Source: Hyphomicrobiales bacterium (GTDB lineage: Bacteria; Pseudomonadota; Alphaproteobacteria; Rhizobiales; Xanthobacteraceae). From it: a DNA stretch of 64,000 nucleotides. The stretch lies in the NCBI GenBank assembly GCA_003135415.1, contig PLBP01000035.1, positions 195,204 through 259,203 of the forward strand, in the 5' to 3' direction. The notes below the pieces were generated by a model, which worked only from the letters and a program-made list of their open reading frames with translations, did not search any database and had not been told where the DNA came from. The position numbers and the translations under genes are program-made. This document shows positions 1 to 64,000 of this stretch, piece by piece; within the stretch, counting starts at the first letter, position 1, and each line of letters starts with the position of its first letter.

Positions 1-21
1 AGGCGGCCGCCTCAATATCCT

Positions 22-513
22 TTAGCGCGCGGGGCGCAGCTCTAAGCTCGCGACCCCGGCCGCGAGGTTAAGGCCGGTCTGGCCTTGCACCGAAAGCGGC
101 TGCAGGGTCACGGTCCGCTGCGACCCGCCAACCAGTACGTTGGCTCCGACACCGGCGCCGACCGTCGCTTCGCCGCTCGCGCCGCCGTAAGTGCCGGAGA
201 GCGCGGCGACCCGCTGATTGGTCGGCGCATAAACGGTCCAGGCCATTTTGCCGCCCGTGGTCGCACCGACATCGAGACCAAACTTGTGAATGGTGCCGAG
301 ATAGACCTCGCGCCGTCCGCCGCTCGCCGGCGTGAACATGCAGGTCATCTGCTTCTGCGAGCCGATAATGAGCCCGACGCCGCCGGAAACATCGCAATCC
401 AGGGTGCCGGCTTTGACGTGCTCGGGCGCCGCCATCGCGCCGGACGCTGCAAACGCCACGACCATGGACAATGCAGCAGCCGAGCCGATCAGTGCGCTCT
501 TAAAGTTTTTCAT
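22..513 (-). CDS. DUF992 secreted protein
   Basis: A 163-residue protein of unknown molecular function belonging to the alphaproteobacterial DUF992 family. A cleavable signal peptide is visible (Lys at position 2, a hydrophobic stretch to about residue 27, then an Ala-Met-Ala-Ala cleavage region), followed by a Gly/Ala-rich domain with a pair of cysteines (LDCDVSGG and QMTCMF) that could form a disulfide in the periplasm. The ATG at 513 is preceded by GGAGG seven bases upstream, so I prefer it to the in-frame TTG 15 bases further up. A perfect EcfG-type promoter lies at 551-575, which suggests the protein is made under general stress. Family call is confident; function is unknown. Confidence 0.85.
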   Translation of the reverse strand: MKNFKSALIGSAAALSMVVAFAASGAMAAPEHVKAGTLDCDVSGGVGLIIGSQKQMTCMFTPASGGRREVYLGTIHKFGLDVGATTGGKMAWTVYAPTNQRVAALSGTYGGASGEATVGAGVGANVLVGGSQRTVTLQPLSVQGQTGLNLAAGVASLELRPAR

Positions 514-550
514 AGGAACCTCCGTCAATCATACATAGGACGGTGGAAGT

Positions 551-575
551 AACGCTCACCGCTGGCCGCGGTTCC
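551..575 (-). promoter_or_regulatory. EcfG-type promoter for the DUF992 gene
   Basis: Read on the minus strand, GGAAC (575-571) is followed after 16 bases by CGTT (554-551). This is the consensus of the general stress sigma factor EcfG. The predicted start point lies about 30 bases upstream of the ATG at 513. Confidence 0.75.
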
Positions 576-621
576 ATTATCAACATCCGTGCATTATCGA
601 CGATTTGAATAAACCGGCGGG

Positions 622-1167
622 TTAATTGTCGGCGGTCAGCACCGCGCGCGTTTCCTGATCGGGGCCGAAATCATCGAGGCCCTCGATCGACATCAATTCG
701 GCGAGCCGGTTGCGCGCGCGATTGACCCGGCTCTTGATGGTCCCGACGGCGCATTCGCAAATCGCGGCGGCTTCCTCGTACGAGAATCCGGATGCGCCCA
801 CCAGAATCACCGCTTCGCGCTGATCGTCGGGCAGTTGCGCGAGTGCTAAACGCAGTTCCTCGAATTCGAGCCGGCTTGCCTGCTCGGGCTGCGACTTCAT
901 GCTTTCGGCATACATGCCCGTCGCGTCCTCGACCTCGCGCCGGCGCTTGCGATATTCGGAGCGGAATAGGTTGCGCAGGATGGTGAAAAGCCAAGCCGGC
1001 ATGTTCGTTCCCGGTTGAAATGAATCGATATTGGCAAGCGCTCGCAGCACGGTCTCCTGAACCAGATCGTCCGCACGATCGACATTTCCGGACAGCGATA
1101 TGGCGAATGCCCGCAAGTTGGGAATCGCGGCCAAGATCGAATCGCGGGTCTGGTTGTCGAGGCTCAT
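622..1167 (-). CDS. ecfG: General stress ECF sigma factor EcfG
   Basis: A 181-residue sigma factor of the EcfG group, which directs RNA polymerase to general stress promoters in Alphaproteobacteria. Region 2 spans roughly residues 12-78 (RADDLVQETVLRAL, then WLFTILRNLFRSEYRKRRRE) and region 4 roughly residues 105-165 (LAQLPDDQREAV, GFSYEEAAAICECAVGTIKS). The start overlaps the stop of nepR by four bases (ATGA), so the two are translationally coupled. In the known circuit NepR holds EcfG inactive until phosphorylated PhyR captures NepR. The locus arrangement, with phyR divergent, is the canonical one, and the operon carries its own EcfG promoter, which implies positive autoregulation. Confidence 0.96.
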   Translation of the reverse strand: MSLDNQTRDSILAAIPNLRAFAISLSGNVDRADDLVQETVLRALANIDSFQPGTNMPAWLFTILRNLFRSEYRKRRREVEDATGMYAESMKSQPEQASRLEFEELRLALAQLPDDQREAVILVGASGFSYEEAAAICECAVGTIKSRVNRARNRLAELMSIEGLDDFGPDQETRAVLTADN

Positions 1168-1403
1168 GAGCGCGAGTCCTCGTCGGTCAGTTCGACTTTC
1201 GTTTTATCGAATTGTTTTACCAGGTCTGTGATGGTATCCGGGGCCGGCTTCTGCAGATCCGCTTCGTACATTCTGCGAATCAAGACGCCGAGCTTGATCT
1301 GGCCTTCCCGGTCGATGGTCCCCTTCGTGCCATCCCTTCCCCTGCCGCCATCAGAGCCGGAAGAAGAAGACGCCGATCCGGGCTTGTCCTGCTTGTTCTT
1401 CAT
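1164..1403 (-). CDS. nepR: Anti-sigma factor NepR
   Basis: A 79-residue anti-sigma factor that sequesters EcfG. After a low-complexity Ser/Gly-rich N-terminus of about 28 residues comes the conserved two-helix core (REGQIKLGVLIRRMYEADL, then PDTITDLVKQFDK), which is the region that binds EcfG or, competitively, phosphorylated PhyR. An AGG-type ribosome site lies 8-9 bases before the ATG. It is the first gene of the nepR-ecfG operon and is divergent from phyR. Length and position are typical of the family. Confidence 0.93.
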   Translation of the reverse strand: MKNKQDKPGSASSSSGSDGGRGRDGTKGTIDREGQIKLGVLIRRMYEADLQKPAPDTITDLVKQFDKTKVELTDEDSRS

Positions 1404-1479
1404 GCTTCAAACCTCGCCAATCCCGCCGCCCATCCAACGGGACTCCCCCAAAGGCTATACGGCTCAACGTTCAGTCCTT

Positions 1480-1505
1480 AACGTCATACCCGGCGCTCCG
1501 GTTCC
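1480..1505 (-). promoter_or_regulatory. EcfG-type promoter for nepR-ecfG
   Basis: On the minus strand GGAAC (1505-1501), 17 bases, CGTT (1483-1480), an exact consensus match. It drives the nepR-ecfG operon about 75 bases upstream of the nepR start and implies autoregulation by EcfG. Confidence 0.88.
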
Positions 1506-1512
1506 CTCCATG

Positions 1513-1537
1513 GGAACTTTTTTTCCGTGAGGGGGTT
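1513..1537 (+). promoter_or_regulatory. EcfG-type promoter for phyR
   Basis: GGAAC at 1513-1517 and GGTT at 1534-1537 with a 16-base spacer, one mismatch from the consensus CGTT. It sits only eight bases from the nepR promoter and faces the other way, so the pair forms a compact divergent control region. Confidence 0.75.
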
Positions 1538-1571
1538 AGGCATACTGGTGTCTTAGCGGAGGGGGTTTTTC

Positions 1572-2375
1572 GTGTCGAAATCCGAAATTATTGCCCAGCA
1601 TTTGCCCTTCCTGCGCCGTTATGCGCGGGCTTTGACCGGTAGCCAGAAGTCGGGCGATGCCTATGTGACGGCTGTTCTCGAGGCCTTGCTTGAGGAGCCG
1701 GAAAGCTTCCCCGGCGGCCGCGAACCGCGGGTAGCCCTTTACCGTGCCTTCACGAAAGTTTGGGATTCGCTCGCCGAAAAAAATCTTCCCGATCCCGAAG
1801 CCTCGCGTCTGCCGGTTGAAAAGCGGCTGACGCAGCTCACGCCGCGCATGCGGCAGGCTTTCTTGCTGGTGGCACTGGAAGGATTTTCCGAGAAGGAAGC
1901 GGCCGATATCCTCGACGTCGACGTGCCGACGCTCCGCGATTATCTCGATGAGGCGGGCAAAGAACTGGCGGCCGAGATCGCAACCGAAGTGCTGATCATC
2001 GAGGATGAGCCGCTGATTGCTGTCGATATCGAGGGGCTTGTCGAGAACCTCGGGCATAACGTGCTCGGCATCGCGCGCACGCATCGCGAGGCGGTGCGGC
2101 TCGCCAAGACCAAGGCGCCCGGTCTCATTCTCGCCGACATCCAACTCGCCGACGGCAGCTCCGGTCTCGATGCCGTGAACGAGCTGTTGAAATTGTTCGA
2201 AGTGCCTGTCATTTTCATCACGGCGTTTCCCGAGCGTTTTCTCACCGGCGAGCGTCCGGAGCCGGCTTTCCTCATCCCCAAACCGTTCCAGCCGGCGACC
2301 GTTTCGGCCGTGATCAGCCAGGCGCTTTTTTTTGAACGCAATGCGAGGCGGCGCCAACAGCAGGCCGCCAGCTAA
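1572..2375 (+). CDS. phyR: Stress response regulator PhyR
   Basis: A 267-residue protein that releases EcfG from NepR when phosphorylated. Residues 1-130 form a sigma-factor-like domain (an ECF mimic without DNA-binding function) and residues 138-258 a receiver domain, with the acidic pair E144/D145, phosphoacceptor D189 (LILADIQLAD) and the conserved Lys in IPKPF (K237). The start is GTG with GGAGG nine bases upstream. Divergent from nepR-ecfG. No HWE or HisKA_2 sensor kinase, the usual partner, is present in this window, so the kinase must be elsewhere. Confidence 0.96.
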   Translation: MSKSEIIAQHLPFLRRYARALTGSQKSGDAYVTAVLEALLEEPESFPGGREPRVALYRAFTKVWDSLAEKNLPDPEASRLPVEKRLTQLTPRMRQAFLLVALEGFSEKEAADILDVDVPTLRDYLDEAGKELAAEIATEVLIIEDEPLIAVDIEGLVENLGHNVLGIARTHREAVRLAKTKAPGLILADIQLADGSSGLDAVNELLKLFEVPVIFITAFPERFLTGERPEPAFLIPKPFQPATVSAVISQALFFERNARRRQQQAAS

Positions 2376-2413
2376 GGCTGCGATAAATTTCATAAAAGTG
2401 GACTGAAAAAAGA

Positions 2414-2486
2414 TCGGGTGTAACCAGCAAGCGCCGGTCACACCCGAAATACCGGCCTTTTGCGGGGGAGGGGAAAGGAGGCCGGT
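2414..2486. repeat. Two consecutive inverted repeats after phyR
   Basis: TCGGGTGT (2414-2421) pairs with ACACCCGA (2440-2447), with three more pairs inside. Directly after it ACCGGCCT (2451-2458) pairs with AGGCCGGT (2479-2486). Together they could end phyR transcription, but neither is followed by a clean T run, so terminator function is uncertain. Confidence 0.5.
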
Positions 2487-2548
2487 CGCCGAATTAACGC
2501 CGCGGTGGCTATCGGGTTCCCGCGATCAAGCAACCGTGGACGACAGGC

Positions 2549-2574
2549 GGAACCGAATAGGCGTGAGCCGCGTT
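2549..2574 (+). promoter_or_regulatory. EcfG-type promoter for the gene at 2646
   Basis: GGAAC (2549-2553), 17 bases, CGTT (2571-2574), a perfect match. The predicted start point is around 2581, leaving a 65-base leader before the ATG at 2646. Confidence 0.82.
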
Positions 2575-2645
2575 ATCCAGACGAGAAGACAGCCCCGGCC
2601 GAAAGCAAGGCGTTATAGAGGCTGCCGATCATCTGGAGAGCCCCG

Positions 2646-3140
2646 ATGTCGCGCTTCACCCCCCACGTCGCGGGCGGGCTTGCAGTAGGTGTTGCAACCG
2701 CCGTCGCGACAATTTTTACCATCGCCACCGCGACGCATTCCGTCGATCGATCGCCCAAAGCGGATCGTATGCCTACGAATGCCTCGGCGCCGTCCGGCGG
2801 AAAGCATATTAGCGTCGTCGAGATCGTCGGCGTGCACGATGCCGCGATCGTCTATCGCGACCGTGAAGGCCGCGTGCTATTCAGCACCGATCCGATGGCG
2901 AATACCACCGTGGTCACGAAAAATATCCTACTGCCTAAAGTCACGGTTCGCGAAACCGCCCAGTCGCAAGTCGATCGCGTGCCGGTCGAGAAAACGCGAT
3001 CACCGAGCGGCGACAAGCAAGCGCCGACGGAAGGATGCGAATCGGGCCTGAGCCCCGACATCTCCCCAACCTTGCCGACCGCCAAGGATCGCTGCATCGT
3101 GCAGCTTACGCCGACATCCAGCGTCGCCTCGCTGCGATAA
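2646..3140 (+). CDS. Secreted hypothetical protein, stress-linked
   Basis: A 164-residue protein of unknown function. Residues 1-30 contain one hydrophobic stretch (GGLAVGVATAVATIFTIA), a signal peptide or membrane anchor. The centre carries a compact motif resembling small Bradyrhizobium-type proteins (VVEIVGVHDAAIVYRDREGR, about residues 57-76), and the C-terminal half is Pro/Ser/Thr-rich with two cysteines. GGAG eight bases upstream supports the ATG. It lies directly behind phyR and has its own perfect EcfG promoter, so a role in the general stress response is a fair inference; the biochemical role is not known. Confidence 0.8.
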   Translation: MSRFTPHVAGGLAVGVATAVATIFTIATATHSVDRSPKADRMPTNASAPSGGKHISVVEIVGVHDAAIVYRDREGRVLFSTDPMANTTVVTKNILLPKVTVRETAQSQVDRVPVEKTRSPSGDKQAPTEGCESGLSPDISPTLPTAKDRCIVQLTPTSSVASLR

Positions 3141-3221
3141 AAAGGCGCCGCGCCGCGCTGGGAACTGCCGCGCGGCTATAATGGCCGCAAGCTCTCCAAC
3201 GAGGCGCTGAAGGAATTTGAG

Positions 3222-3596
3222 ATGGGCGGCATGGGGACGATCCTCTTGGTGGAAGACGAGGCGCTGATCGCGGTGGCGGCGGCGGAGGCATTGCGCGATC
3301 TCGGGTTCGAGGTCGAGGAGGCCGCGAGCGCGGCGGCGGCGCTTGACTTCGCCAAAGGAAACACCGCGAAGCTCTCGGCCGCTATCATCGACCTCAACCT
3401 GCCGGATGGCAAAGGCGACGCGCTCGCGAAGGAATTGCGGACGCTCAAACCTAGCCTGCCGATCGTGATCGCCACCGGGGAGAGCGGCAAGACGCTCGCC
3501 GGCGATCTGCAGAAGGGCGCGCCGACCACGCTGCTTTCCAAGCCCTACGACAGCGATGGGCTGCGCAAGTCGCTCGTGACGGTGGGGCTGGGTTAG
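3222..3596 (+). CDS. Single-domain response regulator
   Basis: A 124-residue stand-alone receiver domain with no output domain. The acidic pocket (E11/D12), phosphoacceptor D57 (AAIIDLNLPD) and Lys in LLSKPYD (K107) are present. The segment around residue 83 reads IVIATGES, close to the FATG motif of the FAT GUY single-domain regulators that pass phosphate in alphaproteobacterial stress signalling. Its position next to phyR makes that role plausible. The ATG at 3222 has AAGGA seven bases upstream. The reading frame stays open back to the stop of the preceding gene but contains no ATG, GTG or TTG there. Confidence 0.87.
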   Translation: MGGMGTILLVEDEALIAVAAAEALRDLGFEVEEAASAAAALDFAKGNTAKLSAAIIDLNLPDGKGDALAKELRTLKPSLPIVIATGESGKTLAGDLQKGAPTTLLSKPYDSDGLRKSLVTVGLG

Positions 3597-3623
3597 TCTT
3601 CAACCAGGGAAATTGGCAACGCT

Positions 3624-4379
3624 TCAGCCCTTCTTCAAGGTGCGTGAAACGTAAGCCCGAATGCGCTCGAAGGCCTCCGGCGCACACCACAGCTCGTTGA
3701 TCACAGTTTCGAAGCGTTTCGCCTCGTTCGCGCTGCGGTCGGCAACGTGCTGGCGAAGCTGCAATTTCGTGATCGCGAAGGCGTCAGTGCGAATGGCGGC
3801 AAAATGTTCGGCGGCAGCCAACGCACGATTCATGAGATCGTCCGGCTCGATAAGCTCGTCGGCAAGCCCGCGCGGGAGCGCTTCTTCCGGGGAGAAGGTC
3901 GCGCCGGTCAAGAACACGTCTTGAATAAAACGGGCGGCGAGCGTGAAGCGCATGACCTCGAGCGCGATGGTCGGGAACGGCACGCCGACGAGAAGTTCCG
4001 GAATGCCGATGCGGCCCGTGCCCTTCGCCATCAGGCGGCGATCGGCGCAGCAGGCGAGCACGCAGCCCCCGGCGATCGCGTGGCCGTTGACCGCGGCGAC
4101 GACCGGCTTCGGAAAGAAGAACACGGTCACGAATGCCTTGCTCAACGCCGGCAGAAACCTGAGAAAATAATCCGCGCCGCCCTCGAGCGCACGCACGAGG
4201 TCGACCCCAGCGGAGAAAATCTTGCCCTCTCCGGTCAATACAACCGCCTTCGTCTTCGATCTCTTCAGCTCCTCGAAGCGCGCGGCTAGGCCCTCGCAAA
4301 ATTCGACATCCATCGCGTTCGCCTTGCCGTGCCGGAGCGTCACGACGGCAATGTCGCCCTGTTGCGAAATTTCGATCAT
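3624..4379 (-). CDS. Enoyl-CoA hydratase/isomerase family protein
   Basis: A 251-residue crotonase-fold enzyme that should hydrate or isomerise an enoyl-CoA in the cytoplasm. The two oxyanion-hole segments are visible (GKIFSAGVDL about residues 52-61, and NGHAIAGGCVLACCAD about residues 98-113). The usual second catalytic Glu region reads GIPELLVGVPFP. It follows the CoA-transferase gene by 18 bases on the same strand, so the pair probably acts on one acyl substrate. The substrate cannot be told from the sequence. Confidence 0.9.
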   Translation of the reverse strand: MIEISQQGDIAVVTLRHGKANAMDVEFCEGLAARFEELKRSKTKAVVLTGEGKIFSAGVDLVRALEGGADYFLRFLPALSKAFVTVFFFPKPVVAAVNGHAIAGGCVLACCADRRLMAKGTGRIGIPELLVGVPFPTIALEVMRFTLAARFIQDVFLTGATFSPEEALPRGLADELIEPDDLMNRALAAAEHFAAIRTDAFAITKLQLRQHVADRSANEAKRFETVINELWCAPEAFERIRAYVSRTLKKG

Positions 4380-4397
4380 TGGGTTTTCCTTAGCACT

Positions 4398-5603
4398 TCA
4401 GGCGACCACGCCGCGTGCTTTCAACTGCTCGATCTCAGCGGGCTTGTAACCCGCCGCACGCAGCACCTCGTCAGTGTGCTCGCCGATTTCTGGCGCGCGG
4501 CGCGGCGTCACCTTGGCGGCGCCCTCGACCCACACCGGGCTGTTGACGGTGAGCATGGTGTCGTTCTCGAACGGCACCAGCACCTCGCTCACCCGCAACT
4601 GTTTGTCGTCCGGCATGTCGTCGACGATCGCCACCACGCCGAAAACGAGGTTCGCTGCGTCGAGAATCTTTCGCCACTCCGCGAGATCCTTCTCGAGGAA
4701 CGCCTCGTCGAAGATTTCGACGAGGGTACGCGCATTGGCGTGACGGCTCTTCTTGTCGGCGAAGCGCGGATCGTTGATGAGTTCGCCGCGGCCGATGCAT
4801 TGGGAAAATACCGGCCATTGCCGCCCTTCGTTCAAGAGCGACAAAATGAGCCAGCGCCCGTCGCGGCAGCGATAATGATTGGTGAGCGCGTTCACCGCGT
4901 CCTCGCGCGGCGGGCGCGGGGGCACCTTGGCGCCGCAGAGCCGCGCCTGCACAAAGCAGCCATTCGACCACACGCCGTTCGCCATCAGGGAGGTCGTAAC
5001 CTTGCCGCCCTTACCGGTGCGCTCGCGCCGGTAGAGCGCGGTGACGATGCCGCCGAACAGCGACATGGCGGAAGCGTGGTCGCCCATGCCAGGCAGCGAA
5101 CGCGCGGGTGGCCCATTCATATCGGGGCGCATGAGGTCCATCATTCCCGAGCGACCCCACCAGGCGTTCGAGTCGAAGCCGGGCTTATTCGCTTCCTCGC
5201 CGGTCTCGCCGTAGCCGGTGAAGGAGGCGTAGATCAGCCGCTCGTTCAGCGGCGCGAGCTTCTCATGGGTCACACCAAGTCGCGCCCGCACCTCGGGCGG
5301 ATAATTGGTGATGAAGACGTCTGCCTCCGCCGCGAGCCGGTGGATCACGGCTTGACCTTCGGGCTTGGAAAGATCGAGCGCGAGGCTTTTCTTGTTGCGC
5401 GAGTCGAGCAGCCACACATAGTTGTGCGGGCTTGCCGGATAGCCGGGCATAGCGGGCAGTGCACGGTAAGGATCGCCGGCGCCCGGCTGCTCGATCTTGA
5501 TTACCTCGGCGCCGAAATCGGAGAGCACCGTCGCGGCGGCGGGCGCCGCGATGAAGGTCGCGCAATCGATGACCTTCAACCCCTCGAAGATTCGCGAGTC
5601 CAT
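4398..5603 (-). CDS. CaiB/BaiF (family III) CoA-transferase
   Basis: A 401-residue family III CoA-transferase, which moves CoA between carboxylic acids through an aspartyl-CoA intermediate. The N-terminal Rossmann-like start (LKVIDCATFIAAPAAATVLS), the GAEVIKIEQPGAGDPYR segment and the catalytic Asp region (PGMGDHASAM, about residue 172) are present, and length is normal for the family. First gene of a two-gene unit with the enoyl-CoA hydratase. The acid substrate is unknown. Confidence 0.92.
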   Translation of the reverse strand: MDSRIFEGLKVIDCATFIAAPAAATVLSDFGAEVIKIEQPGAGDPYRALPAMPGYPASPHNYVWLLDSRNKKSLALDLSKPEGQAVIHRLAAEADVFITNYPPEVRARLGVTHEKLAPLNERLIYASFTGYGETGEEANKPGFDSNAWWGRSGMMDLMRPDMNGPPARSLPGMGDHASAMSLFGGIVTALYRRERTGKGGKVTTSLMANGVWSNGCFVQARLCGAKVPPRPPREDAVNALTNHYRCRDGRWLILSLLNEGRQWPVFSQCIGRGELINDPRFADKKSRHANARTLVEIFDEAFLEKDLAEWRKILDAANLVFGVVAIVDDMPDDKQLRVSEVLVPFENDTMLTVNSPVWVEGAAKVTPRRAPEIGEHTDEVLRAAGYKPAEIEQLKARGVVA

Positions 5604-5726
5604 CCCTGCCCTTTATTTTTGCGCCGCCCGCCGCGAGCGGCGAACGTTTCGTGAGATGCCAGTGTCAATCGAACCGCGTCGCCGGTCAAATTGTCCGGTC
5701 TCGGCAGTTCACGGCATTCGATAGGC

Positions 5727-5751
5727 GGAACCCCCTGATTTTTCGCGCGTT
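5727..5751 (+). promoter_or_regulatory. Possible EcfG-type promoter at the MFS gene
   Basis: GGAAC (5727-5731), 16 bases, CGTT (5748-5751) is an exact consensus match, but the ATG at 5762 follows so closely that transcription would give a leader of only a few bases. Either the transcript is nearly leaderless or the match is coincidental. Confidence 0.35.
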
Positions 5752-5761
5752 CTCGCTGGCG

Positions 5762-7228
5762 ATGGACGCGCAACCCGCAAAGTCAGCAACCAACGTTTCT
5801 GGGCAGCCAGGCGCGATTGTCGAAACAGATATCCCTGCCCGCCTCGATCGCCTCCCTTGGGGCCGTTTTCATACCCTCGTCGTCACAGCCCTCGGCATCA
5901 CTTGGATTCTCGATGGGCTCGAAGTGACGCTTGCCGGCGCGGTGTCGGGGGCGCTCAAGGAGAGTTACGGGCTGCGGCTCACGAATAGCGAGATCGGTCT
6001 TGCGGCGAGTGCGTATCTCGCGGGGGCCGTGCTCGGCGCCGTTTTCTTCGGCTGGCTGACCGATCGCCTTGGCCGCAAGAAACTCTTTTTCGTTACGCTC
6101 ACGGTTTACTTAATCGCAACCGCCGCAACGGCCTGCTCGTGGAGTTTCTGGAGCTTCGTCCTATTTCGTTTCTTGACCGGCACCGGCATCGGCGGCGAAT
6201 ACACCGCCATCAATTCCGCGATCCAAGAACTCGTTCCGGCGCGCGTGCGTGGCTGGAGCGACCTCGTCATCAACGGCAGTTTCTGGATCGGGGCTGCGAT
6301 CGGCGCCGCCGGATCGATCGTCCTGCTTGATCAGTCGGTCATCGCGCCTACGATCGGCTGGCGCGCGGCGTTTCTGATCGGGGCGATGCTTGGTCTCGTG
6401 ATTTTCTTCATGCGGCTTTGGCTGCCGGAAAGCCCGCGCTGGCTGATGACGCATGGCCGCGCGGCGGAAGCCGAAGCGATCGTGCGCCGGATCGAAGCCA
6501 GACTCGGCGTGGATAATACCGCGAACACCGGCTTTCCGCGCATGCGCCTGCGTTCCCGGCATCACACGCCGCTTTCCGAAGTGGCCGGCACATTGTTTAA
6601 GGATTATCGCCAGCGCACCCTGGTCGGACTCGCGCTGATGACGGCGCAGGCGTTCTTCTACAACGCGATCTTTTTCACTTACGCGCTGGTGTTGACAGAT
6701 TTCTACGCCATTCCATCCGGCGAGGTCGGCTGGTATCTCCTACCTTTCGCAGCCGGAAATTTCATGGGGCCGCTTGTGCTCGGGCGATTGTTCGACGTGA
6801 TCGGACGGAAGCCCATGATCGCATTCACCTATGCGATATCCGGCCTCTTGCTTGCGGGTAGCGGTTATCTTTTCTACGCGGGCGCACTCTCGGCGATCAG
6901 TCAGACCGTGGCTTGGATGGTGATCTTCTTCTTCGCTTCGGCGGCGGCGAGTTCGGCTTACCTCACGGTCGGAGAAACCTTCCCGCTCGAGATTCGCGCG
7001 CTCGCGATCGCGTTCTTTTACGCCATCGGCACCGCGACCGGCGGTGTCGCGGGGCCATGGCTGTTCGGCCACCTGATCGACAGCGGCTCGCGCGGAAGCG
7101 TGTTCATGGGCTATCTTTTGGGATCGGCGCTGATGATCGCAGCTGCGTTCGTTGAAGCGATCTGGGGCATCGCCGCCGAGCGCAAGCCGCTCGAATCAAT
7201 CGCGCGGCCCTTGGCTCTCGCGAACTGA
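5762..7228 (+). CDS. MFS transporter, sugar/aromatic acid type
   Basis: A 488-residue inner-membrane transporter of the major facilitator superfamily with about 12 hydrophobic helices. Diagnostic motifs are GWLTDRLGRKK in the loop after helix 2, PESPRWL at the end of helix 6 and GRLFDVIGRK in the second half, the pattern of the sugar-porter and aromatic-acid symporter groups. I chose the ATG at 5762 because residues upstream of it are Arg-rich and lie in a promoter-like region. It is divergent from the CoA-transferase operon, so it may import a related acid, but this is only inference. Confidence 0.9.
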   Translation: MDAQPAKSATNVSGQPGAIVETDIPARLDRLPWGRFHTLVVTALGITWILDGLEVTLAGAVSGALKESYGLRLTNSEIGLAASAYLAGAVLGAVFFGWLTDRLGRKKLFFVTLTVYLIATAATACSWSFWSFVLFRFLTGTGIGGEYTAINSAIQELVPARVRGWSDLVINGSFWIGAAIGAAGSIVLLDQSVIAPTIGWRAAFLIGAMLGLVIFFMRLWLPESPRWLMTHGRAAEAEAIVRRIEARLGVDNTANTGFPRMRLRSRHHTPLSEVAGTLFKDYRQRTLVGLALMTAQAFFYNAIFFTYALVLTDFYAIPSGEVGWYLLPFAAGNFMGPLVLGRLFDVIGRKPMIAFTYAISGLLLAGSGYLFYAGALSAISQTVAWMVIFFFASAAASSAYLTVGETFPLEIRALAIAFFYAIGTATGGVAGPWLFGHLIDSGSRGSVFMGYLLGSALMIAAAFVEAIWGIAAERKPLESIARPLALAN

Positions 7229-7238
7229 ACGGCGCGCT

Positions 7239-7670
7239 TCATGCCTTGGCGGCGCCCTTCACCGGCCGCGGGCGGATGTTCTCGTCGACGGCAACATAGG
7301 TAAAATTCCCCTCGGTGACGTGGACGAGATCCGACTCTTCGCGCCGCATCACCCAGGCTTCCACATGGACGGTGATGGACGTCGTTCCGATTCGAATGAG
7401 ACTGACGTACACCGACACCACGTCGCCGACATAGACGGGCTTGCGGAAATTCATGGCGTCGATGGCGACCGTGACCGTGCGGCCCTCGGCGGCCTTCGAG
7501 GCGAAGATTCCGCCACCGATGTCCATCTGGCCCAGGAGCCAGCCGCCGAAGATATCGCCGTTCTGATTGGTATTGGCGGGCATGGCGAGCGTGCGGAGCG
7601 AAAGCTCGCCTTGCGGTCCTCCCCCGTCGTTTGTCGGCTTCGCATCGGGCATCAAATTCGTCTCCGTCAT
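7239..7670 (-). CDS. Acyl-CoA thioesterase, hotdog fold
   Basis: A 143-residue cytoplasmic thioesterase resembling the YciA group. The hotdog signature is seen in MPANTNQNGDIFGGWLLGQM, with the Asp of NGDIFGG as the presumed catalytic residue, followed by RPVYVGD-type strand sequence (FRKPVYVGDVVSVYV). It would hydrolyse acyl-CoA to free acid and CoA. It converges on the MFS gene with an 11-base gap. Confidence 0.9.
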   Translation of the reverse strand: MTETNLMPDAKPTNDGGGPQGELSLRTLAMPANTNQNGDIFGGWLLGQMDIGGGIFASKAAEGRTVTVAIDAMNFRKPVYVGDVVSVYVSLIRIGTTSITVHVEAWVMRREESDLVHVTEGNFTYVAVDENIRPRPVKGAAKA

Positions 7671-7704
7671 AGAACCAGGATTGGCAAAAAGCCGCGGGAT
7701 TGAG

Positions 7705-7980
7705 TCAAGCGAGCAAATCCTGGAATTCCGGATGCTTCTTGATATAGGCGGCGACGAAGGGACACTTTGCCACCACCTTCAGCCCTTGCGCGCGCACGGC
7801 TTCCAACTCGCCGCGCACGAGTTTCGAGCCGACGCCATGGCCTTCAAGTTCCTTTGGCACCTTGGTGTGCATCAATGTGATCTTGCCCGGCGCGAGATTG
7901 TACTGCGTGAACGCCGTACGGCCGTCGACCGCAAGCTCGAAGCGATGCAGGTCCTTATTGTCGCGCACTTCATCCGACAA
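7705..7980 (-). CDS. Small GNAT-like N-acetyltransferase
   Basis: A 91-residue member of the short GCN5-related group (YjdJ/NATD1-like). The acetyl-CoA binding strand-loop-helix reads HGVGSKLVRGELEAVRAQ (residues about 48-65), followed by VVAKCPFVAAYIKKHPEF, both typical of this group. The physiological acceptor is unknown. Confidence 0.85.
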   Translation of the reverse strand: MSDEVRDNKDLHRFELAVDGRTAFTQYNLAPGKITLMHTKVPKELEGHGVGSKLVRGELEAVRAQGLKVVAKCPFVAAYIKKHPEFQDLLA

Positions 7981-7993
7981 GCGTTCCTCCCGG

Positions 7994-8275
7994 TCAATGC
8001 GATCGGTCGTGAGGATGATCGAGCCGGTCCTGTTCTACGACCCGGTACTCTCCATCGATGATGCGGTCATTCGTCGCGCCATCGCGGCCGACCGGTGGCC
8101 GGTGGGCGCCGAACAAATAGAAAATCGCTCCGGCGATCGCCAGCACCGGCAGAAGCAGCAGGAAAATGCCGAACGCCAGCACGAAAAGCGCAATCATCAT
8201 CGCAAAGGCAAGCCCTGCGCCGAGCATGATCTGCCAGCGCGGAACGCGAATAAAGCGAATGCGGAATTGCGGCAT
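7994..8275 (-). CDS. Small membrane protein, hypothetical
   Basis: A 93-residue protein with a basic N-terminus (MPQFRIRFIRVPRW), a long hydrophobic segment of about 40 residues that can form two helices, and a charged C-terminal tail. The ATG at 8275 has GAGGTGG upstream at good spacing; an open frame continues further upstream without protein-like sequence. It ends 13 bases before the GNAT gene, so the two may be co-transcribed. No family recognised. Confidence 0.65.
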   Translation of the reverse strand: MPQFRIRFIRVPRWQIMLGAGLAFAMMIALFVLAFGIFLLLLPVLAIAGAIFYLFGAHRPPVGRDGATNDRIIDGEYRVVEQDRLDHPHDRSH

Positions 8276-8379
8276 GCATGCCACCTCGAGGATCGACAAG
8301 ACATTATATAGGAAGCCAGCCGAAAGGGGCATGAAGATCGGTTGCACCATTCCGCCACTGCACGACGTGTCAACCGTCG

Positions 8380-8880
8380 CTATCGGCTGGTCTCGGTGAG
8401 GCCGGTGGGTGGGCCGTCGATCGCGGTCCAGCCGCCATCGACGAGGAAGGCGGAGCCCGTGACATAACTCGCGGCGTCCGAGGCGAGGAACGCGACGCAG
8501 GCCGCAACCTCGCTCGGCCTGCTCCAACGGTTGAACACGGTGTGGGCGGCGAGCGCCTGGTAGATATCCGGCCGCGCCTTCAGGGGTGCGATCAGCGGCG
8601 TCTCGACGATGCTCGGCACGATCGCATTCACGCGTACGCCGAAGCGGCCGACCTCGGAGGCAAGCCCGCGCACCATCTGGATGATGCCGGCTTTGGTCGC
8701 GCCATAAATCGCGAGCCCGGGCTCCAGCGTCGTGGCGCGTACCGAGGAGCTCGCGATCAGGCTGCCGCCACCGTTCTGCCCGCTCATCATGCGGCCGAAC
8801 GCGCGCAGAAAATAAAACGTGCCGCGTAAATTGAGATCGGCGACGCGGTCGTATTCCTCGTCGGTGTAAGCCGCCGGCAA
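8380..8880 (-). pseudogene. SDR dehydrogenase missing its N-terminal half
   Basis: The remaining frame encodes the C-terminal two thirds of a short-chain dehydrogenase: NLRGTFYFLRAF, the active-site serine region SSSVRA, the YGATK catalytic Tyr/Lys motif, and the C-terminal SYVTGSAFLVDGGW. The nucleotide-binding TGxxxGIG segment and the NNAG strand are absent, about 90 residues short. The first possible start is a TTG only 24 bases from the stop of the upstream gene, so there is no room for the lost part. I read it as a gene decapitated by a deletion. Confidence 0.8.
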
Positions 8881-8904
8881 AAGTATTTGGCGCCGAGCCC
8901 GGGG

Positions 8905-9180
8905 TTATGCGCCCGGATCCGAGATCACGCGTTTGACCACGAGGCGGTTCCAGATGAACAGAACGATCAGCGCGCCGACGATGGCGGTGATGAAGCCCGC
9001 GCCTTGATTGGGCCCGTACCAGCCGACTGCCTGCCCGATAAAGGTCGCGAGAAACGCACCGGCGATACCGATCACGGTGGTGAGGAGGAAGCCCGAGGGA
9101 TTATTCGGGCCGGGCGACAAGATGCGCGCGATAATGCCGGCGATAAAGCCGACCACAAGGATCCACAGAAGGCCGCTCAT
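8905..9180 (-). CDS. GlsB/YeaQ/YmgE family membrane protein
   Basis: A 91-residue three-helix inner-membrane protein of the transglycosylase-associated or GlsB stress family. Gly-rich helices are evident (VVGFIAGIIARILSPGP, LLTTVIGIAGAFLATFIG, ITAIVGALIVLFIW). The ATG at 9180 is preceded by AAGGGTGG at proper spacing; a GTG three codons up is less likely. Members are often stress-induced, but no EcfG site is seen here. Confidence 0.9.
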   Translation of the reverse strand: MSGLLWILVVGFIAGIIARILSPGPNNPSGFLLTTVIGIAGAFLATFIGQAVGWYGPNQGAGFITAIVGALIVLFIWNRLVVKRVISDPGA

Positions 9181-9228
9181 GATAGCCACCCTTTTCCGTT
9201 CAACGTGATGAATCGCCGTGCGTCAGCT

Positions 9229-9756
9229 TCAGCGCGACAATTCCTGCGCGGTGGGCAAGCGCCCATGCGGCGTCAGCTCGTTCACGATCTCGGGCAGTTG
9301 CTTGCTGAGACCGGCGATCAAATCGTCGCGCGAGATTCCGGTTTGCGCCATCAGCGCCTTGATTTGCTCGTTGTCGAGCACCTTGGCCAGATCGCCCGGA
9401 GAAATCGTCTTGTTCGGCCCGGTGCCGACCCAGGAATTGGCGACATCGCCCTGACCGCCTTGCTGGAACTGCTTCAAGAGATCGCCAAGACCGCCGCTGA
9501 GAACGCTTCCGGCCGCACCGCCCGCGAGCAGGCCGCCCAATCCGCCGGGTAGCATATCGCCGAGGCCACCGCCGGAGTTGGCGCCCGCGCCTGCAGGCTT
9601 TGCACCCGGTTGGCTGGCACTAATGCTTTTGACTGCCTTGTAGGCGAGCAGACCGAGGACCGCCATGGTGATCGGCGACATGCCGCCGCCGGTGGAAGGT
9701 CCGCTTGGTCCACGCGGCCCATTTTGCATGCCGTTGAGAACGTCCATCAAACCCAT
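9229..9756 (-). CDS. YidB-like protein (DUF937)
   Basis: A 175-residue protein resembling YidB. A Gly/Pro-rich N-terminal third includes a short hydrophobic segment (ITMAVLGLLAYKAV), followed by Gly-rich linkers and a helical C-terminal domain with the family pattern WVGTGPNKTISPGDLAKVL and LPEIVNELTPHGRLP. GGAG at good spacing upstream supports the ATG at 9756. Function is unknown. Confidence 0.88.
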   Translation of the reverse strand: MGLMDVLNGMQNGPRGPSGPSTGGGMSPITMAVLGLLAYKAVKSISASQPGAKPAGAGANSGGGLGDMLPGGLGGLLAGGAAGSVLSGGLGDLLKQFQQGGQGDVANSWVGTGPNKTISPGDLAKVLDNEQIKALMAQTGISRDDLIAGLSKQLPEIVNELTPHGRLPTAQELSR

Positions 9757-9901
9757 AATTGTCTCCTGTCGTTCCCCAACCCGGCGAAAACGATACCGCC
9801 GTGACATGAGGGTTACAAGTCGCGTTTATGCGTCCGAGGCGGGATAAAAAGTCACGGTGGAGTAAATGCAATCGCTCAAATGAGAACCGGCAACAATCGG
9901 A

Positions 9902-10168
9902 TCACTTTTGCTGCTGCATGGGCGGCTGTATCGGCTGCATCGGCTGTGCCGGTTGTTGCATCGATTGCTGCTTCGGCTTTTTGGCGGCCGGCGCGTCACC
10001 GTTGGCCATGCACTTCGACATGAATGTCTTGCGGGCAGGCCCGGTGAGCTTCTGATCCCCGGCGCCGAACTCGCAGGTTTTCATCTTTTCCTGCGCGGTG
10101 ATTGCGAATGCCGGGGCACTCAAAAGCATGGCCGCGAACAAGCTCGGCATGAAGACGCGTTGAAGCAT
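9902..10168 (-). CDS. PsiF-repeat secreted protein
   Basis: An 88-residue periplasmic protein. Signal peptide to about residue 22 (cut after APAFA), then a single PsiF-type repeat (KMKTCEFGAGDQKLTG, RKTFMSKCM) with its two conserved cysteines, and a Gln/Pro/Met-rich low-complexity tail of about 27 residues. Family members from enteric bacteria carry two repeats, so this is a shortened form with an added tail. Function is unknown. Confidence 0.82.
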   Translation of the reverse strand: MLQRVFMPSLFAAMLLSAPAFAITAQEKMKTCEFGAGDQKLTGPARKTFMSKCMANGDAPAAKKPKQQSMQQPAQPMQPIQPPMQQQK

Positions 10169-10404
10169 GGATTAGCTCCCTTTACCCAATCGAGACGCCC
10201 CGAGGCAGTATGGCTTACCGGACAATTTTAGCATAGCGCTAAACACGGGCGGATTTCCGATTGTTTCGGCGGGGATGGGCATTATGCAAACGACAATCAC
10301 CGCCGGGGAAATGCCGCGCGACCGCGCCCGGTTCGGCCCGCGGTCATGGAAACGCCTAACCTTCGCCGGCATTTCCCCGAGCGAAAGGGCCGCCAATAAG
10401 AAGG

Positions 10405-12351
10405 CTAAGCGCCTTTCGGCATCACGATTTCGAACATCGGATTGAAATTCTCGAACAGGCCGAACAGCTCCAGTAGTTTCATCGGCTGGCCGTCGATCTT
10501 GACGAGGCCCCTCTGCACCGCTTCCGGAAACGTCGTTTTTCGCATCAGGATCTGATCGAGCGTCGCGCGCGCGAGCGTCAGCGTCGCGTCGGCGTTCGCC
10601 GCCTGCTTGCTCGCGATGTGCGTGAGGGCGCAATTCTCCAGGCTCAATACATATTGCTGTTTGGTGTCACTGAAATTCCAGTTGATGACGATCTTCTTGC
10701 CTTCGGCCTTGGAGCCGTTCAGGCGCACGCCGAAAAAGTCGAACACCATGTCGACGGTCAGCGCCCGGAGCGCGTTCAAGCCGGGCGGCGTCAACGAGCG
10801 CGGCTGCGGCACGCCGTTGCGGAGCTCAAAGGCGGCGCAGAGATACGAATTTCGCCAGGTCGCCGCTTCCGCGAGATAGCCGAGTTGCTCGAGCGCATCG
10901 GCGGCGAGCAAGCGCGCCGCGCTATGTTGCGGCTCGGCGAAGACGACGCGGTTCATGACTTCCGCCACCCAGCGATAGTGACCGTTGTGGAAATCTTCGC
11001 GCGCGCGGCGAATGACCGCCTCCGTGCCGCCCATATATTCGAGATATTTCTTCGCCGCTTCCATCGGCGGCAACGGATCGAGATGGGCGGGATTGGAATC
11101 GTACCAGCCGAGATATTTCTGATAGATCGCTTTGGCGTTGTGGCGGACGGTGCCGTAATAATCGCGATTGAACCATTCCTTCGCGAGACCTTCGGGGAGC
11201 TTCAGCTGCTCGGCGATCTCGGGCGCGGTAAATCCGTGATTGATGAGACGAAGCGTCTGGTCGTGGACGTATTTGTATAGGTCGCGCTGCTTCGTCAGAT
11301 AATCCCGAATGCGCGCGCTCTCCCAAATCGGCCAGTGGTGCTGGGCCATCAACACATCGGTTTTGCCGGCGAAAAGCTCGATCGCTTCGTTCAGATATTT
11401 CGACCAGGCGAGGGCGTCCCGCACCTCGGCGCCGCGGAACGGCAGCAAATTGTGGAAGAGATGCGTCGCGTTCTCGGCGATGTTGAGCGCACGAAGTGCC
11501 GGAAAATATAGATGGAATTCCGCCGGCGCCTCGCTGTTCGGCGCCATTTGAAAGACGATTTCGACGCCATCGATGACGCGCTTTTCGTCGGTCTCGCGGA
11601 CGAGATCGTTCGGCGGAAAAAGCGTCATGGTGCCGCGCGCGATCGTCTTGCCGAGCGCCGCATCCACCTGGCCGCGAATTCCCTTCGGCAGGCGGAGGCC
11701 AAATTGGTATTGCGCGCGCCGCGCCATGGCGTTGCCGGCGATGACGTTTTCCGAGACGGCAAAATCAAGGAATTTATCCGGCGCGATAATTTGAACGCCG
11801 CCTGCGGCCACCTCTTCCTCCGTGAGGACGCCCCCTACTCCTCCCCAATGATCGGCATGGGTGTGGGTGTAAATAACCGCAACGATCGGCCTTTTTCCGC
11901 GCTCTCGAAAATAGAGCTCCATCGCCGCCTTCGCGGTCTCGGCGACGGACAAGGTATCGATGACGATGATGCCGGTATCGCCCTCGACGATGGTGATATT
12001 GGCGATGTCGAAGCCGCGGATTTGATAGATGCGCTCGCAGACTTGAAACAGTCCGTGCCGGCAATTGAGCTGCGCGAGCCGCCATAGGCTCGGATGCACG
12101 GCGTCGGGGGAGGCGTCCGTTTGCAGAAAGGAATAGGCGTTCATATCCCATACCGCGTGGCCGTCCGCATCCTTGATCAAGGCGCCGGGAATGGTCGCGA
12201 CGAAGCCACGAGCCACGTCGTCGTAATCCCTGCGATCCGAAAACGGCAATTCTTTTAGCGCCGCCGCGTGGGCTGCTTTCACGGCGGGCTCCGCCGCCTT
12301 CGGCTCGACCGCAGCGGATTGTTCGCCCGCGTTTTCTTTTGATTCCGCCAT
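10405..12351 (-). CDS. Alkyl/aryl-sulfatase, SDS-hydrolase type
   Basis: A 648-residue class III sulfatase resembling SdsA1, which hydrolyses primary alkyl sulfates such as dodecyl sulfate to alcohol and sulfate. The metallo-beta-lactamase domain spans about residues 95-370 with the zinc motif THTHADHWGG at 162-171. A helical dimerisation region follows, then a C-terminal SCP2-like domain (about residues 520-640) that binds the alkyl chain. No clear signal peptide is seen; the N-terminus is Ala/Glu-rich. It is the last gene of a three-gene operon, starting 4 bases after the GMC oxidoreductase stop. Confidence 0.93.
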   Translation of the reverse strand: MAESKENAGEQSAAVEPKAAEPAVKAAHAAALKELPFSDRRDYDDVARGFVATIPGALIKDADGHAVWDMNAYSFLQTDASPDAVHPSLWRLAQLNCRHGLFQVCERIYQIRGFDIANITIVEGDTGIIVIDTLSVAETAKAAMELYFRERGKRPIVAVIYTHTHADHWGGVGGVLTEEEVAAGGVQIIAPDKFLDFAVSENVIAGNAMARRAQYQFGLRLPKGIRGQVDAALGKTIARGTMTLFPPNDLVRETDEKRVIDGVEIVFQMAPNSEAPAEFHLYFPALRALNIAENATHLFHNLLPFRGAEVRDALAWSKYLNEAIELFAGKTDVLMAQHHWPIWESARIRDYLTKQRDLYKYVHDQTLRLINHGFTAPEIAEQLKLPEGLAKEWFNRDYYGTVRHNAKAIYQKYLGWYDSNPAHLDPLPPMEAAKKYLEYMGGTEAVIRRAREDFHNGHYRWVAEVMNRVVFAEPQHSAARLLAADALEQLGYLAEAATWRNSYLCAAFELRNGVPQPRSLTPPGLNALRALTVDMVFDFFGVRLNGSKAEGKKIVINWNFSDTKQQYVLSLENCALTHIASKQAANADATLTLARATLDQILMRKTTFPEAVQRGLVKIDGQPMKLLELFGLFENFNPMFEIVMPKGA

Positions 12352-12355
12352 CGGC

Positions 12356-13945
12356 TCAGTGTCTCGCGCGAATGAGATCGACGGCTTTCTCGGCGATCAT
12401 GATCGTGGGCGCGTTGGTATTGCCGCCGACGAGCGTCGGCATGATCGAGGCATCGACCACGCGGAGCCCTTCGAGCCCACGCACGCGCAATTCGGGGTCG
12501 ACCACGGCTTGATTGTCGCTGCCCATTTTGCAGGTGCCGACCGGGTGATAGACCGTGTCGGATCGATTGCGCAGAACGTCGCGGATCTGCGAATCTGTTT
12601 CGACGCCGCGCGTGAGCAAATCCTCGCCCCGCACACTCGCCAGCGCCGGCGCTTCCAGAATTCGCCGAGTGAGGCGAAAAGCCTTGACCATGTCTTCGAG
12701 ATCGCGGGGATCGTCGTAAAACTTCGGGTCGATTAACGGCGGCGCCGACGCATCCGCGCTTTGCAGCGCGACGAAGCCCCGGCTCTTCGGCCGCAACAGG
12801 CAAACGTGGCAGGAAAAGCCGTGGCCGAGGCTTTTCTTGCGGCCGTGATCGGTGACCTTGCCGACGACGAAATGCAGCTGAATGTCGGGCACGGCCGCTT
12901 GCGGATTCGTTTTCAGAAAGCCGCCCGCTTCGGCAAAATTCGTGGTGATCATGCCGCGTCCTTCCTTGCGGGAGCGGCCGATCTCCCGGATCAGGCGCGC
13001 GATACCCCCGAAGGAAATGCCGAAAAGGTCACGGCTTTCGGAACTATAGGAAAAGACGAAATCGATGTGGTCCTGAAGATTGCGGCCGACGGCGGGAAGA
13101 TCGTGAACGACTTCGATGCCGAATTTTCGCAGATGATTGCCGTCGCCGACGCCCGAGAGCATGAGCAATTGCGGCGATTGAAAAGCGCCGCTCGCCAGGA
13201 TCACTTCGCGCCGGGCCTTGACTTCGCGTGTCACCTTGCCTTGCCGATACTGCACCCCGGTCGTGCGGCGGCCTGAAAACACGATCTTGCCCGCCGCCGC
13301 CTCCGTGATTACCGATAAATTCGGCCGCGCGAGATTCGGATGGATATAGGCACGGGCGGCGCTCCAGCGCTCGCCGTTTTTTTGCGTCACCTGATAGACG
13401 CCGACCCCCTCCTGCTCCGCGCCATTAAAATCCTGATTGAGCGGAAATTGGCACTGGCGCGCGGCCTCGACGAATACGTGCGGCACGGGATTGTCGGTGC
13501 GTAGCGCGGCCACGTTCAGTGGGCCGCCGCTGCCATGAAACGCGTCGTGAATATCCTCGTTGTTCTCGGCGCGTTTGAAATAGGGCAACAGGTCCTCGAA
13601 CGACCAGCCTTTGTTGCCGAGCGAGGCCCAATGGTCGTAGTCCCATTTGTGCCCGCGGATATAGACCATCGCGTTGATCGCGCTCGAGCCGCCGAGCGCC
13701 TTGCCGCGCGGCTGATATCCTACCCTGCCATTGAGACCGGGCTGCGGCACCGTGTCGAAGGCCCAATTTTTGATCTTCGACGGTATCATGATTGCGGTCG
13801 CGGCGGGCGCGTTGACGACCCAGCCGGTGCCGGCTTGGCCGGCTTCCAACAGGCAAACCTTGACGCCGGGATTTTCCGAGAGCCGGCTCGCGACGACGCA
13901 ACCCGCCGACCCGCCTCCGACGACGACGTAATCGAACTCGTCCAT
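12356..13945 (-). CDS. GMC family FAD-dependent alcohol oxidoreductase
   Basis: A 529-residue glucose-methanol-choline oxidoreductase. The FAD-binding N-terminus is plain (FDYVVVGGGSAGCVVASRL, ALGGSSAINAMVYIRG), the second GMC signature appears as SGAFQSPQLLMLSGVG, and the C-terminal active-site region contains VYHPVGTCKMG and NTNAPTIMIAEKA. Such enzymes oxidise primary alcohols. Between an MFS gene and an alkylsulfatase, the natural inference is oxidation of the released long-chain alcohol. GAGGGAGAC upstream supports the ATG at 13945 over an ATG 13 codons earlier. Confidence 0.93.
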   Translation of the reverse strand: MDEFDYVVVGGGSAGCVVASRLSENPGVKVCLLEAGQAGTGWVVNAPAATAIMIPSKIKNWAFDTVPQPGLNGRVGYQPRGKALGGSSAINAMVYIRGHKWDYDHWASLGNKGWSFEDLLPYFKRAENNEDIHDAFHGSGGPLNVAALRTDNPVPHVFVEAARQCQFPLNQDFNGAEQEGVGVYQVTQKNGERWSAARAYIHPNLARPNLSVITEAAAGKIVFSGRRTTGVQYRQGKVTREVKARREVILASGAFQSPQLLMLSGVGDGNHLRKFGIEVVHDLPAVGRNLQDHIDFVFSYSSESRDLFGISFGGIARLIREIGRSRKEGRGMITTNFAEAGGFLKTNPQAAVPDIQLHFVVGKVTDHGRKKSLGHGFSCHVCLLRPKSRGFVALQSADASAPPLIDPKFYDDPRDLEDMVKAFRLTRRILEAPALASVRGEDLLTRGVETDSQIRDVLRNRSDTVYHPVGTCKMGSDNQAVVDPELRVRGLEGLRVVDASIMPTLVGGNTNAPTIMIAEKAVDLIRARH

Positions 13946-13970
13946 ACGAACCGTCTCCCTCAGAAGATGC

Positions 13971-15248
13971 TCATTCCGCCGCAACCGGGCTGAGCGCGCC
14001 CGCGCGCGCGAGCCGTGCGCCGTCCTTTTCCGGGCGCATGAAGAACATGCCGATGATGCCGCCGACGAGCATGATCAAGCCGCATATTTCATAGCCGGTA
14101 TTGTATCCGTCCGTCGGCGTCGCAGCGCGCTCGATGACGTTGCCCATGATGTAAGGCGCGAGAATTCCGGCCGATGTTCCGACCGCATTCCCGATTGCGA
14201 GCATCGCGCCGCGCTGCGAAACGGGCGTGATCTCGCCCACGATCGCGTGGCTGAATACGTAGATGACCGCGGGCAGCGAGGTGCCGACCATGGTGGCGAG
14301 AATCCGCAGCGTCGCATTCGGCATGTAAGGCAGAAGCAGAAGCATGGCGCCGCCGAGCGCGACGCAGGCGCCGCCGAGAATTCCCCGCGCGACGCGGCTC
14401 GATACGCCTTTCGCGAGAAGGCGCTGCGAATACCAGCCGAGCGAGATCACCAGGATCACGCCGAAGCCCCACGGCAAGGCGCTCAACAGGCCCACTTCCT
14501 GCTGGGAAAATCCGAGCACGTTCACGAGATACGGCGTCTGCCAGGAAATCGCGAGCGACAATCCCCAATAAGCGCCGAAGAACGCGCACCAGCTGGCGAT
14601 AATCGTCGGGCAGGTCAGCAGCTCCCGGTAGGAAATGCCGGCATGCAGGCTCTTGAGCGTTTCGCTCGCCTCGGCGATCGAGCCTTCGCGGCCGAACAGA
14701 AGCCACGCCGCCGTCCACATCAGCCCGGCGATACCGAGAACGCCGAATGCCCAGTGCCAGGAGTAGTGCACGATAATCCAATTGAGCGCGGGTAGCGCCA
14801 ATAGCACGCCGACGCCCGCGCCCTGCGCGATGACGGCGGTCGGCAGCGTTCTGTGCTCGTTGGGAAACCACTTATAGGCGGAATGAAGTGCCACGGGATA
14901 AGCCGGCCCCTCGCCGGCGCCGAGCGCAATCCGGCAAAGCATCAAGGTCGTGAGCCCCACCGTTCCGACCATGGGAAACTGCGTGAGCGCCCAGACGAGG
15001 CCCATGATCGCGAGAACCCAGCGCGTCTGAACCCGGTTGACGATGAAGCCGGTGACGACCGCGGAAATCGAAAACAGAAAAAAGAAGCTCGATCCGACGA
15101 GGCCGAATTGGCTCGGCGTTAGACCGAGCTCCTGCATGATCGGCACACCGGCGAGACCGATGACGGTCTTGTCGACGAAATTGATCAGCATGAAGGCGAA
15201 GAGGAGAAAGACGACGACCCAGGCTCTCTTGCCCGACGCTGCTGGCAT
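13971..15248 (-). CDS. MFS transporter, anion:cation symporter type
   Basis: A 425-residue 12-helix major facilitator transporter resembling the ACS group that imports organic anions. Features are the N-terminal NFVDKTVIGLAGVPIM, FIVNRVQTRWVL after helix 2, RIALGAGEGPAYP on helix 4 and KWFPNEHRTLPTAV. It is the first gene of the operon with GMC oxidoreductase (25-base gap) and alkylsulfatase, which suggests that it imports an alkyl sulfate or a related sulfonated anion. Confidence 0.9.
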   Translation of the reverse strand: MPAASGKRAWVVVFLLFAFMLINFVDKTVIGLAGVPIMQELGLTPSQFGLVGSSFFFLFSISAVVTGFIVNRVQTRWVLAIMGLVWALTQFPMVGTVGLTTLMLCRIALGAGEGPAYPVALHSAYKWFPNEHRTLPTAVIAQGAGVGVLLALPALNWIIVHYSWHWAFGVLGIAGLMWTAAWLLFGREGSIAEASETLKSLHAGISYRELLTCPTIIASWCAFFGAYWGLSLAISWQTPYLVNVLGFSQQEVGLLSALPWGFGVILVISLGWYSQRLLAKGVSSRVARGILGGACVALGGAMLLLLPYMPNATLRILATMVGTSLPAVIYVFSHAIVGEITPVSQRGAMLAIGNAVGTSAGILAPYIMGNVIERAATPTDGYNTGYEICGLIMLVGGIIGMFFMRPEKDGARLARAGALSPVAAE

Positions 15249-15468
15249 TTTATCCTCCCGCGTCCGGCGTTCCGGAGCAAACTTCCAGCGCCATTCTTAT
15301 TGTGGATCCACTGCGCTCGGCTTCGCGCGCGCAAGTCCTTTTCAGCCGATGATGACGAACAAAGACATCCACGGTAACGGTTGCCGTAAGGGAAACCAAT
15401 CGGTGATGCCCATTATGGCGTTGCGGTGAGGCAATGGCCTACGGCCGCAAGGGGCAGTAATGGACGAC

Positions 15469-17286
15469 TTAATCGTCCTTTCCACCCATACTCGCCCGCA
15501 CGATGGCGCTCACGTCCGAATAAAATTTGAGAACCGGCAAGATCACCCTGTGGAGCGCGGTTTTATGGATCAACAGGTCGTGCAACGCCAGATAATCGAT
15601 GTCGGTGGTGAGGAAACACTCCATTGCGTTCCGCGGCGTCTCGACGATTGGCTCGCCCTTCACATTGAACGAGGTGTTCAAGAGCACGGGAACGCCGGTG
15701 AGGGCCTCGAATTCCTTCAGTAGCCGGTACAAAGGCGGATTGGTTTCCTCGCGAACCGTTTGCACCCGCGCCGTTCCGTCGACGTGAACTATGGACGGAA
15801 TTTTATCCTTCCATTCGGGGCGGACGGGTTTTGCCATCAGCATGTAGGGAGAATCGTGGCTGCCTTCGAAGATTTCGTCTTCCCGCTCCGCCAGAACGAT
15901 CGGCGCGAAGGGACGGAATGCCTGCCTGAATTTGACGCGCCGGTTCAGGATATCCTTCATCTCCGCCGAGCGCGGATCTGCGATGATGCTGCGGTTGCCG
16001 AGCGCGCGCGGCCCGAATTCGGAGCCGCCCTGGAACCAGCCGATGATCTTGCCCTCGGCAAGGACCTTCGCCGTATCGCGGCTGATGTTGTCGCTCTGCG
16101 TGCTTTTCGTCGCGAGACGGATCAGCGTTTTGTCCGTCGCGCCGCGCACATCCGCATCCGAATAAGGCTTGCCAAAATACGCGTGCTTGATGACGGACGC
16201 GCGCGGCTTTTTCTGAATCGCGAGATAGCCGTAATAGGCGCAACCGATGGCGATGCCGTCGTCGCCCGCCGCCGGCTGAATCCACACATTCTCGAACCCG
16301 GCCTCGCGCGCGAGCCGGCCGTTGGCGACGCAATTCAGCGCCACGCCACCCGCGAGGCAGAGGTTCTTCGCGCCGGTCGCCTCGCGCAACCATTTCGCCC
16401 GGGCGAGAAGCACCATCTCGGTATCGTCCTGGATCTGCCAGGCAAGATCCTTCCAGTGCTGCATGGACGGGCTTTTTTCCCAGTCCTTCCCGCTCCCGGC
16501 GATCCAGGGCTCTTTGAGCTCCTCGAGCCAATCGGGAACGCTCAGCACGCCGTTCTCGATGTGGAGCAGCGGCTTCATCTGACCGTGACGGCCGTATGGG
16601 GCCAAGCCCATCAACTCGCCGCATTTGTTCCAGTTGCCGAAAATATAGGTCGAGGCACGGCTATAGAGCGCACCGAGGCCAGCCATGTTGAAAAATTCAT
16701 CGGCGAGGTATCCGCGGCACGGCTCCAGCCATACTTTTTTCAACGTCTCGAGCTTGCTGCCGGAAAATTTATAATAGCTCTCCGATTCGCGCGCGAGCGG
16801 ATTGGTTTTGTCGGACGATGGATATTCCTCGGTGACATCCGCGCTGTAGCTGCCGACGCCGTCGACCACCATCACCACCCCTTCGTCGAAGGGACAGGCG
16901 GCGAAGGCACTGTATGCGTGGGCGAGATGATGCGAGACGGTTACGACTTTGTTCGAGCGCGAACGATACAGCGGCTCTTTCGCCGCGACGTTTCGCTCCC
17001 GCTCGCTCATGAAACCCGGCGCATCTTGATTGAGGAGGCGCGTTTCCATTTCTTCGACCGGCAGCACGTAACAATTGCGCACCACCAGATCGACGTCGGC
17101 GAGCGATATGCCCTCGGCTTTCAGGCAATAGTCGACGACTTCTTTGTAAAACCCGGTCGCGTGCTTTTCGCGCGTAATTCGCTCTTTCGCGATTGCGAAC
17201 GCGATCTCGCCGTTGCGAAGAAGGCACGCGCTGACGTCGTGATCGTAGGTATTCAACCCGAGGACATAGGCGTGTTTTTTTGACAT
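15469..17286 (-). CDS. Carbamoyltransferase, NodU/CmcH/TobZ family
   Basis: A 605-residue O-carbamoyltransferase. Known members use carbamoyl phosphate and ATP to carbamoylate sugars or antibiotics. The YrdC-like N-terminal region shows the metal-binding HHLAHAYSAF motif (about residues 118-127) and VMVVDGVG; later come CLAGGVALNCVANGRL and the C-terminal FGPRALGNRSI. It is a single-gene unit; no glycosyltransferase, nod or antibiotic genes are nearby, so the acceptor is unknown. Tandem palindromes about 200 bases upstream could control it. Confidence 0.92.
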   Translation of the reverse strand: MSKKHAYVLGLNTYDHDVSACLLRNGEIAFAIAKERITREKHATGFYKEVVDYCLKAEGISLADVDLVVRNCYVLPVEEMETRLLNQDAPGFMSERERNVAAKEPLYRSRSNKVVTVSHHLAHAYSAFAACPFDEGVVMVVDGVGSYSADVTEEYPSSDKTNPLARESESYYKFSGSKLETLKKVWLEPCRGYLADEFFNMAGLGALYSRASTYIFGNWNKCGELMGLAPYGRHGQMKPLLHIENGVLSVPDWLEELKEPWIAGSGKDWEKSPSMQHWKDLAWQIQDDTEMVLLARAKWLREATGAKNLCLAGGVALNCVANGRLAREAGFENVWIQPAAGDDGIAIGCAYYGYLAIQKKPRASVIKHAYFGKPYSDADVRGATDKTLIRLATKSTQSDNISRDTAKVLAEGKIIGWFQGGSEFGPRALGNRSIIADPRSAEMKDILNRRVKFRQAFRPFAPIVLAEREDEIFEGSHDSPYMLMAKPVRPEWKDKIPSIVHVDGTARVQTVREETNPPLYRLLKEFEALTGVPVLLNTSFNVKGEPIVETPRNAMECFLTTDIDYLALHDLLIHKTALHRVILPVLKFYSDVSAIVRASMGGKDD

Positions 17287-17762
17287 AGGCCTGCTTTTAA
17301 AGGGGGCTCACAAATCCAAGGAAGATTTTGCCGGGTTATTCAGCCGCCGGACGAGATATTTGCTTCACGCTTCAATCGGTTGTCATCGCTTGCCATCATC
17401 AATGCGACCATAACCAAGCAGGCGGCGGGATCATGTTCGGGCAAAGACCCATTTACAAACCCGCGGCCCAAACGGCATTAGCTGAATATTTGTTCACAAC
17501 GTTACCTGAACGTTTGTTCATTTAAAGTCGCTGCCGCATTTTACCTTGTTACCTTGCACTTTAGACAAGCTTCCTCTAGCGTTCAACGCAGGGAGCAAAG
17601 CATCGGACCAGCCTATCTAAAGGCATCCGCATCTTCTTCCGTAAAAAGAATCCATAAGAGATCGTTGGAACGATCTTTGGCTTGCGCGCTTGATAAACCG
17701 TCCATGCATCTCTGCAGAGATGGGTGGAAGACTTCAAATAAAATAACGGGAGAGATCACAAA
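17287..17762. other. Intergenic region between divergent genes
   Basis: This 476-base gap separates the carbamoyltransferase gene (minus) from the RG-repeat gene (plus). Apart from the tandem palindromes at 17483-17520 I see no reading frame with protein-like sequence and no RNA gene. It must hold the promoters of both flanking genes. Confidence 0.6.
17483..17520. promoter_or_regulatory. Tandem TetR-like operator palindromes
   Basis: TGAATATTTGTTCA (17483-17496) and TGAACGTTTGTTCA (17507-17520) are two 14-base palindromes, the second with perfect 5-base arms, whose starts are 24 bases apart. The TGAAC-N4-GTTCA form resembles operators of TetR-type repressors. No TetR gene is present in the window. 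Confidence 0.55.
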
Positions 17763-18041
17763 ATGATGACGAAAGAATCAGGAGGCCGCAAGGTCTTCGC
17801 GCGTTTCCTGGCCGCGATGGTCATGGTTGCGCTCTATGCCTTCAACACCGTCGTGCTTACCGGCTTCGCGCTGACCGCGAGCACCACGGACGTAAAAGCC
17901 CATAACGGAGGCCGCAGCGGGGGCCGTGGCAGAGGTCGCGGCAGAGGTCGTGGTCGTGGTCGTGGTCGTGGTCGCGGCGCGTGGTGGGCGGGCTCGTGCC
18001 ACGTTCCGGGCACCAGCCTTTGGTTCGGAGAATGCTGGTAA
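17763..18041 (+). CDS. Exported RG-repeat miniprotein
   Basis: A 92-residue protein of unknown function. Residues 1-46 form a long signal peptide or membrane anchor (FARFLAAMVMVALYAFNTVVLTG), followed by about twelve alternating Gly-Arg units (residues about 49-72) and a short aromatic C-terminus with two cysteines (WWAGSC, SLWFGECW). GGGAGAG lies upstream, and a second ATG follows at once (17766). A clear terminator follows the stop. Neighbouring genes give no functional hint. Confidence 0.7.
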   Translation: MMTKESGGRKVFARFLAAMVMVALYAFNTVVLTGFALTASTTDVKAHNGGRSGGRGRGRGRGRGRGRGRGRGAWWAGSCHVPGTSLWFGECW

Positions 18042-18067
18042 TCTAACCCGCCGATTTCCAGGAAACG

Positions 18068-18102
18068 GGCCGGATCGCAAATCGCGTCCGGCCGTTTTTT
18101 TT
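18068..18102 (+). terminator. Rho-independent terminator of the RG gene
   Basis: GGCCGGA (18068-18074) pairs with TCCGGCC (18087-18093) around a 12-base loop, one base before a run of eight T (18095-18102). It lies 27 bases after the stop of the RG-repeat gene. Confidence 0.82.
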
Positions 18103-18175
18103 GCGCTCGGACGTTTGTCCGCCCGGCGATTCGTATCGAGGATACGCGTAGCCATTTCGCCTCGCTGCGGCGCCG

Positions 18176-19378
18176 TTATGGACGCGTTTTCGGCTTTCCG
18201 GCCGGTTGCTTCTGCAAGTGTTCGAGCAGGTCGGGTGGGGGAACTTCGAAGCCCAGCTTCTCGGCAATGAAGCAATTGTAATAATCGGATTCTTGGATCT
18301 TGCGGCGCGCGCATTTGTGGAAGGCATCGAGTTCGCGCAGCTCGAAATACTGCAGATAGGGGAGGATCGACAAACGCACTTCTCCGTCCGGCGCCCTTCC
18401 AAAACGATCGATCTTGCCTCTTAAACCCGGCTGCACTTCAAGAATGGCTTCGCGCAGCGTTTCACCTTCGATGAAATTGTCGGGCAACTGGTCGAAAGGC
18501 CCGTCGAAGTAATTGTTCAGGCGCACATTGGTATCGAGCACACCGATCAGGATTTTACGATCAAGTTTGTGGTCGTGGTAATAGGCGAAGCCGGTGCGTT
18601 TGCCGACGAGAATGCGGTCCGTTCCTTCGTAGGGGAAGAATTCTTCGGCGACTTTCACCGTTTCGTCGAGAATATAGAGAAAAATCTTCAGTTTCGAATT
18701 GTAGACGAAGAAAAACCGAATTCCGGAATCGTCGAAAATCGGGCCGATGAACTTTTCTCCGGGCGCCAACGCTCCCTCCGGCGGCCTGACCTCTGACAGG
18801 TCATTGAGCGCGAAGACGACGCTTTTTCCACGATACGATACGCGATAGACGAGCGGCTCGAGCTTTTCCAGCGTCACGCCTTGCGAAGCATCGAATACGA
18901 CATGCTTCCCGGGCGTTTCCGTCCGCCATTCTCCGAGCGTTTCGAAATAGGCGAAATGCAACGAAACCCTGTCGCCTTCGTCCCTCTCGATCCTGATGTT
19001 GCCGGCATAGGGGGTGCCGTTATGGATGAAGCTGAAATAATAGTAGTTCTCGGTCGGGTAGACTTTCACCCGGTCAGGCAGGCTATTGAGCACGAACGCG
19101 AACACCGCAAGCGGATCGTCAAGCACGAGCGTGGTGGCGCGCGTAATTTCCTCCATATAGTCCTGGTGGAGATGAAGCTTCGGAGGCTCCGGATTTTGCG
19201 CCGTCGCCGCTGCCACGCTAACAAAGAGCACAGCTACCGCAGTAAAGACTCCGAACTGACGTGCGGACGGCTGCAGCGCGCGCTTGAACATGACTTCAGC
19301 GCTAGCAAGGCCCGGTGACCGGAACAAGGACGGAATATTGGCGCATCGACCGAGTTTCGGAGCCCATCGATCGAACAT
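18176..19378 (-). CDS. Secreted hypothetical protein
   Basis: A 400-residue protein of unknown function. A hydrophobic export segment follows at about residues 43-60 (FGVFTAVAVLFVSVAAATAQ), so either the start is the ATG at 19378 (AGGGCGG upstream, 8 bases after the preceding stop) with an unusually long N-region, or an internal ATG at 19291 gives a normal signal peptide but lacks a ribosome site. The mature part is rich in beta-strand and aromatic residues (ENYYYFSFIHNGTPYAGNIR) with a few cysteines near the end. It is the second gene of a two-gene unit. No family recognised. Confidence 0.7.
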   Translation of the reverse strand: MFDRWAPKLGRCANIPSLFRSPGLASAEVMFKRALQPSARQFGVFTAVAVLFVSVAAATAQNPEPPKLHLHQDYMEEITRATTLVLDDPLAVFAFVLNSLPDRVKVYPTENYYYFSFIHNGTPYAGNIRIERDEGDRVSLHFAYFETLGEWRTETPGKHVVFDASQGVTLEKLEPLVYRVSYRGKSVVFALNDLSEVRPPEGALAPGEKFIGPIFDDSGIRFFFVYNSKLKIFLYILDETVKVAEEFFPYEGTDRILVGKRTGFAYYHDHKLDRKILIGVLDTNVRLNNYFDGPFDQLPDNFIEGETLREAILEVQPGLRGKIDRFGRAPDGEVRLSILPYLQYFELRELDAFHKCARRKIQESDYYNCFIAEKLGFEVPPPDLLEHLQKQPAGKPKTRP

Positions 19379-19386
19379 CGTCCGCC

Positions 19387-19956
19387 CTAAGACTGCGGAA
19401 TTTCCTCGATCCAATGTCTGATCTCTTGCGAATTCAACAGCTTGAATGCGCTCTCCTCCGCGCGGCCGGATAACGGGCTATCACCGACGACTGTTGCGAC
19501 AATAGCGTCGCATTGGCGCGAAAGTGCGATCCCGATCGCATATCGTTTCGTTTGGCCGGGTACATAGACGGCAAAATGCCGCGCCCGGCCTTGAATGTTG
19601 CCGAGTTTCACGACCGTGCCGGGGGCCAACGGCGCATAGCGCTCGCTCAAGACGACGAGATCGCCAACACGGTCGATTTCGTCGTCATCGCTCACGCCCC
19701 GATAACAATCGCAAAAGCCGATTTTCGGCCGGATGTAAAAGTCGACTTCCATCCCGCATTCCTCGCTTCCGCAATGGAAGGCGCGGCCTTGCGGCCATGC
19801 GTCGACGGGAAACGGCCAGCTGACCGCGCTCCAACCGGACGTCTCCGAGTCGCGATCCGCCGATAAAGTCGCCATCAAGCCCAGGCCATAAAAAATCAAC
19901 GCGGCGGCGAGAGCCAAGAGAATGGCGCCGGGAAAAGCTTTGGTCAGCCGGCCCAC
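19387..19956 (-). CDS. Membrane-anchored hypothetical protein
   Basis: A 189-residue protein with one N-terminal membrane helix (GAILLALAAALIFYGLGLMA) and a soluble domain probably exported. Five cysteines cluster in the middle (FHCGSEECGMEVDF, GFCDCYRGV) and could form disulfides or bind a metal. It lies 8 bases upstream of the secreted protein gene at 19378 and is likely co-transcribed with it. No family recognised. Confidence 0.7.
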   Translation of the reverse strand: MGRLTKAFPGAILLALAAALIFYGLGLMATLSADRDSETSGWSAVSWPFPVDAWPQGRAFHCGSEECGMEVDFYIRPKIGFCDCYRGVSDDDEIDRVGDLVVLSERYAPLAPGTVVKLGNIQGRARHFAVYVPGQTKRYAIGIALSRQCDAIVATVVGDSPLSGRAEESAFKLLNSQEIRHWIEEIPQS

Positions 19957-19990
19957 CGCCTTTCCTCCACTACGCTCTACCGCCTAGTTT

Positions 19991-21475
19991 TCAGTTCGCT
20001 GGCAGGCCGGCAATGGCACGCGCCTCGCCCGTCAGCTCGATAATATGCAGGCCGGTATTGGCACGATCGACAATGTAAATGTAGCCGCGCTCGTCGGTTT
20101 CCACATTGTTGGTTTGAATCGCGACCTTGCAGCGGTCTTGTCCATCGATCTTGACGCAGCGCTTGTCGGTTGCCTCGGTGACGCTCGGAATGAAGAAGCC
20201 GGCCTCTTTCGGATGATAGGGGTCGCGGATATCGACCGCTCTCACGCCCGCGTTAAAGAAGCTGATAAAGGCGAGCTTCCTGTAAAAGACGGGTGCCATG
20301 CTCTCGTTGGAAGAATGGGCGCCGAAACGGCCGCCGCGCTCGCAGAAATTGCCGCTCGCCTCCGATGCCGTGTAGCTCGACACGATCATCGGCTTCGTCT
20401 CCACGGTCGTATCGGCGAACCACACCATCTGACGAGGCTCCTGGCATTCGTTCAGAATTTCCTCGTCGACGATCATGACGAAATCCCGCACGCTGCCCTG
20501 CTTCTCCTTGGAAAACTCGGCGACCGGCATCTTTCCCAACGGATAGGTCGTGTGAGCGCCGTTCAGCGGCAGCATTTCAAGCTGGCCCACCACCGGATAG
20601 CGCAAATTATCGGGCGTCGGTTCCTTCGGGCCGTTCAAGAGCTTGTCGCGATCGACGATCTGCAAGACGCCGCCCTTGTTGGTGCCGTAGCCGAAATAGA
20701 CCCGGTTGCCTTGCGGGCCGGTCGAGATCGGCCCGTGCAATTCGCTGGGCACGAAACCAGCGGCGCCCGGCTCCTGGCCCGGCAGGCCAAAATCGCGAAT
20801 TTTCACCGGATGCGCGGGATCGCTGAGGTCATAGACTTGCGTCATGCGTCGCGTGCGCCAATCCGGCGCCCCCGAGACAAGAAAGGCGATTCCCGTATCG
20901 CATTCCCACCAGCTTTTGTGCGTGTCGCGCAAACCATCGAGCCGCACCAGGAGCTTCGGCGCGGCCGGCGTCGTCACATCCCAAATTTCATGCGCCTGGC
21001 TGCCGAAGGTGCGCAGCATGTAGACCATTTTCGGATCGCCATGCGGCAACTGAGTGCCGTCGCATACGCGCACCATTTGCGCGCCGCCTTGCTCGTAGGC
21101 GCCTTCCTGACCGGGGATATGAGCGACGTAGAGCGGGTGCGTGACGTCGGTGACATCGACAATCGATGTGCCGTTAAACTCCGCCTGGCCGTTGAGGGGG
21201 TTGACCGGCTTCGGCGTCGCTTCGGTTCCGCCGTGATGGCCGATATAGGCAAACCATCGATCGCCCTGGCGATGGATGGTCGGCTGATAGGCGCTGCGGC
21301 CCTGAAGATCGTTGTAGCCGACGAGGCGCATGTTATTCGCCTCGGGCGGGTCCCCGGGCTTCGGCGCCTCTGCGGGCGCTGTTTCGATTAAAGCCGAAGC
21401 CGCAACCAGTGCGATGCCGAATGCGTAGAGATGGGGCGAAATATTTTTGCCACGCCAAACGATCCGATGGGTCAT
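19991..21475 (-). CDS. LVIVD-repeat-like secreted beta-propeller protein
   Basis: A 494-residue exported protein. N-terminal hydrophobic segment (LYAFGIALVAASALI), then repeated units of the form NGTSIVDVTDVTHPLYVAHI, IWDVTTPAAPKLL, VYDLSDPAHPVKI and VDIRDPYHPKEAGFF, which are the D-(V/P)-x-x-P-x-x-P blades of the LVIVD type. A propeller fold in the periplasm or on the surface is likely; no enzymatic role can be assigned. GGAAGG eight bases before the ATG supports the start. Confidence 0.8.
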   Translation of the reverse strand: MTHRIVWRGKNISPHLYAFGIALVAASALIETAPAEAPKPGDPPEANNMRLVGYNDLQGRSAYQPTIHRQGDRWFAYIGHHGGTEATPKPVNPLNGQAEFNGTSIVDVTDVTHPLYVAHIPGQEGAYEQGGAQMVRVCDGTQLPHGDPKMVYMLRTFGSQAHEIWDVTTPAAPKLLVRLDGLRDTHKSWWECDTGIAFLVSGAPDWRTRRMTQVYDLSDPAHPVKIRDFGLPGQEPGAAGFVPSELHGPISTGPQGNRVYFGYGTNKGGVLQIVDRDKLLNGPKEPTPDNLRYPVVGQLEMLPLNGAHTTYPLGKMPVAEFSKEKQGSVRDFVMIVDEEILNECQEPRQMVWFADTTVETKPMIVSSYTASEASGNFCERGGRFGAHSSNESMAPVFYRKLAFISFFNAGVRAVDIRDPYHPKEAGFFIPSVTEATDKRCVKIDGQDRCKVAIQTNNVETDERGYIYIVDRANTGLHIIELTGEARAIAGLPAN

Positions 21476-21858
21476 TGCTTATACCTTCCAGCGCGTTGCC
21501 CCCGCGAGCAATAGTAGCGCGTAAAATCAAAATTTCTATCTTTGATGCCGGCTATCGATGCGATCTATCGCCACATTCATTTCAGGCCGTTATCTTCGCT
21601 CGCCACATTCGAAAATCGTGCGCTTGATGCATTAGGCAGTTCCTTAGATGAGAAAATGCAAAGCTTGATCGGCGCACTTGCCAGCCCGGTCGGTACTATT
21701 GTCAAGTAATCCAACTACACGCAAGCGAGCGAGAGCAGACTTACTCCCTCCGCAAAAAAACTAGATGAGATTAGCATCATCATGGCCATTACAGGAACCG
21801 CGCCACTTGGCCAGTGCACACGAAAAAAGCAAATCCTAGTCGCAGCAGTAACTGAAAG
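21476..21858. other. Intergenic region, less GC-rich
   Basis: This 383-base gap is visibly less GC-rich than the flanking genes. It contains one short open frame (21545-21709, listed separately) and otherwise nothing I can identify. It marks the left edge of a segment up to about 24.8 kb with more AT, decayed sequence and inverted repeats. Confidence 0.5.
21545..21709 (+). CDS. Possible 54-residue protein or gene remnant
   Basis: An ATG-to-TAA frame of 54 codons whose product has a natural-looking composition (FENRALDALGSSLDEKMQSL). There is no ribosome site before the ATG and no recognised family, so it may be a fragment of a lost gene. Confidence 0.25.
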   Translation: MPAIDAIYRHIHFRPLSSLATFENRALDALGSSLDEKMQSLIGALASPVGTIVK

Positions 21859-22773
21859 TTAGAAGCATTCGCTTTCCCGTAACCGATTATGAATGGCTGT
21901 CGCGGCAATAGCGGCGTTTCCGACAGCCGTCGATATTTGATCGAGTCCTTGGATTACGTCACCGGCTGCATAGAGTCCCGGAATGTTCGTTTGCATGTGA
22001 GGATCGACCTCAATGCAGTTGTCATTGTTGAACGAAATGCCCAATCCGCCCACGACATCGGTCCGCGGAGTATTTCCCAGAGCCGAATAAAGCGTGTCGA
22101 AAATATGGATGCGCCCCGACCTCGTTTCGAGCGCAATGGTGCGATTCTCTTCCATTTCGACACGTTCGATGGCTTCATCCACGGTCACGATACCGGCGCC
22201 TCGGGCGCGAGTTAGTTGTTGCGCATCCAGCCCCAATTTCTCGCCAAGAGACAGAAGCGTAATTTTCGCCGAATAGGTTCGAAGAAAGAGCGCCTCGTTT
22301 AAGCCGCCTTCACCATGGCCGAGCACACCGATCCGGAGATTCTGCGCCTCGAACCCGTCGCAAATGCAACAATGACGGAGAAGGCCGCGTTTGATCGCGG
22401 CCTTAAACGCGGGCAGCGGAGGCTCGGCATCCACCACACCGGTTGCTAGCAAAACGGTGTGCGCGTGGAAGGACTCGCTCTCGGTCTTGGCGATGAAGCC
22501 GTTGCCGTCGGTGGCGATGCTGTCTACTTTTCCTCGCACGATGACCGCGCCATATTTTCTGGCTTGGCTTCTCATCCGGCCGAGCAATTCGGCGCCCCCC
22601 ACGCCCTCGGGAAAACCAGGAAAATTGTGCGATATAGGAATGAGCGCGGCACGACTTTCTTCCGAATCGATCACAAGGAACCGTCTTTTGAATCGCGCCA
22701 GATAGGTCGCAGCGGTTAGCCCTGCTGGCCCTCCGCCCACCACAATACAATCGAGTTTGGCCGCTTTGGTCAT
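21859..22773 (-). CDS. Thioredoxin-reductase-like FAD oxidoreductase
   Basis: A 304-residue flavoprotein with the two-domain fold of thioredoxin reductase. FAD site [19 protein letters not shown] (residues 10-28), NAD(P) site [17 protein letters not shown] (about 147-163), C-terminal [16 protein letters not shown]. The redox CxxC is retained as C135-C-I-C138 followed by DG, so disulfide chemistry is possible, though the motif differs from the common CATC. No thioredoxin gene is adjacent, so its partner is unknown. Confidence 0.88.
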
Positions 22774-22917
22774 GTGCGTCGGGCGAATTCAATCCGTCAG
22801 CTGATGAAAAACCCCGTACACAATGGGAGCTGCGCCGGGATTTTATTTTGCCGCCCCTGCGCGGGGGAGGTGCAATGGGCGGCTTATACAAACAATACGC
22901 TTGTAGGAATGAGTTTC

Positions 22918-23082
22918 TTACCTCGAGCCGGAGACTTTCGGCAATTCGATTTTTACTGTCGATTGATTGCCGAACATCCCGCTATTGAAGAGCAAGAAGC
23001 CGCCAATTAAGACGACGATCATCGCTCCCATGAGTACGCCCATCATTCCAAATGCGCCGCTGCTGTCGCTGTTGGTAGCCAT
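22918..23082 (-). CDS. 54-residue membrane miniprotein, stress-linked
   Basis: The frame from ATG 23082 to TAA 22918 encodes a 54-residue protein with a polar start (MATNSDSSGAFG), one strongly hydrophobic helix (about residues 13-32, VLMGAMIVVLIGGFLLF) and a short soluble tail. GGAGGAAG upstream of the ATG is a strong ribosome site. A perfect EcfG-type promoter lies 58 bases upstream (23140-23164). The combination makes a real, stress-induced inner-membrane peptide likely. Function is unknown. Confidence 0.75.
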   Translation of the reverse strand: MATNSDSSGAFGMMGVLMGAMIVVLIGGFLLFNSGMFGNQSTVKIELPKVSGSR

Positions 23083-23139
23083 AACTTCCTCCAACTGTTG
23101 ATATTATTGATGCTCAAGTTCGTCTTTTATTGCTAGGCC

Positions 23140-23164
23140 AACGCACCCAGATGCCATTGGTTCC
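23140..23164 (-). promoter_or_regulatory. EcfG-type promoter for the 54-residue protein
   Basis: On the minus strand GGAAC (23164-23160), 16 bases, CGTT (23143-23140), an exact consensus match. The predicted start point is near 23133, giving a leader of about 50 bases to the ATG at 23082. Confidence 0.75.
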
Positions 23165-23285
23165 TCGTTCGATGCTTCCAGCTCGGTGCAGCGCATAAAG
23201 GTCAAGCTGCAATTCCTTGCATAAGGAATTACAGCCCGGCCAATTGGAAGAGACTTAATTTCAGTAGCGCACTTTAGCGTGGTGG

Positions 23286-23461
23286 TTACCAGGTGATCCA
23301 CTTGTCGTCGCGCCAATACCCGCGGCCCTCGCGCTAACGGAATTCGTACTTGTCGCTCGGACCCCATTTCCAGCTGTCGTCGTGGATAGTCACGCGGCCT
23401 TCTGCCGGGTATTCATACTTTTCCTTGACGTGCAAGAGCCGCCGCTTTGCGTCGCCATTTC
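23286..23461 (-). pseudogene. Nonsense-mutated small Trp-rich protein gene
   Basis: The minus-strand frame reads EKYEYPAEGRVTIHDDSWKW, GPSDKYEFR, then a TAG at 23336-23334, and continues REGRGYWRDDKWITW to a TAA at 23288-23286. The pattern resembles small Tyr/Trp-rich proteins I associate with Bradyrhizobium relatives, where the sequence runs on without a stop, so TAG probably arose from GAG. No start codon is available in this frame upstream, where an in-frame TGA precedes it. Decayed gene. Confidence 0.65.
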
Positions 23462-23679
23462 ACGTACCTGCATGCTCCGGCACCAATAGAGGGACTCTCG
23501 ATCGCTTCTGAAGCCTTCCGGGGTTGGGTGAGTTTGTTTAAAGCCTGAATACTCGCTGCCATGACTCGGCGAGCGCGGCATGGAGACGACGGTCTCTGAC
23601 CACAGCGGAAAACTCGCCGAAATTTTTGTAGAGCGTCAATAGGCGCCAGACCACGGGGCGGACGGCACACACGCTCCAT

Positions 23680-24681
23680 TTATTGAGTCCGTTCAAGGTG
23701 GTCTTTAAACGCTTTTGGTGTCTGAGGTTTTATGAACAGCGCGACCACCTCAGGGTTTTCCTCCCGGACCTTATTTTCCAGAAGTATCACCTGCTCTTCG
23801 ATTTGCGGAGCAAGCATCGTGTCGGAAAATTCAAGGCTCAGCATTACCACCACTTGGTTCGGCCCTAGTTGAACTGTAAAAAGTCCATTCGCTTTTAGAA
23901 CGGACGGATTTGCACTCGCGATCGATAAGATCGATTTGCGCACCGAGGGATATGCTTGCTCGCCAAGCAAAAGACTTTTGCTTTCTCGCGCCAGAAAAAT
24001 AGATGTTGCCGCCAAAATTAGACCAATGGCGATCGAGCCAGCGCCATCAAGCTCTGGATGCCCCAAAGCCACCGCTGCAAAGGTTGCCCCTGCCGCTATA
24101 AAGATTCCGAGGAGCGCGGCGCTGTCTTCGAACAGCGTCATAAAGGACGGCGGGTCTTTGCTGAGCCTGAATGCCTGCAAGAAGCCGAGTTCGCCCTTAG
24201 CCCGACGAAACTGTTTCAGCGCAAACAGCCATGAACCGCCTTCGAAGAGGAATGCCAACGCCAGAACGATGTAACTAACAACAGGCGATTGGATCGGGAC
24301 CGGCTCTAAAATGCGATAGACGCCCTCATAAATGGCAAAACCAGCTCCAAGCGCAAATATCAAGAGCGATACGACGAAGCTCCAAAAATATACTTCTCTT
24401 CCGTAACCGAAAGGATGATCGGTATCGGCTTTCTGCTCGGAGCGCTTGATTCCATACAGCAATAATATCTCGTTGGTGGTGTCGACGAACGAGTGAATGG
24501 CCTCGCTCGTCATTGCAGCACTGCCGGTCCAGACAGCCGCACCGGTTTTACAGATGGCCACCAGAATGTCCCCCAGCAGCGCGGCGTACACGGCCGTCGT
24601 GGACGACGACTGCCCTTCTCGCTTTTTGTCAGATGCGTCCTTCAAATATCGCTCCCAGCGTTCATTTTGGCGGCGTGCCAT
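23680..24681 (-). CDS. Cation diffusion facilitator (CDF) transporter
   Basis: A 333-residue inner-membrane metal/proton antiporter that exports divalent cations such as zinc, cobalt or manganese. Six helices are expected. The helix-2 region has HSFVD (63-67) and the cytoplasmic loop has HPFGYGREVYFWSF; the helix-5 site is EDSAALLGIF. In helix 2 the usual N-x-x-x-A pattern is replaced by Asp38 (LLGDILVAICK). A C-terminal ferredoxin-like domain follows. The ATG at 24681 lacks a good ribosome site and is preceded by inverted repeats at 24688-24762. Confidence 0.9.
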   Translation of the reverse strand: MARRQNERWERYLKDASDKKREGQSSSTTAVYAALLGDILVAICKTGAAVWTGSAAMTSEAIHSFVDTTNEILLLYGIKRSEQKADTDHPFGYGREVYFWSFVVSLLIFALGAGFAIYEGVYRILEPVPIQSPVVSYIVLALAFLFEGGSWLFALKQFRRAKGELGFLQAFRLSKDPPSFMTLFEDSAALLGIFIAAGATFAAVALGHPELDGAGSIAIGLILAATSIFLARESKSLLLGEQAYPSVRKSILSIASANPSVLKANGLFTVQLGPNQVVVMLSLEFSDTMLAPQIEEQVILLENKVREENPEVVALFIKPQTPKAFKDHLERTQ

Positions 24682-24687
24682 CGTCGA

Positions 24688-24762
24688 TGTCCGCTTTGGG
24701 TCATAAGCGGACGTGACGCCCAAGAATTGCAATGTCTGTTATACCCCCGAAAGCAGACATTG
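24688..24762. repeat. Two tandem inverted repeats before the CDF gene
   Basis: TGTCCGCTT (24688-24696) pairs with AAGCGGACG (24705-24713) around an 8-base loop, one G-T pair at the end. CAATGTCTG (24730-24738) pairs perfectly with CAGACATTG (24754-24762). The first resembles short palindromes scattered in Bradyrhizobiaceae intergenic DNA. In the CDF leader both could fold in RNA. Confidence 0.65.
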
Positions 24763-24806
24763 ATTAGGAATGCAGATATTTCCACCCAGTTTTCAACTGA
24801 TCACGC

Positions 24807-25532
24807 TCACTTCAAGCCAAAATAAGCGCGCTGCAGCGCGTCGTTGGCGTGCACCTCCGCCACCGTGCCTACAAATCCGATGCGGCCGCCATCCAGCGTG
24901 TAGACGCGATCGGCGAGATCGAGAAATTTCACATTCTGTTCGGCGATCAGAAAGGCCAAGCCCTTGCCGCGGAAGCTCGCCAGCACGCGCACGACTTCGC
25001 GGACGAGCAGCGGCGACAGCCCCGCCGACGGCTCATCCATGATGACGAGCCTGGGGTTGCTGGCGAGCGCCTTGGCGATGCCGAGCATTTTGCGCTGGCC
25101 GCCGGACAGACTTCCCGCGGCAGCGCGGCGGCGGTCGGCCAGCATTGGAAAGATCGAATAAAGCTCTTCGGCGCGGAGCCGCGCCTCGGCCTTGGACAGA
25201 AACTGGGCGCCGATGCGGATGTTCTCGTCCACCGTCAAGGCGGGGAAGCCCGACGTCTCGGACATGTAGACGATTCCGCGGCGCACGCGGCGGTCGGTCC
25301 GAAGCGACGTGATGTCCTCGTCCGCGAAGTTAATGCGGCCGCGCCAAATCGCGATCAGGCCCATCAGCACTTTCAACAGCGTCGTTTTGCCGGCGCCGTT
25401 GGCGCCGAGAAGTACCACCGACTCGTTCCCGGCGACCGCGAGGTCCGTGCCCCACAGGACCTGAACCTTGCCGTAACCGGCCTCGATGCCGGTGACGCTC
25501 AATAGCGGTGACACGGATGCGTCAGGCGGCAT
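24807..25532 (-). CDS. livF: HAAT ABC transporter ATPase, LivF type
   Basis: A 241-residue cytoplasmic ATPase of the hydrophobic amino acid transporter family. Walker A GANGAGKTTLLK, signature LSGGQRKMLGIAKAL, Walker B RLVIMDEPSAGLSP. The ATG at 25532 overlaps the LivG-type gene by 11 bases, so translation is coupled. Last gene of a seven-gene operon. The symbol denotes family; the substrate may be an organic acid given the linked CoA-transferase. Confidence 0.92.
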   Translation of the reverse strand: MPPDASVSPLLSVTGIEAGYGKVQVLWGTDLAVAGNESVVLLGANGAGKTTLLKVLMGLIAIWRGRINFADEDITSLRTDRRVRRGIVYMSETSGFPALTVDENIRIGAQFLSKAEARLRAEELYSIFPMLADRRRAAAGSLSGGQRKMLGIAKALASNPRLVIMDEPSAGLSPLLVREVVRVLASFRGKGLAFLIAEQNVKFLDLADRVYTLDGGRIGFVGTVAEVHANDALQRAYFGLK

Positions 25533-26253
25533 CGTCTTGGCCCAGAAACACTTCGACCACGCGTGGATTACGGATTGCGTCGGCGAGCACGCCCTCAAAA
25601 ATCTCTTTCCCGGCATTCATGACAACGACGCGATCCGTCACCTGATCGATGAAGCCCATGAGATGCTCGACCACGAGAATGGCCATGCCCGAGCGCGCGA
25701 GCTCCTTCAGTTTTGCAGCGATCTTCTCCAACTCCGCCGGGTTGAGACCGGCGGCGAGTTCATCCACCAGCAGAACACGCGGCTTGGTCGCGAGCGCACG
25801 CGCAAGATCGAGCAATTTTTGCTGCGCGCTGTTTAGTTCGGCGGCCGGCTGCTTGGCATGGGATTCAAGGTCAAGCAATTTGAGAAAATAATGCGGATCG
25901 AGACCTTCCTGGCCATGTCCGCCATAGGCAACTGAAACCTCGACGTTCTGCAGCACGGTCATGGTCAGAAACGGTTTCGGAATCTGAAACGTGCGGTTGA
26001 TACCGGCATGGACCAGGCGGTGCGAGGGAAGGCCGCCGATCGATTGACCGCCAAGCCGGATCTCTCCGCCGTCGGGGGCGTAAAGGCCCGAGATGACGTT
26101 GATGCAGGTGGTCTTTCCGGACCCGTTGGGGCCGACGAGCCCGAGAATCTCGCCGGCGTTCAAATGAAATCGCAGGCCGTCGAGCGCGCGAAATCCACCG
26201 AAGCGCTTGACCAAGCCAGTTACCTGCAGAAGCGATGGCGTCTCAGGGGACAT
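25522..26253 (-). CDS. livG: HAAT ABC transporter ATPase, LivG type
   Basis: A 243-residue ATPase partner of the LivF-type protein. Walker A GPNGSGKTTCIN, then INRTFQIPKPF typical of LivG, Walker B VLLVDELAAGLNP. The signature region reads LNSAQQKLLDLARAL, so the usual LSGGQ is replaced by LNSAQ, a natural variation in some LivG proteins. The ATG at 26253 overlaps the LivM-type gene by 11 bases. Confidence 0.92.
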   Translation of the reverse strand: MSPETPSLLQVTGLVKRFGGFRALDGLRFHLNAGEILGLVGPNGSGKTTCINVISGLYAPDGGEIRLGGQSIGGLPSHRLVHAGINRTFQIPKPFLTMTVLQNVEVSVAYGGHGQEGLDPHYFLKLLDLESHAKQPAAELNSAQQKLLDLARALATKPRVLLVDELAAGLNPAELEKIAAKLKELARSGMAILVVEHLMGFIDQVTDRVVVMNAGKEIFEGVLADAIRNPRVVEVFLGQDDAA

Positions 26254-27163
26254 CGATACCCCAACGCCGCAAGAGAGACACGAGACCGTTCGGCAAAAAC
26301 AGCACAAGACCGATGATGAGCGCGCCGTAAATCAGCTGAAAATATTGCGGCGTCGAAATCCCGACGGCATTATAGATGCCGTAAAGAATGATAACGCCGA
26401 GAATCGGCCCGACCAACGTCGCCGTTCCGCCGAACAGCGCGAAAACGATCGCGAAGATGGTGAACTCGCCGCTGAATACGGTCTCGGGATAGAACACCGA
26501 GGCGTACCAGGCGAACACGCTGCCGGCGAGGCCCGCGATCAACGCGCTCAACAGCCAAGCGATGACGCGTTCACGCACCACGTTGATGCCGGCCATGCTC
26601 GCGCTGATGGCGTCCTCGCGAATGGCCTGTAGCGCAAGACCAAATTTCGAATTGCGGAGAAAAATAACGGCGAACAGGGTCATGGCTAAAATCGCGACGG
26701 CGGTCGCATAGGCAAGCGGGGGATTGAAGATGCCGCTGAGGCTGATGCCGTAAGGCCCGCGCGTGTAATTTTCGAGGTTTGGGTTCGCGACCACCTGAAG
26801 CACCGCGAGCGAAGCCGCAAGATTGGCAATCGAAAAATAGGCGCCCGACAGGCGAAAGAGCGGCGTCAACACCAGCGCGAGCGCGAGCGCCGCCGCCGCA
26901 CCCACGACGATCGCGAGGAGCGGCGGCGCCTGAAGATGCAGCACCATCAGCGAGAAGCCGTAAGCACCGGCGCCGAAAAAGCCGACATAGCCGAACGGAA
27001 GATACCCCGTGAAGCCGTAAATGACGTTCACGCCCTGAGCCAGAACAATGAAAATGATGAAATTGAAGAGCAGAAGATGGTTGCTATAGACGAAGGGCAA
27101 CAGCGCAAACGCCGCCACAAGCGGCACAAGGATGAGAAGAACGTCGCGCATTCCCTTACGCAC
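26243..27163 (-). CDS. livM: HAAT ABC transporter permease, LivM type
   Basis: A 306-residue (GTG start) or 302-residue (ATG at 27151) inner-membrane permease with about nine to ten helices. Diagnostic stretches are NVIYGFTGYLPFGYVGFFGA near the N-terminus, the loop AIREDAISASMAGINV and the late GGTATLVGPILGV. It overlaps the end of the LivH-type gene by eight bases if GTG is used, which fits the coupling seen along the operon. Confidence 0.92.
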   Translation of the reverse strand: MRKGMRDVLLILVPLVAAFALLPFVYSNHLLLFNFIIFIVLAQGVNVIYGFTGYLPFGYVGFFGAGAYGFSLMVLHLQAPPLLAIVVGAAAALALALVLTPLFRLSGAYFSIANLAASLAVLQVVANPNLENYTRGPYGISLSGIFNPPLAYATAVAILAMTLFAVIFLRNSKFGLALQAIREDAISASMAGINVVRERVIAWLLSALIAGLAGSVFAWYASVFYPETVFSGEFTIFAIVFALFGGTATLVGPILGVIILYGIYNAVGISTPQYFQLIYGALIIGLVLFLPNGLVSLLRRWGIDVP

Positions 27164-28079
27164 GGCGGGCCTGCCGGCCTAACAGTCCGTTCGGGCGGAG
27201 CAACAGAACCGCGATCAGCAACAGATATGGAAGAAGATTGGCCCAGGAACTGTAATAGCTTTGCATGAACATATAGGAAATGCCATAGACGAGCCCGCCG
27301 AGAAGCGTGCCCAACGGATTGCCGAGCGAGCCGATAACAATGACGGCAAAAGAGGTGATGGTGACTTCGGCGCCCATCGCGGGCGTGATGCTTCCCAGCA
27401 AAAAAGGCGCGAACACACCAGCGACCGCGGCGAGGCCCAATCCAAATCCGAAGGCGATGGCCGAAATCCGATCGACGTCGATGCCGCTCGCGACCGCTTC
27501 GTCGCGCGATACCATCACCGCGCGCGTCAAATAACCGAGCTTGGTGCGATAGAGATACCAATAAACGAGAAGAACGCCGATCCCGCTCGCGATTCCGCTC
27601 GCGACCCATGCCGCAGGAAAGCTCTGCCCGAGGATTTCGATCGGGCCGTTCTCGATCGTGCGGCCGGTGACAAAACTCAAGATCGCGGCGATGGCGCGGC
27701 CGAGTTGGCCGCCCGGAATCGAGCGCTCGCTCGTGCCCCACAGAATGGTCGCGAGCGCTTGAATCACCTGCGAAAGCCCGAAAAAAAGAATGAAGGAAAG
27801 CATTTCGGGATCTTTCGCCCGCAGCAGGCGCGGCACGAGCAAGTAATAAAGTGGAAACCCGAGAAGCAGAAAAACGAGGAAGGCGATGGGAATCGTTGGA
27901 ATCGGATTGATCGCAAACAGCGAAAACAGCCAGAACGCCAGAAAGGCGCCGAGCATGAGAAAGTCGCCATGCGCAAGATTGACGATGCGCATGACGCCAA
28001 AGACGAGGTTCAAGCCGAGCCCGATGAGCGTGAAGTAGAGGCCGAACAAGAGCCCGGCCAGCAAGGTATAGGTCAACAT
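27156..28079 (-). CDS. livH: HAAT ABC transporter permease, LivH type
   Basis: A 307-residue inner-membrane permease with about eight helices. Family hallmarks are GLGLNLVFGVMRIVNLAHGDF near the N-terminus, the loop TRAVMVSRDEAVASGIDVDR and a C-terminal GSLGNPLGTLLGGLVYGI. It partners the LivM-type permease to form the channel. It starts 57 bases after the stop of the substrate-binding protein gene. Confidence 0.93.
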   Translation of the reverse strand: MLTYTLLAGLLFGLYFTLIGLGLNLVFGVMRIVNLAHGDFLMLGAFLAFWLFSLFAINPIPTIPIAFLVFLLLGFPLYYLLVPRLLRAKDPEMLSFILFFGLSQVIQALATILWGTSERSIPGGQLGRAIAAILSFVTGRTIENGPIEILGQSFPAAWVASGIASGIGVLLVYWYLYRTKLGYLTRAVMVSRDEAVASGIDVDRISAIAFGFGLGLAAVAGVFAPFLLGSITPAMGAEVTITSFAVIVIGSLGNPLGTLLGGLVYGISYMFMQSYYSSWANLLPYLLLIAVLLLRPNGLLGRQARRA

Positions 28080-28136
28080 CGACGAGGGACCGCTAACGAC
28101 GGCTCAGACAATCGAAGAGCACCGACCAGCCGATCG

Positions 28137-29390
28137 TCATGGACGTGGATAAACCGGCTTGCCGTTCGCGACCTCGTGCGGCCAGACGGTCACGAATTTT
28201 ACATGGTCATGGTCGTCCACGTTGATCTGGCCGATCGGCGTACTCATGCCGAGCTGGGCGCCGTTCGGATCAAGCTCGAAGGTGCCGTCGAGAGTCTTGA
28301 GTTTTCCCGAGAGGCTGAAAACGGCCTTGCGAATTTCCAGTTGTTCGAGGCTTTCTGCGACTGACAGCGCCTTCTCGATGACGAGACCGGTGTTGTAGCC
28401 GGCGACGGAATTGAATCCGAATTCGACGTTGCCTCCGGCGTATTTCTTGTTCCAGAGTTCCTTGTATTCCTTCAGCTTCATTCCGAAATTCGGCTCATAT
28501 TCGATTTCGGAGGACGTGACGTAGGTGAAAATATAATTCAAGGGCTTAACGCCGAGATTCTTTTCCAACAATTCGGTTTCGAGGCCCGGATAGATGCAGA
28601 ACAGGAATTTGAAATTCACGCCGCCATCCTCGAGGCTGTGAATAAAGGCGATGTCGTTCGGCGCATAACCGAGATGAATGACGGCGTCGGGATTTGTCGC
28701 GCGAATGTTGTTGATCAAGACCGCGTAGTTGGTCGTATCGGTCGGAATGCCCTGATCGTAGACGAATTCCACGTCGGTGCCCGACTCCTTGATGAATTTA
28801 CGAACCGCATTCGCCTGCGTTCCGGTAAAATCGTTCGTCGAGTACAGCATCGCCACGCGTTTGATCCCGAGACCGTTGCCGTCATGGGTGATGAAATCCG
28901 CCAAGGGCTTCGGCCACACGGACGAGACGGGATCCGACATCAGCGCGATATAAGGATTGTCGGGCGTGAAGAACGCGGCACCGGTGCCGGTCTGGTCGAA
29001 CAGGAACATCTTGTTGTCGCGGGCGATCGGGACCCCGACCGATGTGAGCACCGAACCTGAATCGGAAACCAGAAGATCGACCTTGTCCTGGGTGATGAGC
29101 TGATTGAAGAGCGTGGCGGCGGTCGCGGTGTTGCTCTGATCGTCATAGGCGACGAGCGTGATCGGGATCTTCTTGTTGAAGGCCTTCACGAAGACACCGC
29201 CTTCGGCGTTCTTTTGCTCGATCCAAAGCTTGAGGCCGTAATGCACGGGCATCGAGATGCTCGCGAAGCGTCCCGAAGACGCGTACAGCGTGCCGAGCTT
29301 GATTTCCTTCGGAGCATCCGCCGCGTAAGCGGTGCCGAAAATCGATGCCAGCAGTGCTGCGAACAGGCTCAGGCGAACCTTGCCAAACAT
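28137..29390 (-). CDS. HAAT ABC transporter substrate-binding protein
   Basis: A 417-residue periplasmic binding protein, type 1 fold (Peripla_BP_6). Signal peptide to about residue 23 (cut after TAYA), then KEIKLGTLYASSGRFAS, the typical start of this family. GGGGAGG upstream supports the ATG at 29390. Cargo cannot be read from the sequence, but the operon partners (CoA-transferase, cupin) suggest an organic acid rather than an amino acid. Confidence 0.92.
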   Translation of the reverse strand: MFGKVRLSLFAALLASIFGTAYAADAPKEIKLGTLYASSGRFASISMPVHYGLKLWIEQKNAEGGVFVKAFNKKIPITLVAYDDQSNTATAATLFNQLITQDKVDLLVSDSGSVLTSVGVPIARDNKMFLFDQTGTGAAFFTPDNPYIALMSDPVSSVWPKPLADFITHDGNGLGIKRVAMLYSTNDFTGTQANAVRKFIKESGTDVEFVYDQGIPTDTTNYAVLINNIRATNPDAVIHLGYAPNDIAFIHSLEDGGVNFKFLFCIYPGLETELLEKNLGVKPLNYIFTYVTSSEIEYEPNFGMKLKEYKELWNKKYAGGNVEFGFNSVAGYNTGLVIEKALSVAESLEQLEIRKAVFSLSGKLKTLDGTFELDPNGAQLGMSTPIGQINVDDHDHVKFVTVWPHEVANGKPVYPRP

Positions 29391-29489
29391 CCATTCCTCC
29401 CCAATTCTTGGTCGATTGCTTTTGATCGCATTTAACAGCGGTCTCGCATTTGCGCGCAAGCCGCTTCTCGCGTCACTGCTACGATCTAT

Positions 29490-30728
29490 CTACTTCGAAG
29501 GCCCGCTCTCTTTTGCCGGTTGCACTGCGAAACAGGCGCCGCTGGCGATGAGAGACTCGATCTCCGCCTCCGGCATGCCGGTTTCCCGCAGGATTTCGAC
29601 GCTATGCTGGCCAAGCCGCGGCGCGTCGCGGCGAATGCCGGGCTGCGAGCCACTCCAGCGGCTGGGAACGCCGAGATAGCGCAGTTTTCCCTCGCTCGGA
29701 TGGTCGCTCGATTTGAAAAATCCGACCGCTTCGAGATGCGGATCGTTTTTCAAAGCCTCCAAATCGTTCAACGGAGCGCACGGCAAATCATGCCGCCGGA
29801 AAATCTCGATCCATTCGGCGGTGGTTTTCGTGCGCAGAGCGTCGGCCACGAGCCCGTAGATTTCGTCATAGCGTTCCGCGCGCGCCGTTTGGTTCGAAAA
29901 GCGGGGATCGGCGGCGAATTCGCCGCCGCGTCCGATCGCCTCGAAAAATCCCCTCCACTGCTTGTCGTTATAGACAAGCAGGCAAACATAGCCGTCAATG
30001 GTGCGATACGGGCCGCGGTGGGCGCTGAGGATGCGGCCATATCCCATTTCGCCGGCAGGCGGCTCGAACGAGGAGCCGCCGAGATGATCGCTCAGAACGA
30101 ATTGCGCCATCGTTTCGAACATCGGGATTTCGATTGCTTGCCCTTTCCCCGTCCGTCCGCGATGAATGACCGCGGCGAGCACGGCGGGGACCGCACTCAT
30201 CCCGACCAGCCGGTCGATGAGCGTGAGCGGCACATAGCGCGGCTCGCTCGCGCCGGCGCATGTTGCGAGCGTCGGTAGCGCACAAAGGCCTTGCATCAAA
30301 TCGTCATAGGCAGGGCGGCCGGCGTAAGGCCCCGTCTCGCCGAAGCCGATCAAGCTCGCGTAAATGAGCCGGGGGTTGGCCGCGGCCAAGTCTTCCGGAC
30401 CGAGTTTCAACCGGCGCATCGAGCGAAGACGCACATTGTGCAGGAAAATGTCGGCGGTCTTGCAAAGCTTGATCAACGCATCGCGCGCGGCAGCCTGCTT
30501 CAGGTCGAGCACGATGCTTCGCTTGTTGCGGTTCATCTGCAGATACATCGCGCCCATGTCGGCGTTCCGCATCGGGCCGGTCTTGCGCATGATATCGCCG
30601 CCGGGTGCTTCCACTTTGATAACATCCGCGCCGTAATCGGCGAGCATTTGGGTCGCGTAGGGACCCATGACGAGCGAGGTCAAATCGATCACGCGAAGCC
30701 CCTGAAGCGGGCCCTCTGAAGAAGACAT
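29490..30728 (-). CDS. CaiB/BaiF (family III) CoA-transferase
   Basis: A 412-residue CoA-transferase, a different paralogue from the one at 4398. The N-terminus LRVIDLTSLVMGPYATQMLA, the segment GADVIKVEAPGGDIMR, RNKRSIVLDLK and the catalytic Asp region LTLIDRLVGMSA (about residues 175-186) are visible. GGAGG nine bases upstream supports the ATG at 30728. Between a cupin gene and an ABC transporter, it probably activates the transported acid as a CoA thioester. Confidence 0.92.
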   Translation of the reverse strand: MSSSEGPLQGLRVIDLTSLVMGPYATQMLADYGADVIKVEAPGGDIMRKTGPMRNADMGAMYLQMNRNKRSIVLDLKQAAARDALIKLCKTADIFLHNVRLRSMRRLKLGPEDLAAANPRLIYASLIGFGETGPYAGRPAYDDLMQGLCALPTLATCAGASEPRYVPLTLIDRLVGMSAVPAVLAAVIHRGRTGKGQAIEIPMFETMAQFVLSDHLGGSSFEPPAGEMGYGRILSAHRGPYRTIDGYVCLLVYNDKQWRGFFEAIGRGGEFAADPRFSNQTARAERYDEIYGLVADALRTKTTAEWIEIFRRHDLPCAPLNDLEALKNDPHLEAVGFFKSSDHPSEGKLRYLGVPSRWSGSQPGIRRDAPRLGQHSVEILRETGMPEAEIESLIASGACFAVQPAKESGPSK

Positions 30729-30748
30729 CGGTTTGCGCCTCCGAGGCT

Positions 30749-31141
30749 TCACGAAGCCGGAGAATTGAGAGTGACGCGCGCGGGATTTTCTTCGTAGGGC
30801 GGCGAATAGATCACCAGAATTTTCGCCGGCTTATCGCCGATCGCCTTGAAAATGTGCGGCGTGTCGGCGGGGAAAAAACAGCAATCGCCCGGCCCCAATT
30901 CTCGGCGTTGGCCGGCGACTTCGGCCACGGCCGCACCCTCTAAAATATAACAAACCTGTTCGATTCCGGGATGCGCGTGAGGAAGCGCGCCCTCGCCCGA
31001 CTGTAACGTCCCGTGCACCACCTCCAATTGTTTGGCGCCGGTGACAGCAGGCCCGACCAGGCGGCGATTGAGGGTGCCACTATGGTTCGCGGGACTGTAT
31101 GCCGGCACCTCTTGCGTACGGACAAAGTAGCGCGCTTGCAT
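30749..31141 (-). CDS. Cupin-domain protein
   Basis: A 130-residue single-domain cupin. Motif 1 appears as GALPHAHPGIEQVCYILEG and motif 2 as LGPGDCCFFPADTPHIFKA, giving two to three His plus Glu as metal ligands. It could be a small isomerase, dioxygenase or ligand sensor. First gene of the operon that continues with CoA-transferase and the ABC transporter, with a 20-base gap. Confidence 0.87.
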   Translation of the reverse strand: MQARYFVRTQEVPAYSPANHSGTLNRRLVGPAVTGAKQLEVVHGTLQSGEGALPHAHPGIEQVCYILEGAAVAEVAGQRRELGPGDCCFFPADTPHIFKAIGDKPAKILVIYSPPYEENPARVTLNSPAS

Positions 31142-31366
31142 CGTCGACCTCCGCCATGCAGAAGAAATAAATGCTATTTTCGAGATCGCCTCTGCGTCAA
31201 CGATTACCCCGGCCTATACGCCAAGCATAGGGGATACTGGGCCAAGATCCGGAACAAGAGCCGGGAATTTGAATCTCGACGAGCGGCGAAGTAAGTCTCT
31301 GGGGCGACGTTTTTAGAGAGCGCATGAAATTAGACGCAAGCGCAGTCATGCACGGAGGAACGTCTG

Positions 31367-31582
31367 ATGCCACCGGCCACGAAGCTCAGGATCCGCGTTG
31401 ATCAAAAGAAATGCCAAGGACATAATCGTTGCCATCAGATCGCGCCGAGCCTGTTCGAACTCGATGAATTCGGCAACGCCCACGAGATCGGTGATGGCCG
31501 TGTGCCGGCGGCGATGGAAGAGAAGGCTTGGCTTGCGAAAGCCAATTGCCCGGAACTCGCGGTCGATGTTATCGAGGATTGA
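31367..31582 (+). CDS. Ferredoxin, 3Fe-4S type, P450 partner
   Basis: A 71-residue ferredoxin with cysteines arranged C-x2-H-x2-C (CQGHNRC) and a third in the C-terminal NCPELAV, so one Cys of a 4Fe-4S site is replaced by His, as in ferredoxins paired with bacterial P450s. GGAGG nine bases upstream supports the ATG. It lies 14 bases upstream of the cytochrome P450 start and should deliver electrons to it. Confidence 0.88.
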   Translation: MPPATKLRIRVDQKKCQGHNRCHQIAPSLFELDEFGNAHEIGDGRVPAAMEEKAWLAKANCPELAVDVIED

Positions 31583-31596
31583 GGAGATGCCGGCCC

Positions 31597-32784
31597 ATGC
31601 GTGAGCGTCCGCCGATTGCCGACTGGGCGACCGACTTCGACCACACCGATCCGCTTTGGACGGAAAACCCCTTTCCGATCTGGGACGGCTTGCGGCAAAA
31701 GTGCCCGGTCGCGCATAGCGAGCGCTATTTGGGGGTGTACCTGCCGACCACCTACGAGGCCGTGCGGGCCATCGCCTACGATACCGAGCACTTCTCCTCC
31801 CGCCGCGTGATGGTGCGCAATGCACGGCCGGAGCCGCCCATCTCGTCGCCGCCGATCACGTCGGATCCGCCGCATCACAGGCCCGCGAAACTGCTTCTGC
31901 TGCCGTATTTCACCCTGGCCGCGGTGAAGAAGCTGGAATCGAAAACCCGCGATGTCTGCAACGAGCTGATCGAGCGGTTCATCGGGGACAAGCATTGCGA
32001 CGCGGCAGCGCAGTATTCCAGGCATATCCCGGTGCGGGTCATCGCGCTCATGCTGGGTATTCCCGAAAAGGACAGCGATTACTTCATCAAATGGATTCAT
32101 GAAATTCTGGAGCTCGGCATCACGGACAATACGGTGCTGATGAAGGCGATCTATGAGATGTCCGAGTATTTTTCCGGCCAGATCGAATTGCGGAGGAAGA
32201 AGCCGACCGACGACCTGATCACCTCACTGATGCAGGCCCGGCATGACGGCAAGCCGCTCTCGGCCGAGCACGTCGTCGGCACGTTGCGGCTGTTGTTGAT
32301 CGCCGGCATCGATACGACCTGGAGCGCGATCGGAGCCAGCCTGTGGCATCTGGCGAAGACGCCATCCGACCGCAAAAGGCTCGTCGCCGAGCCCGCGCTG
32401 ATACCGACCGCAATCGAAGAATTGCTGCGGGCCTACGCGCCGGTCACCATGGCGCGCGAAGTGATGAAAGAAACCTTCGTGTGCGGTTTCGCGGTCAAGC
32501 CCGGCAACATGGTGCTCTTGTCGTTCCCGGCGGCCAATCGAGATCCCGCGATGTTTCCCGAGGCCGATAAGGTCGTCATCGACCGCGAGAATAATCGGCA
32601 CGCGGCCTTTGGCCTCGGCATTCACCGCTGTGTCGGCTCGAACCTGGCGCGCATGGAACTCACGGTCGCAATCGAGGAATGGCTCAACTGCATTCCCGAA
32701 TTTCGCCTCGACCCTTCATCGCCGGTGACATGGTCCGAGGGCACCGTGCGCGGACCACGCCAGCTTCCGATCCTGTTCGGCTAG
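31597..32784 (+). CDS. Cytochrome P450
   Basis: A 395-residue soluble bacterial monooxygenase. I-helix AGIDTTWS (236-243), K-helix E-x-x-R in EELLR (274-278), and the heme loop FGLGIHRCVGSNLAR with Cys345 as thiolate ligand. GAGGAG upstream supports the ATG at 31597. Electrons probably come from the adjacent ferredoxin; no ferredoxin reductase is beside it. The substrate is unknown. Confidence 0.94.
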   Translation: MRERPPIADWATDFDHTDPLWTENPFPIWDGLRQKCPVAHSERYLGVYLPTTYEAVRAIAYDTEHFSSRRVMVRNARPEPPISSPPITSDPPHHRPAKLLLLPYFTLAAVKKLESKTRDVCNELIERFIGDKHCDAAAQYSRHIPVRVIALMLGIPEKDSDYFIKWIHEILELGITDNTVLMKAIYEMSEYFSGQIELRRKKPTDDLITSLMQARHDGKPLSAEHVVGTLRLLLIAGIDTTWSAIGASLWHLAKTPSDRKRLVAEPALIPTAIEELLRAYAPVTMAREVMKETFVCGFAVKPGNMVLLSFPAANRDPAMFPEADKVVIDRENNRHAAFGLGIHRCVGSNLARMELTVAIEEWLNCIPEFRLDPSSPVTWSEGTVRGPRQLPILFG

Positions 32785-32792
32785 GTCGAACC

Positions 32793-32806
32793 TCAACCCG
32801 GGTTGA
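32793..32806. repeat. 14-base perfect palindrome
   Basis: TCAACCCGGGTTGA lies between the convergent ends of the P450 gene and the truncated hydrolase and includes the latter's stop codon. It is followed by no T run, so a terminator role is doubtful. Confidence 0.4.
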
Positions 32807-33200
32807 CCAGACGAGGCTTTTCATAGGCCGGCGCCCGGTTTCTCGATGTCGCGGCAATCCACGCCTTTGTCGACATGACATCGCCATACAGCCCGATGAC
32901 TTTGCTGACGGCCGCATGCACTTCGCTTCCCGTCACGTCGTCGAGACCGTGGCTCGCCGATGTATCGGCGAGGAAAGTGATGCGATGGCCGCGATGGAAT
33001 GCATCGATCGCCGTCGAAAGGCATGCGGCCTCGCCCGCAAAACCGGCAAGAACGTAATTGCTCCCGCTGGAAGCGATGACTTCGCTGAATTGCTGCGAGG
33101 CATAGCAGGATGGCCGGCTCCGCTCGAAAACCATGTCCACGCCCGTCGGCTCGAACCCTCGATCCAGTGGAAGAACATCGGCGCAGACGAGCGAACTTAT
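32793..33200 (-). pseudogene. Isochorismatase-family hydrolase, 5' truncated
   Basis: The frame encodes the C-terminal half of a cysteine hydrolase: VLPLDRGFEP, FERSRPSCYAS, the catalytic-Cys region LAGFAGEAACLSTAIDAF and ITFLADTSAS. The N-terminal strand with the catalytic Asp and the middle Lys region are missing; sequence upstream of about 33200 does not resemble the family, although the frame runs open to 33332. A remnant by my reading. Confidence 0.72.
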
Positions 33201-33496
33201 CGAGCTTGCCCATTTTATAATCGTTATAATCGGCGGACTTTTCTCTTGACGAATTGGACGCACGCTCGCCGCAATACGTCTCTGCCAGTGTTGAAAACTG
33301 ACAAAAAGGATCCTGTACATTGGGAATTTCAACGAATTAGCTGTACAACCGGGCCTTGCGAAAGGTAATAGGGAACGCTAAGCTAGTTGAAGGATTTAGG
33401 ACAAGTCTGGGCTCTTGAAGCCGTAGACTAATAGTTTCCATTTCAATGCTCGCGGTTTCTGGCTACGACGCTGCGGGCGCATTCGAGGTCCAAAAA

Positions 33497-33877
33497 ATGA
33501 AAAAACCAAAATCAGTTGACATCGTGGTGGGCAAGCGAGTTCGGCTGCGGCGCGTTGCGATCAAGATGTCGCAGCAGGAGCTTGCGAAGTCTCTTCACAT
33601 CACTTTTCAACAGGTCCAAAAATACGAAAATGGGACCAATCGAATTAGCTGCAGCCGTCTGTATGATATCGCCCGCTCATTAAAGACGCCGATCAGTTAC
33701 TTTTTCGCCGATCTCTCCGATAAGAATCCGGGGCCCGATCATATTTTCGATGAAATCCCGACGGGCAGGATCAAGGACAGCGCCCAGTTGGTGCATGCCT
33801 TTCTCGGGATTCCCGACAAAAAAATTCGGCGCAAGGCGATCGAATTTCTCGAAAGTCTGTCGCGGAGCGCGCGGTAG
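33497..33877 (+). CDS. XRE-family transcriptional regulator
   Basis: A 126-residue DNA-binding protein. The helix-turn-helix is at residues about 12-66 (VGKRVRLRRVAIKMSQQELA, ITFQQVQKYENGTNRISCSR), close to small XRE regulators common in Bradyrhizobium and Rhizobium. The C-terminal part (LVHAFLGIPDKKIRRKAIEF) is helical. The ATG at 33497 begins the domain; an upstream ATG 17 codons earlier adds unrelated residues. Targets are unknown; the second HAAT operon is convergent with it. Confidence 0.87.
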   Translation: MKKPKSVDIVVGKRVRLRRVAIKMSQQELAKSLHITFQQVQKYENGTNRISCSRLYDIARSLKTPISYFFADLSDKNPGPDHIFDEIPTGRIKDSAQLVHAFLGIPDKKIRRKAIEFLESLSRSAR

Positions 33878-33905
33878 CGCCCCCGCGCGCGGCAGATACA
33901 TCGCC

Positions 33906-34628
33906 TTAAGCGTGCTTCCATTCCTCGGCGCTCGCGCCGGCGAGCGCTTCGACGCGCGCCTCGTCGGCGGCTAGCTCCCGGGCCGATCCCGAATAGACCA
34001 CGCGGCCATCGTCGAGCACATAGGCGTGATCGGCGATCTCGAGGCTCATTCGCGCGTTTTGCTCGACCAAAAGCACGGAAATTCCCTCGCCCCGCATCTC
34101 CGCGATAATCCTGAAAACTTCGCGGACTACGAGCGGTGCGAGGCCCTGGGATGGCTCGTCGAGCATCAAGAGCTTCGGATTGAGCAAGAGAGCGCGCGCG
34201 ATCGCGAGCATTTCCTGCTCGCCGCCCGAAAGCTGGCGGCCACGATTCATCTTCCGTTCGCCCAGCCTTGGAAACAGTTCGTAGATGCGCTGAATCGTCC
34301 ACGGGCCGCCGCGCTCGATCGGGACAAGAAGATTTTCTTCGACGGTCAAATTTGCGAACACGCGCCTGCCTTCCGGCACGTATCCGACCCCCATGGCCGC
34401 GATGCGGAACGGCGGCAAGTGCGTCGTGTCGGTGCCGAAAACAGTGATCTGGCCTTCCCGCGCGGGCGTGAGCCCCATGAGGCTGCGCAGCGTCGTCGTC
34501 TTTCCCGCACCGTTGCGGCCGAGCAGCGTCGTGATCTTCCCTTCCGCGACCTCAAGCGAGACGCCCTGGAGAATGTGGCTCTTGCCGTAATAGGTGTGGA
34601 CGTCGCGAGCTACGAGGGCGGCGCTCAT
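33906..34628 (-). CDS. livF: HAAT ABC transporter ATPase, LivF type (2)
   Basis: A 240-residue ATPase. Walker A GRNGAGKTTTLR, signature LSGGEQEMLAIARAL, Walker B LLMLDEPSQGLAP. The start overlaps the LivG-type gene by four bases (ATGA). Last gene of a five-gene transporter operon. The symbol denotes family. Confidence 0.93.
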   Translation of the reverse strand: MSAALVARDVHTYYGKSHILQGVSLEVAEGKITTLLGRNGAGKTTTLRSLMGLTPAREGQITVFGTDTTHLPPFRIAAMGVGYVPEGRRVFANLTVEENLLVPIERGGPWTIQRIYELFPRLGERKMNRGRQLSGGEQEMLAIARALLLNPKLLMLDEPSQGLAPLVVREVFRIIAEMRGEGISVLLVEQNARMSLEIADHAYVLDDGRVVYSGSARELAADEARVEALAGASAEEWKHA

Positions 34629-35374
34629 GCGGCCTTCCCCAGATAGGCGGCCTGAACGGCTTCATTCGCACCGATTTCCTGCGGCGTTCCTTCCGCGAGC
34701 AACTTGCCCTGATCGAGAACGGTGATGTGGTCAGCGAGGTGAAAGACGACCCGCATGTCGTGCTCGATCAACACGATGGTGAAATTGCTGTCGCGATGGA
34801 GCCTGCGGATGAGCTGCGTGATCTCGTAGGTTTCCTGATCGCCCATGCCGGCCGTCGGCTCGTCGAGCAGGAGAAGCTTGGGGCGGAGCGTGAGCGCCAT
34901 CGCGATTTCGGCCGCGCGTTGATCGCCATGGGCAAGTTCGCCGACGAGTCGGTTGGCCTTGGCGGAAAGCCCGATGAGGGCGAGCGTCTCCTCGATCGTG
35001 CGTTCCACCTTCTCCGCCTCCGTGCGGCTGATCCACGGCCGCAGGCGATAACCGGCCGCCACTTCCGCCCCGATGCGGACGTTTTCATGCACAGTGAGCT
35101 CGGGAAAAATCTCGGTAATCTGGAACGTGCGTGCCATGCCGAGCTGGACGCGCTTGGTCACGGAGAGCGCGGTTACATCCTTGCCGTCGAACGTCACCGT
35201 GCCGGAGGTCGGGGGGAAGAAGCCGGAGATCAAGTTGAAGAAGGTGGTCTTGCCGGCACCATTCGGTCCGATGATGGCGCGTAGCTCCCCCTGCCTTACA
35301 GAAAGCGACACGTCGCGCACGGCAACGAGACTGCCGAAGCTCTTCGTCGCGTTCCTGACTTCCAGGAGGCTCAT
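34625..35374 (-). CDS. livG: HAAT ABC transporter ATPase, LivG type (2)
   Basis: A 249-residue ATPase. Walker A GPNGAGKTTFFN, the LivG hallmark MARTFQITEIFPELTV, Walker B LLLLDEPTAGMGD. The signature region reads ELAHGDQRAAEIAMAL, so the canonical LSGGQ is replaced by LAHGDQ, which is usual for LivG. Four-base overlaps with both neighbours show coupled translation. Confidence 0.93.
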   Translation of the reverse strand: MSLLEVRNATKSFGSLVAVRDVSLSVRQGELRAIIGPNGAGKTTFFNLISGFFPPTSGTVTFDGKDVTALSVTKRVQLGMARTFQITEIFPELTVHENVRIGAEVAAGYRLRPWISRTEAEKVERTIEETLALIGLSAKANRLVGELAHGDQRAAEIAMALTLRPKLLLLDEPTAGMGDQETYEITQLIRRLHRDSNFTIVLIEHDMRVVFHLADHITVLDQGKLLAEGTPQEIGANEAVQAAYLGKAA

Positions 35375-36327
35375 GCTTCGCTCTTGCGCCGAATTACGCC
35401 GAGGAGGCCGCGTGGGAAGAACAGCACCACGAGCACGAACAGCAATCCGACAAAGGACATCCAGTTGATGGTGACGCTCGATAAATAGTCCTGCAAAACG
35501 ACGAACACCGCCGCGCCCAGGAGCGGTCCCCAGAAGGAGCGCATCCCGCCCATCACCGCCATGATGACGAAATCGCCGGACTGGCTGTAATGTAGGCCTC
35601 GCGGATCGGCAAAATTATTGACGAGCGCGTAGAGCGAGCCGGCATAGGCCATAAAGAAGCAGGAGAGCGTGAACGCAATCCAGATATGGCGCTCGACCGG
35701 AATTCCGAGGAAGCGCGCGCGGCGCTCGTTCTCGCGGATCGCGAGCATGGTTCGGCCGAAGGGCGAACGTAAAATGAAGCCCATGATGGCGACGGCGAGC
35801 GCGAAGCAGAAGAGCACAAAGTAATAGAAGGCGGTGGCGTCGCTCAGGATGTCGACGGTGGCGAAGCCCAAATGCAGCGGCTGGCGGGAGAACGGGCGCA
35901 GACCATCATCGCCGCCGGTCAGCGACGACCACTGAAAGGCGATGTAGTAAAATACCTGGCCGAATGCGATCGTCACCATGGCGAAATAGACGCCGCGGCG
36001 GCGCACGATCAGCGCGCCGAGCAGGCCGCCCATCACGCCGCCGAGCACGGTCCCGGCAATGAGTCCGAGTGGCGTCGACAGCGCGATGAATTTCAGCATC
36101 AGACCGCAGCCATAGGCGCCGAGCCCGAACCAGGCGGCGTGGCCGAAGGAGAGCACGCCGGTGAATCCAAGCAGGAAGTTCACCGACATCGCCGCGAGCC
36201 CCAGAACAAGGACGCGCGTGCCGAGCGCCGTATAGCCGCCGAGCGGCGGCATCCAGTAGGGCGCGAGCAGCAGCAAAGCCCAAATGGCGACGAGTACGGT
36301 CAACTTCCGCGCCTGTTCCCCGCTCAT
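35371..36327 (-). CDS. livM: HAAT ABC transporter permease, LivM type (2)
   Basis: A 318-residue permease with about ten helices. Hallmarks are SVNFLLGFTGVLSFGHAAWFG, the loop AIRENERRARFLGIPVER and GGMRSFWGPLLGAAVFV. Start and stop each overlap the adjoining gene by four bases. Confidence 0.93.
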   Translation of the reverse strand: MSGEQARKLTVLVAIWALLLLAPYWMPPLGGYTALGTRVLVLGLAAMSVNFLLGFTGVLSFGHAAWFGLGAYGCGLMLKFIALSTPLGLIAGTVLGGVMGGLLGALIVRRRGVYFAMVTIAFGQVFYYIAFQWSSLTGGDDGLRPFSRQPLHLGFATVDILSDATAFYYFVLFCFALAVAIMGFILRSPFGRTMLAIRENERRARFLGIPVERHIWIAFTLSCFFMAYAGSLYALVNNFADPRGLHYSQSGDFVIMAVMGGMRSFWGPLLGAAVFVVLQDYLSSVTINWMSFVGLLFVLVVLFFPRGLLGVIRRKSEA

Positions 36328-37193
36328 GTCATCATGCCTTCTTCACCCAGCAATCCGCGCGGCCGGATCAGCAAAACAACCGCCATCAGCACGTACATGA
36401 TCGCCTCGCTCGCCGCCGGCAGAAACACCGCGGCCAAGCCTGACGCGACTCCGATCAGCAATCCGCCCAGCAACGTGCCCGTGAGGCTACCGACGCCGCC
36501 GACGATGATGGCGATGAAGCTCGGCATCAAAACTCCCGCGCCCATGGTCGGCTCAAGCCCGAGTTGACCTGCCGCGAGCACGCCGCTCAGACCCGCGAGA
36601 TAGATGCCGACCGCGAAATTGAGCGAGCGCAGCGCGCGCACGTTGACGCCCAGCGCCGACACGGTTTCGAGGTCGAGGGTGCCGGCGCGGATGCGAATGC
36701 CGAGGCGGGTGTAGCGCAAAAGCAAAAAGAGCAGCGCGACGGTAAACAGCACGACCGCCACCATGAACAAGCGGTAGCCGGTGATGAAGAAAAACTCGTA
36801 GCTCAAGGGTTGAGCGAGGAACGCCGGGATCGTCACCGGCTTGCCTTGCGCGCCCCAGATAAAGCGCGTGCCATCCTCGATGATGAACGCAAGCCCGAAG
36901 GTGAGCAGAAGGCTATAAAGCGGATCGCGCCCGTAGAGCGGCCGGATCAAAACCCGTTCGACAGCCAAGCCGATGACGGCGGTCAGCGGCGGCGCGATCA
37001 ACAACGCGCCCCAGAAGCCGACATAGGGCGTGATGGTGTAGGCGATGTAGCCGCCGATGACGAGAAAGCCGCCATGGGCGAAATTGATGACGTTGCTGAG
37101 ATTGAGGATCAGCGACAGACCAAGCGCCATGAGGACGTAGAAGGCGCCGATGATCAGCCCGTTCGTGACGTTGAAAAGCAAGAGTTGTGTCAT
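36324..37193 (-). CDS. livH: HAAT ABC transporter permease, LivH type (2)
   Basis: A 289-residue permease with about eight helices. Hallmarks are GLSLILNLSNVINFAHGGF, RAGTLDLETVSALGVNV in the cytoplasmic loop, and GGVGSLTGTLLGGLLIGVAS. It starts 95 bases after the stop of the binding protein gene and overlaps the LivM-type gene by four bases. Confidence 0.93.
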   Translation of the reverse strand: MTQLLLFNVTNGLIIGAFYVLMALGLSLILNLSNVINFAHGGFLVIGGYIAYTITPYVGFWGALLIAPPLTAVIGLAVERVLIRPLYGRDPLYSLLLTFGLAFIIEDGTRFIWGAQGKPVTIPAFLAQPLSYEFFFITGYRLFMVAVVLFTVALLFLLLRYTRLGIRIRAGTLDLETVSALGVNVRALRSLNFAVGIYLAGLSGVLAAGQLGLEPTMGAGVLMPSFIAIIVGGVGSLTGTLLGGLLIGVASGLAAVFLPAASEAIMYVLMAVVLLIRPRGLLGEEGMMT

Positions 37194-37288
37194 GAACCAT
37201 CACTCGGGCGGGAGAACTCGCTCGCGAATATCGTCGGCCCGGAGAGCAATGCCATGCTCCCCGGGCCAGTGGAAGGGTGAGATTCAGC

Positions 37289-38551
37289 TTAGGCCGGCCA
37301 CTGCAGAGTGCAGCCGGTGTCACTCTCGGCCGGCGAGGTCTTGTCGCCTGGTACCACGGTATTAACCTCGAACAGATCCTCGACATCGTCCTTGCCCGCG
37401 GTCTTCGCCTGTCCGACGAAAGACGACGTCATCAGCTGATGATCGCCGGCACGGTAATAGCACTTGTTGGGCTGCAGCTTGACGTCGTCCGGCAGCTCGA
37501 AGCCGCCCAGTGCCTTGGCGAGCTTGACGCCATCGAGCGTCTTTTCGCGGTTGGCAACGAGCGCATAGGTCATCAGCGAGGTGTAGCCGAACCAGTGCCG
37601 CGCCGTCGGCACCTTGCTGAAATTCATCTTGCGGATGTCGGCAACGAACTTTTCGACATGCGGTACGCCCGGTTGCTTCCAGTACCACTCAAACATCCAT
37701 GTGCCGACGCGTGCCTCGGGCGGCATCGCTTCCAGCGATTCGAGTTCCTGCTGCAGCCCCGCGACATGAATTTGTTTGTTAATGCCAAATTGCGCGATCT
37801 GCTTCATGCAATTGATCATGTCGCCGCCCTGCGGCAGCACCAGGAGCACGTCGGGGTTGGCGGCGCGCGCCTTGATGAGATAAGCGGAGAAGTCGGTGGT
37901 GCCGAGCGGCGTCAGCTCGTTGCCGGTCATCGTCCCACCGAACTTTTCGAGATCTTTCAGGGCCGCCTGCTGCAGCGTGTGCCCGAAGGCATAGTCCGGC
38001 GTGATGAAGTGCCACTTCTTGCCATATTTGGTGAACAGCTGCTCGGCGACCGCGTTTGCCTCCATGCTGGTCGTGTTGCAGACGCGGTAGACGTTCCAAT
38101 GGCAATCCTTGCCGGTGACACCGTCGGTATGGCCGCCGGAGACGATGTGCAGGATGCCCTTCTCGTTCGACACTTGGCCGATCGCCAAGGCGATGGCGGA
38201 ATTGACATCGCCGATGAGGAACTGGATGCCGTCGCGCTCGATTAGCTTGCGCGTCTTCTGCACGCCGGTGCCGACGTCGTTGGCCGAATCCTCGACCAGT
38301 AGCTCGATCGGCCGGCCGAGAACACCGCCCCTGACGTTGATCTGTTCGAGGGCGAGTTTGGCTCCCGTCACCTCGTTTTGCGCATAGGCGGCATAGACGC
38401 CGGTCAGTGGGTCGACCATGCCGACCTTGACCGGCGTATCGCCCAGCGCCTTGATGATGAAGGGCGAGGTAACTTGCAGAGCGCCGACCGCGGCGGCGCC
38501 TTTGATCACTGTTCGCCGGCTAATTCTGCTTAGAAAATTCCGTTTCAACAT
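37289..38551 (-). CDS. Tat-exported ABC substrate-binding protein
   Basis: A 420-residue type 1 periplasmic binding protein. The N-terminus carries a twin-arginine signal (SRRTVIKGAAAVGALQVTSP, residues about 11-30), so it is probably folded before export. The mature protein begins VKVGMVDPLTGVYAAYAQNE. Several cysteines are present, including one close to the C-terminus. First gene of the second HAAT operon. Ligand unknown; urea, amides and aromatic acids are all bound by relatives. Confidence 0.91.
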   Translation of the reverse strand: MLKRNFLSRISRRTVIKGAAAVGALQVTSPFIIKALGDTPVKVGMVDPLTGVYAAYAQNEVTGAKLALEQINVRGGVLGRPIELLVEDSANDVGTGVQKTRKLIERDGIQFLIGDVNSAIALAIGQVSNEKGILHIVSGGHTDGVTGKDCHWNVYRVCNTTSMEANAVAEQLFTKYGKKWHFITPDYAFGHTLQQAALKDLEKFGGTMTGNELTPLGTTDFSAYLIKARAANPDVLLVLPQGGDMINCMKQIAQFGINKQIHVAGLQQELESLEAMPPEARVGTWMFEWYWKQPGVPHVEKFVADIRKMNFSKVPTARHWFGYTSLMTYALVANREKTLDGVKLAKALGGFELPDDVKLQPNKCYYRAGDHQLMTSSFVGQAKTAGKDDVEDLFEVNTVVPGDKTSPAESDTGCTLQWPA

Positions 38552-38754
38552 GCTCGATCCTCCCGTGTTTCTATTTCGTCGCCAGTGTACCTGGCTTCGA
38601 GGTCGATCTTGGCTTAGACGTCCCTTCTCTACAAGATCGCTATGGCCGATGGGATTGCGTACCTTAAGGGCGAATGCCTTAGCGCTGCGGCCTACTACTT
38701 AAGTACGGCCCGCCCGAGAGAGCGTCTTCGTTCATTGGCTGTTTGGGAGTATCC

Positions 38755-38779
38755 GGAACCAAACGCTCTGCGCCGGGTT
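38755..38779 (+). promoter_or_regulatory. EcfG-like promoter for the gene at 38813
   Basis: GGAAC (38755-38759), 16 bases, GGTT (38776-38779): one mismatch from consensus and the same form as the phyR promoter in this window. The start point would be near 38786, leaving a 27-base leader. Confidence 0.55.
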
Positions 38780-38812
38780 GGGACAAGCGCACCTGCGCTT
38801 GGAGTATCGGAC

Positions 38813-38989
38813 ATGACGAACAAACCCGCCGCCCCTCATAACATTAAGAAGCAAGGCGACGTTTCTCATCCCGGCATGATGGGCGACGGCACCGAAGAGC
38901 AGAATTTGAATGAGCGTGGCAACCCATCGGCGCGCATCAAGAAGGATGAGGCGGACGCGGCCTTTAACAAACAGCGCCCCGCAAAGTAG
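38813..38989 (+). CDS. 58-residue hydrophilic hypothetical protein
   Basis: A very polar protein (HNIKKQGDVSHPGMMGDGTE, then RGNPSARIKKDEADAAFNKQ) without hydrophobic segments, likely unstructured. GGAG eight bases upstream supports the ATG. The EcfG-like promoter at 38755-38779 suggests stress expression, which fits its composition, reminiscent of small hydrophilic stress proteins. Function unknown. Confidence 0.72.
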   Translation: MTNKPAAPHNIKKQGDVSHPGMMGDGTEEQNLNERGNPSARIKKDEADAAFNKQRPAK

Positions 38990-39032
38990 CTCGTCTCCGC
39001 GGGAAGCTCGGTTTACCCCGCCGGGCTTTTGC

Positions 39033-39434
39033 TTAATCTGAATCCGAGGTCTTGACCTGGTTCGGGGCCGCTCGCGCGGTCGGCGATCGCACGCCATCGC
39101 GATCAGCCATTTTAAGATGATCTTCTTGCGGCAATTGCTGTTTTTCACCTTCCGATTCAACGACTGCTGCTACCGGAGCGGGAGCGGCTGTAATCTTCTT
39201 CGCCGAAGCGGTCTTCTTTTTCGCCGAAGAGCCCTTCACCGGTTTTGCAGGAGCCAGTGCTTCTGCCGCGTCGCGCGCCAATCGAAGCGCTCGCAACCGG
39301 GCGGTATTCGCGTCCACGGCGCGGGCGGCAGCATCATGCTCCGCCATGGCTTTGCGGCCCTCGGTAATTCGCCGCTCTCTTTTCTTGAAACTCGACTCGG
39401 CGGCATCGTGAACCTGACCGGAATTTTTCATCAA
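39033..39434 (-). CDS. Conserved hypothetical Ala/Lys-rich protein
   Basis: A 133-residue protein. The first 60 residues form a charged helix (AAESSFKKRERRITEGRKAM, NTARLRALRLARDAAEA) of a type I associate with Bradyrhizobium relatives; the second half is Lys/Ala/Pro-rich and probably disordered. A second Met follows directly and could be the start. Convergent with the small gene at 38813. Function unknown. Confidence 0.68.
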   Translation of the reverse strand: MMKNSGQVHDAAESSFKKRERRITEGRKAMAEHDAAARAVDANTARLRALRLARDAAEALAPAKPVKGSSAKKKTASAKKITAAPAPVAAVVESEGEKQQLPQEDHLKMADRDGVRSPTARAAPNQVKTSDSD

Positions 39435-39623
39435 AATCGCTCCTTAGAAGGGCTCGCGCGGCCGTTCACTTGAAAACCATCGAATGGGGGATTCGCTTCG
39501 CTCGCTCTTATATGGGTAGCACGAGACAGAATAACTAGATATCTCAACACACTATATCTGCGCCCGCGGACAGTGATATTTGGGGCAAAAACCGCGCTGC
39601 TGCGTCATATCTCCGCCTGAATC

Positions 39624-39920
39624 TCAAACCTTGGCGGCTTCGCGGACATTGGGAAGCGCCTCCAACTGGCGAATGATGTCGGTCACATCATCGGCCGATA
39701 GACGCTTGATAGTGATGGTTACTTCTTCAAACGGCGGATCGGTCGACGGCGTCGAAATATAGCGAATGATGCGGCGAGCGCGATAACCGAGCGCGTTATT
39801 AAGCGTGTCGATCGACATTTTTCCGTTATCGACGTGCGGCCGAATATCATGCGTTTGGCTGCGGTTTTGATACCATCGTCCCAACGGTTTGATACCGGCG
39901 AGAATGATCAGAATGATGAC
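39624..39920 (-). pseudogene. MgtC/SapB-like C-terminal fragment
   Basis: About 98 codons resembling the end of an MgtC-type membrane protein: a last hydrophobic segment (VIILIILAGIKPLGRW) and a soluble ACT-like domain (EEVTITIKRLSADDVTDIIR, LEALPNVREA). The frame continues upstream past 39920, but there it is merely antisense to the MFS remnant and unlike the family. Both remnants lose their 5' parts at the same point. Confidence 0.6.
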
Positions 39921-39923
39921 GCG

Positions 39924-40220
39924 GGGTTCTGCATCGTCGGCGGGCAGATCGCCTCGAATGCGCTTGCCGCGACTTATTATCCGACGACGATGCGCTCGAG
40001 CGGCGTCGGCTGGGCGCTCGGTATCGGGCGGATCGGATCGATCGTAGGACCCTTGATCGGCGGAATCATGCTCGCCCGCCACGTAGGCGCGGAAACCCTA
40101 TTCATGGCGGCGGCGGTACCGGGGTTGTGCGCGAGCCTCGCCGCGTTCGCGCTTGCCCGCATTACGAGGCGGGACGCGGCGGCAGCGGCTTTGAGCGCAC
40201 GAACGACGCCGATCGCGTAA
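39924..40220 (+). pseudogene. MFS aromatic-acid symporter C-terminal fragment
   Basis: About 98 codons matching the last third of a PcaK-like 4-hydroxybenzoate or aromatic acid symporter: GFCIVGGQIASNALAATYYP, TTMRSSGVGWALGIGRIGSI, VGPLIGGIML and one final helix. About 300 N-terminal residues are absent; sequence upstream of 39924 is antisense to the MgtC-like remnant. No start codon lies inside the homologous part near its beginning. Confidence 0.75.
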
Positions 40221-40252
40221 CCGGCGGCGGCGACTACAAATTCATTCCGATC

Positions 40253-41083
40253 TCAGCTCAAGATTTTGATCGCGCCATCGACCGCGGCCTGCAGAAAATC
40301 ATCGACCGCGGCCTTGCGATCCTTGGCCTTGACGATTTGGCTCGCGGGCGCGATCGCCGCCGTGAAGTCACGCGTATGCCAATGGCCGAGCTTCGGCAGC
40401 GGCGGCAGCGCAGCGGCATCCGGGTGGGGATACGGGGTCACATAATAGTAGGGCTCGTCGTAATACTCGTCTCCCGGCGACAGACCGGCATTGACCGAGC
40501 GCCCATGCTCGTCCGCGCCTTCGTCGAGGGAGATCAAGGTGGCAAGATCGAAATGGTGCGGCCAGCAGCGCACAGGCGAGGTAGGGAGCGAACGCTCGGT
40601 CATTTGTTTTCGAATTCCGTCGAGCGCCGCCTCTGCATCGGCGAACCAACCTGCAAGTTCGTGCAAGAGTCCGGTTATTTCGATGACCCCATACGGAGCG
40701 CCCTTGACGATCGCGTGCGCGGGAATTTCGTAGGGCGCCGTTTTGTCGAGCAGACGCGCGTCCATGCCTCTGGCGCCGAGTTGCTCATCGAGCCACCGCT
40801 GCACATCTTTATCCGAGCGCCCGTTCAACGGAAAAGAGCTTGTCCGCGCGCCCTCGTTGTCCAGGAACACAAACACGAGATCGTTGATCCTCAAGCCCAA
40901 TCGCGTCTCGTTTTTCATCGCGTTGGTCGCAAAGCCCATGAGCGCGTCGTTCCAGTTCATACTGGTGTGGCTGTAATCCGGCTGCGGGGGAATGAAAGCG
41001 CTGCCCACGCGTCCCAGCCATTGTGCGGCGTAATGCGCTTGCAGCCGGGCTTCGCGAAGGCGATGCCAATCCCGCTCGCTCAT
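40253..41083 (-). CDS. DUF5996-like protein
   Basis: A 276-residue soluble protein of unknown function. Recognisable features are the start region LREARLQAHYAAQWLGRVG, the phrase PQPDYSHTSMNWN, the centre PVRCWPHHFDLATLI and the acidic-aromatic stretch LSPGDEYYDEPYYYVTPYP. The conserved His pair and acidic residues could bind a metal. Single gene; convergent with the MFS remnant. Confidence 0.75.
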   Translation of the reverse strand: MSERDWHRLREARLQAHYAAQWLGRVGSAFIPPQPDYSHTSMNWNDALMGFATNAMKNETRLGLRINDLVFVFLDNEGARTSSFPLNGRSDKDVQRWLDEQLGARGMDARLLDKTAPYEIPAHAIVKGAPYGVIEITGLLHELAGWFADAEAALDGIRKQMTERSLPTSPVRCWPHHFDLATLISLDEGADEHGRSVNAGLSPGDEYYDEPYYYVTPYPHPDAAALPPLPKLGHWHTRDFTAAIAPASQIVKAKDRKAAVDDFLQAAVDGAIKILS

Positions 41084-41160
41084 AACGTCTCCCTTTTGCC
41101 CATGATCATGTAGAATCCACGGCGATTGTAACAGTAGAACGAGTGAGGCAGACTTTGGCC

Positions 41161-41367
41161 ATGGCTGCAGCGCTTTCTTTCACCATCGCACTTTATGTGG
41201 TGGCGGGTGTCGTCATCGGATTTGCCTTCGTGCTCTTCGGTGCAACGCGCATCTTTCCACATCCCGTCGGCGTGAGCCCGGGCGCGCGCATTCTTCTGCT
41301 TCCGGGCGCCATGCTGCTGTGGCCGTTGGTGCTCCGCCGCTGGCTGAAATCGCGAAAATCTCGATGA
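41161..41367 (+). CDS. Small two-helix membrane protein of redox operon
   Basis: A 68-residue inner-membrane protein with two hydrophobic segments (ALYVVAGVVIGFAFVLFG and ARILLLPGAMLLWPLVL) and a basic C-terminus. First gene of a four-gene unit; its stop overlaps the next start by four bases (ATGA). The ATG at 41161 is chosen; a GTG six codons upstream is possible. Its linkage to the ferric-reductase-like gene suggests an assembly or membrane subunit role. Function unknown. Confidence 0.75.
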   Translation: MAAALSFTIALYVVAGVVIGFAFVLFGATRIFPHPVGVSPGARILLLPGAMLLWPLVLRRWLKSRKSR

Positions 41368-41504
41368 CGCGGAAACATCGATCGGTTCACCGTCTGCTCT
41401 GGCCCGCGCTCGCCTTGACGCTCGCGATCGGCTTTGCGCTTTCGATTTACCTGCGGCCGCCGATTGCCGCCGAGCCCATTCCGGCAGCGAAGAGCCAGCA
41501 ATGA
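41364..41504 (+). CDS. 46-residue single-helix protein of redox operon
   Basis: A tiny membrane protein with a basic start (MTRKHRSVHR), one helix (LLWPALALTLAIGFALSIYL) and a Pro/Ala-rich tail. It overlaps the preceding and following genes by four bases each, which strongly supports that it is translated although it is so short. Confidence 0.75.
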   Translation: MTRKHRSVHRLLWPALALTLAIGFALSIYLRPPIAAEPIPAAKSQQ

Positions 41505-42541
41505 GCGGCGGCTATCAGGCGGTGATGTGGAACCGCGCAAAATATATCTACGACGCAATCCTGATTTTGGGCGTTGCCGCCTATATCGGCAGCTTCATCT
41601 CCATCGGCGCGCTTTTGCATCCGCCGAAAGACGCGCCGGAATGGATCGATCTCCGCGTTCGCGCCTTCGGCACCTGTGCCTTCCTGATGCTGACGGTCAT
41701 CCTCTCGATCGGGCCGCTTGCCCGCCTCGATCCGAAATTTCTTCCGCTGCTCTACAACCGCCGCCATTTCGGGGTGCTGACGTTCTTCATCGCGGCGTTT
41801 CATGCCTGGTCGATGGTGCAGTGGTTCGCGGTCCAGAATGCGCTGCCGAACCTGGTGCAGGAATTCACTGACTGGCCGAACTATCTCAAGTTCATCGGCT
41901 TCCCGTTCAAGACGCTTGGCCTCGCAGCACTTCTCATCCTGTTGTTGATGGCGGCGACGAGCCATGATTATTGGCTGAACTTCCTCGGGCCTCCGGCCTG
42001 GAAGGCACTGCACATGGCGGTCTATGTCGCCTATGGGCTCGTGGTGCTGCACGTCATGCTCGGCGCGGTGCAAACCGAACGCGGCCCTTTCATTCCGCTG
42101 CTGATCGGCGCCTCGGCCTCCGCCGTCGCTCTTTTGCATCTCCTCGCCGGCTGGCGCGAGCACGCGGGCGATCGCGGCAAGGCCGCCGCCGATGACGGCT
42201 GGCTCGCGGTCGGACCGCCGCAATCGATCCCCGATAAGGGGGCGCGCATCGTGGCGGCTCCCGGCGGCGAACGCATCGCCGTCTTCCGCGACGGCAACAC
42301 AATCGGCGCGCTCACCAATCTTTGCGCCCACCAGAATGGGCCGATCGGCGAGGGCCGCATCATCGACGGTCTCGTGACCTGCCCGTGGCACGGTTATCAA
42401 TATCAGTTGAAAAACGGCTGCGCGCCCCCGCCCTTCACCGAAAAGTTAGCGACCTACCGCGTGCGGCTCAAAAACGGCATGATAGAAGTGAATCCGCGCC
42501 CGCTCGCAGCGGGCACAGAAGCGGCAATCGAGCTGACGTAA
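41501..42541 (+). CDS. Ferric-reductase-like membrane protein with Rieske domain
   Basis: A 346-residue fusion. Residues about 15-225 hold six to seven hydrophobic helices; two contain spaced histidines (RRHFGVLTFFIAAFHAW and ALHMAVYVAYGLVVLHVM) suited to bind two b hemes as in ferric reductase or NADPH-oxidase-like domains. Residues about 235-335 form a Rieske 2Fe-2S domain, with CAH and CPWHGY separated by 16 residues. It should carry electrons across or along the membrane. The four-base overlap with the 46-residue gene and the 23-base gap to the next gene indicate one operon. Confidence 0.85.
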   Translation: MSGGYQAVMWNRAKYIYDAILILGVAAYIGSFISIGALLHPPKDAPEWIDLRVRAFGTCAFLMLTVILSIGPLARLDPKFLPLLYNRRHFGVLTFFIAAFHAWSMVQWFAVQNALPNLVQEFTDWPNYLKFIGFPFKTLGLAALLILLLMAATSHDYWLNFLGPPAWKALHMAVYVAYGLVVLHVMLGAVQTERGPFIPLLIGASASAVALLHLLAGWREHAGDRGKAAADDGWLAVGPPQSIPDKGARIVAAPGGERIAVFRDGNTIGALTNLCAHQNGPIGEGRIIDGLVTCPWHGYQYQLKNGCAPPPFTEKLATYRVRLKNGMIEVNPRPLAAGTEAAIELT

Positions 42542-42564
42542 TCAGACAACGCTGGAGCAACGCC

Positions 42565-43680
42565 ATGGCCCGGGAACCGGACTGGATCGACGTCGGCGCC
42601 GGAGAAGAGCTTTCCAAGCATTCATGCCGGCCGGTCAAATTGAAGAGCAATCCCATTGCGCTCACGTTCAAGGATGGAAAGTTCGGCGCGGTGTCGCACG
42701 CCTGCAATCACGTCGGCGGGCCGCTCGGCGAAGGTCATCTCGATGGCGACTACATCATTTGCCCCTGGCACAATTGGAAATTTCACCGCGTCACCGGCAA
42801 AGGCGAGCCCGGCTACGAGGAAGATTGCGTGCCTTCGTTCCCGGTGAAAGTCGAGAAGGGCCGCGTGCTTGTCGACGTCGCCAATCCCACCAAGCGCAAC
42901 AAGCTGCCGCACGAGCCGCATCCACTTGCCCGCAAGCCCGAGCGCGCGCCCGGTCCGCTTCGCCTCGCGGGCATATCGACCACCGCCATGGACGCTGCGC
43001 ACCCGCGTTTTTCCGGCTCCGATCATCTGCTCGGCCATGCGCTGAAAGCCGCCCAAAAAAAGGGCGCGGAGACCCGGCTGATCACATTGAATACTTTGAA
43101 GTTTCGCACCTGCGAGGGTTATTTCTCGAAGAGTCTCCGCGCCTGCACCTGGCCCTGCTCGATCACCCAGATGGATCCGAAAGATGAAATGGATCAGGTC
43201 TATGAGGCGCTCGTGCATTGGGCCGACGCCGTCATCGTCGCGACGCCGATCCGCTGGGGTGCTGCCTCCGCGCTTTATTTCAAGATGGTGGAGCGGCTGA
43301 ACTGCGTGCAGGTCGACGTCGCTTCCAAGGAGGATCAGCTGATCCGGAACAAGGTCGCGGGCTTCATCATCGTCGGCGGCCAAGACAACATCCAGGGCGT
43401 CGCGGGCTCGATGCTCGCCTTCTTCGCCGAGCTCGGCTTTTTCTTTCCGCAGTTTCCCTACGTCGCCCATTCGCGCGGCTGGTCGCACGAAGACATGGAG
43501 AACAACGTGCGGATCGTGCGCGAGTCGAAAGCGCTTGCGCAGGGCGCGGAGGCACTTGCCGAGCGCTGCCTCGATCTCGCCGGCCGGCTGATTAAAGCCC
43601 ACATACAAATGGTGCCGGTGGCCGAGCGCGGCGGGATGAAGGGCCGCCCGATCATGGCGGACCTGATGGACCGCGATTAG
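42565..43680 (+). CDS. Rieske-flavodoxin fusion oxidoreductase
   Basis: A 371-residue soluble protein. N-terminal Rieske 2Fe-2S domain (residues about 5-105; CNH, 16 residues, CPWHNW) followed by an NADPH-dependent FMN reductase or iron-sulfur flavoprotein-like domain (about 130-360; HWADAVIVATPIRWGAASAL). Three cysteines in TCEGYFSKSLRACTWPCS could ligate a cluster, as in Isf-type proteins. It probably feeds electrons to, or takes them from, the membrane protein encoded just upstream. GGAG nine bases upstream supports the ATG at 42565. Its end overlaps the convergent aldehyde dehydrogenase by four bases. Confidence 0.85.
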   Translation: MAREPDWIDVGAGEELSKHSCRPVKLKSNPIALTFKDGKFGAVSHACNHVGGPLGEGHLDGDYIICPWHNWKFHRVTGKGEPGYEEDCVPSFPVKVEKGRVLVDVANPTKRNKLPHEPHPLARKPERAPGPLRLAGISTTAMDAAHPRFSGSDHLLGHALKAAQKKGAETRLITLNTLKFRTCEGYFSKSLRACTWPCSITQMDPKDEMDQVYEALVHWADAVIVATPIRWGAASALYFKMVERLNCVQVDVASKEDQLIRNKVAGFIIVGGQDNIQGVAGSMLAFFAELGFFFPQFPYVAHSRGWSHEDMENNVRIVRESKALAQGAEALAERCLDLAGRLIKAHIQMVPVAERGGMKGRPIMADLMDRD

Positions 43681-45155
43681 TTCGGAACGGTTCTCTTCGC
43701 GTAGGGAAACCAGTCGGGCTTTCGTTCCTGCACGTAATCGAGATGCACATGCTTCGGCTCGCGGAAGGCATCTAACCCTTCGGTGCCGAGTTCCCGCCCG
43801 ATGCCGCTATGTCGCATGCCGCCGAAAGGTGCCGCGTTGTTGTCGGCGAGCGGATCGTTGATCCAGAAGCTGCCCGCTTTGATATTATCCATCGCGCGCA
43901 TCGCGAGCTCGAGGCTCTTTGTAAAAATCGTGGCGCCGAGGCCGTATTCGGAATCGTTCGCCTTCTCGATCGCTTCGTTCGCGTCCTTGACGTAGAAGAT
44001 CGAGACCACGGGGCCGAAGAGTTCCTCGGTGGTGGCGATGCCGCCGTGACGCACGCCCGAGACGACGGTCGGCTGGAAGAAGTGGCCCTTGAGGCCGTTC
44101 GGCTGGAAACGTTTTCCGCCGACGAGGAGCTTTCCCCCTTCGGAGAGTACGGTCGCGAGCTGCTTTTCCAGCTTGTCGACGGCATCGGCCGAAATCAGCG
44201 GACCCATGTCAGTCTTCGGATCCATCGGATTGCCGACATTCAACGTCTTCACGTGCTCAACCACGCGCTTGGTGAATTCCTCGGCGATCGGCTCGACCAC
44301 GTAAATGCGCTTGGACGAGGTGCAGACTTGCCCCGCGTTCAGGAGCCGCGCCCACACCGCACCGTGCACCGCGACGTCGATATCGGCGTCCTCGAAGACG
44401 AGCAGTGGATCGATGCCGCCGAGTTCGAGATTGATCTTCTTCAGCTGCGATCCCGCCACCGACGCGATGTGCTTGCCGATCGCGGTGGAACCGGTGAAGG
44501 CGATCATGTCGATGCCGGGATGGCTCAGCATCAGGCCGCCGGTGTCGCCAGCGCCGGTAATGATGTTGACGACGCCCGGCGGCAGCCCGTCATAGACTTC
44601 ACCCAGCAGGAGTCCCGAGAGCGGGTTCTGGTGCGGCGGCTTGCACACGACCGTATTGCCTGCCGCGATCGCGGGCGCGACCTTCCAGGCCATAAGCAAA
44701 AGCGGAAAATTGAACGGCGCGATGCAGCCGACGACGCCATAGGGCTCCTTGCGAATGAAATTGACCTGATGGTCCGCGCTCGGCGGCACCGTGAGCCCCA
44801 GCGCGGAGCGTCCGACCTCGGCGTAATAGTCAAAGCACTCCGCCACCCATTGCACGCAATCGACCGACTCGATCAGCGGCTTGCCGGTCTCCTGCGTCAT
44901 CAGTGTCCCGATCGCCCTTTTCTTCAACCGAATCTTGTGCGCGACTTCGTGCAGCAGCTCCGCTTTCGCAACGCCGGAAAGCCGCCACCATTCTCGCTGC
45001 GCCGCCCGCGCAGCAGCAACGGCGGCGTTGACATCGGCTTCACCGCAGGCGGGGACGCTGTCCAAGATTTCGAGTGTCGCGGGGTTGTGGACCTCGATCG
45101 CCGTATTCGATTTCGCCTCGACGAATTTTCCGTTGATCAGGATCGGTCGGACCAT
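43677..45155 (-). CDS. NAD(P)-dependent aldehyde dehydrogenase
   Basis: A 492-residue cytoplasmic aldehyde dehydrogenase. The catalytic Cys is in NAGQVCTSSKR, the general-base Glu in LELGGIDPLL, the cofactor segment is FTGSTAIGKHIA, and the early APFNFPLLLMAWK is diagnostic. GAGGGGGAG upstream supports the ATG at 45155. It lies 107 bases downstream of a DAO-type flavoprotein gene on the same strand. In the putrescine pathway PuuB and PuuC form such a pair, so an amine-derived aldehyde is a plausible substrate, but not proven. Confidence 0.93.
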   Translation of the reverse strand: MVRPILINGKFVEAKSNTAIEVHNPATLEILDSVPACGEADVNAAVAAARAAQREWWRLSGVAKAELLHEVAHKIRLKKRAIGTLMTQETGKPLIESVDCVQWVAECFDYYAEVGRSALGLTVPPSADHQVNFIRKEPYGVVGCIAPFNFPLLLMAWKVAPAIAAGNTVVCKPPHQNPLSGLLLGEVYDGLPPGVVNIITGAGDTGGLMLSHPGIDMIAFTGSTAIGKHIASVAGSQLKKINLELGGIDPLLVFEDADIDVAVHGAVWARLLNAGQVCTSSKRIYVVEPIAEEFTKRVVEHVKTLNVGNPMDPKTDMGPLISADAVDKLEKQLATVLSEGGKLLVGGKRFQPNGLKGHFFQPTVVSGVRHGGIATTEELFGPVVSIFYVKDANEAIEKANDSEYGLGATIFTKSLELAMRAMDNIKAGSFWINDPLADNNAAPFGGMRHSGIGRELGTEGLDAFREPKHVHLDYVQERKPDWFPYAKRTVPN

Positions 45156-45262
45156 TTTCAACTCCCCCTCGCCGGCAGAATTTCTTTGCGCCATCGAGCC
45201 TTTGATCATACAGCGTGTCAAGGACGCCCACGCGCGAACACGCAATCTTGCGGCCGGCGTTA

Positions 45263-46645
45263 TCAGTGCCGCGTCAACCGCTCGGCCAGCGTCTTCCCGC
45301 TCGGCGCCACACCCGTCCGCTCCGCTTTTTGATCGATCCGCCAATAGGCCTGCTGGATATAATGGACGCCGAGGTAGCGAAACGGCTCCGGCTCCCAATT
45401 CTGCGAGCGGTGGTTGACGCAAGGCAACGCCGTGAGCTCGGATTTCACACCGGTGATGAGATCGGCGAGCACGCGGCCGGACAGGTTTGTCGTCGCCACC
45501 CCATTGCCGACATAGCCGCGCGCGCTCGCGAGCCCAAGTGCCGGGTCGTACATCATGGTCGGCATGAAATCGCGCGAGCAACCGAGCGGGCCGCCCCAGG
45601 CGTGGGTAAAGCGCACGTCCTTCAGGCGCGGAAACCATTTCCGCACATTGTCCTGAAACATGCGGATTGTCGGCCCGTGCCGGTCGTATTCGTCATCGAT
45701 TTTCGAGGCGAAATGATAGGGCGCGCCGCGCCCGCCGAAAAGAATGCGCCCGTCGGCGGTCTTCGCCATGTACTCGATGGTGAGGCGGCACGAGTCGACG
45801 CACTCGCGGTTTCTCCAGCCGATCTCGGCCCAATCGGTCACGGACAACGGCTCCGTCAGCGTCATCAGCGAATAGACCGGGATCAATTGCCGGTGCAGTT
45901 GTCTCAATTGCGTGAGATAGGCTTCGCCGCAGAGCACGATCGTCTTCGCCCGGACATCGCCGCGCGTAGTGCGTAAAACCGGGCGGGCGCCCGTGATGAA
46001 ATCAGTTACTTCCGTCTGCTCGTAGATCGTGCCCCCGCGCCGCTCGACGGCGCGCGCGAGGCCGCGCACGAGCCGGCCCGGATGAATGTTCGCCGCATCC
46101 TTGTAATAGATCGCGCCCAGCACGCCTTCGATCTTCACCCGCGCATCGGTCTCCGCCTTGTCCAGCAATTGAACGCGGTCGCCGAGCCCGAGCGCTTCGA
46201 ATTCGGCATGCGCCTCACGCACCGCCGGAAATTGCTGCGGCCCGCGCGCGACCGACATGCCGCCGCCTTTGATAAAATGGATATCGATTCCTTCCGCCGC
46301 CGCGACCCGCGCGACCTCTTCGACCGACCCGGCCATGGCGCGGTAGAGTGCGATCGCCTGCTCACGCCCATAGTGGTTTGCAATCGATCCCAGGCTCGCG
46401 GGAAAGTGGGCCGTGCACCAGGAGCCGTTCCGCCCCGAGGCGCCGAAGCCTGCGATGTCCTTCTCGATGATCGCGATCTTCAAGGACGGTTGCCGCTGCA
46501 AGAGATAGTACGAGGTCCACAAGCCCGAATAGCCGGCGCCGAGAATTGCCACATCAACGTCCACGGACCCGCTCAAAGCAAGCCGCGGCACAAGATCGTC
46601 GCCGCAGGTTTCGAGCCAGTAGCTGTAGGAGGCGTAATCTTTCAT
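45263..46645 (-). CDS. DAO-family FAD oxidoreductase, PuuB-like
   Basis: A 460-residue flavoprotein of the glycine/D-amino-acid oxidase family. Rossmann motif VAILGAGYSGLWTSYYLLQ (about residues 32-50), then EKDIAGFGASGRNGSWCT; near the C-terminus HAWGGPLGCSRDFMP and ARGYVGNGVATTNLSGRVLA. It should oxidise an amine or amino acid to an imine or aldehyde. First gene of a pair with an aldehyde dehydrogenase. The precise substrate is unknown. Confidence 0.9.
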   Translation of the reverse strand: MKDYASYSYWLETCGDDLVPRLALSGSVDVDVAILGAGYSGLWTSYYLLQRQPSLKIAIIEKDIAGFGASGRNGSWCTAHFPASLGSIANHYGREQAIALYRAMAGSVEEVARVAAAEGIDIHFIKGGGMSVARGPQQFPAVREAHAEFEALGLGDRVQLLDKAETDARVKIEGVLGAIYYKDAANIHPGRLVRGLARAVERRGGTIYEQTEVTDFITGARPVLRTTRGDVRAKTIVLCGEAYLTQLRQLHRQLIPVYSLMTLTEPLSVTDWAEIGWRNRECVDSCRLTIEYMAKTADGRILFGGRGAPYHFASKIDDEYDRHGPTIRMFQDNVRKWFPRLKDVRFTHAWGGPLGCSRDFMPTMMYDPALGLASARGYVGNGVATTNLSGRVLADLITGVKSELTALPCVNHRSQNWEPEPFRYLGVHYIQQAYWRIDQKAERTGVAPSGKTLAERLTRH

Positions 46646-46764
46646 CGGACGATTGTTGCAGGAAAGCCCGCGTTCAATCTAGCTTTATATTTTGCAAACT
46701 GTACCGCTCGAAGCATCGCTATGGACTGAATGATAATCCGCACTCCCCAATGCAGAACCTATTT

Positions 46765-47070
46765 TCAAACGATCTCGAGCAAATCCGCCGGCACCAGCAT
46801 CTTTTCGAAGATCTCGATGCTGGTCTTCTTAACAGGTCGAAAGTTTTTGACGTTGAACGCCGGCTCAAAGTAGCCGCCGGAAAATAGGGCGATCGAATTC
46901 TTTATTTCATAGAAGCAAAGGCCGACCAGGTCGCCCGCGTCGCGAATCTCCCGGATGGTATAAACCGAACGCAACTTCGGGAACTCTCGCACCGTCCGGC
47001 GCCAGTATTTGTCATCGGAGAACTTATCATTCACGCACACGACCTGCTGCCCGACACGGAAGCTCATCAC
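46765..47070 (-). CDS. Small conserved hypothetical protein
   Basis: A 101-residue soluble protein starting MSFRVGQQVVCVNDKF, with VYTIREIRDAG and FRPVKKTSIEIFEKML near the end. Similar proteins are frequent in Bradyrhizobium and in prophage-like regions, where they look like KOW or SH3-type folds. No function known; no other phage gene lies nearby. Confidence 0.72.
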   Translation of the reverse strand: MMSFRVGQQVVCVNDKFSDDKYWRRTVREFPKLRSVYTIREIRDAGDLVGLCFYEIKNSIALFSGGYFEPAFNVKNFRPVKKTSIEIFEKMLVPADLLEIV

Positions 47071-47255
47071 CTGATCCTTTCATTTCCGCGAGAAGACATG
47101 ATTTTTACCGGTGGCGGCGCTGGCATCGCGCGCCCAGTCGCGTAAGATCGCGGCCAACTTAAAGCCGTGGATTATGGCGCTACCATGAAGCCGAACCTTA
47201 CAAGCGTTTCATAATCCGTCATCGATCGCATAATCGCCCGCATGTTGGATTTAAC

Positions 47256-48752
47256 ATGACGCAATCGAATGCATTCGAACCGCAGAATGACGCCGTTCCG
47301 CGTCATGTCGATGTTTTGATCGTCGGCAGCGGATTCAGCGGCCTGTGCCTTGCCGTTCGCCTCCGGCAATCCCGTCAAGATTCATTTCTGATCATCGAGA
47401 AGGGGGCCGACCTCGGCGGCACCTGGCGCGATAATCGCTATCCCGGCTGCGCCTGCGACATTCCTTCCCATCTCTACTCGCTCTCCTTCGCGCCGCGAAA
47501 TAACTGGAGCCGCCTGTATCCGTCTCAGCCGGAATTATGGAACTACCTCGGCGATATCGCCGACCAATACGAGCTTCGATGCAAAATTCGTTTCAACACC
47601 GAGATGCAGAGCGCCAGATGGGATGAGGCGGATGCGCTTTGGCACGTCGCCACCAGTGTCGGAGCGATCACCGCTCGCATTTTTGTTTCTGCGATCGGAG
47701 CGCTGCATGTGCCGGCCTATCCGAAAATAGCCGGGATCGAAACCTTCGCGGGCCGCGCGTTTCACTCGGCGGACTGGCCGGCCAATCTTGATTTAAGCGG
47801 CAAGCGGATCGCGGTCATCGGCACCGGCGCGAGTGCCGTTCAATTTATTCCCGAGATCGCGCCGAAAACCGAGAAACTATACGTTTTCCAACGCACGCCG
47901 CCCTGGGTCATGCCGAAGCTCGATCGTTCGATCGGCCGCTGGGAGACGCTTCTGTTTCGGTTTCTACCCGGCTATCGGCATGCATTTCGTTTCTGGCTCT
48001 ACTGGTATTACGAATTGAGAGCGCTCGCCCTCAACGGCAACCAGAAACTGCTGAAGACCGCCGAAGGAATTTCTCGCCGCCATCTGGCGAGACAAGTAAG
48101 CGAGCGGTCCCTGCGCGCAAAATTGAAGCCGCATTATCGCATGGGCTGCAAGCGCATTTTAATATCGAGCGACTACTACCCCACGCTCGCGCGGCCGAAT
48201 GTGGAACTCGTCACCGAAAGCATTAGCGGGATTTCTGGAGACGAGATCGTTAGCGGTAAAAATCGCAGACGAGTCGATGTCATCATTTTCGGCACCGGCT
48301 TTGATGTGTCCGGTTCGCTCAAAAGGCTTTCGGTCACGGGGCGGAACGGTGTCGGTTTGAGCGCAACCTGGCAAACGGATGTTCCGAGCTATTACGGCAT
48401 TTGCGTCAGCGGGTTCCCGAATTTCTTCATGCTGCTCGGCCCCAATACCGGCCTCGGCCACAACTCGGTGGTCATCATGATCGAGGCGCAGGTCAAATAC
48501 ATCATGCGTTGTCTCGGCTTCATGCGGCGAAAGCATTTGAAAACGATCGACGTCAAACCCGCCGCCCAGACGAACTTTTACCGGAAGATCCAAGAGCAGC
48601 TGAAGCCGACGGTTTGGCAGTCAGGCGGTTGCCGAAGCTGGTATCAAGACGAGAAAGGCCAAAACGTATCGATCTGGCCCGGCTTTACCTTCGACTATCG
48701 CTGGCAAACCCGGCGCGTTGCCTGGGATGACTATTCCGTCACGCGAAACTAG
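47256..48752 (+). CDS. Flavin monooxygenase, Baeyer-Villiger type
   Basis: A 498-residue NADPH-dependent flavoprotein monooxygenase. FAD motif IVGSGFSGLCLAVRL (22-36), the Baeyer-Villiger fingerprint F-x-G-x3-H-x3-W-P as FAGRAFHSADWP (164-175), and NADP motif AVIGTGASAVQFIPEIA (186-202). It would insert oxygen into a ketone or oxygenate an N or S atom. Single gene; an orphan substrate-binding protein follows on the same strand after 158 bases. Confidence 0.92.
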   Translation: MTQSNAFEPQNDAVPRHVDVLIVGSGFSGLCLAVRLRQSRQDSFLIIEKGADLGGTWRDNRYPGCACDIPSHLYSLSFAPRNNWSRLYPSQPELWNYLGDIADQYELRCKIRFNTEMQSARWDEADALWHVATSVGAITARIFVSAIGALHVPAYPKIAGIETFAGRAFHSADWPANLDLSGKRIAVIGTGASAVQFIPEIAPKTEKLYVFQRTPPWVMPKLDRSIGRWETLLFRFLPGYRHAFRFWLYWYYELRALALNGNQKLLKTAEGISRRHLARQVSERSLRAKLKPHYRMGCKRILISSDYYPTLARPNVELVTESISGISGDEIVSGKNRRRVDVIIFGTGFDVSGSLKRLSVTGRNGVGLSATWQTDVPSYYGICVSGFPNFFMLLGPNTGLGHNSVVIMIEAQVKYIMRCLGFMRRKHLKTIDVKPAAQTNFYRKIQEQLKPTVWQSGGCRSWYQDEKGQNVSIWPGFTFDYRWQTRRVAWDDYSVTRN

Positions 48753-48910
48753 GAAATTTTCTGTCTCAGCGGAACTCTGAACCGCGATCGACATCCATCG
48801 ACTTCAATATCTGGTTTTCATATCGGCGCGCCGTACCTGGACCTCCTGTCCTGGCAATGACAGACTGTTTGCAAAATCGAAAATAATCATGCCAGCCGAG
48901 GGAGGAAGTC

Positions 48911-50131
48911 ATGCTTGTAAAGCGCTCTGCCCAATGGATGCTTTTGTCGGCGGCTGTGGCGATTTGCGCGACGCCTGCCGCGGCGCAGAAAAAATACGAC
49001 ATCGGCGCCAGCGACACCGAAATCAAAATTGGCAACATCATGCCGTATAGCGGACCGCTTTCGGCCTACGCTACGATCGGCAAGACGATCGCCGCCTATT
49101 TCAACAAGATCAACGCGGAAGGCGGCATCCAGGGTCGTAAAATCAATTTCATTTCCTACGATGACGGCTTCAGTCCGCCGAAAACCGTCGAGCAAGCCCG
49201 CAAGCTGGTCGAAAGCGACGAGGTGTTGCTGATTTTCCAAAGCCTCGGGACCCCGACGAATAATGCAATCCAGAAATACTTGAACGCAAACAAGGTACCG
49301 CAGCTATTTGTCGCCACCGGAGCGACCAAGTTTGGCGACGCGAAGAACTTTCCGTGGACGATGGGATGGCAGCCGACTTACCAAATCGAAGGACGTATCT
49401 ACGCCAAGTATCTTCTGCAGAACCACCCGGACGGCAAGATCGCCATCCTTTATCAGAACGACGATTCAGGCCGGGACTACATCAAGGGCCTGAAGGACGG
49501 CCTCGAGGGAAAAATACAAGTCGTCGCCGAAACTCCCTATGAGCCGACCGATCCGACGGTCGATTCCCAAATCATTACGCTGAAAGCTTCGGGCGCCGAC
49601 ATCTTCTTTAACGAGTCCTCGCCGAAATTCGCGGCGCAAGCGATCAAGAAGGTGGCGGAACTCGGTTGGAAACCGGTGCACCTCCTCGCCAGCATCTCGG
49701 CCTCCGTTGGCTCCGTCCTCAGACCCGCCGGACTCGAGAACTCAAAAGGTATCCTGTCCAGCGGCTATCTGAAGGATCCAACCGATCCGAAATGGAAGGG
49801 CGATCCCGCGATCAAGGAGTGGGCGGCGTTCATGGATAAATATTATCCGGACGGCGACAAGACGACCACGTTCACCGTTTATGGCTATCTCACCGCGCAA
49901 ACGATGGTCCAGGTCCTGAAGCAGTGCGGCGATGATCTCACGCGCGAAAACGTAATGAAGCAGGCGGCGAACCTCAAGGATCTGGAACTCGGGATGCTGC
50001 TGCCGGGGATCAAAATCAATACCGGCCCGAGCGACTATTATCCGATCAAGCAGATGCAGATGTCGCGCTTCAACGGCGAGTATGGCGAGCTTTTCGGTCC
50101 CGTCATCGCCACCGACATCAGCGGCATGTGA
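48911..50131 (+). CDS. Orphan ABC substrate-binding protein
   Basis: A 406-residue type 1 periplasmic binding protein (Peripla_BP_6). Signal peptide to about residue 26 (cut after PAAA), then DTEIKIGNIMPYSGPLSAYA and later ILYQNDDSGRDYIKGLKDGL. GGAGG upstream at good spacing supports the ATG. No permease or ATPase genes adjoin it, so it must use components encoded elsewhere, perhaps one of the two HAAT systems here. Confidence 0.9.
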   Translation: MLVKRSAQWMLLSAAVAICATPAAAQKKYDIGASDTEIKIGNIMPYSGPLSAYATIGKTIAAYFNKINAEGGIQGRKINFISYDDGFSPPKTVEQARKLVESDEVLLIFQSLGTPTNNAIQKYLNANKVPQLFVATGATKFGDAKNFPWTMGWQPTYQIEGRIYAKYLLQNHPDGKIAILYQNDDSGRDYIKGLKDGLEGKIQVVAETPYEPTDPTVDSQIITLKASGADIFFNESSPKFAAQAIKKVAELGWKPVHLLASISASVGSVLRPAGLENSKGILSSGYLKDPTDPKWKGDPAIKEWAAFMDKYYPDGDKTTTFTVYGYLTAQTMVQVLKQCGDDLTRENVMKQAANLKDLELGMLLPGIKINTGPSDYYPIKQMQMSRFNGEYGELFGPVIATDISGM

Positions 50132-50392
50132 TGCTGTTTCTCTCGAAAGCCTAATCCTGCCGCTGCTAAAACGCGCATTCACGGCCTTTCGGCCTACTGC
50201 TGCCGGGGCTTTCGAGTCAGGCCGTCGAGGAACTTGCCACTATCTCGGGTGCCGGCCGCGCGGTTGTCGGCATTTAGCCGACAGCCGCTTCGGCATCGCG
50301 GCATTGCTGGAAAGTTGATCCGCGCTACAATCGGTAAAGTGCCGCATTGAGAGTAGCTGGCGCAGGATTCGTCGGGCAAGCAGGATACGACC

Positions 50393-52066
50393 GTGGCCGC
50401 TCCGGCTTCGACATCGATCGCGCGCTTCGAGCAAACTTTTCCGACGCTGACACCGGCGGAAATCGATCGCCTTCGGCCCTTCGGCGCGATCCGCCGCTAT
50501 GCCGCCGGCGAGTATTTGGTCGAGACCGGCAAGCCGGGTCCCGGCATGTTCGTGCTCCTTTCCGGTCATGTCGCGGTCACTCAGCGCGACGGTCTGGGGC
50601 ATGTCGTCCCTATCGTGGAGTATGGCCTTGGACAATTTCTCGGGGAGGTCGGCCAGCTTTCCGGGCGGGTGTCGCAGGTCGACGGCAAAGCCGAGGACGA
50701 AGTCGAAACGCTGCTGATTCCGCCGGATGAGCTCCGTCGATTGTTGGTTGCCGAAGCCGAATTGGGCGAACGCATTACGCGCGCGCTGATCCTTCGCCGT
50801 GTCAGTCTGATAAAGAGCGGCGTCGGAGGCCCGACGCTGATCGGCTCGCCGAATTCGGCCGACGTCGTCCGCCTGCAGGGTTTTCTCACCCGCAACGGAA
50901 ATCCGCATCATTTGATCGATCCGGCATCCGACCCGGAGGCCGCGAATCTCATCGCCTGCTACGCGCCCGCCGCGAACGATCTTCCGCTGGTGATTTCGGT
51001 CGACGGCACGGTGCTGCGCAATCCGAGCGAGACCGCGCTTGCCCGCACGCTCGGTATGATCCGTATTCCGGAGCGCCAGACGATCTACGATGTCGCGGTC
51101 GTCGGCTGCGGTCCGGCGGCCCTCGCGACCGCGGTCTATGCCGCTTCCGAAGGACTCTCCGTCATCGTGTTCGATTCGCGCGCCTATGGCGGGCAGGCGG
51201 GTGCCAGCGCCCGTATCGAGAACTATCTCGGATTTCCAACCGGCATATCCGGCCAGGCGCTTGCTGGACGCGCCTTCGTTCAGGCGCAGAAATTCGGCGC
51301 GGAAATCATGATTCCCATGGAGGTCAAATCGCTCGACTGCACCCGCGCCGACGGCTCGTTTGCGCTGGAAGTCGATGGCGGAGAGAGAATCCATGCGCGT
51401 TCCGTGGTGATCGCGAGCGGTGCGCGCTATCGGCGGCCGGCGATCGAGAATCTGCAAACCTTCGAGGGACATGGCGTTTGGTATTGGGCTTCGCCCATCG
51501 AGGCGCGCCTTTGCGCCGGCGAAGAAGTAATCCTCGTCGGCGGAGGAAATTCGGCGGGCCAGGCGGCCGTATTTTTATCCGCGCACGCCCGAAAAGTGCG
51601 CATGATGGTTCGCGGGAAGGGCCTTGCCGACAGCATGTCGCGCTATCTCATCGACCGGATCGAAGCCACGCCCAACATCGAACTGGCGACGCAAACGGAA
51701 ATCATTGCGCTCGCGGGCAAGCGCGAAACGGGCATCGAGCGCGTGCGCTGGCGGAACCGTGCTACCGGCGCGGAAGCCGAAGCCACCATCCGCAACGTCT
51801 TTCTGTTCGTCGGCGCGGACCCCGCCACGTCGTGGCTCGCCGGTTGCGGCGTCGAGGTCGACAAGGATGGCTTTGTGATTACAGGCGCGCGGCGCGCGGG
51901 AAACCTTCCCGCAAACGGAAGCGCGCTGGAGTCGAGCGTGCCCGGGGTATTCGCCGTCGGCGACGTGCGCTCGGGATCGGTGAAACGAGTGGGCGGCGCC
52001 ATCGGCGAAGGCGCGCAAGTCGTCCAGGCTTTGCACCGCTACCTCGCTCCCGCGCCAACGCTTTGA
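50393..52066 (+). CDS. Cyclic-nucleotide-domain / thioredoxin-reductase-like flavoprotein
   Basis: A 557-residue fusion. Residues about 10-130 form a CRP-like cyclic-nucleotide-binding domain (GEYLVETGKPGPGMFVLLSG), a linker follows, and residues about 245-550 form a pyridine nucleotide-disulfide reductase fold (VAVVGCGPAALATAVYAASE; NADPH motif ILVGGGNSAGQAAVFLS; VPGVFAVGDVRSGSVKRVGG). The thioredoxin reductase CxxC is missing: the matching place reads WYWASP. It may therefore be a regulated FAD enzyme without disulfide chemistry. The start is GTG. It is followed at 16 bases by a UBP zinc finger gene. Confidence 0.88.
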   Translation: MAAPASTSIARFEQTFPTLTPAEIDRLRPFGAIRRYAAGEYLVETGKPGPGMFVLLSGHVAVTQRDGLGHVVPIVEYGLGQFLGEVGQLSGRVSQVDGKAEDEVETLLIPPDELRRLLVAEAELGERITRALILRRVSLIKSGVGGPTLIGSPNSADVVRLQGFLTRNGNPHHLIDPASDPEAANLIACYAPAANDLPLVISVDGTVLRNPSETALARTLGMIRIPERQTIYDVAVVGCGPAALATAVYAASEGLSVIVFDSRAYGGQAGASARIENYLGFPTGISGQALAGRAFVQAQKFGAEIMIPMEVKSLDCTRADGSFALEVDGGERIHARSVVIASGARYRRPAIENLQTFEGHGVWYWASPIEARLCAGEEVILVGGGNSAGQAAVFLSAHARKVRMMVRGKGLADSMSRYLIDRIEATPNIELATQTEIIALAGKRETGIERVRWRNRATGAEAEATIRNVFLFVGADPATSWLAGCGVEVDKDGFVITGARRAGNLPANGSALESSVPGVFAVGDVRSGSVKRVGGAIGEGAQVVQALHRYLAPAPTL

Positions 52067-52082
52067 TACGGAGGAGCCGCGA

Positions 52083-52391
52083 ATGTCAGACCATTGCACG
52101 CACCTGAAAGACATTCGCGACGTCACGCCGAGCGCGCTCGGCTGTGAAGAGTGCCTGAAAACCGGCGATGTCTGGGTGCATCTGCGCATTTGCCGAACCT
52201 GCGGCCATGTTGGATGCTGCGACGATTCCCCCAATCATCACGCCACCCAGCATTTTCATGCGACCAAGCATCCGATCATCGAGGGTTACGATCCGCCGGA
52301 AGGATGGGGTTGGTGTTATGTCGACGAGGTAATGCTGGATCTGACGAACCGAATGACGCCGCATAACGGCCCCATCCCCCGCTTCTATTGA
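52083..52391 (+). CDS. UBP-type zinc finger protein
   Basis: A 102-residue protein made of one ZnF-UBP domain. Ligand candidates are C5/H6, the CEEC pair, the C-x2-C of ICRTCGHVGCC and the His-rich SPNHHATQHFHATKHP. In eukaryotes this fold binds ubiquitin tails; bacterial stand-alone versions are often next to the flavoprotein encoded upstream. A GGAGG stretch precedes the ATG. Function unknown. Confidence 0.9.
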   Translation: MSDHCTHLKDIRDVTPSALGCEECLKTGDVWVHLRICRTCGHVGCCDDSPNHHATQHFHATKHPIIEGYDPPEGWGWCYVDEVMLDLTNRMTPHNGPIPRFY

Positions 52392-52406
52392 TCTGAGGAC
52401 TGCGAC

Positions 52407-53027
52407 ATGAGCGAGCCCCCCATTTCGCGCGGCTTTCACGGACGCAAAAAGCCCGAGGGTCCCACCAATCGCGTGCCGCCGGGCCAGCATCTCGTCTCCG
52501 ATTTTCCCGTGCTTTCGGCCGGGCCGACGCCGCAGACCAAGCTCGAAGTCTGGAGTTTTACCTTGGAGGCCGGCGGCAAGCTGTTAAAAGAGTGGAGCTG
52601 GGCCGAGTTCGAAGCTTTGCCGCAAACCAAAATCAAGACCGATATTCATTGCGTGACCACCTGGTCGAAGCTCGGCACGAATTGGCAGGGCGTCACGATC
52701 GACGATCTGCTCGCGGCGTGCGGCCTTTCCGAGCCGCCGGCGCCCTACGTTCTCGCCGAATGTGATGGCGGCTATACCACGAACCTTCCGGTCGAAGACC
52801 TGATCGAAGGCAAGGCGATGATCGCGACGCGCTACGAAGGCCAGCCGCTCGAGCCCGAGCACGGCGGTCCGGCCCGGCTCTTGGTGCCGCATCTCTATTT
52901 CTGGAAAAGCGCGAAATGGGTGCGCGGCATTCAATTCCGCGAGGGGGACGAGCCCGGCTTCTGGGAAGCGCTCGGCTATCACATCTATGGCGATCCGTGG
53001 CGGGAACAACGCTATGCCGGAGATTGA
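52407..53027 (+). CDS. Sulfite oxidase-like molybdopterin protein
   Basis: A 206-residue protein with the molybdopterin-binding fold of the sulfite oxidase/MsrP family. C82 in TDIHCVTTWSKLG is the expected molybdenum ligand; later WKSAKWVRGIQF and ALGYHIYGDPW are typical. No Tat signal is present, so it is cytoplasmic, unlike MsrP. It overlaps the flavin reductase gene by 14 bases, which points to that protein as its electron partner. Confidence 0.9.
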   Translation: MSEPPISRGFHGRKKPEGPTNRVPPGQHLVSDFPVLSAGPTPQTKLEVWSFTLEAGGKLLKEWSWAEFEALPQTKIKTDIHCVTTWSKLGTNWQGVTIDDLLAACGLSEPPAPYVLAECDGGYTTNLPVEDLIEGKAMIATRYEGQPLEPEHGGPARLLVPHLYFWKSAKWVRGIQFREGDEPGFWEALGYHIYGDPWREQRYAGD

Positions 53028-53775
53028 TGTCGCGCCCTCCAAGCAAAGGCGTCTTTTGTGGCGAACCGCCGAGGTGAAGGAAATCATCGAAGAGACGCCG
53101 CGCGTGAGAAGCCTCGTTCTCGCCGTTCCCGATTGGCCGGGACATCTTCCGGGCCAGCGTATCGATGTCAGGCTTACCGCCGACGACGGCTATCAAGCGC
53201 AGCGCAGCTATTCGATCGCGTCGGCGCCGGAGGCTCCGCAACTAATGTTGACCGTCGAGCGTATCCAGGATGGCGAGATTTCGCCTTATCTCACGGCGGA
53301 AGTGCGGCCCGGCGATCGATTCGGATTACGCGGCCCGATCGGCGGATTTTTTGCCTGGACATCGGCAGTGGGCGGCCCGCTTTTTTTGATCGCCGGCGGC
53401 TCGGGCATCGTTCCATTGATGGCGATGTTGCGGCACCGGGCCGCGGCGAAAAGCACGATTCCGGCGCTTCTGCTTTATTCATCGCGAACTTTCGAGGACA
53501 TCATCTATCGCGAAGAACTCGATCAATTCGCCGCGCGCGACCGGGAGCTCGAGGTCGTGCACACGCTCACGCGGACGCAGCCCGTGGGCTGGAGCGGCGG
53601 CGCGCGAAGGATCGACCGTGACATGCTCGCAGATTTCGGATTCGGGGCGAAGCTTCATCCGAAAATTTTCGTCTGCGGGCCGACCCGTCTCGTCGAAACG
53701 GTCGCGCTGTCCTTGCTGGAACTCGGCCATGAGCGGGGTCTTATCAAGACAGAACGTTTTGGCCCCACCGGATGA
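53014..53775 (+). CDS. FAD/NAD(P) ferredoxin-reductase-like protein
   Basis: A 253-residue oxidoreductase with the FNR fold. FAD-binding motif RSYSIASAP, pyridine nucleotide site FLIAGGSGIVPLMAMLRH and terminal FVCGPTRLVETV. There is no 2Fe-2S domain. The ATG at 53014 lies inside the end of the sulfite-oxidase-like gene, so the two are translationally coupled and probably form a reductase pair. Confidence 0.9.
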   Translation: MPEIDVAPSKQRRLLWRTAEVKEIIEETPRVRSLVLAVPDWPGHLPGQRIDVRLTADDGYQAQRSYSIASAPEAPQLMLTVERIQDGEISPYLTAEVRPGDRFGLRGPIGGFFAWTSAVGGPLFLIAGGSGIVPLMAMLRHRAAAKSTIPALLLYSSRTFEDIIYREELDQFAARDRELEVVHTLTRTQPVGWSGGARRIDRDMLADFGFGAKLHPKIFVCGPTRLVETVALSLLELGHERGLIKTERFGPTG

Positions 53776-53811
53776 TGAACATATAGCCGGAAAATTGGAG
53801 ATAGGCGCCCC

Positions 53812-54624
53812 ATGCTCGCAAACTGGATTTACAATCACCCGACCTGGATCGTGGGCAGCGTAATCGTCGGCCTGTTCGTTCTCCTCTCTTGCATTGGCCT
53901 CGCGATTGTCCAACGCCTTGTTCCCGTCAGGCTTCGCCGGCCGCACAACGATATCGTCGGCTTCACCATCGCCGTCGTCGGCGTCGTGTACGCGGTTTTG
54001 CTGGCGTTCATCGCGGTCGCCACCTGGGAGACCTTCCGGAAGGGCGACAACGTCGTGGCAAGCGAAGCAAATTATGTCGGCGACGTTTTTCGGAACACCA
54101 TCGGCTTGCCGGACAATCTCGCGCGGCAACTGCGCGGACATCTGGATCAATACATCGATGTCGTGATCGGGCAGGAATGGCCGGCGCAGCAGGCGGGGCG
54201 GCTTGAAGAAGCGTCTTGGCAAAAAGGCTGGGAGCTTCTTGCCGACGTTCATTTCGACATCGCGCATTTCCGGCCGGCCAATGCGGGCGAGGCTGTTCTT
54301 CAGGGTCAATTATTGCGCAGCCTCAACAGCCTGTATGACGCGCGGCGAGGCCGATTGTTGGCGGCAAAAGAGCATGTCACCCCGGTGATATGGTGGATCA
54401 TCGCGTTCGGCGCGATGCTCACCGTCGGCTGCACCTATTTATTCGGGCCGCCGAACTTCAAAATGCATGTCGTGATCACCGCGATACTGGCGGCTTCCTT
54501 GGCCGTCGTGATAGTTTTGATCGTCGCGCTCGATTATCCGTTCCGCGGCTCGCTCAGCGTTTCGGACGAAGCGTTCCGCGACGTTAAGAAAAACATGGAG
54601 ACGCTTGTGTTTCAGCACCGCTGA
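53812..54624 (+). CDS. DUF4239 membrane protein
   Basis: A 270-residue inner-membrane protein with four helices: two near the N-terminus (SVIVGLFVLLSCIGLAIV, FTIAVVGVVYAVLLAFIAV) and two near the C-terminus (WWIIAFGAMLTVGCTYLF, ITAILAASLAVVIVLIVALD), a soluble domain between, and the ending LDYPFRGSLSVSDEAFRDV. This layout matches DUF4239, a bestrophin-like family. Function unknown. It follows the reductase gene by 36 bases. Confidence 0.88.
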   Translation: MLANWIYNHPTWIVGSVIVGLFVLLSCIGLAIVQRLVPVRLRRPHNDIVGFTIAVVGVVYAVLLAFIAVATWETFRKGDNVVASEANYVGDVFRNTIGLPDNLARQLRGHLDQYIDVVIGQEWPAQQAGRLEEASWQKGWELLADVHFDIAHFRPANAGEAVLQGQLLRSLNSLYDARRGRLLAAKEHVTPVIWWIIAFGAMLTVGCTYLFGPPNFKMHVVITAILAASLAVVIVLIVALDYPFRGSLSVSDEAFRDVKKNMETLVFQHR

Positions 54625-54719
54625 GGCGGCGCGCCGCGCGGAGTTAAACGGCTGCTTTGGCGGTTGCGTTTTTCACAAGCGAGGAATGACAGAAATGCCG
54701 GAGACGATCTCGATTTATC

Positions 54720-55064
54720 TCAGGGCTGCTTTTTCAGCCCGATGATTGCCATGATGCCCGCAAGCTCGGCATCTTCCTTCGCGATCAATCGGCCAAAATC
54801 GGCCGCGGGCAAAAATGTCGGCCGCACGCCGAGCGGCTTCGGCGTTGTGTTGATGATCGCCTCGATTTCGGGATCGGCAAGGATCGCCTCGAACGATGGA
54901 GATGCGCGTCCGCCGTACTTCGCCGTGAACTTTTGCCGCTTCTCGTCCGAGCGCGAGAAGCAGGACATTATTTTCAGCTTGCCGGAACGCTTGATCGCGT
55001 CGGCGAGCACATCCGACCACCAGCCCATGCCGATGCAAGCGACCCGTAACAGCGCGCCAGACAT
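54720..55064 (-). pseudogene. Gfo/Idh/MocA - TctC chimeric remnant
   Basis: A 114-codon frame joined from two genes. Residues 1-75 are the NAD-binding N-terminus of a Gfo/Idh/MocA oxidoreductase (LLRVACIGMGWWSDVLADAI, DPEIEAIINTTP). Residues 76-114 are the C-terminus of a tripartite tricarboxylate transporter binding protein of the Bug/TctC type (LGVRPTFLPAADFGRLIAKE, IIGLKK). Neither half can work alone. A deletion near 54840 that kept the frame explains it. Confidence 0.7.
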
Positions 55065-55121
55065 TTTTCCTCCCTTGGGGCTGTTTCAGCCTTTTTCGCT
55101 TTGCCCGTTTGCGGGATCAGT

Positions 55122-55562
55122 TCATTTCCAGCTCGCGCCGATCGATTCGACCGCCGCCTGCGCGATCTTCTCGTCGGTCGCCCAATCGCCGCCGCTGACG
55201 CCGATGCCGCCGATGCATTCGCCCTTGAAGATGATCGGATAGCCTCCTTCCATGGCGGTCCAGCGTTCGGGGCCGGCCGCAAGTGCCAGACCCAGCGCAT
55301 GCGCGACGTCGAGCGCTTGCCCCTGTGCGCCGCGCGGCGACGTCGCGCGTTTATTGGAAGCAGCGCAGACAGCCTTGGTGGTGCAAGAATGAAGCGTGTG
55401 AAACCGCCCGCCATCCATACGCTCAAGCTGGATCAGGTGGCCGCCAGCGTCGGCGATGGCCGCGGAAATGGCGATGCCGGCTTCCTCTGCTTTGGCGATC
55501 GCCGTCGCCATCATCTTCTTCGCGCCGGCGTGGGTAAGGCGCTTGGAATCAACGACATCCAT
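55122..55562 (-). CDS. GlcG/HbpS-like protein
   Basis: A 146-residue protein of the GlcG/HbpS family (DUF336), a fold that binds heme or cobalamin in some members but is mostly of unknown function. Recognisable parts are AAIADAGGHLIQLERMDG, the middle AMEGGYPIIFKGECIGGIGV and the end SGGDWATDEKIAQAA. Such genes often sit in catabolic clusters. It lies 87 bases downstream of the hmfE-like gene on the same strand. Confidence 0.9.
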   Translation of the reverse strand: MDVVDSKRLTHAGAKKMMATAIAKAEEAGIAISAAIADAGGHLIQLERMDGGRFHTLHSCTTKAVCAASNKRATSPRGAQGQALDVAHALGLALAAGPERWTAMEGGYPIIFKGECIGGIGVSGGDWATDEKIAQAAVESIGASWK

Positions 55563-55649
55563 TGGATGATCCCTGCTCTATGGCATGGGAGAAACGGGAT
55601 TGTGCGCCAGGGCGCGAACTCCAGCAAGGACGCGGGCGCAGCAAGTTCC

Positions 55650-56450
55650 TTAGCTTCCCTTGAATTTCGCCGGCCGCTTGGCGTGAAATGCCTCGACGCC
55701 TTCACGGAAGTCGTCGGATTGGCGGAGCCGGCTGTAGCCATGACCTTCGAGCTCGATCGCGATCGAGAGCGTCGAGTCTTCCGTGTCGTTGAGAAGTTTC
55801 TTCGCCGTGCGCTGAGCGAGCGGAGAAAACGCTCTTAGCTCGTCGGCAAGCGCATCGGTCGCCGCTTCAAGCTTGGCGTCGGGTACGCATTCGGTGACGA
55901 TGCCCCACTCCAATGCCTGTTTCGCGGGGATGCGCTTCGAGCGCATCACGATATCCTTGGTGCGCGTGATCCCGACCATCTTCTGCAGCCGCGCCGAGCC
56001 GCCGGAGCCCGGAATCTGGCCGAGCCGCTGTTCCGGCAAAGCGTACTGGCCGGTCTCGGAGATCACGCGGAAATCGCAGGCGAGCGAAATCTCAAAGCCG
56101 ACGCCGAAGCAATAGCCGCGGTTGGCGGCAATCACCGGCTTCGTGCAGCGGGCGGGCGCGGCAATGTTCCAGGCGAGCTTGGAGACGTGTTCGGGCGAGG
56201 CTTCCAGGAAGCCCCTGATGTTGCCGCCGCTGGAAAAATGCTCGCCGACCGAACGCAGCACGATCACGCGCATGCGCGTGTCCTCATCGAGCGCCTCGAA
56301 CACGAGACGGAGCTGGTCGCGTTGCGGCATTTCGATGATGTTGAACGGCGGCCGGTCGAGGATGACATCGGCACGCTCGCGGGCGGGGTCTATTTCGACG
56401 CGGAAGCCGTCGAGTTTTGCGAGCCGCGGATCGGTGAAGGTCATGATCAT
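55650..56450 (-). CDS. hmfE: HmfE-like 2-oxoglutaroyl-CoA hydrolase, crotonase fold
   Basis: A 266-residue enoyl-CoA hydratase/isomerase-family protein. Oxyanion segments are EHFSSGGNIRGFLE (about residues 70-83) and NRGYCFGVGFEISLACDF (about 109-126); the following PEQRLGQIPGSGGSARL is standard. By position after large, FAD and FeS subunits and a CoA ligase, it corresponds to HmfE, which hydrolyses 2-oxoglutaroyl-CoA to 2-oxoglutarate. The call rests mainly on gene order, since general hydratases look much the same. It overlaps the ligase gene by four bases. Confidence 0.72.
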   Translation of the reverse strand: MIMTFTDPRLAKLDGFRVEIDPARERADVILDRPPFNIIEMPQRDQLRLVFEALDEDTRMRVIVLRSVGEHFSSGGNIRGFLEASPEHVSKLAWNIAAPARCTKPVIAANRGYCFGVGFEISLACDFRVISETGQYALPEQRLGQIPGSGGSARLQKMVGITRTKDIVMRSKRIPAKQALEWGIVTECVPDAKLEAATDALADELRAFSPLAQRTAKKLLNDTEDSTLSIAIELEGHGYSRLRQSDDFREGVEAFHAKRPAKFKGS

Positions 56451-58006
56451 GCGGCGGTTCCTTGTTGTTGCGAATTTTTTGTGCCGCGCTCGGCTTCATA
56501 TTCGCCGGCGACGAGCATGCGGCGCAGAAGCTTGCCGACGGGCGATTTCGGAATCGCCTCGACGAACACGTAGCGGCGCGGGCGCTTGAAATTGGCGAGA
56601 CCAGAGTTGCGGCAGAACTGATCGAGTTGTTCGGGCGAAACCTCCTCGCTCCGCCTGATAAAGGCGGCGACGACCTTGCCCCAGCGCTCGTCGGGAAGGC
56701 CGACGACCGCCACCTCGGACACGGCGGGATGCAATGAGATGCAGCTTTCGATCTCGACCGGCGACACGTTCTCGCCGCCTGTGATGATCATGTCGTCGAC
56801 GCGGCCGGTGACGAACAAGTCGCCATCTTGGTCGAAGTAGCCGGTGTCGCCGGTGAAGTACCATCCTTGCCGGAGCGCCTTGGCATTCGCCTCGGGCCGC
56901 CGCCAATAGCCCTCGAACGCCTCGTCGCTGGCAAGATGCGCGATGATCTCGCCCTCCTCGCCGACGGCGGCAAGCTCCTCGGGCGAGCGCGCGCCGAGCT
57001 TCGTCACGCGGATCAACTGATTGAGACCGGCACGGCCGGCGGAGCCGGGCTTGCCCGGCGCGTTCTGGTCGATGGTGAAGGTGTAGATTTCCGACGAGCC
57101 GTAGTGATTGACGAATAGATCCGGTTTGAACGCCGCCTGCAATTCCTTCAGAAGCCCGTCGGTCATCGGGGCGCCGGCGAAGCCGAGCTTTTTCACCGAA
57201 CTCACATCCGTCTTCGCGAAGCGCTCATGATGCAAAAGATCGTGATAGAGCGTCGGTACGAGATAGAGGTTTTCTATCTTCTCCGCCGCGATCAGCTCGA
57301 GCGCGCGCGCGGCGTCGAAGCGCGGCAGGCAAACAAAGACACCGCCGATCAGCGACATGGCGAGCAGCGAGCGCACGCCCATGGTGTGATAGAGCGGCAT
57401 CGCTCCGAGCGTGCGCTCGTGTTGGCGGTAAAGATTTTGCGCGACATGGGCAAGCGCGGATGCGCGCTCGGCGCGCTGGCGGCGCGGCACGCCCTTGGGT
57501 TTCGCGGTCGTGCCCGAAGTGTAGAGCATGAGCGACCAGGAATCGGCGCCGACGCGCGGGTGGGCGTCCGACGCGCGGGCACGCAAGAGCTGTTCAAACG
57601 CGGTATCGCGCGAGGAATTGAAGCCGATCGCGACACGCGGCCGTTTCCCGGCTTCCTTCGAGGCGGCGACGGCTTCGGCAGAGATCTCCTCGTAGACGAT
57701 CGCTTTCGCCTCCGAGTCCTCGACGCAGAAATCGAGCTCGTCGCCTTTCGCTCGCCAATTCACCGGCGTGATCACGATGCCGGCGAATTGGCACGCCCAA
57801 TGGATGGTCGCCGCCTCCCAGCGGTTCTGCAGCACGGTGACAAGGTGGTCCCCCGGTATCAGCCCCATTTCGTCGAAGCCCGCGATGAGGGAGGAAATCT
57901 TCCGATACCATTCGGCGTAATTCATCCGCACGGGGCCATCGACGATCGCAAGCGCCTGGGGATCGCGTGCAACGCTCGCGAGAAAGCTCGTGCCGAGATC
58001 AAGCAT
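56447..58006 (-). CDS. hmfD: HmfD-like 2-furoate CoA ligase (AMP-forming)
   Basis: A 519-residue AMP-forming acyl-CoA synthetase. The P-loop reads LMLYTSGTTAKPKG (159-172), then VNHYGSSEIYTF, GWYFTGDTGYFDQDGDLFVT and the C-terminal catalytic Lys in PKSPVGKLLRR. Size and pattern fit aromatic acid CoA ligases. In the hmf pathway this step makes 2-furoyl-CoA. The ATG at 58006 overlaps the 2Fe-2S subunit gene by eight bases. A benzoate- or other acid-CoA ligase cannot be excluded. Confidence 0.78.
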   Translation of the reverse strand: MLDLGTSFLASVARDPQALAIVDGPVRMNYAEWYRKISSLIAGFDEMGLIPGDHLVTVLQNRWEAATIHWACQFAGIVITPVNWRAKGDELDFCVEDSEAKAIVYEEISAEAVAASKEAGKRPRVAIGFNSSRDTAFEQLLRARASDAHPRVGADSWSLMLYTSGTTAKPKGVPRRQRAERASALAHVAQNLYRQHERTLGAMPLYHTMGVRSLLAMSLIGGVFVCLPRFDAARALELIAAEKIENLYLVPTLYHDLLHHERFAKTDVSSVKKLGFAGAPMTDGLLKELQAAFKPDLFVNHYGSSEIYTFTIDQNAPGKPGSAGRAGLNQLIRVTKLGARSPEELAAVGEEGEIIAHLASDEAFEGYWRRPEANAKALRQGWYFTGDTGYFDQDGDLFVTGRVDDMIITGGENVSPVEIESCISLHPAVSEVAVVGLPDERWGKVVAAFIRRSEEVSPEQLDQFCRNSGLANFKRPRRYVFVEAIPKSPVGKLLRRMLVAGEYEAERGTKNSQQQGTAA

Positions 58007-58508
58007 GAGGTTTGGCCTCGCGCAGTTTCTTCGCGGCATTGAGTGCCGCCGCGACGATCGGCACGTAGCCGGTGCAGCGACAAAGATGGCCGCCGAGAAA
58101 TTCACGGATCTCGCTTTCGCTGGGATCAGGGGTGCGCGCGAGATAGTGATCGAGCGAAACAAGAATGCCGGCGGTGCAGAAGCCGCATTGCAGCGCGTGA
58201 TGACGGCGGAACGCTTCCTGCAAGACCGAGAGACGATCGGGCGAAGGCGCCAGGCCCTCGACGGTGCGAATTTCAGAGCCCTCGATCTGCGGCGCGAGCG
58301 TGAGACACGCGCGCGCGAGCCGTCCGTCGATCTCGACGGTGCAGGCGCCGCACACGCCGTGCTCGCAGCCGATATGGGTACCGGTCAAACCAAGCACGTG
58401 GCGCAGAAAATCGGTGAGCAACATGCGGGGCTCCGCCTCGGCCTCGATCGCGCGGCCGTTGATCCTGGCGCGAATGCGGTGGCGCGCGTCGGCGCTCAGG
58501 CGCGGCAT
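57999..58508 (-). CDS. hmfC: HmfC-like 2Fe-2S subunit of Mo hydroxylase
   Basis: A 169-residue iron-sulfur subunit of the xanthine dehydrogenase family. The plant-type cluster ligands are in GCEHGVCGACTVEIDGRLAR followed by AC, and the second cluster in QCGFCTAG and CRCTGY. It passes electrons from the molybdenum site to FAD. The ATG at 58508 overlaps the FAD subunit by 13 bases. Confidence 0.85.
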   Translation of the reverse strand: MPRLSADARHRIRARINGRAIEAEAEPRMLLTDFLRHVLGLTGTHIGCEHGVCGACTVEIDGRLARACLTLAPQIEGSEIRTVEGLAPSPDRLSVLQEAFRRHHALQCGFCTAGILVSLDHYLARTPDPSESEIREFLGGHLCRCTGYVPIVAAALNAAKKLREAKPHA

Positions 58509-59323
58509 CGGCGCGCCTCCTCGATCGTTTCCTTGCCAAGTCTGCGTACGAGAGCGCGGCGGTAGCTCGCGCTCGCGTGCAAATCGTCGCGCGCCTCCAA
58601 GTCCCAAGCAAGCGTGTCGAGCGCGTCGTCGAGCGCGGAACCGTCGAGATCCAAAAGGTCGCGTGCGACCGGACGATCGGCGACGCCGCCGACTCCAAGC
58701 CGAACGCTATTTCCCTTCGCCACCGCGGCGCAGGCGACGATGGCGAAGTCGCCGTGACGGCGGCCGAATTCGCGGAAGGCGAAGCCCTCGCCCACTCGCC
58801 GACTCGGAATGAGGATCGAGTCGATCAATTCGTTTTCGGCACAAGCGGTCGACATCAGTCCCGTGAAGAATTCCTCCGCCGCGACGCGGCGCTTGTGGCG
58901 GCGGCTGGAAAGCTCGATCTCGCCTTTGAGCGCCAGAAGCACAAGCGGAATTTCCGCGCTCGGGTCGGCATGCGCCACCGAGCCGCAGACGGTGCCGCGA
59001 CTCCGCGTCTGCGCATGCCCGACCCAGGGTAGTGCCATCGCCATCAGCGGCTGACGCTCGGCGAGCGCTGGCCATTCGAGCAATTCGGCCTGGCGCACCG
59101 CCGCGCCAACGCGGATCGCGTCCTTTTCCTCCGCGATCTTCGCGAGCGGCGCGATGTGCATGATGTCGATCACGACTTTCGGCCGCGCAAGCCGCATCGA
59201 CAGCATCGGCACCAGCGTCTGCCCGCCCGCGATCACACGCGCGTTCTCGCCCTCGGCCGCGAGTACCGCGTGCGCCTCGGCGAGCGTATCGGCGCGCACA
59301 TAATCGAAGCGCGCGGGCTTCAC
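58496..59323 (-). CDS. hmfB: HmfB-like FAD subunit of Mo hydroxylase
   Basis: A 275-residue FAD-binding subunit (CoxM family). FAD contacts are in ARVIAGGQTLVPMLSMRLA (about residues 29-47) and the later RSRGTVCGSVAHADPSAEIP. It carries electrons from the iron-sulfur subunit to the final acceptor. It overlaps the large subunit gene by four bases and the small one by 13. Confidence 0.85.
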   Translation of the reverse strand: MKPARFDYVRADTLAEAHAVLAAEGENARVIAGGQTLVPMLSMRLARPKVVIDIMHIAPLAKIAEEKDAIRVGAAVRQAELLEWPALAERQPLMAMALPWVGHAQTRSRGTVCGSVAHADPSAEIPLVLLALKGEIELSSRRHKRRVAAEEFFTGLMSTACAENELIDSILIPSRRVGEGFAFREFGRRHGDFAIVACAAVAKGNSVRLGVGGVADRPVARDLLDLDGSALDDALDTLAWDLEARDDLHASASYRRALVRRLGKETIEEARRCRA

Positions 59324-62262
59324 GGCCGCCTCCTGAACAAGAGGCGGATCCGCGCGAAAAATCCGGATTGAGCGGCACGGCCAGCGCGGCGCGCAAGAGC
59401 CGCAAAGAATTGGCGAATGATCATCCGCGCCGCCCCGTCGAGCAGCCGGCCGCCGATCGCCGCTATCTTTCCGCCGATTTCAGCGTCGTAGCCATAGGAG
59501 ATACGCGTGCCGCTGCCTTCGGGCGAAAGCGTTATACGACCCTTGCCACTACCGAAGCCGAGTGCTCCGGTTGCGGAGCCCGAGAGGCTAACCGCGCGCG
59601 GCGGATCGAGATCGGAAAGTTTGATTTCGGCTCGATAACGGCCTTTCACCGGGCCAACGCCGATCGTGACATCAGCGCGAAATTTCTTATCGGAGACTTT
59701 TTCGACCGCATGCGCGCCAGGAATGATTGTCGCCAGCGTGTCGACATCGAGGAGCATCGCCCACACCTGTTCGGGCGACGCAGAAACTTTCGTCTCGCCC
59801 TCGCCATGCAACGCGCGCGCTCCCTTCGCCGCTTGCGTGCCGGCCGAGGACGGCCGATCCTTCTCCTTGCCGTGCACGAAAGCCGCGAGCTTCGACGGCG
59901 TGAGCGGTAGATCGAGCGCGTTGGCGCCAAGCGCATCGGCGACCGCATTCGCGATGCAAACGGGTGTACTCATGCAATTGCCCTCGCCGACGCCCTTGGC
60001 GCCAAGCGGCGTGAATGGCGAAGGCGTCTCGATGCGCAGGAGGAGCGGCGTCGGCACCTCGTTGGTGGTCGGAAGCAAATAGTCGGCGAAGGTTCCGGCG
60101 AGAAAATTGCCGTCGGGCGAATAGGCATATTCTTCATAGAGCGCCGCACCCAGTGCCTGGGCGAAGCCGCCGGTGATCTGCCCCGCCACCATGGCGGGAT
60201 GCAGCACGCGGCCGCAGTCATGCATCGTCACGTATTTGTCGACGCGGACGGCCGCGGTGACGCGGTCGATCTCAACGCCGCAGAAATCGAAGATAAAGCC
60301 GTGGCAGAGTGAGGAGTTGATCTCGTCGGCGTCCGTCGGCGGCGTCAACTCTGGCGCTGTCCAGAACACCGTCTCACGGAGCGCCTGCGCGTCGTCAGGC
60401 ACGCTGCCGGGTGACCAGTGGCTGGTCGCGGCGACGCGGTTAAAAGGTAGCGCGTTATCCGGATTGCCGCGCGCCCGCACCCGGCCACTGGCAAATTCAA
60501 TCTCTCCGGGCTGCACGTTGAGCTGCGTCGCCGCGACGCGGGCAAGCCGCGTCTTCAGGCGGATGGCCGCAAGATGCACCGCGCCGCCGACGGCGGCGGC
60601 GAACCGGCTCGAATAATTGCCCGAGGCGATGGACCAGGCGTCGCGCGCGCTGTCGAAATCGGCGATGACGCGGATGTTCTTGGGATCGAGGCCGAGCGCG
60701 TCGGCGACGATCTGCGCCGCCACCGTGCGGTGCCCCTGCCCCTGCGGCACCGAGGCGACATGCACGCTGACGGCACCACCCGGATCGAGCGCGATGGTCG
60801 CGGTCGCCTGCGCGCCGTTCTTGGGCCCGGCGCGGCGGCGCTCCTCGGGCGAGAGAACCGTCGTGATGTAGCCCATGTTGGAAACGCTGGGCTCCACGAC
60901 CGTCGCAAAGCCAATGCCGTAGAGGCGGCCTTGCCGCCGCGCCTCATCGCGACGAGCGCGAAGTTCGGCGAGACCGCCGTCGACGACGGCACCTTCGATG
61001 GCGCGCGCGTAATCGCCGGAGTCGAGAAGGCCGCCGCTCGCGGTCTCGAACGGAAAAGCCTCGGCGGGAACGAGATTGCGGCGGATGACCTCGACCGGGT
61101 CGAGCGAAAGCTCGATCGCGATCCGCTGCACCAGGCGCTCGAGCGGGTAATACATCTGCGGCCCGCCGAAGCCGCGGTTCAAACCGGTTGGCGTCTTGTT
61201 GGTGAGCACGACGCGGTTCCGCACCGACAAATTTTTGATGTCGTAGGCGCCGGTGAGATTGCCGTGCATCCGGTAGAGCGTCGCGGGCTCGGGCGCGCGG
61301 ATATGCGCGCCAACGTCCTCGATCTGGTCGTAGGCGAGCGCCCGGATACGCCCATCGGCGTCGACGGCGGCATCGAGCTTTGTGACGCGATTGGTTGCGG
61401 AGACGGAAGCGGTCAAATGCTCGAGCCGGTCCTCGATCCATTTCACCGGCCGGCCGGCGGCGCGCGCGGCGACGCCGATCAATACGATATAAGGAAAAAT
61501 CCCTTGCTTGACGCCAAAGCTTCCGCCGGAGTCGGGCGGCGTGCGAAGCCGCAGTCGGTTGCCGGGCACTTTCAGCGCCCGCGCCATCACCGGGTGCAGG
61601 CTGAATGGACCCATGAAGTTGGCGGTCACATCGTAGGCGTCTTCGCTCGGGTCGTATTCGGCGACGAGGCCATAGGTTTCGATCGGCGTGCAGGAATTGC
61701 GCGGATAGCGCACGCTGACGCTTACCTTGCGCGCGGCTTCCGCGAAGGCGCGCTCGGGGTCGCCGTAACGGAACGAGCGGTCGCTCGCGATGTTCGAGCG
61801 CAACCCTTCATGAAGCATGGGCGAGGCCGGATCGAGCGCTGCAAGCGGATCAATGACGGCGGGCAGCGGCTCGTAATCGACCTCAATCAGGTCGAGCGCG
61901 TCCTCGGCGAGGTAGCGGTCAGCGGCGACGGCGACGGCGACCGGCTCGCCGACATAGCGCACGCGATCGACCGCGATCGGCCAGCACTCGATCGGCGCTT
62001 TGACGCCGACGGCAAGACTCGATGAAAGCGCCCTTACCTCGGCGCCGGTCACGACCGCGGCAACCCCCGGCAACGCCTTCGCCGCATCGGCGCGAATGGC
62101 GCGTATCGCGGCGTGGGCGTGGGGCGAGCGCAAAATCGCCGCGTATAGCGTGCCCGGACGGACGCCAAGATCGTCGATGAAGCGGCCGCGCCCGGTCAGG
62201 AGGGCCGCGTCCTCGACCCGTTCGATCGATTGGCCGAGCCAATTCGTTGCGGCAGTCGCCAT
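59320..62262 (-). CDS. hmfA: HmfA-like Mo hydroxylase large subunit fused to CoxG domain
   Basis: A 980-residue protein. Residues about 1-780 are a molybdopterin-binding large subunit of the xanthine dehydrogenase family (start LGQSIERVEDAALLTGRGRF; LNRGFGGPQMYYPLERLVQR; PLGAKGVGEGNCMSTPVCIA with the catalytic Glu). The CO dehydrogenase loop AYRCSFR is absent. Residues about 805-950 add an SRPBCC domain like CoxG (ASPEQVWAMLLDVDTLATII), normally a separate protein, and a basic tail. In the furoate pathway this subunit would hydroxylate 2-furoyl-CoA. GAGGAA upstream of the ATG supports 62262. Confidence 0.82.
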   Translation of the reverse strand: MATAATNWLGQSIERVEDAALLTGRGRFIDDLGVRPGTLYAAILRSPHAHAAIRAIRADAAKALPGVAAVVTGAEVRALSSSLAVGVKAPIECWPIAVDRVRYVGEPVAVAVAADRYLAEDALDLIEVDYEPLPAVIDPLAALDPASPMLHEGLRSNIASDRSFRYGDPERAFAEAARKVSVSVRYPRNSCTPIETYGLVAEYDPSEDAYDVTANFMGPFSLHPVMARALKVPGNRLRLRTPPDSGGSFGVKQGIFPYIVLIGVAARAAGRPVKWIEDRLEHLTASVSATNRVTKLDAAVDADGRIRALAYDQIEDVGAHIRAPEPATLYRMHGNLTGAYDIKNLSVRNRVVLTNKTPTGLNRGFGGPQMYYPLERLVQRIAIELSLDPVEVIRRNLVPAEAFPFETASGGLLDSGDYARAIEGAVVDGGLAELRARRDEARRQGRLYGIGFATVVEPSVSNMGYITTVLSPEERRRAGPKNGAQATATIALDPGGAVSVHVASVPQGQGHRTVAAQIVADALGLDPKNIRVIADFDSARDAWSIASGNYSSRFAAAVGGAVHLAAIRLKTRLARVAATQLNVQPGEIEFASGRVRARGNPDNALPFNRVAATSHWSPGSVPDDAQALRETVFWTAPELTPPTDADEINSSLCHGFIFDFCGVEIDRVTAAVRVDKYVTMHDCGRVLHPAMVAGQITGGFAQALGAALYEEYAYSPDGNFLAGTFADYLLPTTNEVPTPLLLRIETPSPFTPLGAKGVGEGNCMSTPVCIANAVADALGANALDLPLTPSKLAAFVHGKEKDRPSSAGTQAAKGARALHGEGETKVSASPEQVWAMLLDVDTLATIIPGAHAVEKVSDKKFRADVTIGVGPVKGRYRAEIKLSDLDPPRAVSLSGSATGALGFGSGKGRITLSPEGSGTRISYGYDAEIGGKIAAIGGRLLDGAARMIIRQFFAALARRAGRAAQSGFFARIRLLFRRRP

Positions 62263-62382
62263 TTGGTTTCCTCGGCGCATGCGCTTTCGGCATGGCGCCG
62301 GGATAAAGTCTCACAAGTGCGGAGCGGAGGGCGAGGCCGAAAAGTCCCGCGACTTACCGAAACGTCTCATTTTCAACGGGGC

Positions 62383-63240
62383 TCAGGCGGGGGTGGGCGA
62401 ACCCATACGCGCGACCGCGCGGAATTCGCTCGGCTTGACGCCGGCGTGGTCGCGGAAAAAGCGGGTGAAATGCGCGGGCGCGGAAAAGCCGAGGCGCTCG
62501 CTGACCGCGCGGAGTTTCCCCGGCTCATGGACGATCGCGTTCACGGCAAGTTCCATGCGCAGCACGTTGAGATAGACATGCGGGGTGACGTGTGTGGCGC
62601 GCTCAAACAGCCGGTAGAAATGCGCGCGCGAAAGGCCCGCTTCGCGTGCGAGCGTTTCGATGTCGGCCGAAATGCCGGACCCTTTCCGCAAGCGATCGGT
62701 GACGCGGCGGATACGCCAGTCGAAGCGGTCGCGCTCAGTGGCAGGTCGGATCGGCGGTGAAATCGTGCGCCAGGGCGTGAACCGCTCGATCACCGAAACC
62801 ATCAGATCGGAGAGGAGTTGCTCCTGCGCGGAGTTCGCACCCGGATCGCTTACCATGACGGCCGCGAGATCCATGGCGAGTTGCCGGATGCGGGGCGAGA
62901 GTTCGCCCGCCGGCCGCTCGAAAAAGCCGGGCGCGCCGCTCGCCGCCCAGTTCGGCCGAAATCCCTTCAGCCAATCCGGTTCGATATAGAGCGCGAGGAT
63001 CACCGTTCGCGGATGGCTTTGATCATGCACATAGGCGTGCGGTACCCAGGCATCGATCAGCACCGCTTGCCGGCCGGTCAGGGATACGAGCTCGTCGCCG
63101 ACCGCGAACTGGGTATCGGCGCCTTCCGCCTTGATCAGGACGTGGCAATGCGGATGCGCGTGGCGAACAAGCGAGCGGTCCATGTCGAGCAAAGCGACAC
63201 GGCCGAAAGCTCCATGCGCAATCCGCAACGCCGTCGACAT
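62383..63240 (-). CDS. AraC-family transcriptional regulator
   Basis: A 285-residue regulator. An N-terminal cupin-like sensor domain (HPHCHVLIKAEGADTQFAVG) precedes two helix-turn-helix units at about residues 190-280 (IETLAREAGLSRAHFYRLFE and VSERLGFSAPAHFTRFFRDH), ending in KPSEFRA. It lies 120 bases upstream of the hmf-like operon on the same strand and divergent from an alpha/beta hydrolase, so it is the probable regulator of one or both. The inducer is unknown. Confidence 0.9.
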   Translation of the reverse strand: MSTALRIAHGAFGRVALLDMDRSLVRHAHPHCHVLIKAEGADTQFAVGDELVSLTGRQAVLIDAWVPHAYVHDQSHPRTVILALYIEPDWLKGFRPNWAASGAPGFFERPAGELSPRIRQLAMDLAAVMVSDPGANSAQEQLLSDLMVSVIERFTPWRTISPPIRPATERDRFDWRIRRVTDRLRKGSGISADIETLAREAGLSRAHFYRLFERATHVTPHVYLNVLRMELAVNAIVHEPGKLRAVSERLGFSAPAHFTRFFRDHAGVKPSEFRAVARMGSPTPA

Positions 63241-63321
63241 TGTTTTCCGCCCTGATAGGCTGTTTGGCTGATTGTCGCGCAAATCGGGCGTTCCGCAAGT
63301 GGGCGAGAGAATAAGCAATCC

Positions 63322-64000
63322 ATGACGCGAATGGTCATCGAATTGGACGGCCTGTCGATCGAGTCCGCGTGGTTCGGCCCGCCGCCTTTCGAAGCGCCCA
63401 CGATCGTCATGATGCACGAAGGGCTGGGTTCGGTCTCTACATGGAAAGACTTTCCTGAGCGCTTGGCCAAAGCGACCCGAACGGGCGTCTTCGTGTTTTC
63501 AAGAATTGGATATGGCCGCTCGTCCGACGCTTCGCTTCCGCGCCCGCTCGATTACCTTCATCGCGAAGCAACCGAAATATTACCCCAGATACTGGCGAAG
63601 ATCGGCTTCCAGCGAGGAATTCTCCTCGGTCACAGTGATGGCGGTTCAATCGCCGCAATTTATGGCGGAAGCGTTCAAGACCATCGCGTTCGCGGCTTAG
63701 TTCTGATCGAGCCACATTTCTTCGTCGAAGACATGAATATCGAGGCCATTCGACAGACTGCAAATGACTTCGAAACCAAAGGTCTTCGCGCGCGCCTTCA
63801 GCGTCATCACAACGATGCCGATAAGACGTTTCGAGGCTGGTTAGACCTGTGGCTCGATCCGCGCTTCAAATCTTTCGATATAACCGACGAACTTCATCAT
63901 ATTCGCGTTCCTGTGTTGATTGTGAAAGGAGCAGACGATCCGTACAGTAGTCTTGCCCAGATCCGCACGGCGGAAAACGAATGTTACTGTCCGGTGGAGT
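63322..64000 (+). CDS. Alpha/beta hydrolase, runs off the window
   Basis: At least 226 codons from ATG 63322 without a stop before the window ends. A typical alpha/beta hydrolase: VMMHEGLGSVSTW with an oxyanion region, nucleophile elbow LGHSDGGS, and the Asp of VLIVKGADDPYSS as acid residue; the catalytic His must lie beyond the end. It is divergent from the AraC-type regulator, with a gap of 81 bases that must hold both promoters. It could be a lactone or ester hydrolase linked to the neighbouring catabolic cluster. Confidence 0.85.
   Translation, partial: MTRMVIELDGLSIESAWFGPPPFEAPTIVMMHEGLGSVSTWKDFPERLAKATRTGVFVFSRIGYGRSSDASLPRPLDYLHREATEILPQILAKIGFQRGILLGHSDGGSIAAIYGGSVQDHRVRGLVLIEPHFFVEDMNIEAIRQTANDFETKGLRARLQRHHNDADKTFRGWLDLWLDPRFKSFDITDELHHIRVPVLIVKGADDPYSSLAQIRTAENECYCPVE

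Follow-up and report, generated by a model that had tools for sequence, protein, structure and literature searches.

An alphaproteobacterial operon joining a Rieske-bearing ferric reductase domain protein to a Rieske-tagged FMN reductase: a candidate transmembrane electron-transfer module

Introduction

Among the described proteins close to the operon analysed here is one known as a domain model. Zhang et al. 2013, who list the Rieske domain as an electron-transfer extension, present a bacterial ferric reductase domain (FRD) protein model, M4, that bears Rieske and FMN domains (PMC3591440); as set out in the passages on M4, it is a domain arrangement, described without an operon, a separate Rieske-flavoenzyme partner or small subunits. 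MsrQ/YedZ and the MsrQ-like flavinylation-linked systems resemble the operon in their six-helix heme-type membrane protein and their modular partners, some with NAD-binding parts, but are tied to ApbE-flavinylated proteins, and the word Rieske is absent from the main texts of the papers that describe them (PMC8238504, PMC11334425). STEAP and NOX proteins have the membrane fold predicted for the operon's membrane protein, which also carries an Arg for the first heme-ligating His as STEAP does, but whose putatively cytosolic extension is a Rieske domain rather than a flavin/NADPH dehydrogenase domain. On the soluble side, the NADPH-dependent FMN reductase/WrbA/iron-sulfur flavoprotein family shares its flavodoxin fold and PF03358 domain with the operon's flavoenzyme, which differs in an N-terminal Rieske domain and a C-x10-C-x3-C cysteine spacing. 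A preliminary description of the locus knew of no named system with its layout, and none was found in the literature searched, M4, as presented in PMC3591440, matching it in protein domains.

Organization of the Locus

ORF analysis of the window, a 64,000-nt stretch of DNA, reveals a plus-strand operon of four coupled genes at 41161-43680. The first two encode small membrane proteins: sm1 (41161..41367), of 68 aa, with two hydrophobic segments and an ATG start to which an in-frame GTG at 41143 is an alternative, and sm2 (41364..41504), of 46 aa, with one hydrophobic segment. FRD-Rieske (41501..42541) combines a membrane domain at residues ~10-220 with a C-terminal Rieske domain at ~233-332, and RFMN (42565..43680) an N-terminal Rieske domain at residues ~7-105 with a flavodoxin-fold FMN reductase at ~130-345. 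ATGA overlaps of 4 bases each at 41364 and 41501 couple the first three genes, and a 23-base gap precedes 42565. ORFs, Pfam domains and hydrophobic segments all bear out this layout as first described; Pfam also agrees with that account in finding neither an oxygenase nor a bc1 domain in any of the four products, FRD-Rieske and RFMN in particular having no Rieske oxygenase catalytic domain. A further linked gene, absent from the four-gene description, lies divergently on the minus strand (40253..41083) and encodes a DUF5996-like protein (PF19459, 37.8 bits, cut-off 25). The operon genes stand beyond chance ORFs: FRD relatives are 45-75% identical (15 sequences aligned) and RFMN relatives 54-82% (58 sequences aligned), with invariant Rieske ligands in both.

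Profile searches, including Pfam, matched sm1 and sm2 to no family at E 0.1. Their genomic position is nonetheless conserved: among distinct FRD sequences with at least 700 nt upstream, 45/47 have an sm1-like ORF directly upstream, as against 0/862 control ORFs. In other phyla sm2 is either longer, as in L092, where it has 170 aa, or joined to sm1; the kinship of these long versions was judged by eye. Together sm1, sm2 and FRD-Rieske form a conserved core.

The Membrane Protein FRD-Rieske

FRD-Rieske scores 44.7 bits against Ferric_reduct (PF01794, gathering cut-off 28), which places it in the ferric reductase domain superfamily, and 49.5 bits against Rieske (cut-off 20.3); the ligand pattern C-x-H ... 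C-x2-H (PF00355) is present as C275/H277/C294/H297. These four residues, together with R87, H89, H101, H155, H171, H184 and H213, are invariant in 50/50 FRD sequences, a set that includes one truncated duplicate. In the YedZ/STEAP branch, as characterized in the relevant passages of PMC3591440, Arg stands for the first canonical heme His and the equivalents of NOX His 115, 209 and 222 are retained. R87, H101, H171 and H184 reproduce this pattern in all 50 sequences, an equivalence that would follow from their spacing. The preliminary label "di-heme" may not hold: Arg87 occupies the first canonical heme His position, as in YedZ/STEAP.

The AF2 model of FRD-Rieske (pLDDT 76.2, with moderate confidence in the membrane part) predicts six helices in the membrane domain. 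VIA-align superimposed it on the NOX5 membrane domain (5o0t, Z 15.2, rmsd 3.9, 191 aligned), on STEAP1 (8ucd, Z 14.8, rmsd 4.3, 196 aligned) and on a Rieske ferredoxin (2de5, Z 15.3), consistent with the six-helix NOX/STEAP fold at that moderate pLDDT; helical models lacking a clear Foldseek match typically reach a best Z of 14 without kinship, and the NOX/STEAP match comes from VIA-align, Foldseek giving Rieske-domain chains only among the 50 matches listed. Membership in MsrQ (NF003831) was rejected at 45.8 bits, the equivalog cut-off being 130.

The Flavoenzyme RFMN

RFMN exceeds the Pfam cut-offs for both Rieske (54.3 bits vs 20.3) and FMN_red (PF03358, 48.2 vs 24), and with its flavodoxin fold belongs to the NADPH-dependent FMN reductase family. 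Its Rieske ligands C47/H49/C66/H69 are invariant in the alignment. Foldseek searches with the AF2 model (pLDDT 88.1) returned RosB (5mji), Rieske ferredoxins and WrbA/azoreductases, RosB being the closest solved fold to the flavin domain. The enzyme had at first been called iron-sulfur-flavoprotein-like. Its three conserved cysteines, C183-x10-C194-x3-C198, depart from the compact motif of iron-sulfur flavoproteins, C-x2-C-x2-C-x4-7-C; that identity was rejected, and RFMN is instead a PF03358-type FMN reductase.

A Model for Electron Transfer

The reading we prefer, to which we give slightly less than even credence, makes the operon a transmembrane module for electron transfer, with FRD-Rieske as the hub at which Rieske-tagged cytosolic enzymes dock on the membrane. 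NAD(P)H, or some other donor in the cytosol, would reduce the RFMN flavin, which would in turn reduce the Rieske [2Fe-2S] cluster of the same protein; from there electrons would move to the Rieske cluster on a cytosolic C-terminus of FRD-Rieske, then to b-type heme within its NOX/STEAP-fold membrane part and finally to quinone or a periplasmic acceptor. The proteins sm1 and sm2 would be small subunits of the membrane part. In other genomes the soluble partner plugging into FRD-Rieske may be a glutamate-synthase-like or pyruvate-oxidase-like enzyme that bears a Rieske tag, and in many relatives an extra Cys/His protein, probably periplasmic, would be added. A redox chain of this kind was proposed in the preliminary description; its parts stand, Pfam finding a flavin reductase and a heme-type membrane domain joined in the operon, each with a Rieske domain attached, while the obligate four-gene unit it implied does not.

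Linkage of FRD-Rieske and RFMN

One operon holds FRD and RFMN in mainly alphaproteobacterial genomes, and FRD lies near RFMN also in KSB1, Verrucomicrobiota and Planctomycetota. In a sample of 80 genomes, RFMN occurs in 8/30 FRD+ vs 0/50 FRD- genomes (Fisher p 2e-4; this and the other co-occurrence tests, a family-level test excepted, count related genomes as independent). On the FRD tree, RFMN linkage requires four changes, at least three of them forced, whether gains or losses. Because of this uneven distribution and these forced changes, the linkage is not due to chance. A clade of 19 FRDs, in whose loci no Cys/His protein was seen, includes 15 with RFMN within 8 kb.

The linkage is nevertheless not obligate, and a fixed four-gene system was rejected, RFMN and FRD each being frequently found without the other. 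Of 75 full-length RFMN loci, 15 have an FRD within 5 kb and 60 do not. In 43 chosen whole genomes with RFMN, FRD adjoins it in 5 and is found elsewhere in 7 of the 38 others (once on the same contig, 8.7 kb away); it is missing from 31/43, from Nitrososphaerota to Alphaproteobacteria, among them six of the nine genomes titled as alphaproteobacterial (L047, L048, L050, L053, L057 and L061). RFMN is in turn absent from 22 of the 30 FRD+ Alphaproteobacteria. Genes occurring singly were what the preliminary description itself had named as refuting a conserved four-gene unit, and such occurrence is largely what we find.

These separations lend weight to an alternative in which RFMN is an independent soluble flavoenzyme, either acting as an NAD(P)H:quinone/azo/nitro reductase or handling flavins as RosB does, whose Rieske domain serves some soluble partner and which lies behind FRD only because the two are regulated together. 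The similarity to RosB agrees with it, as does the DUF5996-like gene, which adjoins RFMN also in L047 and L057, genomes that lack FRD. We judge it unlikely, given the three or more changes on the tree, the presence of FRD in all eight RFMN genomes of the 80-genome sample, and the same association of FRD with two other Rieske-tagged flavoenzymes.

Other Rieske-Tagged Enzymes

Other FRD-Rieske genomes carry these different flavoenzymes, which are glutamate-synthase-like (Rieske-GltB) or pyruvate-oxidase-like (Rieske-POX). At least one Rieske-tagged enzyme is present in 21/30 FRD+ Alphaproteobacteria and none of the three in 9/30. Rieske-GltB, which matches the Glu_synthase family in profile searches, occurs in 12/30 FRD+ vs 1/50 FRD- genomes (p 1.4e-5). 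Rieske-POX was found in 14/385 genomes of the class, six of them among the 18 that are FRD+ (p 1e-5; in the family-level test p 0.003, with an assumed total of 180 families). Its catalytic part scores best against pyruvate oxidase/PoxB models, though short of the cut-off for each model listed, and the enzyme differs from PoxB-type pyruvate oxidase in its N-terminal Rieske domain. PoxB itself feeds quinone.

Eight of the 14 Rieske-POX genomes are without FRD-Rieske, and no replacement membrane partner was recognised by eye among the ORFs of five FRD-less genomes, of G449 and of the G233 locus. As RFMN and Rieske-POX are often found without FRD-Rieske, the tag must serve some other purpose in such genomes. 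The three Rieske tags form no single supported clade in the tree, where the forks joining them are weak, and descent therefore gives no proof of a common docking surface.

The same partners bear on the direction of flow, which could be reversed or balanced, with quinol or the periplasm feeding the hub, which would deliver electrons through Rieske clusters to cytosolic reductive enzymes such as the glutamate-synthase-like protein and the FMN reductase. The Glu_synthase family, to which the GltB-like partner belongs, normally consumes electrons, but the pyruvate-oxidase-like and NAD(P)H-type partners come from families that are natural electron donors, and we regard this direction as decidedly unlikely. 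It has a parallel in a NapH-like membrane module, distinct from FRD, described in the passages on it as working to reductases or from oxidases (PMC8238504).

The docking-hub reading extends to a broader respiratory scheme, possible but on balance doubtful, in which unrelated cytosolic flavoenzymes each gained a Rieske plug for one membrane Rieske-heme socket, FRD-Rieske with sm1 and sm2; the diverged DUF5996 protein would be a shared helper, and the Cys/His protein a periplasmic exit port in many lineages. If true, this would be a new route by which cytosolic dehydrogenases feed the membrane, would make the Rieske domain an exchangeable electron plug rather than an oxygenase or bc1 part, and would offer hints of function for the DUF5996-like, sm1/sm2 and Cys/His families together.

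Linked Genes

The Cys/His protein, which is probably periplasmic, follows the conserved core in 18/20 sampled FRD loci. Its best Pfam E-value is 0.04, no solved relative was found at E 1, and a search of 25 family members, the window genome included, gave no match. A relative of its domain adjoins, in L258, an ORF that we take to be SCO-like. This neighbour, the PF01794 domain and the leading membrane-fold matches to NOX5 and STEAP are what would be expected of a bacterial metalloreductase or oxidase that passes its electrons to Fe(III)/Cu(II) or releases them in superoxide; however, no iron transporter was recognised by eye among neighbouring ORFs in the sampled loci and the tagged partners are metabolic enzymes, which makes this alternative highly improbable. 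That FRD-Rieske is a variant MsrQ, supplying a methionine sulfoxide reductase in the periplasm while RFMN replaces the flavin reductase Fre, is hardly credible: the shared YedZ Arg/His pattern and the weak match to the MsrQ model favour it, but that match is far under the cut-off, and no molybdopterin oxidoreductase was recognised by eye among neighbouring ORFs in the window or the sampled loci.

The DUF5996-like ORF of the window is a diverged subfamily member linked to Rieske-tagged enzymes. At E 1e-8 the Pfam DUF5996 model returned another copy in the window genome, on C27, and missed the window copy; genome searches therefore used an alignment of the subfamily. Across 385 genomes the gene tracks Rieske-tagged enzymes in 9/9 strong carriers, the line for which (E <= 1e-75) was chosen after a gap between 6e-77 and 1.5e-41 had been seen; five genomes with weaker matches are without Rieske-POX.

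As a separate observation, some Rieske-tagged enzymes also carry CDGSH domains.

Operon organization

The window carries four tightly coupled ORFs on the forward strand (41161-43680), which encode two small membrane proteins, sm1 (68 aa) and sm2 (46 aa), a ferric-reductase-type membrane protein with a C-terminal Rieske domain (FRD-Rieske, 346 aa), and a Rieske-FMN reductase (RFMN, 371 aa). Both ATGA overlaps and the 23-base intergenic gap noted in the preliminary description agree with the ORF coordinates. Pfam assigned Ferric_reduct and Rieske domains to the third gene, Rieske and FMN_red domains to the fourth and no domain to the first two, and no NCBIfam model scored above cut-off on the operon. 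A DUF5996-like gene (40253-41083, reverse strand, Pfam) diverges from the operon and an aldehyde dehydrogenase ORF (43677-45638, reverse strand, Pfam) converges on it. The latter runs into the neighbouring ORF and has about 170 residues ahead of its Pfam domain; its real start probably lies further in. At 39834-40220 (forward strand), the C-terminal half of an ORF resembles what we take to be the tail of an MFS transporter, perhaps a gene remnant. The window genome (3.0 Mb, 41 contigs) holds a single FRD copy, and the nearest named relatives of RFMN, among the best 80 of 86 in a contig scan with RFMN, are Xanthobacteraceae/Hyphomicrobiales metagenome assemblies.

Anatomy of the two Rieske proteins

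The hydrophobic segments of FRD-Rieske fit six helices, of which the one around H101 falls below the hydropathy cut yet is present in the AF2 model. Because the helix number is even and the loops are basic, the protein is predicted to be N-in/C-in, which would place the Rieske domain in the cytosol. The membrane part matches the membrane domain of NOX5 (5o0t; Z 15.2, rmsd 3.9, 191 aligned), STEAP1 (8ucd; Z 14.8) and STEAP2/4 (VIA). In the same comparison, Rieske ferredoxins (2de5; Z 15.3) match the C-terminus. Even unrelated helical models can attain Z 14, so the NOX/STEAP match draws on Pfam as well. An alignment of 50 FRD sequences, including one truncated duplicate, shows no variation at the Rieske ligands C275, H277, C294 and H297 or at R87, H89, H101, H155, H171, H184 and H213. 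FRD-Rieske shares with YedZ/STEAP an Arg at the position of the first canonical His. In Zhang et al. 2013 (PMC3591440), this replacement is the YedZ/STEAP signature, and the expectation for proteins that carry it is that the surface-proximal heme is probably the only one bound; PMC8238504 gives MsrQ-like proteins two heme sites. The domain first described as "di-heme" may thus hold one heme or two. In one genome (G033, loci L029/L052), FRD-Rieske lies in two frames with a break near residue 284, within the Rieske part, reflecting either a pseudogene or an assembly error.

The AF2 model of RFMN (pLDDT 88.1) comprises a Rieske domain and a flavodoxin fold, for which RosB is the first structural match by E-value, followed by WrbA and azoreductases (Foldseek). 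Among 59 aligned sequences, C183 and C194 never vary and C198 is almost invariant. The operon system would be a form of FRD-based transmembrane electron transfer: electrons would pass from NAD(P)H or another donor to the FMN of RFMN, through its Rieske domain to that of FRD-Rieske, and via heme b to quinone or a periplasmic acceptor.

The operon had been presented as undescribed. An FRD model bearing Rieske and FMN domains already appears in Zhang et al. 2013 (PMC3591440), the only paper that the open-access literature gave for a Rieske/ferric reductase domain/FMN fusion; Rieske with YedZ and ferric reductase gave the same paper and PMC5676040, which merely cites an author called Rieske. Among papers listed, three name Rieske together with an NADPH-dependent FMN reductase and seven name it together with a fused iron-sulfur flavoprotein. 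The main texts of PMC8238504 and PMC11334425, which treat MsrQ-like modular systems, do not mention Rieske. The open-access literature yielded zero papers on an operon of Rieske and ferric reductase-like transmembrane proteins, on Rieske fusions with glutamate synthase and FMN reductase, on a Rieske domain with thiamine pyruvate oxidase, or on DUF5996, negatives whose open-access scope does not prove novelty.

FRD-Rieske and RFMN as separable modules

A single fixed four-gene system, as originally proposed, was not borne out by the distribution of RFMN. The contig scan gave 86 matches, of which the best 80 were used; the 75 full-length ones span Alphaproteobacteria, Acidobacteriota, Planctomycetota, Chlorobiota and Nitrososphaerota. 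Only 15 of these 75 loci have an FRD no more than 5 kb away, or 14/60 when the loci are limited to those with 1.5 kb or more on each flank. Whole-genome searches of 43 genomes chosen from the 80 loci, with most loci adjoining an FRD left out, detected FRD-Rieske in 12, adjoining RFMN in 5; the other 31, some alphaproteobacterial, are without FRD, and two further matches were Rieske-only. Within the subset with alphaproteobacterial titles, three of nine have FRD (L042, L060, L062) and six do not.

Among the 50 rows of an FRD tree, 19 form a supported clade (100/99) whose loci showed no Cys/His protein (a probably periplasmic protein encoded after FRD), and RFMN lies within 8 kb in 15 of these 19. 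In KSB1, Verrucomicrobiota and Planctomycetota, RFMN is linked to FRD and the Cys/His protein is retained. The RFMN-linkage label requires four changes on the tree, at least three of them forced; because each may be a gain or a loss, they do not count independent gains, and the pattern is one of repeated linkage or repeated loss. The data favour a modular arrangement over a fixed four-gene system, and it is also the more interesting of the two.

Rieske-tagged enzymes and a proposed docking model

Searches of 385 class genomes detected FRD-Rieske in 18, and searches of 398 phylum genomes in 7, of which 4 belong also to the class set. Near FRD, Rieske domains were also found at the N-terminus of two other enzyme families: Rieske-GltB (~540 aa, Glu_synthase domain) and Rieske-POX (~660 aa), a thiamine-diphosphate enzyme whose best score, below cut-off, was to pyruvate oxidase/PoxB. 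With RFMN counted, a Rieske-tagged enzyme lies within about 8 kb of FRD in 8/20 class/phylum loci.

Co-occurrence was assessed in 80 chosen genomes, 30 with FRD and 50 without, the latter including all eight FRD-lacking Rieske-POX carriers. Rieske-GltB occurs in 12/30 versus 1/50 (Fisher p 1.4e-5; in the sole FRD-lacking carrier, G449, the contig ends ahead of the Rieske part), RFMN in 8/30 versus 0/50 (Fisher p 2e-4), and the two together in none of the 80. Rieske-POX is carried by 14/385 class genomes (in G449 its Rieske part is lost at the contig start), six with FRD (Fisher p 1e-5; p 0.003 at family level, assuming a total of 180 families) and eight without. At least one tagged enzyme is found in 21 of the 30 FRD-bearing genomes (8 RFMN, 12 Rieske-GltB, and G054 with Rieske-POX only); nine have none, the Rieske-POX search having covered eight of these, all but G013.

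From this distribution of tagged enzymes, the Rieske domain would be the element through which docking takes place. That FRD-Rieske serves as a membrane docking hub for Rieske-tagged soluble enzymes is a tentative reading, to which we give slightly less than even chances; a general plug-and-socket scheme, in which unrelated flavoenzymes with Rieske plugs dock to one FRD-Rieske socket, is more doubtful. Against an exclusive pairing stand the eight of 14 Rieske-POX genomes and the 31 of 43 chosen RFMN genomes that lack FRD, and the latter weigh on both readings.

Three Rieske-POX ORFs (L222, L225 and L227, in G104, G233 and G187) carry extra N-terminal repeats, presumably of CDGSH type, as a further iron-sulfur extension. 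Long Rieske-containing ORFs at L118:6809-8776 (656 aa) and L120:247-2724 (826 aa) are possibly further tagged enzymes.

Conserved gene neighbours of FRD-Rieske

An sm1-like ORF lies directly upstream of FRD in 45/47 sequences with enough upstream DNA, against 0/862 control ORFs, the profile having been made from the matches themselves. The Cys/His protein gene follows FRD in 18/20 class/phylum loci, and the two exceptions both have RFMN. The protein, which would lie on the periplasmic side, has a single hydrophobic stretch near the N-terminus, recognized by eye, and C154, H167, C170 and C174 are invariant in 13 aligned members. In two Planctomycetota, FRD-Rieske and the Cys/His protein form one chain (L072:1741-3522 and L117:6267-8057), immediately followed by RFMN, which in L117 is truncated at the contig edge.

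In a KSB1 genome, an ORF of another kind (L092:5083-5928) separates FRD from the Cys/His protein. A stand-alone relative of the Cys/His domain (L258:1432-1944, reverse strand) lies near an ORF that we take to be SCO-like, a hint of a copper or cytochrome oxidase context. In L172 (G330) and L176 (G226), a SPASM/radical-SAM-like gene (Pfam, L176 copy) immediately precedes the FRD core.

The DUF5996-like gene

Neighbours of the DUF5996-like gene are RFMN (10 loci), Rieske-GltB (3) and Rieske-POX (1), and in one more locus it lies 3.5 kb from Rieske-POX; these counts alone are biased because the loci were retrieved through the tagged enzymes. In a less biased comparison, it is found in 14/385 class genomes at E <= 1e-10, nine of which are strong carriers at E <= 1e-75, a line chosen after the gap was visible; eight of the nine have Rieske-POX and the ninth is the window genome, with RFMN. 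Strong carriage thus marks 8/14 Rieske-POX genomes versus 1/371 others (p 2.4e-12), and the link is not only one of synteny, because it and Rieske-POX lie on different contigs in G199 and G226. All nine strong carriers have a tagged enzyme and six have FRD, so the gene is associated more tightly with tagged enzymes than with FRD. A canonical DUF5996 gene lies elsewhere in the window genome (C27:16060-16947, E 9.5e-145), the window copy being a diverged relative.
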